From an uncultured Pedobacter sp. (lineage in GTDB: Bacteria; Bacteroidota; Bacteroidia; Sphingobacteriales; Sphingobacteriaceae), in assembly GCA_946478755.1 (NCBI GenBank), contig CAMLDJ010000098.1, positions 1 to 17,436 on the forward strand: 17,436 nucleotides of DNA, in the 5' to 3' direction. Shown in pieces: positions 1 to 17,436 of the stretch. Position numbers and translations under genes: made by a program. Each line of letters starts with the position of its first letter. The stretch's first letter is position 1. Below the pieces are notes generated by a model. The model saw nothing but the letters and a program-made list of their open reading frames with translations. It was not told where the DNA came from and searched no databases.

Positions 1-101
1 TCATCACCATTCGCATAATGGATATAATAACCTAAGCATGAACAAATCATAGGGGGGCTTTTGGCATTGATCCCTTTGTTAACGGAAGAAAACAATTTGT
101 A

Positions 102-133
102 AAAAAGCCTTCAGAGATATCTGAAGGCTTTTT
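102..133. terminator. Bidirectional intrinsic terminator hairpin
   Basis: A 9-bp GC-containing stem (107-115 with 120-128, loop GATA) is flanked by an A-run on the left and a T-run on the right that extend the pairing to 102-133. It can therefore act in either direction. The plus-strand gene it would serve lies left of the window or has decayed; a short open stretch ending in TAA at 100-102 may be its tail, but I do not recognise it. Nothing else gene-like is visible in 1-101. Confidence 0.75.
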
Positions 134-164
134 AAATTTCCGATACAAATATTTTCGGAGAACT

Positions 165-180
165 TATCCAATATTGGATA
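165..180. repeat. Perfect 16-bp palindrome TATCCAATATTGGATA
   Basis: Positions 165-172 are the exact reverse complement of 173-180, with no loop. It ends eight bases left of the point where the 189-342 repeat begins. A loop-free palindrome of this kind suits a dimeric protein's binding site better than an RNA hairpin. No coding gene starts next to it, so a regulatory role cannot be assigned. Confidence 0.5.
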
Positions 181-188
181 GGTTGGAT

Positions 189-342
189 GTACCGATCAGC
201 AGGAATACTTTGAACATTTAAATCGCTTTTTATTGCTTATAGAGCCTATAATTGAGGATTTAGAGAGGAAAGGTTTCATATAAAATGGAAATAAAAATCA
301 TTCAGATTTTCATGAAGGAGACCTTGACCAGATTATAATAGA
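189..342 (+). repeat. Direct repeat R1, copy 1 (partner 2607-2760)
   Basis: Aligned by eye without gaps to 2607-2760 at a constant offset of 2418 bases, about 90% identical. It begins at the bases GTACC, contains the tail of a protein-coding frame (194-283) and continues about 60 bases beyond its stop codon. The left flanks of the two copies are unrelated. Confidence 0.9.
191..283 (+). pseudogene. Gene remnant: C-terminal 29 residues of an unidentified protein, copy 1
   Basis: The frame reads DQQEYFEHLNRFLLLIEPII and on to EDLERKGFI before TAA at 281-283. A stop at 179-181 closes the same frame upstream, so only the tail of a gene is left. I do not recognise the family; the amphipathic, helical look would suit the last helix of a small regulator. 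The copy at 2612-2701 encodes the identical peptide although four codons differ (Leu, Ile, Arg, Gly), all by silent third-base changes. That shows both tails came from genes under selection for protein sequence. Confidence 0.6.
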
Positions 343-409
343 CAAATTGTTTGGCTGTTTCAAAACCAATACCTTTATTGGCACCGGTCACTAATGCTAT
401 CTTTGTCAT
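302..409 (-). pseudogene. Truncated short-chain dehydrogenase/reductase (SDR), N-terminal fragment
   Basis: From ATG at 409 the minus strand reads MTKIALVTGANKGIGFETAK, the beta1 strand and glycine-rich TGxxxGIG NAD(P)-binding loop that opens classical SDR proteins. After about 22 residues the frame runs into the DNA shared with repeat R1 and stops after 35 codons. Intact SDRs are about 230-260 residues and also need the NNAG and YxxxK motifs, which are absent. This is therefore a broken gene whose 3' part was lost at the R1 junction. The relic of an AraC-type regulator lies just upstream on the same strand. Confidence 0.75.
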
Positions 410-529
410 GTATGTAAATTATTTAATTACAGTACAAAGGTAGACTCAAATGTATAACCGGGGTAGCGCAAATAAAACCAATCCTTACTAAAATCAAACT
501 TTCTCGTCTCTATATATTTGAAAGAGCAA

Positions 530-580
530 TTATTCCTTCTGTAGTTTTCTGTAATCTGTAGGATAACCAATTGCATGCTT
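530..580 (-). pseudogene. Relic of an AraC-family regulator (extreme C-terminus)
   Basis: One minus-strand frame reads KHAIGYPTDYRKLQKE before a TAA at 530-532. This matches the KHTNVSPTDYRKLHNE end of the intact AraC-type gene at 1434-2345, and the two share the DNA word ACAGATTACAGAAAA. Further upstream the frame is broken by two TAA codons, so the rest has decayed. It looks like the end of a second AraC-type gene that once preceded the SDR gene at 409. A longer open frame across 427-633 in another frame resembles nothing I know and is probably not a gene. Confidence 0.6.
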
Positions 581-637
581 TTATTGTTATTGATAATACA
601 ATCTTCTCCACTTAAGGACAACATGTTCTCCAATAGT

Positions 638-1426
638 TTAGCTATATTTTTTTAAAAATTTAAGACGCTTACTTACCCGTTTGAGCCATTCCCTGGCCAT
701 TAGTTCGTGACCTGGAACGGTCGGATGGATTCCATCCCAAATCCAATACGAATCAGGTGCCTTTTTCGCTGCCTTTTGGAAAACCATTTGAAAGTCGACA
801 ACCACCGCATCAAATTCGACTGCAAGCTTCCGTACCCTCAATGCGAGATTAGTAACAGTGAGCTGATAAGCCTCCCATTTTGCCTTTACCTTTCCCACTG
901 GCGCTATAAATGGTAGGCAAAGTACAATCAGAGTTTTTGGATTCTGTTTACGAACTTGTTCCAATAGATCACGATAAGTATTTTCAAATGCATCAATATC
1001 TTTGGGGTTTATAGAAGACCTATCCATAAGCTTAGCGGCGTCATTAATGCCAACCAGAATGCTCAGTACGCTGGGACGAAGATCAAGACAATCAGCTTGC
1101 CAACGTTCTTGCAATTGGCTGACCCGGTTACCGCTGATTCCCCTATTGTAAAATAGCAAGTCTGTCGCCGGAAAATCCGCACCCCAACGGCTGGCGATAC
1201 AGAATGCATATCCATGCCCCATTATATGATTGGGATCTGTGTTCCTGCCACGATTTCCATCGGTAATTGAGTCTCCTTGAAATAGAACCGTCAAGCCCTT
1301 TACTGGCTCAGATACTGAGAGCGTAGCAGCTACGCTCGCTTCCAAACTTTCATTCGGCAAACAAGCGGTAGCACCTGCCATAGCAGCGGATAAAAGAAAT
1401 GAACGTCTAGATAAAATTTGTTTCAT
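638..1426 (-). CDS. SGNH/GDSL-family esterase with twin-arginine-type leader
   Basis: A secreted hydrolase of the SGNH superfamily, 262 residues. The four conserved blocks are visible: GDSITDG with nucleophile Ser53, the glycine of RGISGN (Gly96), GIND with Asn128, and DGIHP with Asp231 and His234. Such enzymes remove acyl or acetyl groups from lipids or glycans; the substrate cannot be read from sequence. The start at 1426 is chosen because MKQILSRRSFLLSAAMAGA then forms a Tat-type leader (SRRSFL). The longer open frame to 1519 only adds residues that overlap the upstream gene. The ATG lies 7 bp after the stop of the AraC-type gene, so the two are probably co-transcribed and the regulator may control the enzyme. 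Family is certain, specificity unknown. Confidence 0.9.
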   Translation of the reverse strand: MKQILSRRSFLLSAAMAGATACLPNESLEASVAATLSVSEPVKGLTVLFQGDSITDGNRGRNTDPNHIMGHGYAFCIASRWGADFPATDLLFYNRGISGNRVSQLQERWQADCLDLRPSVLSILVGINDAAKLMDRSSINPKDIDAFENTYRDLLEQVRKQNPKTLIVLCLPFIAPVGKVKAKWEAYQLTVTNLALRVRKLAVEFDAVVVDFQMVFQKAAKKAPDSYWIWDGIHPTVPGHELMAREWLKRVSKRLKFLKKYS

Positions 1427-1433
1427 TTGAAAA

Positions 1434-2345
1434 CTATTCGTTGTGCAATTTTCTGTAATCTGTTGGAGAAACATTGGTATGTTTCTTAAAAAAGGAATTG
1501 AAATGGGGTGGTTCCTCAAAGCCTAATGCAAAGCAGATCTCTGCAATTTGCCAATTGGTTAGTTTTAATAAAATTTTGGCTTCTTGTATAAGTCTTGCTG
1601 CAATGATCTCTCCTATAGTTCTCCCTTTAGCTGACTCTACCTGGCGGTTTAAATAATTGGGATGAAGCGAGAGCTTATCTGCGAAATCTTTTGGAGTTTT
1701 AAATTTGACTGTATCCTGAGGCGTTTCTATGGGAAATTGCGATTCTAATAATCTGATAAAAGAACAGGCGATAATTTCAGTCGTATTATTTGTTTTAACG
1801 AATGAGCTAACCGGAGCAAGTTTTTGTGCATTAAAGATGAGTTCGAGTAAATAGGTGCGTTGCAGATTAGCTGCAAATGCACTATTGGCTCGTGTTTCAT
1901 CAAATGCTTTATAGTAGATAGCAATAAAATCTTTTGTTTGCTCAGCTGTGAGCGAATAGATATTCTGCGTGTCTGGTTTATAGATCGGGAATTCAAGTAA
2001 ACGATAACCACTATTTGCTTTAGTGATAAACTCCTCCTTAAACATGCAGCTGATGCCGGCGTACCCTATACCAGTTGCATGTATCCCAAAAGGAATTTTG
2101 GTAGTGGTAAAAAGTAGCGAGTTGCCCGAAATATCAATACTTCTATCTTCAAATTCAAGTCGGTACGCTCCTTGTAATAGGGTGGCCGTGTAAAAAGTCC
2201 TACGATTATATTCAAATGAAAAATATGGGTGTTTGGCTGTGCTTAGATCCAATATTTGAAAAATGTCTGGACCATTTTGAATGTTGTCTGATGCCGCAGA
2301 GGATTTTTCGGTGGCAATAGAAGGTGTATCATCAGATATTTTCAT
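1434..2345 (-). CDS. AraC-family transcriptional regulator
   Basis: A 303-residue protein. Roughly the first 180 residues resemble the cupin-like effector-binding half of AraC proteins (HPYFSFEYNRRTF, FGIHATGIGYAGI). The last 100 hold the two helix-turn-helix units: FADKLSLHPNYLNRQVESAKG, then WQIAEICFALGFEEPPHFNS and the hallmark end FFKKHTNVSPTDYRKL. It is a cytoplasmic DNA-binding activator or repressor; the ligand is unknown. It is first in a two-gene unit with the SGNH esterase 7 bp downstream, its most likely target. The upstream DNA holds no convincing TAnnTTTG promoter box. A relic of a second AraC-type end is present at 530-580. The start at 2345 is the only reasonable ATG. Confidence 0.92.
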   Translation of the reverse strand: MKISDDTPSIATEKSSAASDNIQNGPDIFQILDLSTAKHPYFSFEYNRRTFYTATLLQGAYRLEFEDRSIDISGNSLLFTTTKIPFGIHATGIGYAGISCMFKEEFITKANSGYRLLEFPIYKPDTQNIYSLTAEQTKDFIAIYYKAFDETRANSAFAANLQRTYLLELIFNAQKLAPVSSFVKTNNTTEIIACSFIRLLESQFPIETPQDTVKFKTPKDFADKLSLHPNYLNRQVESAKGRTIGEIIAARLIQEAKILLKLTNWQIAEICFALGFEEPPHFNSFFKKHTNVSPTDYRKLHNE

Positions 2346-2472
2346 ATACTAAGGTAGGTAAAAATTGATAGAATATAGACAGAAATTAAGGCTAAAGAAG
2401 ATGCAAAGTTTATCGACCCGATGCCCAAATTATTGCCGAAACTTTAAAATTGAATTCAAAACTGCAAAAAAG
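2346..2472. other. Intergenic DNA upstream of the AraC-type gene
   Basis: With the repeats that follow, this belongs to the 490-bp gene-free stretch 2346-2835. I see no gene, RNA or clear promoter here. A plus-strand frame ends in KFIDPMPKLLPKL at about 2444, preceded by a stop about 22 codons earlier. It could be a decayed gene tail but matches nothing I recognise. Confidence 0.4.
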
Positions 2473-2611
2473 TGTTCAAAGATAATCTCCTCTTCCCCGC
2501 TTACCAGACTGAACCATTAGCAGGAATACTTTGAACAAGGCTGAGATACTATGGAGCATCGATTTGACACAAAAAAACCGGACTTTGAGTTGTTCAAAGC
2601 CCGGCGGTACC
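2473..2611 (+). repeat. Direct repeat R2, copy 1 (duplicate of the tRNA-Leu 3' flank)
   Basis: Corresponds to 4134-4271 beside tRNA-Leu. From 2519 to 2599 all 81 bases are identical to 4179-4259; then one T-to-C difference (2600) and eleven more identical bases. The left third is more diverged, with one single-base indel. The copy includes the tRNA terminator and the last bases of the tRNA's 3' end (GGTACC on either strand), but not the tRNA body. At GTACC (2607-2611) it passes directly into repeat R1. Confidence 0.93.
2571..2604 (-). terminator. Intrinsic terminator, duplicate of the tRNA-Leu terminator
   Basis: On the minus strand an 11-bp stem (2594-2604 with 2578-2588, loop of five) is followed by seven T residues. 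The one base that differs from the tRNA copy (2600) turns an A-U pair into a G-U pair, so the RNA stem survives. In its present place it would end minus-strand transcripts from the TPR-like gene at 2836-3294. Confidence 0.75.
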
Positions 2612-2760
2612 GATCAGCAGGAATACTTTGAACATTTAAATCGCTTTTTGTTGCTTATTGAGCCTATAATTGAGGATTTAGAGAGAAAAGGATTCATATA
2701 AAAAGAGCATAATAATTTTTCAGATTTTCATCAGGGACACCTTGACCAAATTACAATAGA
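2607..2760 (+). repeat. Direct repeat R1, copy 2 (partner 189-342)
   Basis: Aligns without gaps to 189-342, about 90% identical by eye. It overlaps repeat R2 by the five bases GTACC, so this spot is a hybrid: left side like the tRNA-Leu flank, right side like the 189-342 region. Between 2761 and 2835 I see no gene. Confidence 0.9.
2612..2701 (+). pseudogene. Gene remnant: C-terminal 29 residues of an unidentified protein, copy 2
   Basis: Encodes exactly the same peptide as 194-283, ending EDLERKGFI and TAA at 2699-2701. All four nucleotide differences across the frame are silent third-base changes. The coding sequence upstream has been replaced by the tRNA terminator copy, so the gene has no start. 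The family is unknown. The pattern implies that two diverged but functional homologues once existed, each now cut at the same codon. Confidence 0.6.
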
Positions 2761-2835
2761 ACAAAAAAGTTGGCAAGTGTGAAAAATTGTAGTTTTCTTT
2801 TTTTAAAAGTATAATGATGGGGCTTATCCTAAAAT

Positions 2836-3294
2836 TTAACTCATGCCTCTCTTGATTCCGCCCATATCAAGATTCTTCACTCTTTCAAGCCCATTGGTGA
2901 TGCCTCCTTTAATCATATTACCATAACCATCATCAAGCAGAAATTTTGTGAACGAAAGTGCTAATTGGTAGTGCTCTTTTGCGCTATTGAAATCTTTCAA
3001 GTCCTCGTATCCTTTAGCAATATTTAAATAAAGAGATGGATAAGCTCCTTTTACACTGTCATCATTTATTTTTAACGCAAAATCTAAAGCTATTTTATCC
3101 CATTTCAATTTGTCATCCAAGCTCTTTTGGTGTCGAGCCAGATAATGAGCTGATGTAAATTTTTCTAGATCATTTGTAGCTTCTTTCCAAGCTTGTAAAA
3201 ATAGTACAAGAGCTTCCTCCTTTTTTCCTTCTCCTTCAAAATTCATTCCTTCAGCACAGAGTTTGACTACATTATTGTTAGGGTCATATTGCAT
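2836..3294 (-). CDS. TPR-like protein of unknown function
   Basis: A 152-residue soluble protein, almost wholly helical by composition, with tetratricopeptide-like helix pairs: EGEGKKEEALVLFLQAWKEA (about 20-39), a middle pair around HYLARHQKSLDDKLKWDKIA, and SLYLNIAKGYEDLKDFNSA with EHYQLALSFT (about 87-116). No signal peptide or membrane segment is seen. Homologues of this size occur in Bacteroidota and Firmicutes and have, I believe, sometimes been labelled rRNA methyltransferase; nothing here resembles a methyltransferase (no SAM-binding motif). It lies 65 bp downstream of a Crp/Fnr-type regulator, with a promoter box and a FNR-like palindrome in the gap, so regulation by that protein is likely. 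A terminator follows at 2571-2604. Role probably protein-protein interaction; function unknown. Confidence 0.8.
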   Translation of the reverse strand: MQYDPNNNVVKLCAEGMNFEGEGKKEEALVLFLQAWKEATNDLEKFTSAHYLARHQKSLDDKLKWDKIALDFALKINDDSVKGAYPSLYLNIAKGYEDLKDFNSAKEHYQLALSFTKFLLDDGYGNMIKGGITNGLERVKNLDMGGIKRGMS

Positions 3295-3311
3295 ATCATT
3301 TATTTAAGTAT

Positions 3312-3319
3312 CAAAGATA
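3312..3319 (-). promoter_or_regulatory. Bacteroidota -7 promoter box (TATCTTTG) for the TPR-like gene
   Basis: A perfect match to TAnnTTTG on the minus strand, 17 bp before the ATG at 3294. No TTTG is found at the usual -33 distance. That region is instead occupied by the palindrome at 3342-3355, as expected of an activator-dependent promoter. Confidence 0.55.
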
Positions 3320-3341
3320 AAGCTCTGATATAGCTTAAGCA

Positions 3342-3355
3342 TTGACCTAAGTCAA
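3342..3355. promoter_or_regulatory. FNR/Crp-type operator TTGACCTAAGTCAA
   Basis: A palindrome TTGAC-N4-GTCAA, of the same form as the FNR consensus TTGAT-N4-ATCAA. Its centre (3348.5) is about 43 bases upstream of the transcription start expected from the -7 box at 3312-3319, close to the classical class II activator position near -41.5. It lies between the Crp/Fnr-type gene and the TPR-like gene. The regulator's recognition helix carries E-T-L-S-R, matching the E..SR contacts by which FNR reads TTGA half-sites. Confidence 0.6.
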
Positions 3356-3359
3356 AATA

Positions 3360-3926
3360 TCATTTTGATTTAAGTCGGCTTAATGTTTCCTCTCTAATGT
3401 CGAGATAGGAAGCCAAAATCTTATTTGAAAGTCTTCTAATATAAATTGGTTTTTCATCTAATATTTTGTCATATCGTTGCTTCGCTGAAAGAGTAACCAA
3501 GGTTTCCATTTTCTTATTTTGGCAGATGTATGCCATTTCTAAAAATTTTGTGTAAAATCCCTCCCATTCAGGAATGTCATTAACTAATTGATAAAAATCC
3601 TTATAACTAATTGAGTGTAGTTCTAAATCCTCAAGAGCATCTACAAATTCAAAAGATGGTTGCTGAGAAATGAAACTTGATATTGATGTGATAATGGAAT
3701 CATCAAAGGCAATATATCTGGTTTTTTCTTTTCCTTGTTGAGTCAAGTAATATGTTCTCATGCAACCTGTATTTACAAAATATAGTTCTTTACAAATTTC
3801 TCCTTCTGAAAGTAAAAGGGTATTGCGTTTTACTTTTTTATATTTAAAACACTTATATATTTGTTCAAGTTGGAGCTCATTGATACTGGTATTGATCCTA
3901 AGATAATATTTTAGTTTTTGTATCAT
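3360..3926 (-). CDS. Crp/Fnr-family transcriptional regulator
   Basis: A 188-residue protein of the short Crp/Fnr type common in Bacteroidota. Residues about 20-110 form the cyclic-nucleotide-binding-like jelly roll (KVKRNTLLLSEGEICKELYF, VNTGCMRTYYLTQQGKEKTR). A dimer helix follows, and the C-terminus is a short helix-turn-helix, LSNKILASYLDIREETLSRL. The residues that bind cAMP in E. coli CRP are not evident, and the four-cysteine cluster of FNR is absent, so its signal is unknown. The ETLSR recognition helix predicts TTGA-type half-sites, and such a palindrome sits right after its stop codon in front of the TPR-like gene. The two probably form a regulator-target pair. The start at 3926 fits the family's usual beginning. 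Confidence 0.9.
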   Translation of the reverse strand: MIQKLKYYLRINTSINELQLEQIYKCFKYKKVKRNTLLLSEGEICKELYFVNTGCMRTYYLTQQGKEKTRYIAFDDSIITSISSFISQQPSFEFVDALEDLELHSISYKDFYQLVNDIPEWEGFYTKFLEMAYICQNKKMETLVTLSAKQRYDKILDEKPIYIRRLSNKILASYLDIREETLSRLKSK

Positions 3927-4133
3927 TTTTATATTATTTATTTAATGTCGGAAATTAAAAATTTGGTCATTATGTAGTAATATAACTTATAATTTTTAAA
4001 AGAATCGAAGTTTGATCAATAGGATGGATAAACCAATGTCCATGATCCTACCTCATCAAAAATATAAACCCGATATCTCTTTGATTCCCAAAAAATACAT
4101 TGAAGGCATCAGCTTAGTTTATAGAACAGTTTT
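3927..4133. other. Gene-free AT-rich stretch upstream of the Crp/Fnr-type gene
   Basis: Together with repeat R2 copy 2 this makes a 341-bp stretch without a protein gene. It should contain the promoter of the Crp/Fnr-type gene, but I see no convincing box. A plus-strand frame of 40 codons (ATG 4024 to TAA 4146) runs into the repeat; it resembles no known protein and is probably chance or a relic. Confidence 0.4.
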
Positions 4134-4271
4134 TGTTCAAAGCTAATCTCCTCTTCCCTCCTTACCAGACTAACCATGAGCAGGAATACTTTGAACAAGG
4201 CTGAGATACTATGGAGCATCGATTTGACACAAAAAAACCGGACTTTGAGTTGTTCAAAGTCCGGCGGTACC
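4134..4271 (+). repeat. Direct repeat R2, copy 2 (tRNA-Leu 3' flank)
   Basis: The presumed source copy of the repeat also found at 2473-2611. It contains the word TGTTCAAAG (4134-4142), its inverse CTTTGAACA (4189-4197), the word again inside the terminator (4251-4259), and ends in GGTACC at the 3' end of the tRNA gene. Its 81-base core is identical in the two copies, which suggests a recent duplication or gene conversion. Confidence 0.93.
4231..4264 (-). terminator. Intrinsic terminator of tRNA-Leu
   Basis: On the minus strand a perfect 11-bp stem (4254-4264 with 4238-4248, loop of five) is followed by seven T residues. It begins three bases after the tRNA's last base and ends the metallo-hydrolase/tRNA transcript. 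Confidence 0.88.
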
Positions 4272-4351
4272 CGAGAGCAGATTCGAACTGCCACGCCGTT
4301 GCCAGCACCAGCCCCTCAAGCTGGCGCGTCTACCAATTTCGCCACCCGGGT
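4268..4351 (-). tRNA. tRNA-Leu (anticodon GAG)
   Basis: A class II tRNA of 84 nt with a long variable arm. Acceptor ACCCGGG pairs with CTCGGGT (one G-U). The anticodon stem CCAGC/GCTGG encloses the loop TTGAGGG, giving anticodon GAG (plus-strand 4315-4317), which reads CUC and CUU. The T-arm carries TTCGAAT. The discriminator base is A and the CCA end is not encoded (ACCG follows). It lies 22 bp after the stop codon of the metallo-hydrolase gene on the same strand, so it may be cut from a shared transcript. Its 3' end is the junction with repeat R2 and the edge of the accessory region. Confidence 0.95.
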
Positions 4352-4373
4352 ATATTCTGTTGCAAAGATATAT

Positions 4374-5138
4374 TTATTCAGATAATATCGTCAAACCATC
4401 GTAAGCTAATTTGATATTAGCAGGCAAATCTTTTTCCACAATTGCATGAAGTCCTAAATTATGGCTGATATGCGTGAAATAGGTTGCCTCTGCCCCAATC
4501 TTTTCTGCAAATTCAATTGCCTCATCTAAAGTGAAATGCGAAATATGTTGTTCTCTTTGCAAAGCATTTACTACAAGAATACGCGTTCCTTTTACTTTTG
4601 CCAAAGTTTCGTCCGAAATCGTCTTCGCATCTGTGATATAACTAAAATCACCGATCCTGAAGCCCAATATTGGCAATTTATAGTGCATGATGTTAAGCGG
4701 GATAATTTCAGTCGCGCCAATATAGAAGGGCTGATCCGTGATGGTATGTAAATCTATTTGCGGTAATCCCGGATATCGTACTTCAGAAAAGATATATGAA
4801 AATTCTCTTTTTAAGGCGTGCTCCACCCGCTCGGTTGCATAGATATCTATATTCTTTTTGAGCAGGTAATTAAAGGGACGGATGTCATCGAGACCTGCCA
4901 CATGGTCTTTGTGCTCATGGGTAAATAGAATGGCATCCAGGTCTTTGACACCAGCACGCAACATCTGATACCTGAAATCAGGGCCACTGTCTATCACAAT
5001 GGTCTTATCGGCCGTTTCTATCAATACAGAAACCCGCAGGCGCTTATCTCGATGGTCTGCAGACTGGCAAACTACACACTTGCATGTAATAACAGGGATA
5101 CCCTGAGAGGTGCCGGTACCTAAAAATGTAATCTTCAA
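4374..5138 (-). CDS. PhnP-like metallo-beta-lactamase-fold hydrolase, TTG start
   Basis: A 254-residue cytoplasmic metal-dependent hydrolase. The N-terminal MKITFLGTGTSQGIPVI and the CxCxxC cluster (Cys19, Cys21, Cys24) are typical of the PhnP branch. The metal ligands THEHKDHVAG (His74, His76, Asp78, His79) and later TDAK and FTHISHNLGLH complete the site. PhnP itself is a cyclic phosphodiesterase acting on ribose 1,2-cyclic phosphate, but no phn genes are nearby, so the substrate here is open; a nucleotide or cyclic phosphate is the best guess. The start codon is TTG (5136-5138): it falls exactly where the family begins, and no in-frame ATG is available. A promoter lies 26-54 bp upstream. 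tRNA-Leu follows on the same strand. Confidence 0.9.
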   Translation of the reverse strand: MKITFLGTGTSQGIPVITCKCVVCQSADHRDKRLRVSVLIETADKTIVIDSGPDFRYQMLRAGVKDLDAILFTHEHKDHVAGLDDIRPFNYLLKKNIDIYATERVEHALKREFSYIFSEVRYPGLPQIDLHTITDQPFYIGATEIIPLNIMHYKLPILGFRIGDFSYITDAKTISDETLAKVKGTRILVVNALQREQHISHFTLDEAIEFAEKIGAEATYFTHISHNLGLHAIVEKDLPANIKLAYDGLTILSE

Positions 5139-5163
5139 AATAAATTTGTTGCAAGCATATCAC

Positions 5164-5192
5164 CAAAAATAATAAAAAAAGGCTCAGACAAA
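5164..5192 (-). promoter_or_regulatory. Bacteroidota-type promoter of the metallo-hydrolase gene
   Basis: On the minus strand TTTG (5189-5192) and TATTTTTG (5164-5171, a perfect TAnnTTTG) are separated by 17 bp, as in Bacteroidota sigma-factor promoters. It would start transcription about 20 bases before the TTG codon at 5138, so the hydrolase and tRNA-Leu need not depend on the ftsK-lolA transcript. Confidence 0.6.
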
Positions 5193-5223
5193 TTGTCGAA
5201 ACCTATATTATTTTAACAATAAA

Positions 5224-5874
5224 TTATCTCAGATCAACCACTTCAACTCCGGGATACTTCTTCGGGTCAAAGGTAAAAGTTGACTCGGGTACTCTAGCAT
5301 TAGGCACAAACGTCTTCACATTATAAGTATACTTATTTCCATTCTTTTCAAAAATAATGGCGCTTGCAATTTGTTTTGCGGTCTTATCTATACTCAGACG
5401 TATTTTAAAATAAGACTTATTGATATCCGTAGGAGTCAGATCAATAACCTGGTACACTTTAGCACCTACTTTTTTATCGCCTGTATACAAATATTTAAAG
5501 CCCTTCTCATAGATGGTAAATATTTTAGCGGGGTTAAGGGCATCATCGCTATTGTTCACAGTCGTCACCTGAACTTCTTTTTCTTCCTTCAAATAGGTCC
5601 ATAATGTTTTGCCATCACTGATCATATCCTGTCCTGTCATATTTATTTTATACTTATTTGCATTAGCCTTTACAAATAAAGTCCCTTGCTGGGTATCTTT
5701 GACATTTGATTGCTGGTTATCAATAACCAACGTAAAATCTGTTTTCACAATATTATAAGAGCGATACTTTTTGCTTACGGCATTCAGGATAACTTTGGCT
5801 TTCGCATCTTTTTGTGCATTTGACACCTGCATAAATCCGACAGTAGTCATCAGCAACAACAACATTTTCTTCAT
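5224..5874 (-). CDS. lolA: LolA-family outer-membrane lipoprotein carrier
   Basis: A periplasmic protein of 216 residues with a clear Sec signal peptide (MKKMLLLLMTTVGFMQVSNA, cut about residue 20). The mature part has the LolA/LolB-like half-barrel pattern: a start helix (AKVILNAVSKKYRSYNIVKTDF), alternating strands (GTLFVKANANKYKINM, GKTLWTYLKEEKEVQV), and a C-terminal strand ending near FTFDPKKYPGVEVVDLR. LolA proteins carry lipoproteins from the LolCDE exporter to the outer membrane. No LolB is seen here, as is usual in Bacteroidota. The gene follows ftsK by 19 bp and is surely co-transcribed with it. Family assignment is firm; the transport role is taken from homologues. Confidence 0.88.
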   Translation of the reverse strand: MKKMLLLLMTTVGFMQVSNAQKDAKAKVILNAVSKKYRSYNIVKTDFTLVIDNQQSNVKDTQQGTLFVKANANKYKINMTGQDMISDGKTLWTYLKEEKEVQVTTVNNSDDALNPAKIFTIYEKGFKYLYTGDKKVGAKVYQVIDLTPTDINKSYFKIRLSIDKTAKQIASAIIFEKNGNKYTYNVKTFVPNARVPESTFTFDPKKYPGVEVVDLR

Positions 5875-5893
5875 CGTGTGCTCTTTTTAAATT

Positions 5894-8431
5894 TTAATTG
5901 TCGTTGAGGTCATTCAAGAATTGTTCCAAAGCGTAGTCGTCCGGTATTAAGACTTCCCTGGCCTTACTTCCTTCAAACGGTCCCACTACCCCAGCCGCTT
6001 CCAACTGATCAATGATACGGCCTGCCCTGTTGTAGCCCAACTTTAATTTTCGTTGAATTAAGGATGTAGATCCCTGCTGGTGCATCACGATTAATCTTGC
6101 GGCATCTTCAAACATCGCATCCCTGTCGCTCATGTCAAAATCTGCCTTGGCCGATTCTGCCGCCTCATCAATATATTCTGGTAGCTGGTAAGCCTCGGGA
6201 TAGCCTCGTTGGGCGCCAATAAATTCAGAGATACGGTCTACTTCCGGGGTGTCCACAAAAGCACATTGCAACCTGATCAGATCATTACCCGTTGATAAAA
6301 GCATATCTCCCCGCCCGATCAGCTGGTCAGCACCTCCGCTATCCAAGATCGTCCTCGAGTCAATTTTAGACAAAACCCGGAATGCCAGCCTGGCCGGGAA
6401 GTTGGCCTTGATGGTACCGGTAATGATATTTACCGAAGGCCTTTGCGTGGCCAGCACCAGGTGGATACCTACTGCACGGGCCAACTGGGCCAAACGGGCA
6501 ATTGGTGTTTCAACTTCTTTACCTGCCGTCATCATTAAATCAGCAAACTCGTCAACAATCAACACAATATAGGGTAGAAACCGGTGTGAATTATTAGGAT
6601 TTAGCTTACGCTTGATGAACTTTTCGTTATACTCCTTCAGATTCCTCACCTGAGCATCTTTTAACAGATCATATCGCTGATCCATTTCAATACACAATGA
6701 ATTTAAAGTATTGATCACTTTTTTGGTATCTGTAATGATCGCATCAGCTTCCCCTGGTAGTTTGGCTAAAAAGTGGCGCTCAATTTTATTGAATAAGGTT
6801 AATTCTACCTTTTTGGGATCTACCAGTACAAACTTAAGCTGTGAAGGGTGCTTTTTATACAGTAGGGAAACTAAAATGGAGTTGATACCAACGGATTTAC
6901 CCTGTCCGGTTGCCCCAGCGACCAATAAATGGGGCATTTTAGAAAGGTCGCCAATATATACTTCATTGGATATTGTTTTTCCCAAAGCGACAGGAAGATC
7001 CATAGTCGTTTGCTGGAATTTCTCAGTAGCCAGAATACTGCGCATCGACACCATTTCGGGATGCATATTAGGTACTTCAATTCCTATCGTACCCTTACCC
7101 GGCATCGGTGCAATGATACGGATTCCCAAAGCCGCAAGACTTAAAGCGATATCGTCTTCGAGGTTTTTTATTTTTGAAATCCGGACACCTGGAGCAGGTA
7201 TAATTTCGTAAAGCGTTACGGTTGGCCCAATGGTAGCTTTGATCTTATCAATCTCAATGTTGTAATGATTAAGTGTCTCAACAATCTTATTTTTGTTTGC
7301 TTCGAGTTCTTCGGCATTTACTGAAATCTTATTCGAGCCATAATTTTCTAACAGGTCAAGATGCGGATACTTGTAACTGGCCAGATCCAATGTAGGATCG
7401 TAGGTGCCGAACTGCTCTACCAGTTCCTCAGACTTCTTGTCTTCTTCTGTTTTTTCTATGGTAAGTTCCGGCTCAGCTTTCTGTGGCAATTCAATCGGCG
7501 GACTAACCACCAACGGGGGTGTCATTACATTTACAGCTGGTGTAAATACTGGCACAGCCTCTTCATCTGGCTCTCTTTCTTCAAATCTTGAAGGGGTGAT
7601 GACGATGTTCTGCTCTTGTTTGCGCTGGCGCCCCAATTTATCGTTCAGGGTAAATTCGACAGGTTCCGAACGAAACTCGCTTTCCAACTCGATATTTTCA
7701 GGCACATCAGGTATGATGGCTTCCTCATTCTTTTTGCGTTCGGGAATTTTAAAATCAATGTTATAGGCTATGATCAATACAGTTAATGCTAAGAAGGCAA
7801 TAAGCCCCCCTACTCCTGCAACACCAATTTGCGCTACCAAAAGCTTGTTGGTCCAGTAACCAAATTCGCCTTCCAGATAATGCGGCGTATTGGAAACAAA
7901 AGCATGTACAAAACCAAGTGTTAAAGACGTGAACAGCAAGAAAAATAAGCTATAGCCGAGTGTTTTTTCAATGGCGAAAATTTTAACCTTAAACAGCAAC
8001 CGGTAGCCGATGACGAAAAATACAAACACAAATAAAAATGACGCCAGCCCAAACCATTCATAAATAAACTGGTGTGAAAGTAAAGCACCGATCTTACCCA
8101 GCCAGTTTTGCACAACCGGCGGAATATTTACCTGCTGAAGTTCCTCATAAGTTTTAAAAAGATTACTCCAGCCTCCGTTGGCATCTATTACATAACTATG
8201 ATCTTCCTGCCAGGTAAATAAATAGGAAGTGAAGGCAATAAGGAAATAAAGCGACAGTATTAAGAACACCAGGCCTATGATCTTAAATAGCCGTCCGTCC
8301 TGAAAATCGAAACGAGGTAATATCTCTGTTCTTTCTTTGAATGGTCTGGCAGCAGATGATCTTGAGCTTTGTTTTTCTCCCCCTTCATTTTTAAATGAAT
8401 TGGACTTAAATTGGTTTCCCCTTACCGACAT
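5894..8431 (-). CDS. ftsK: DNA translocase FtsK
   Basis: An 845-residue septal DNA pump that clears chromosomal DNA from the division site and helps resolve dimers. There are four membrane segments (about 50-72, 122-146, 158-179, 198-224), then an acidic, Pro-rich linker (about 230-345) far shorter than in E. coli. The alpha/beta motor domain carries Walker A GATGQGKSVG (506-515) and Walker B LIVDEFADL (624-632), followed by ATQRPSVNIITG. The C-terminal gamma winged helix (about 780-845, SLIQRKLKLGYNRAGRIIDQ) reads the orienting KOPS-like sequences. The start at 8431 is an ATG with a basic, Ser-rich cytoplasmic leader. lolA follows at 19 bp. The gene is divergent from the ankyrin protein gene and is complete. 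Confidence 0.97.
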   Translation of the reverse strand: MSVRGNQFKSNSFKNEGGEKQSSRSSAARPFKERTEILPRFDFQDGRLFKIIGLVFLILSLYFLIAFTSYLFTWQEDHSYVIDANGGWSNLFKTYEELQQVNIPPVVQNWLGKIGALLSHQFIYEWFGLASFLFVFVFFVIGYRLLFKVKIFAIEKTLGYSLFFLLFTSLTLGFVHAFVSNTPHYLEGEFGYWTNKLLVAQIGVAGVGGLIAFLALTVLIIAYNIDFKIPERKKNEEAIIPDVPENIELESEFRSEPVEFTLNDKLGRQRKQEQNIVITPSRFEEREPDEEAVPVFTPAVNVMTPPLVVSPPIELPQKAEPELTIEKTEEDKKSEELVEQFGTYDPTLDLASYKYPHLDLLENYGSNKISVNAEELEANKNKIVETLNHYNIEIDKIKATIGPTVTLYEIIPAPGVRISKIKNLEDDIALSLAALGIRIIAPMPGKGTIGIEVPNMHPEMVSMRSILATEKFQQTTMDLPVALGKTISNEVYIGDLSKMPHLLVAGATGQGKSVGINSILVSLLYKKHPSQLKFVLVDPKKVELTLFNKIERHFLAKLPGEADAIITDTKKVINTLNSLCIEMDQRYDLLKDAQVRNLKEYNEKFIKRKLNPNNSHRFLPYIVLIVDEFADLMMTAGKEVETPIARLAQLARAVGIHLVLATQRPSVNIITGTIKANFPARLAFRVLSKIDSRTILDSGGADQLIGRGDMLLSTGNDLIRLQCAFVDTPEVDRISEFIGAQRGYPEAYQLPEYIDEAAESAKADFDMSDRDAMFEDAARLIVMHQQGSTSLIQRKLKLGYNRAGRIIDQLEAAGVVGPFEGSKAREVLIPDDYALEQFLNDLNDN

Positions 8432-8456
8432 CTTTAATAGAGTTTTTAATAATTAA

Positions 8457-8464
8457 CAAACTTA
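8457..8464 (-). promoter_or_regulatory. Possible -7 promoter box (TAAGTTTG) for ftsK-lolA
   Basis: Perfect TAnnTTTG on the minus strand, 25 bp before the ftsK ATG. The nearest TTG upstream is 25 bp away, a little beyond the usual spacing, so the -33 partner is weak. The rest of the ftsK/ankyrin gap (8432-8594) holds nothing else I can name. Confidence 0.4.
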
Positions 8465-8594
8465 GATAAACTGTACAAGCATTCCTGAACAATTTTAAAA
8501 AAAAATCAAGTTACGGATATTTGCTGCAGCCGATGGCATCCATTTGCCTATATTAAATTATTTAACCACTTTTAACCAAAATTTAATAGGAGAC

Positions 8595-9239
8595 ATGGCG
8601 AATCTTGAAACATTAATTGAAACGGGCAGCAGGCAGGATATTTTTGATCTTTTAACCAAAGACCCAACCCTGGCCAGTAAAGACACCAGTCACGGTATCT
8701 CACCAATTCTATTGGCTTGCTATTATAAAAAGCCTGAGGTTGCGTCCTTAATTGCTAATTTTTCTAACCACATCACCTTGTTTGAAGCCTGTGCATTGGG
8801 CAGACAGGAAGAAACGGACTTACTGACCGAAAAGAATCCGGCGGCGATTAACTCCTATTCGAAAGATGGATTTACAGCGCTCGGGCTTGCCGCTTATTTT
8901 GGTTATGAGGAGATCGCTAAACTGCTGGTTTCACGAGGCGCGGATGTAAATATCCCAGCCAATAATGGTTTCAATGTTTTCCCTATACATTCTGCCGTGG
9001 CTTCCGGCAACCACGCAATCACTAAATTGCTGATCCAGGCAGGAGCAAATATAAATGTAACACAGCAAGCTGGTTTTACGCCACTTCATGCCGCGGCACA
9101 GCTTGGCGATATTGAATTGATCATATTGTTACTGGAGCATGCAGCTGAAGTAGATATACGCATGGAAGGCGGGAAACTGCCGGCAGACCTGGCCAGGGAA
9201 AGAGGCTTTGATGAAATAGCAGAGATCCTTAAGGTTTAA
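8595..9239 (+). CDS. Ankyrin-repeat protein
   Basis: A soluble protein of 214 residues built almost wholly of ankyrin repeats. Well-formed units are DGFTALGLAAYFGYEEIAKL with LLVSRGADVN, then FPIHSAVASGNHAITKLLIQ, then AGFTPLHAAAQLGDIELIIL, and a final degenerate unit (GKLPADLARERGFDEIAEIL). The N-terminal units (ISPILLACYYKKPEVASLI) are diverged. There is no signal peptide. It is a binding scaffold with no predictable partner. I chose ATG 8595, which has an AGGAG-like site just before it, over a TTG at 8544. It is transcribed away from ftsK, and its last four bases overlap the end of the PspC-domain gene on the other strand. Confidence 0.88.
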   Translation: MANLETLIETGSRQDIFDLLTKDPTLASKDTSHGISPILLACYYKKPEVASLIANFSNHITLFEACALGRQEETDLLTEKNPAAINSYSKDGFTALGLAAYFGYEEIAKLLVSRGADVNIPANNGFNVFPIHSAVASGNHAITKLLIQAGANINVTQQAGFTPLHAAAQLGDIELIILLLEHAAEVDIRMEGGKLPADLARERGFDEIAEILKV

Positions 9240-9457
9240 ACATCCCAGATGCGCATTCTGATCTTCTTGATATAGTGCCGGACATCTAGTACCAATGCAG
9301 CGAGGATATAAAATACGATAGGAAAACCTACCGCCAGGAATGACGAATAGATAAAAAACAACCTGATCTTGCTGATCGACATATTTAACCGCTCTGCAAG
9401 ATAAGTACATACTCCAAAGCTCTGTTTTTCAAAAAAGGTAATGATCCGCTGGAACAT
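9236..9457 (-). CDS. PspC-domain small membrane protein
   Basis: A 73-residue protein with the whole PspC fold: FGVCTYLAERLNMSISKIRL in the first half, then one hydrophobic segment (about 33-58, LFFIYSSFLAVGFPIVFYILAALVL) and a basic tail. In the phage-shock response of E. coli, PspC is an inner-membrane sensor that releases the pspA activator; many small PspC-domain proteins in Bacteroidota stand alone and have no proven role. The ATG is one base after the TAG of the DUF2851 gene, so translation is probably coupled. The stop codons of this gene and the ankyrin gene overlap in TTTAAA, leaving no room for a terminator between them. No pspA or pspB is in the window. Confidence 0.85.
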   Translation of the reverse strand: MFQRIITFFEKQSFGVCTYLAERLNMSISKIRLFFIYSSFLAVGFPIVFYILAALVLDVRHYIKKIRMRIWDV

Positions 9458-9458
9458 G

Positions 9459-10739
9459 CTATTTTTTTAAGATTTTAATTCCTATACCACAATTTAAGCA
9501 TTTTTTTTGACTACAGTAGCATTTATTTAATTGAAGCAAAGCCTGCGAGGTAAGTGCACTCTTCGGTCTGACCCCTGCGCTTACATATTGGCTCACAATA
9601 GAATTGGCTTCGGCGGGCATTTTTTCCAGTAAATCAATTGCCCGCTCCATTAGCCGGGGCTGATCAGTATATTTCCCATAGGCACATAAAAACAGGCAAA
9701 CGGTGTTAATGATGATGTGATGAATGGACTGAAGGCCTGGCTGAATAACAACATGCCGGGCCTTTTTATTAAAATGATAATGAGTTTTCCAATACTTATC
9801 TACCGGAAGATCATTAAAAAGCACATACAGATCAGAAAGAGACCGGGCGTCCAATACTTTTGAGAACAGGTGATTTGATTTCTGAATCAGAGCCGCAAAC
9901 TGTGCAAGCCGGACAGTGGGGAAATTTTGTGGCCGCATTCTCAGGAACTTCCATAAGGCCCGATCAATGGAAATTAACCTATACTTCCGCTTTAAGAAAT
10001 AATATTCGGTCTGCAGCTGTTTCGGATAATCTTCAAGGAAGGGCTGGTTCAGGAATCCGGCCTGTCCGAATAGAAGTGCCGCTATCTGCACAGGGTTGTC
10101 TTTGTGTTTGGAAAAAATATGATTTGGCAATGCATCTGCCAACAGTTCAAACGGCAGGGCATTCACTTTAAAGCCAAAGCTTCTGGCCATAAAGTAATAA
10201 AATGTCTGATCCCAGTCTCCCTGGCACTCATTGAGTTTATGAAGAACCTCTACCGATCTTTCCTCGAAACGTTCGATCACTACCCTCGATAAGAAGCCAT
10301 CAATCACAATCTGATCCAGCCCGGGAACGTGCTTTTGACAAGGGAAAATGTTCACAGAATTGACAAGTTCATTGTAGTTAGATAGCAGTTGATCCGAAAA
10401 CAGGTTTTCAAGAACCAATACCGGTACCGCACTCCCATTTGTCCGGCATATAGACCTATTGTGTTTATATACTACATGCAGGATAACTGAATCATAAAAG
10501 GAATCGTTCTGATGGCCATGAAGTAACCAATCGGAAGATTTTAAGTGGATTTCTACATGGCCTACCCAGGTAGTCTGATCAATAAGCAGCTTAGCTCCGA
10601 TAAAATCGGGTCCGGCATGTTTATTTAATGTACCGGGGTGTATGACCTGCAGCGTTTTACCATCAGCACAAAAAAGCCTGGTGGTATTAAACAGCCGAAA
10701 CTGCCATATAAAAGATAAAAAATGCTCATTAAGATCCAT
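9459..10739 (-). CDS. DUF2851-family protein
   Basis: A 426-residue protein of a family confined mainly to Bacteroidota and of unknown function. The conserved N-terminal block is visible: LQVIHPGTLNKHAGPDFIGA, then GHVEIHLKSSDWLLHGHQND and YDSVILHVVYKHN. The pattern of acidic residues, histidines and a GHVEIH strand recalls a nuclease-like core, but that is only a guess. The C-terminus carries a cysteine cluster, CYCSQKKCLNC (C-x-C-x4-C-x2-C), suited to binding zinc. There is no signal peptide or membrane segment. It is first in a unit with the PspC-domain gene (1-bp gap). A TTTG-containing stretch upstream (10805-10815) may belong to its promoter, but the spacing is irregular. Confidence 0.88.
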   Translation of the reverse strand: MDLNEHFLSFIWQFRLFNTTRLFCADGKTLQVIHPGTLNKHAGPDFIGAKLLIDQTTWVGHVEIHLKSSDWLLHGHQNDSFYDSVILHVVYKHNRSICRTNGSAVPVLVLENLFSDQLLSNYNELVNSVNIFPCQKHVPGLDQIVIDGFLSRVVIERFEERSVEVLHKLNECQGDWDQTFYYFMARSFGFKVNALPFELLADALPNHIFSKHKDNPVQIAALLFGQAGFLNQPFLEDYPKQLQTEYYFLKRKYRLISIDRALWKFLRMRPQNFPTVRLAQFAALIQKSNHLFSKVLDARSLSDLYVLFNDLPVDKYWKTHYHFNKKARHVVIQPGLQSIHHIIINTVCLFLCAYGKYTDQPRLMERAIDLLEKMPAEANSIVSQYVSAGVRPKSALTSQALLQLNKCYCSQKKCLNCGIGIKILKK

Positions 10740-10822
10740 CTTTGTGAACTTAACGAAAAATGACTAATTAGACCACAAATTACAGCTGCGCTTTTCTGTT
10801 CTTGTGATTGGTGACGCAAAGA

Positions 10823-11680
10823 TTAACCTAAATCAATTTTATTGATATGTCCTATTAAACGGGCAGATGTAAGTATCTGTTCCATTTCCTGTTGCAATTT
10901 CAAAGCTTCCTCCCTTGCCTTTTCCGCAAAGTCTTCACCCTGGCTGGCATAAATAATAGATCGGGCCGAATTTACAAGCAGACCGCATTCGCTGTTTAAT
11001 CCATATTGACAAACATCTGCAAGACTTCCACCCTGTGCGCCGACACCAGGAACCAGCAAAAAGTTGTCAGGAGCCAGCCTTCTGATGTTCTTAAACTCTG
11101 CCCCTCTTGTTGCTCCAACCACATACATGAGCTGTTCGCTGTCTGCCCATTGCGAAGAGATGCGGATCACTTCTTCAAACAATTTACCTTCAGGCGTTTG
11201 GTGGAGTTGAAAATCACTGTGGCCAGCATTTGAAGTTAAGGCTAACAGGATGACCCATTTATTCTCGTGGTTCAAAAATGGTCCTACAGAATCCTTACCC
11301 ATATAAGGTGCAACGGTAATGGCATCAAAACTCATTCCCGATTTTTCCTGATTAAAGAAGGCATCGGCATACATAGCTGAGGTATTCCCTATATCTCCCC
11401 TTTTTGCGTCAGCGATGGTAAAAATATCCTTTGGAATGTGCGCCCAGGTTTTAATTAAGCTATCCCATCCCTTTAATCCCATAGACTCAAAGAAAGCGGT
11501 ATTCGGTTTGTAAGCAACACAAAGATCTTTTGTGGCATCGATGATCTGCTTATTAAATTCCAGCACCGGATTATCATATTTAAACAGGTGTTTCGGGATG
11601 TTTTCCATCACAGGATCAAGGCCAACACATAAAAAAGATTTTTTATTTTTAATTTGCTCAAATAGTTGTTTCTTATTCAT
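10823..11680 (-). CDS. pyrF: Orotidine 5'-phosphate decarboxylase (group 2)
   Basis: Catalyses the last step of UMP synthesis, OMP to UMP and CO2, in the cytoplasm. The 285-residue length and motifs fit the longer group 2 enzymes: FLCVGLDP near the N-terminus (17-24), [10 protein letters not shown] (56-65), and the catalytic [10 protein letters not shown] (Asp91, Lys93, Asp96), followed by [10 protein letters not shown] and PGVGAQGG (phosphate binding). I place the start at ATG 11680, giving [10 protein letters not shown], the normal beginning of the family. An upstream in-frame ATG at 11740 would add 20 unrelated residues and overlap a possible promoter box (11700-11707). The gene is divergent from rho and has no pyrimidine gene beside it. 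Confidence 0.96.
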
Positions 11681-11699
11681 CTGGGGGTAATTTTCGATG

Positions 11700-11707
11700 C
11701 AAAGATG
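11700..11707 (-). promoter_or_regulatory. Possible -7 box (CATCTTTG) for pyrF
   Basis: One mismatch to TAnnTTTG on the minus strand, 19 bp before the pyrF ATG. No properly spaced TTTG was found upstream. It supports the shorter pyrF start. Confidence 0.3.
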
Positions 11708-11740
11708 CCAATTTCCGGGATGATTTATAGCCCTTTCCAA

Positions 11741-12023
11741 AACTTTTAATAGAAATTATTATAAACAATTTCAAGTTTTTCTTGGAGATTAGATTTCAAA
11801 TACATACAATTGCAACATAATTCTCTAAAGTTTATCTGACCATTCCAGAAAATCTCATAAAATTTTGTTCTACAACGCCTTTTATAAACGCATTTTTTGC
11901 TTTGTTCAACTGATATCATTATGTGTTATTGCATCACAAACAACATATAATCGCTTAGCCCGATGAACTTCAATCAGTTAATTATGAAAATTATCTTTTA
12001 AAAAATTTCTCTACATCCATATA
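11741..12023. other. AT-rich rho leader, pyrF-rho intergenic region
   Basis: The full gap between the pyrF start and the rho ATG is 343 bp, very AT-rich, with no open frame. It must hold the rho promoter and probably a long 5' leader. In several bacteria Rho limits its own synthesis through its leader RNA; whether that happens here cannot be read. I found no TAnnTTTG box with correct spacing that I would defend and no strong hairpin. Confidence 0.4.
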
Positions 12024-13874
12024 ATGTTTAATAAAACAGAATTAAATGAAAAACTCACTGCGGAACTGCGTGAGATAGCAAAAACTCAAGGCATTCTAAA
12101 TGCTGATGAATTGCGTAAAGCTGAACTTGTTGAAATTATCGCCCAGATAACAGAACAACAAGCTGAGGCTGAGTCTGCTCCTAAAGCAGCACCTGTAAAG
12201 GCAACGAAGACCAAAGCAGTTAAAGATAGTGCACACAAAAATAGTCCGGCTAAGGATGCGGTAACACCAGAACAAACCATACCGGAAAATAATTCGACAG
12301 AGAACGTTCCCCTAATGAACGAGGTGCCGGCGAAAAATGCGGTGGCTAAGGAACGTGCGGTAAAAGGACACCCGAAAACTCCTTCGGATCCTATTGAAAA
12401 AGATGTGCAGGGAGAGAAGCCTTCAAGAAAACGGATTCGCATTTCTCCTAAAGAGAGTGAAGGAAAAACACAAAGGCCATTTAACAGGGCTTCGTTATTT
12501 GACCCGCAGCCTACCGCTTCACAAGATTATAAGCAAGAGGCTTTATTTGACGCTCCAGCTGAAGTTGCCCTGCAAGAAAGAGTTGCGGCCCCGGTAGTAG
12601 AGGAAGCTGATTCTGCAATGCCTTCAACTGAAGGCAGAACTAACGTTCCTGTTAACGCCGATCAAAACAAAAAGCAACGACCGGCAGACAACAGACCAAA
12701 AATGCCTGGGAATAGCAGTCACCATAAACAGAATGAAAACAGCTATTCTAACCTCGATTTCGACAACACCATTACCAATGAGGGCGTGTTGGAAATTATG
12801 CCTGATGGCTACGGATTTTTAAGATCTGCTGATTACAATTATCTATCATCACCGGATGATATTTATGTGTCGCAATCGCAGATTAAACTATTTGGTTTAA
12901 AAACCGGCGATACCGTAAAGGGAAGCATCCGTCCGCCTAAAGAAGGTGAAAAATATTTTCCATTGGTTCGGGTTGAGACCATTAACGGCCGTTTACCAGC
13001 CGATGTGAGGGACCGCGTGCCTTTTGATTATCTGACCCCATTATTTCCGACAGAGCGGTTAAATTTGTTTACAGAAACCAATAACTATTCTACCCGGATC
13101 ATAGACCTGTTTACTCCAATAGGTAAAGGTCAGCGTGGATTGATCGTTGCGCAGCCTAAAACAGGTAAAACCAATTTACTGAAAGAAGTTGCGAATGCCA
13201 TCGCAAAAAATCACCCTGAGGTCTACCTAATCATTCTATTGATTGATGAGCGTCCGGAAGAGGTAACCGATATGGCCCGGAGCGTAAGAGCCGAAGTAAT
13301 TGCCTCTACTTTTGATGAGCCTGCAGAACGACATGTTAAAATCGCGAATATAGTGCTGGAAAAAGCGAAGCGTCTGGTAGAATGCGGACATGACGTGGTC
13401 ATTCTTTTAGATTCCATAACACGGTTGGCAAGAGCTTACAATACAACTGCCCCGGCATCTGGAAAAATATTATCTGGTGGTGTGGATGCGAATGCCTTAC
13501 ACAAACCTAAACGTTTCTTTGGTGCTGCGCGTAATATCGAAAAAGGGGGGTCATTAACGATACTTGCCACTGCATTAACGGATACCGGATCAAAAATGGA
13601 TGAGGTGATCTTTGAAGAGTTTAAAGGTACCGGTAACATGGAGCTTCAGTTAGACCGTAAATTATCTAACAAACGGATTTTCCCTGCTATTGACATCACC
13701 GCTTCAAGCACCCGCAGAGACGACCTGTTACATGATAGAGATACCTTACAACGCGTATGGATCTTACGCAACCACCTGGCAGACATGAATGCACAGGAAG
13801 CCATGGAATTTGTTCAGGCTCAGATAAAAGGCACGAAATCCAATGAAGAATTCTTAATTTCAATGAATAGTTAG
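12024..13874 (+). CDS. rho: Transcription termination factor Rho with long disordered insert
   Basis: A 616-residue hexameric RNA helicase that ends transcription; E. coli Rho has 419. A Rho-N helical domain (about 5-45, [12 protein letters not shown]) is followed by about 200 residues (46-248) of low-complexity, Lys/Ala/Pro/Glu/Asn-rich sequence with no fold. The RNA-binding cold-shock-like domain (253-322) has [15 protein letters not shown]. The ATPase core has Walker A AQPKTGKT (376-383), Walker [17 protein letters not shown] (458-473), the Q-loop/R-loop region with [21 protein letters not shown] and the arginine-bearing [10 protein letters not shown]. Inserts of this kind are typical of Bacteroidota. 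The ATG at 12024 is chosen because [15 protein letters not shown] follows directly. The gene is complete and probably transcribed alone. Confidence 0.98.
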
Positions 13875-13885
13875 CATATAGATAA

Positions 13886-13955
13886 AAGAACAAGGGGCCA
13901 GGCTTAGAGCGCGTAGCCTTCTATCCTGGCTCCTTACTCCTTCGTCCTTGTTCTT
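13886..13955. repeat. Palindromic intergenic element between rho and pssA (REP-like)
   Basis: The outer 10-bp arms AAGAACAAGG (13886-13895) and CCTTGTTCTT (13946-13955) pair perfectly. An inner stem GCCAGG (13897-13902) pairs with CCTGGC (13925-13930). The right half is a run of CT-rich near-repeats of the form TCCTxxCTCC. No T-run follows, so it is not a standard intrinsic terminator. Its composition differs from the flanking AT-rich DNA, and it recalls dispersed palindromic repeats of Bacteroidota genomes. Only one copy is in this window. Confidence 0.6.
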
Positions 13956-13991
13956 GAATACTTCCTCTTTTCGTTGCTCCCGAATCCTGAT

Positions 13992-14672
13992 ATGAAAAAA
14001 CATATTCCAAATGCAATTACCTGTGCCAACCTGTTTTCGGGTTGTGTAGGTATTGTTTATGCCTTTAACGGGTCCCTTGAAATTGCAGCTTACTTTGTAC
14101 TTCTTTCGGGTGTCTTTGATTTTTTTGATGGCTTTGTCGCCAGATTGCTAAATGTAAAATCGGCTATTGGCAAAGAACTGGACTCTTTGGCCGACGTGGT
14201 TAGCTTTGGATTCCTACCTGGAGTAGTGATGTTTCAATTGTTAAGCCGGAGTGATTACAGCTCCTCCTATTTACCCTATTTTGGCTTCATCATTACGGTA
14301 TTTTCTGCATTAAGACTAGCGAAATTCAATATTGATACCAGGCAAACAGAAGATTTCATAGGCTTGAACACACCGATGAATACATTGTTTATTGTATCCT
14401 TACCTTTTATACAAAAAGATTATCCCTTACTCATCGGCTCTGCCCCACTACTGGTTGGGCTTATTGTGCTAGTAAGCTGGTTACTGGTAAGCGAAATAAA
14501 GATTTTTTCGCTCAAGTTCAATTCAACAAGCTGGGAACAGAATAAGATAAAGTATATTTTTCTAATCCTATCCCTATTGCTCGTGGGTTTTCTCCAATTT
14601 GCAGCGGTCCCACTTATACTTATTTTGTATATCGGCCTATCTGTCGTTCATTTTAAGCACTCAGCCCTTTAA
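13992..14672 (+). CDS. pssA: CDP-diacylglycerol-serine O-phosphatidyltransferase
   Basis: A membrane enzyme of 226 residues that makes phosphatidylserine from CDP-diacylglycerol and serine, the first step towards phosphatidylethanolamine. The CDP-alcohol phosphatidyltransferase signature is complete: Asp46-Gly47, Ala50-Arg51, Gly60, Asp64 and Asp68 in DGFVARLLNVKSAIGKELDS plus LAD. Helices run through NAITCANLFSGCVGIVYAF, AAYFVLLSGVFDFF, the FGFIITVFSALRLAKFN segment and three hydrophobic stretches near the C-terminus. ATG 13992 gives the usual MKKHIPNAIT start; a TTG at 13974 would add six residues from the end of the palindromic element. Decarboxylase psd is not nearby. The stop is 6 bp from that of the convergent Hpt gene. 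Confidence 0.94.
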   Translation: MKKHIPNAITCANLFSGCVGIVYAFNGSLEIAAYFVLLSGVFDFFDGFVARLLNVKSAIGKELDSLADVVSFGFLPGVVMFQLLSRSDYSSSYLPYFGFIITVFSALRLAKFNIDTRQTEDFIGLNTPMNTLFIVSLPFIQKDYPLLIGSAPLLVGLIVLVSWLLVSEIKIFSLKFNSTSWEQNKIKYIFLILSLLLVGFLQFAAVPLILILYIGLSVVHFKHSAL

Positions 14673-14678
14673 TGTTGC

Positions 14679-15059
14679 TTAAAGCTGTTTTTCCAACTCG
14701 GCCCTGGCCTCGTCAAGCTGACCATACAGGATCTCTACAAAAGAACTGATCTCGTTAAATGCCAAAGGCAGCTCTTCGATGTTTTTCAGATCCCTCGCAT
14801 TATTTTCCATCATTTGCATGTGATCTTTCGCATCTTCACGACCTACATAAGCAAACGTGGGCTTTATTTTATGAGCACAGTTAGATACCCTAGGCCAGTC
14901 CTTATCCTCAATGGCCCTCCTCAGGTCAGCGATATACAAAGGTGTTTGCATTTTAAACATATCTATCATCTCTATGATAAATTCAGCGCTGTCCCCAGAC
15001 ATGTCCCTTAAATAAGAGAGATCTAAAGGCTCATTGTTTTTTTGTAAGTTTATCATCAT
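14679..15059 (-). CDS. Orphan Hpt (histidine phosphotransfer) domain protein
   Basis: A single-domain protein of 126 residues that passes phosphate between a hybrid histidine kinase and a response regulator. The Hpt helical bundle is evident, with the phosphorylated histidine in NCAHKIKPTFAYVG (His63) and flanking helices SAEFIIEMIDMFKMQTPLYI and ISSFVEILYGQLDEARAELE. No kinase or receiver gene is in the window, so its partners are encoded elsewhere. ATG ATG at 15059/15056 are both possible starts; a TTG two codons upstream is less likely. It follows folK by 17 bp on the same strand and is probably in its transcript, although no shared function is apparent. Confidence 0.88.
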   Translation of the reverse strand: MMINLQKNNEPLDLSYLRDMSGDSAEFIIEMIDMFKMQTPLYIADLRRAIEDKDWPRVSNCAHKIKPTFAYVGREDAKDHMQMMENNARDLKNIEELPLAFNEISSFVEILYGQLDEARAELEKQL

Positions 15060-15076
15060 AGACAAAACTAATGAAA

Positions 15077-15571
15077 TTATATTTTTGATACTGACAAATT
15101 ATCACTTAATCTTTCTAATATTTCCGATACATTTAATTTCAATAATGGGTGAATACATTCTCCGGCAATTTCGGCTAGTGGCTCAAGCACAAATTTTCGG
15201 TATTGCATTTGCGGATGCGGGATCTGCAATTTCGCTCCCATATCCACAATTTTGTCACCATACAGAATAATATCGATATCAATCAGCCTCGCCCCCCATT
15301 TTTCATGCCTCACCCTGCCCAACGCTGATTCGATGTCAAGCACTTCCTGAAGAACCGCTAAAGGACTGAGCATGGTTTTAACACCGACCGCTATATTAAA
15401 AAAAGCTGGCTGGTCCTGATTACCCCATGCCTCGGTTTCGTACATGGATGACCGCTTAAAAACAACGCCAATGCGTTGTTCAATCTGGCTTATCGCGTCG
15501 TTTATAAGTGCCAATCTATCCCCTAAATTACTTCCTAGTAACAAATAGACATTTTCAGTATCCAATTCCAT
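15077..15571 (-). CDS. folK: 2-amino-4-hydroxy-6-hydroxymethyldihydropteridine diphosphokinase
   Basis: Transfers pyrophosphate from ATP to 6-hydroxymethyl-7,8-dihydropterin in folate synthesis; cytoplasmic. The protein has 164 residues, the usual size. Motifs are LLGSNLGDR (11-19), YETEAWGNQDQPAFFN (44-59), and the signature GRVRHEKWGARLIDIDIILY, in which Asp98 and Asp100 bind the two magnesium ions. I chose ATG 15571; a TTG at 15583 would add four residues with no family support. It is divergent from sppA across 71 bp and is followed by the Hpt gene. No other folate gene is in the window. Confidence 0.95.
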   Translation of the reverse strand: MELDTENVYLLLGSNLGDRLALINDAISQIEQRIGVVFKRSSMYETEAWGNQDQPAFFNIAVGVKTMLSPLAVLQEVLDIESALGRVRHEKWGARLIDIDIILYGDKIVDMGAKLQIPHPQMQYRKFVLEPLAEIAGECIHPLLKLNVSEILERLSDNLSVSKI

Positions 15572-15642
15572 ATTAAGACCCAATTAAAAGGGTAAACTCT
15601 TTAGGTTTACTTATCTTTACAAAATAAATATTTACGGGGGAC

Positions 15643-17415
15643 ATGAGAGATTTTTTTAAGTATGTTTTTGCAACAGTTGTTGGCGTAGTCATTTCGCTGG
15701 CTCTTTTTTTAGTATTTTTTATAGTGCTTATTGTTGGTATTGTAAAATCCTCTTTTAAAGACGAAAAAGTAAATGTAAGCAGTAATTCTGTACTTTTTCT
15801 CAATCTTGACCAGGAGATAACAGAACGAACATCGGAGGACCCCCTCTCTAAATTACCTTTTGTAGGTTCGGAAGGAAACAAAAGCATTGGCTTTAATGAT
15901 ATTATCCGGGGCTTGCGTGAAGCTAAAACAGATGACAACATCAAATGTATCTTCCTCAGTGTAAGTTCACCGCGGGCCGGCTTTGCTACTATGCGTGAAG
16001 TCAGAGATGCACTGATTGATTTCAAAACCAGTAAAAAGAAAATAATAGCCTATAGCGAAGTGTATACCCAAGGGGCTTATTATCTGGCTTCGGTTGCTGA
16101 TAAAGTCTATTTAAATCCCGAAGGCGCATTAGAATTTAAAGGCCTGAAATCTGAAATGATGTTTTTTAAAGGTGCCCTGGATAAACTGGGCATTGAAGCG
16201 CAGATTATAAGGGTTGGCAATTACAAAAGCGCGGTAGAACCCTTTTTTACCAATAAGATGAGCGATAAAAACCGGGAACAGGTGACAGCGTATTTAGGAG
16301 GCTTATATGAAACCTTTCTGGACGGCATATCAAAAAGCAGAAATATCAGTCCCCCTGTACTTCATGAAATTGCTGACGATTACAAGATCCAGCAACCTAA
16401 AGATGCCCTTGCTTATAAACTGGTTGATGAGCTGAAATATAAAGATCAGATTATCGATGAATTAAAGTTGCTCAGCGGAAAAGACAAAAAAAAGAACCTG
16501 GCAACAGTTACGATTAATGAATATGCCATAAGTGCTAAGGAGGCCGAGAACAATTCCGCGAAAGATAAAGTGGCTGTTATTTATGCCAATGGTGACATTA
16601 TTGGTGGAGAGGGCTCAGACGAGCGGATTGGCTCTGAACGTATTTCAAGAACCATCAGGAAAGCACGTTTAGACAGCAGCATTAAAGCCGTCGTCTTGAG
16701 GGTAAACTCTCCAGGCGGCAGTGCACTGGCTTCTGATGTGATCTGGAGAGAAATTGCGCTCACGAAAAAAGTCAAGCCTGTTATCGCTTCTTTTGGTGAT
16801 GTTGCCGCATCCGGTGGATATTACATCGCCTGCGGCGCCGATTCTATCTTTGTACAACCCAACACGATAACAGGTTCTATAGGGGTATTTGGTGTGATCC
16901 CAAATCTTCAGAAACTGTATAATGAAAAGCTGGGAATCACTTTTGATGGCGTTAAAACAGGAAAATATGCGGACATCATGAGCACTGACCGTCCCATGAC
17001 ATCAGGAGAAAGGTTAATTATTCAAAACGATGTGAACCGCGTGTATGATAGCTTCATCACACGGGTAGCCAATGGGCGCAGAAAAACAAAAGCTTATGTT
17101 GACAGCGTCGGCGGCGGAAGAGTTTGGGTAGGCACAGATGCGGTAAGAATTGGATTGGCCGACCGAACAGGAAGCTTTAACGAGGCGATCGTTTCCGCAG
17201 CCAAAAAGGCGAGGTTGGAAACCTATAAGGTTGTCGAATATCCGGAGATGCTGGATCCATTAAAATCACTTATGGAAAACAGCACGGAAAAGATTAAAAC
17301 CTATTTTACCAAACAGGAACTTGGTGCCAATTACCTTCTTTATCAACAGATAAAATCGGCTATATCCAGATCCGGGATACAGGCCAGGATGCCATACGAA
17401 ATCAAAATCCAATAA
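15643..17415 (+). CDS. sppA: Signal peptide peptidase SppA, 67-kDa type
   Basis: A membrane-anchored serine protease of 590 residues that degrades signal peptides left after secretion. One N-terminal membrane segment (about 8-34, YVFATVVGVVISLALFLVFF) is followed by two tandem ClpP-like domains. The catalytic Lys lies in the first (GNYKSAVEPF, Lys195) and the catalytic Ser in the second (GDVAASGGYYIACGAD, Ser390), as in E. coli SppA, whose Lys209/Ser409 have nearly the same spacing. VNSPGGSALASD lies before the serine. It begins at ATG 15643, preceded by GGGGG. The TATCTTTA at 15612-15619 resembles a -7 box but lacks a -33 partner. The gene is complete; 17416-17436 holds nothing identifiable. 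Confidence 0.96.
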   Translation: MRDFFKYVFATVVGVVISLALFLVFFIVLIVGIVKSSFKDEKVNVSSNSVLFLNLDQEITERTSEDPLSKLPFVGSEGNKSIGFNDIIRGLREAKTDDNIKCIFLSVSSPRAGFATMREVRDALIDFKTSKKKIIAYSEVYTQGAYYLASVADKVYLNPEGALEFKGLKSEMMFFKGALDKLGIEAQIIRVGNYKSAVEPFFTNKMSDKNREQVTAYLGGLYETFLDGISKSRNISPPVLHEIADDYKIQQPKDALAYKLVDELKYKDQIIDELKLLSGKDKKKNLATVTINEYAISAKEAENNSAKDKVAVIYANGDIIGGEGSDERIGSERISRTIRKARLDSSIKAVVLRVNSPGGSALASDVIWREIALTKKVKPVIASFGDVAASGGYYIACGADSIFVQPNTITGSIGVFGVIPNLQKLYNEKLGITFDGVKTGKYADIMSTDRPMTSGERLIIQNDVNRVYDSFITRVANGRRKTKAYVDSVGGGRVWVGTDAVRIGLADRTGSFNEAIVSAAKKARLETYKVVEYPEMLDPLKSLMENSTEKIKTYFTKQELGANYLLYQQIKSAISRSGIQARMPYEIKIQ

Positions 17416-17436
17416 AAATCATTTTCTTAATGGAAA

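What the first reader, a model, noticed from the sequence alone, without database searches (positions are those of the whole stretch)
189..4351. Stacked mosaic of gene cassettes next to tRNA-Leu, bounded by duplicated tRNA-flank DNA
Three junctions share sequence in a chained way. Site A (189) has right arm R1. Site B (about 2607-2611) has left arm R2 and right arm R1. Site C (4271) has left arm R2 and then the tRNA. B is a hybrid of A and C, crossing over within the five bases GTACC, and C meets the tRNA exactly at its 3' end (GGTACC). Each interval between junctions carries a regulator plus one target-like gene (AraC with SGNH esterase; Crp/Fnr with TPR protein), along with relics. This is the layout expected if small modules were added one after another at a tRNA 3' end, or if flank-mediated recombination duplicated the site. 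Unlike classical islands, the duplicated DNA is the terminator side of the tRNA, not its 3' half, and no integrase is seen here.
Basis: partly seen in the sequence, partly recalled or inferred. Interest (0 to 1): 0.75.

Follow-up and report, generated by a model that had tools for sequence, protein, structure and literature searches.

The report
Stacked mobile cassettes beside tRNA-Leu
Two small gene cassettes sit one behind the other at the end of a leucine tRNA gene in a Pedobacter-like bacterium; their shared ends look like the two sides of a DNA-integrating enzyme's gene, which is cut in two when such an element inserts.

Summary
R1 (189-346, 2607-2763) and R2 (2473-2611, 4134-4271) are real repeats; the layout is [R1-cargo-R2][R1-cargo-R2]-tRNA-Leu, joined at GTACC. 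In relatives R1 and R2 bound modules stacked between tRNA-Leu(GAG) and a conserved YCF48-like gene: 2.9-180 kb apart in the 23 of 35 genomes with both on one contig, nearly empty in one MAG. One recombinase-free module is shared by two species at 92.7% identity; their neighbouring genes are 67-74%. R1 is not tRNA flank: it is the last 29 codons of a large serine recombinase (LSR) gene whose attachment site lies inside its own reading frame. Integration cuts these codons off and the LSR frame then runs into the antisense strand of the tRNA. Of 53 intact LSR genes in the 35 genomes, 32 overlap a tRNA 3' end this way; in a phylum sample 12 of 30 loci. The window's modules have no LSR. Precedents exist (CIME accretion, rumA ICEs, phage Mx8, archaeal split integrases, a few tRNA-targeting serine integrases), so this is a new variant of a known kind. 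Movement in trans and direction control by the tail swap are inferred, not shown.

The parts
189..346 (+). R1 copy A: outer end of module 1; core GTACC 189-193, then 29 codons plus stop (194-283) = detached end of a serine recombinase gene
344..409 (-). start of a short-chain dehydrogenase-like gene (MTKIALVTGANKGIGFETAKQF, named by eye) cut off at R1
638..1519 (-). GDSL/SGNH esterase, cargo of module 1 (an in-frame ATG lies inside the listed TTG-start ORF)
   Evidence: PF13472, 1.8e-24
1434..2345 (-). AraC-family regulator, cargo of module 1
   Evidence: PF12833, 4.8e-19
2473..2611 (.). R2 copy B: tRNA-proximal end of module 1, with terminator-like hairpin 2578-2604 read on the minus strand; ends in the core GGTACC 2606-2611
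2607..2763 (+). R1 copy B: outer end of module 2; 29 codons plus stop at 2612-2701. R2 + GTACC + R1 together (2473-2763) have the layout expected of the circular form's attP
2836..3294 (-). TPR-like protein, cargo of module 2
   Evidence: below Pfam cut-offs
3360..3926 (-). Crp-type cNMP-binding regulator, cargo of module 2
   Evidence: PF00027, 3.1e-11
4134..4271 (.). R2 copy C: tRNA-proximal end of module 2, with terminator-like hairpin 4238-4264 directly after the tRNA
4266..4351 (-). tRNA-Leu(GAG), the integration target
4374..5138 (-). metallo-hydrolase, conserved neighbour upstream of the tRNA, used as the anchor for relatives

Best explanation
189-4271 is a tandem array of two integrated modules of a family of integrative elements that use a large serine recombinase (LSR) aimed at the 3' end of tRNA-Leu(GAG). 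In the parent form the LSR gene is the tRNA-proximal end and its attachment site lies inside the gene, 29 codons before the stop. Crossover within GGTACC at the tRNA end cuts the gene: the main part stays beside the tRNA and its frame runs on into the antisense tRNA strand, while the last 29 codons are carried to the far end and become R1. R2 is the tRNA-proximal end of a lineage of modules that no longer encode the LSR but bring a terminator for the tRNA. New insertions land at the tRNA and push older modules outward, so module 2 (TPR/Crp) would be the younger one, and the junction between the modules looks like the circular form's attP. Shown: the repeats, module borders in relatives, tRNA-linked LSR genes, LSR end joined in frame to R1, coding evolution of R1, sharing of one recombinase-free module as a unit. 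Inferred: that an LSR acted on these modules in trans, the order of insertion, any effect of the tail swap.
For: R1/R2 lie beyond the same tRNA with other genes between them in 15 of 80 loci; the B junction matches 23 of 35 genomes. Distance tRNA-Leu(GAG) to the YCF48-like gene is 2.9-180 kb in 23 of 35 genomes and under 1 kb in L028. A recombinase-free module is 92.7% identical over 3,894 columns between two genomes whose neighbouring genes are 67-74%. R1: in 25 independent pairs substitutions by codon position are 82:42:148; changed codons synonymous/nonsynonymous 121/105 in its frame against 33/183 and 17/194 in the others. Intact LSR genes of 532-540 aa read into antisense tRNA-Leu(CAA), -Arg(TCT) and -Leu(GAG). 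LSR end joined to the R1 peptide in 8 of 20 loci looked at, 5 of them cleanly in frame. PF07508+PF00239 gene, relaxase and coupling protein at tRNA-Leu(GAG) in L029.
Against: No intact LSR ending in the R1 tail was found: 0 of 20 database proteins, and frames with R1 are 20-78 aa. No circular form was seen. R2 aligns to LSR ends only 0.9-3.2 sd above shuffles, never above the best of 300. PF07508 lies in only 1 of the 23 tRNA-Leu intervals, so the enzyme is rarely at hand there. 10 of 66 distinct R1 segments carry in-frame stops. Relatives of the window's cargo lie elsewhere.
Confidence: 0.72

Rival explanations
1. Each window module arrived as a complete element with LSR and mobilisation genes and decayed in place, keeping its ends and a few cargo genes (CIME formation); the modules never moved without their own enzyme.
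For: A complete element exists at this tRNA in L029, and decayed LSR ends lie against tRNA-Leu(GAG) in G004, G014, G019 and G020. Module 1 holds a cut dehydrogenase start beside R1. Decay to att-only elements is described in PMC5704250 (passages).
Against: The R2 type seen here recurs without an LSR and with different cargo in several species, which points to a lineage that spread in the LSR-less state; one recombinase-free module is shared between two species at 92.7%.
Confidence: 0.3
2. Modules are exchanged by ordinary homologous recombination between the conserved ends R1 and R2 (for example after DNA uptake), without any site-specific enzyme in the recent past.
For: The ends are about 140-160 nt long and alike enough to recombine; short hybrids joined at the shared 19-mer occur (L101 near 16189, L026 near 10965).
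Against: It does not explain why borders fall at the tRNA 3' end, why R1 evolves as the end of a recombinase gene, or how the first copies arose; the same LSR layout occurs at other tRNAs.
Confidence: 0.15
3. A classical tyrosine integrase put the modules at the tRNA.
For: tRNA 3' ends are usual targets of tyrosine integrases. In L122 one R1-like end lies 5.4 kb from a tRNA-Lys that has a tyrosine integrase gene beside it, though its core there reads GGTAG.
Against: No PF00589 match in 10 of 10 tRNA-Leu intervals tested (G001, G007, G008, G017, G018, G019, G020, G025, G034, G035). Only the last few tRNA bases are shared, not a 3' fragment. The gene end fused to R1 is a serine recombinase's.
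Confidence: 0.04
4. A simple old duplication of tRNA-flank DNA, without mobility.
For: The R2 copies are 96% and the R1 copies 88% identical.
Against: Other cargo between the same ends in relatives, the nearly empty site, and unit sharing between species.
Confidence: 0.02

Closest known systems
CIMEs / tandem accretion of ICEs and IMEs (review PMC5704250; passages read)
   Same: Elements that lost integration and transfer genes but keep both att ends, stacked at one target, with new ones landing at the target end.
   Different: Here the enzyme family is a serine recombinase aimed at tRNA genes, the far att end is coding DNA of that enzyme, and up to about 180 kb is stacked.
Streptococcal ICEs in rumA (PMC4701971; passages read)
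   Same: att site inside the serine integrase gene; integration changes the integrase's C-terminus.
   Different: Target is a protein gene, reciprocal exchange of 3' ends with rumA; here the target is a tRNA gene and the new tail is read from antisense tRNA.
Phage Mx8 IntP and archaeal SSV-type 'suicidal' integrases (PMC4383910, PMC4701971, PMC8371274; passages read)
   Same: Integrase gene spans attP, is cut on integration at a tRNA gene in the archaeal case; int(N)/int(C)-like remnants mark the element ends.
   Different: Those are tyrosine recombinases. In SSV types the catalytic part is cut off; here only a short C-terminal tail is.
Serine integrases known to use tRNA genes: Mycobacterium AICEs (tRNA-Leu) and phiRSM1 (tRNA-Ser) (PMC3218068; passages read)
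   Same: Serine recombinase with a tRNA target.
   Different: That paper calls it rare and Islander (PMC4383910) calls it not known; here it is frequent in one genus and covers 11 anticodon kinds in the set.
Tycheposons of Prochlorococcus (search listing only; details recalled)
   Same: Cargo modules beside tRNA genes, some without their own enzyme.
   Different: Tyrosine recombinase and tRNA carried by the element (recalled).
Integron gene cassettes (recalled)
   Same: Array of small cargo units with common joints.
   Different: No tyrosine recombinase near, units of kilobases with a regulator, target is a tRNA gene.

Membership tests
CIME in tandem accretion | both att ends kept | tested here: met
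   R1 and R2 with GTACC at both ends of both modules
CIME in tandem accretion | integration and transfer genes lost | tested here: met
   no recombinase or relaxase among the window ORFs scanned
CIME in tandem accretion | derived from an ICE or IME with the same target | tested here: inconclusive
   an IME-like element lies at the same tRNA in L029, but its R2-type end differs from the window's
CIME in tandem accretion | mobilised in cis or trans by a related element | not testable with these tools
   only indirect: unit sharing between species
Element with integrase gene spanning attP | integrase end joined in frame to the far-end codons at an attP-like junction | tested here: met
   8 of 20 loci, 5 clean, 2 with stops, 1 partly out of frame; always in decayed genes
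Element with integrase gene spanning attP | intact integrase gene with the tail in a circular form | tested here: inconclusive
   none found; circles would rarely be in assemblies
Classical tRNA island (tyrosine integrase) | tyrosine integrase on the element | tested here: not met
   0 of 10 intervals with PF00589
Classical tRNA island (tyrosine integrase) | displaced tRNA 3' fragment at the far end | tested here: not met
   only GTACC shared in the window; tRNA search finds one tRNA
Integron cassette array | IntI-type tyrosine recombinase and attC sites | tested here: not met
   no PF00589 in 10 of 10 intervals of relatives; attC folding not tested
Tycheposon | tyrosine recombinase and tRNA carried by the element (recalled) | tested here: not met
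   no PF00589 in 10 of 10 intervals; no tRNA inside the window's modules

The most novel reading that the evidence does not exclude
Bacteroidota hold a large, little-recognised class of tRNA-targeting serine recombinases whose C-terminal tail is switched by integration: a dedicated conserved tail in the circle (29 residues in the group studied), an antisense-tRNA tail in the chromosome. The switch is a built-in direction control needing no separate factor. The same system feeds a pool of enzyme-free cassettes that carry only the split ends, bring a fresh terminator for the tRNA, and spread between species in trans.
Probability: 0.4. Interest if true: 0.8.

Novelty: new variant of a known kind. 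Interest (0 to 1): 0.62.

Why it matters
It explains how gene islands of up to about 180 kb without a visible tyrosine integrase grow at one tRNA gene, and gives an exact tag (R1, R2, GTACC) for reading cassette gain and loss in Pedobacter. It points to a natural series of serine integrases aimed at many different tRNA genes. And it makes a long-standing question, how serine integrases control direction, testable in a simple two-plasmid assay: the same protein with its circular-form tail and with its integrated-form tail.

Tried and rejected
Own genome: not held. R1 as the end of some host gene: the first whole-genome search found only short frames; the tRNA-Leu(CAA) loci then showed the recombinase. 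A second conserved peptide after R1 was not taken further. Arm-type sites of a tyrosine integrase (suggested by the shared 19-mer): dropped because PF00589 is absent from the intervals tested; what the 19-mer does stays open. GIY-YIG homing as the driver: such a gene lies between tRNA-Leu and a partial tRNA copy in a few genomes but is not in the window and not tied to R1. Whole-length alignment of R2 with LSR ends: weak. Carriers: the 28-base core+R1 pattern has no exact match in viral contigs, no LSR relative there (close relatives only), and only matches under 60% identity in plasmids. Cargo of module 1 has relatives in 9 of 145 genomes and of module 2 in 15 of 145; in the 12 loci fetched (6 from each) no R1, R2, R1 peptide or tRNA-Leu was found within about 1.5 kb. 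First plasmid search: tRNA hits and hits to the TPR gene only.

Literature: 10 of 10 searches used. 'Pedobacter + serine recombinase + tRNA' gave 0 papers; the library lacks most subscription papers. Ten papers were seen as found passages only, none in full; tycheposon papers as a listing only. One paper on precise mapping of integrative elements was not held.
Full report
WHAT THE WINDOW SHOWS. The repeats are as described. From left to right: R1 (189-346), esterase and AraC genes, R2 (2473-2611), R1 (2607-2763), TPR and Crp genes, R2 (4134-4271), tRNA-Leu(GAG) on the minus strand. All joints are at GTACC and the last is the tRNA's own 3' end. So there are two modules, each with R1 at the left and R2 at the right, and the hybrid B is where one module meets the next. 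Cargo by Pfam: GDSL esterase, AraC, weak TPR, cNMP-binding.

RELATIVES. The metallo-hydrolase beside the tRNA brought in 80 loci (the best 80 of 587 confirmed), the closest from Pedobacter. R1 or R2 was found beyond the tRNA in 15 of the 80 (R1 in 9, R2 in 12; some R2 matches are short), with other genes in between; the window's own cargo was not found there. I then searched 35 whole genomes, reached through 35 of the 39 closest loci (L009, L016, L024 and L028 left out): the B junction matched 23 of 35. Sites form rows, for example at 95.5, 107.2, 110.1 and 118.5 kb on one contig of G001 beyond the tRNA. Cargo differs between modules: AraC, TetR and HxlR-like regulators, dehydrogenases, a Dps/response-regulator/kinase set (named by eye, not scanned). 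Over the genus, a 51-residue junction peptide matched 76 of 145 genomes at E <= 0.001; some of these match only its recombinase half.

EMPTY AND FILLED SITES. In one Sphingobacteriaceae MAG (L028) a DUF2147-like and a YCF48-like gene (named by eye) start 365 and 841 bases after the tRNA. The YCF48-like gene has one match in each of 35 of 35 genomes. In 23 of 35 it lies on the same contig as tRNA-Leu(GAG), at 2.9, 6.2, 8.0, 9.1, 12.0, 20.2, 21.9, 24.4, 24.7, 26.7, 29.8, 31.4, 44.3, 55.9, 58.0, 62.4, 68.3, 68.8, 78.4, 84.8, 93.6, 119 and 180 kb (my subtraction; the 62.4 kb case, G013, has a stop in that gene). In the other 12 the two are on different contigs. One downstream sequence type (TAACCAGATTC...GGGTTGCTC and close variants) follows the tRNA's GGTAC in L004, L015, L022 and L029 but follows R1's GGTAC in L002 and L018, as expected if modules were inserted between.

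A MODULE IS SHARED AS A UNIT. G017:C9:145882-149760 (P. ginsenosidimutans) matches G007:C7:122048-125921 (P. panaciterrae) at 92.7% over 3,894 columns. At the R1 end the match stops at the core in both genomes. At the R2 end it stops in the terminator stem, 7 bases from the core in G017 and about 35 bases from the nearest GTAC in G007, whose R2 has extra bases there. In G017 it holds two dehydrogenases, an AraC and a TetR (by eye) and no recombinase. Neighbouring chromosomal genes of the two genomes are 67.3-74.4% identical in the five aligned pieces. A second pair, G001 and G017, shares 3,777 columns at 92.1% against 65.3-79.6% in eight neighbouring pieces, and in different array positions.

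WHAT R1 IS. R1 encodes a 29-residue peptide that starts right after the core and ends in a stop. At E <= 0.1 it was found 49 times in 21 of 35 genomes, in open frames of 20-78 residues. It lies beyond tRNA-Leu(GAG), tRNA-Leu(CAA) and tRNA-Arg(TCT) and, less clearly, near tRNA-Lys. It evolves as protein: of 66 distinct segments, 10 with stops were dropped; in 25 independent pairs of the rest the substitutions by codon position are 82:42:148, and changed codons are synonymous/nonsynonymous 121/105 in its frame, 33/183 and 17/194 in the two others. Beside tRNA-Leu(CAA) in L128 and L129 the other end of such elements is the 3' end of a large serine recombinase. Intact LSR genes of 532-540 residues were then found against tRNA-Leu(CAA), tRNA-Arg(TCT) and tRNA-Leu(GAG), their frame running through the core into the antisense tRNA strand. 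At array junctions the LSR end is joined to the R1 peptide in 8 of 20 loci looked at: L171, L172, L178, L184 and L185 cleanly, L173 and L174 with stop codons, L186 partly out of frame. One LSR type ending ...SPVCT has an antisense-tRNA-like tail in a database protein (P0017) and an R1-type tail at the junctions in L178 and L185. This is the strongest evidence that R1 is the cut-off end of the LSR gene. Against it: a search with an LSR+tail chimera returned 20 LSR proteins among 143 candidates and none carries the R1 tail; most end in peptides like those read from antisense tRNA, a few are short or end otherwise. No intact LSR with the tail was found anywhere.

WHAT R2 IS. R2 is the tRNA-proximal module end. 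It brings a hairpin followed by T's in the tRNA's direction; one stem position holds G-C, C-G or T-A in different copies (read by eye), which suggests selection for pairing. The first 16 bases of the copy at 2473 (TGTTCAAAGATAATCT) occur in the LSR gene of L143 at the codons VFKDNL; copy C differs there by one base. Over its whole length R2 aligns with six LSR ends at 0.9-3.2 sd above shuffles and never above the best of 300 (12 comparisons). That R2 is a decayed LSR end is therefore a fair guess, not a result.

THE PARENT. L029 (P. jeongneungensis) has, from the tRNA-Leu(GAG) outward, an intact LSR (PF00239, PF07508), an SLFN_AlbA_2 protein, a MobC_2-like protein just below the cut-off, a relaxase (PF03432) and a coupling protein (PF14293, PF02534): the make-up of an integrative and mobilizable element. 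Its own far end was not identified; the nearest R1-like sites found in that genome are about 128 kb away. PF07508 lies in 1 of the 23 single-contig intervals. PF00589 was sought in 17 of the genomes; it lies in 0 of the 10 intervals that can be judged there.

HOW COMMON. Of the 66 PF07508 matches I fetched the 53 with open frames of 466 aa or more (the 13 shorter or broken ones left out). In 32 of 53 the longest frame overlaps the antisense strand of a tRNA 3' end, with the cut-off -120..200 bases; 3 more (L222, L230, L236) fall just outside it, and 18 have no such tRNA. Eleven anticodon kinds are among the 32. In 118 Bacteroidota genomes drawn evenly, 24 had PF07508; of the 30 loci returned, 12 show the same layout with the wider cut-off -200..200, one of them (L254) already in the first set. 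No shuffled control was run. Only the Leu/Arg group was tied to R1 here; the far ends of the other groups were not studied.

COMPARISON WITH THE LITERATURE (found passages only). [quoted passage not shown] An earlier paper calls serine integration into tRNA genes rare and names Mycobacterium AICEs and phiRSM1 (PMC3218068). Streptococcal rumA ICEs have att inside the serine integrase gene and change its C-terminus (PMC4701971). Archaeal suicidal integrases are split into int(N) and int(C) (PMC8371274). CIME accretion is described in PMC5704250. Each ingredient is thus known. The combination (tRNA target, serine enzyme, split tail, enzyme-free cassettes) was not met in the ten searches made.

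LIMITS. No circle, activity or expression was seen. The window's own genome is not held. The direction-control idea, movement in trans and the order of insertion are inferences. The tool gave no completeness values for these genomes.

CHANGES MADE ON CHECKING. Intervals are 23 of 35, not 22 (G013 had been missed). The R2-side border of the shared module is given exactly. The junction fusions are split into clean, broken and out of frame. Ten papers, not nine, were seen.

Noticed in passing
window 528-580 and 1432-1484: 77% identical pair: the left copy looks like a leftover of a second AraC gene's end, inside module 1.
   Followed up: no
window 2951-3284: The TPR gene is 69-72% identical to stretches annotated as rifampin ADP-ribosyltransferase on Nostoc and Fischerella plasmids; the window's ORF is only 152 aa and matches TPR models only.
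   Followed up: partly
L017, L019, L020, L035, just after tRNA-Leu(GAG): A small ORF (MASVYILFSKKLNRFYTGS..., GIY-YIG-like by eye, read in L105 and L108, which hold the loci of L019 and L020) lies between tRNA-Leu and a second, partial tRNA-Leu copy.
   Followed up: partly
window 198, 2519, 2616, 4179: The same 19-mer in R1 and R2; hybrids joined at it occur in relatives (L101 near 16189, L026 near 10965). Binding site or recombination hot spot is unknown.
   Followed up: partly
L122 6950-12430: tRNA-Lys with a tyrosine integrase gene beside it and an R1-like end (core GGTAG) 5.4 kb away, so the R1 end may also be carried by other elements.
   Followed up: partly
L192-L243: Serine recombinase genes end on antisense tRNA-Met, -His, -Arg, -Asn, -Ser and other tRNAs; their far ends and circular-form tails were not studied.
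   Followed up: partly
L280 (G085:C1:4800092-4801140): A 71% identical TPR+Crp pair like the window's module 2 cargo, with a tRNA-Lys about 1.2 kb away and no R1 or R2.
   Followed up: partly
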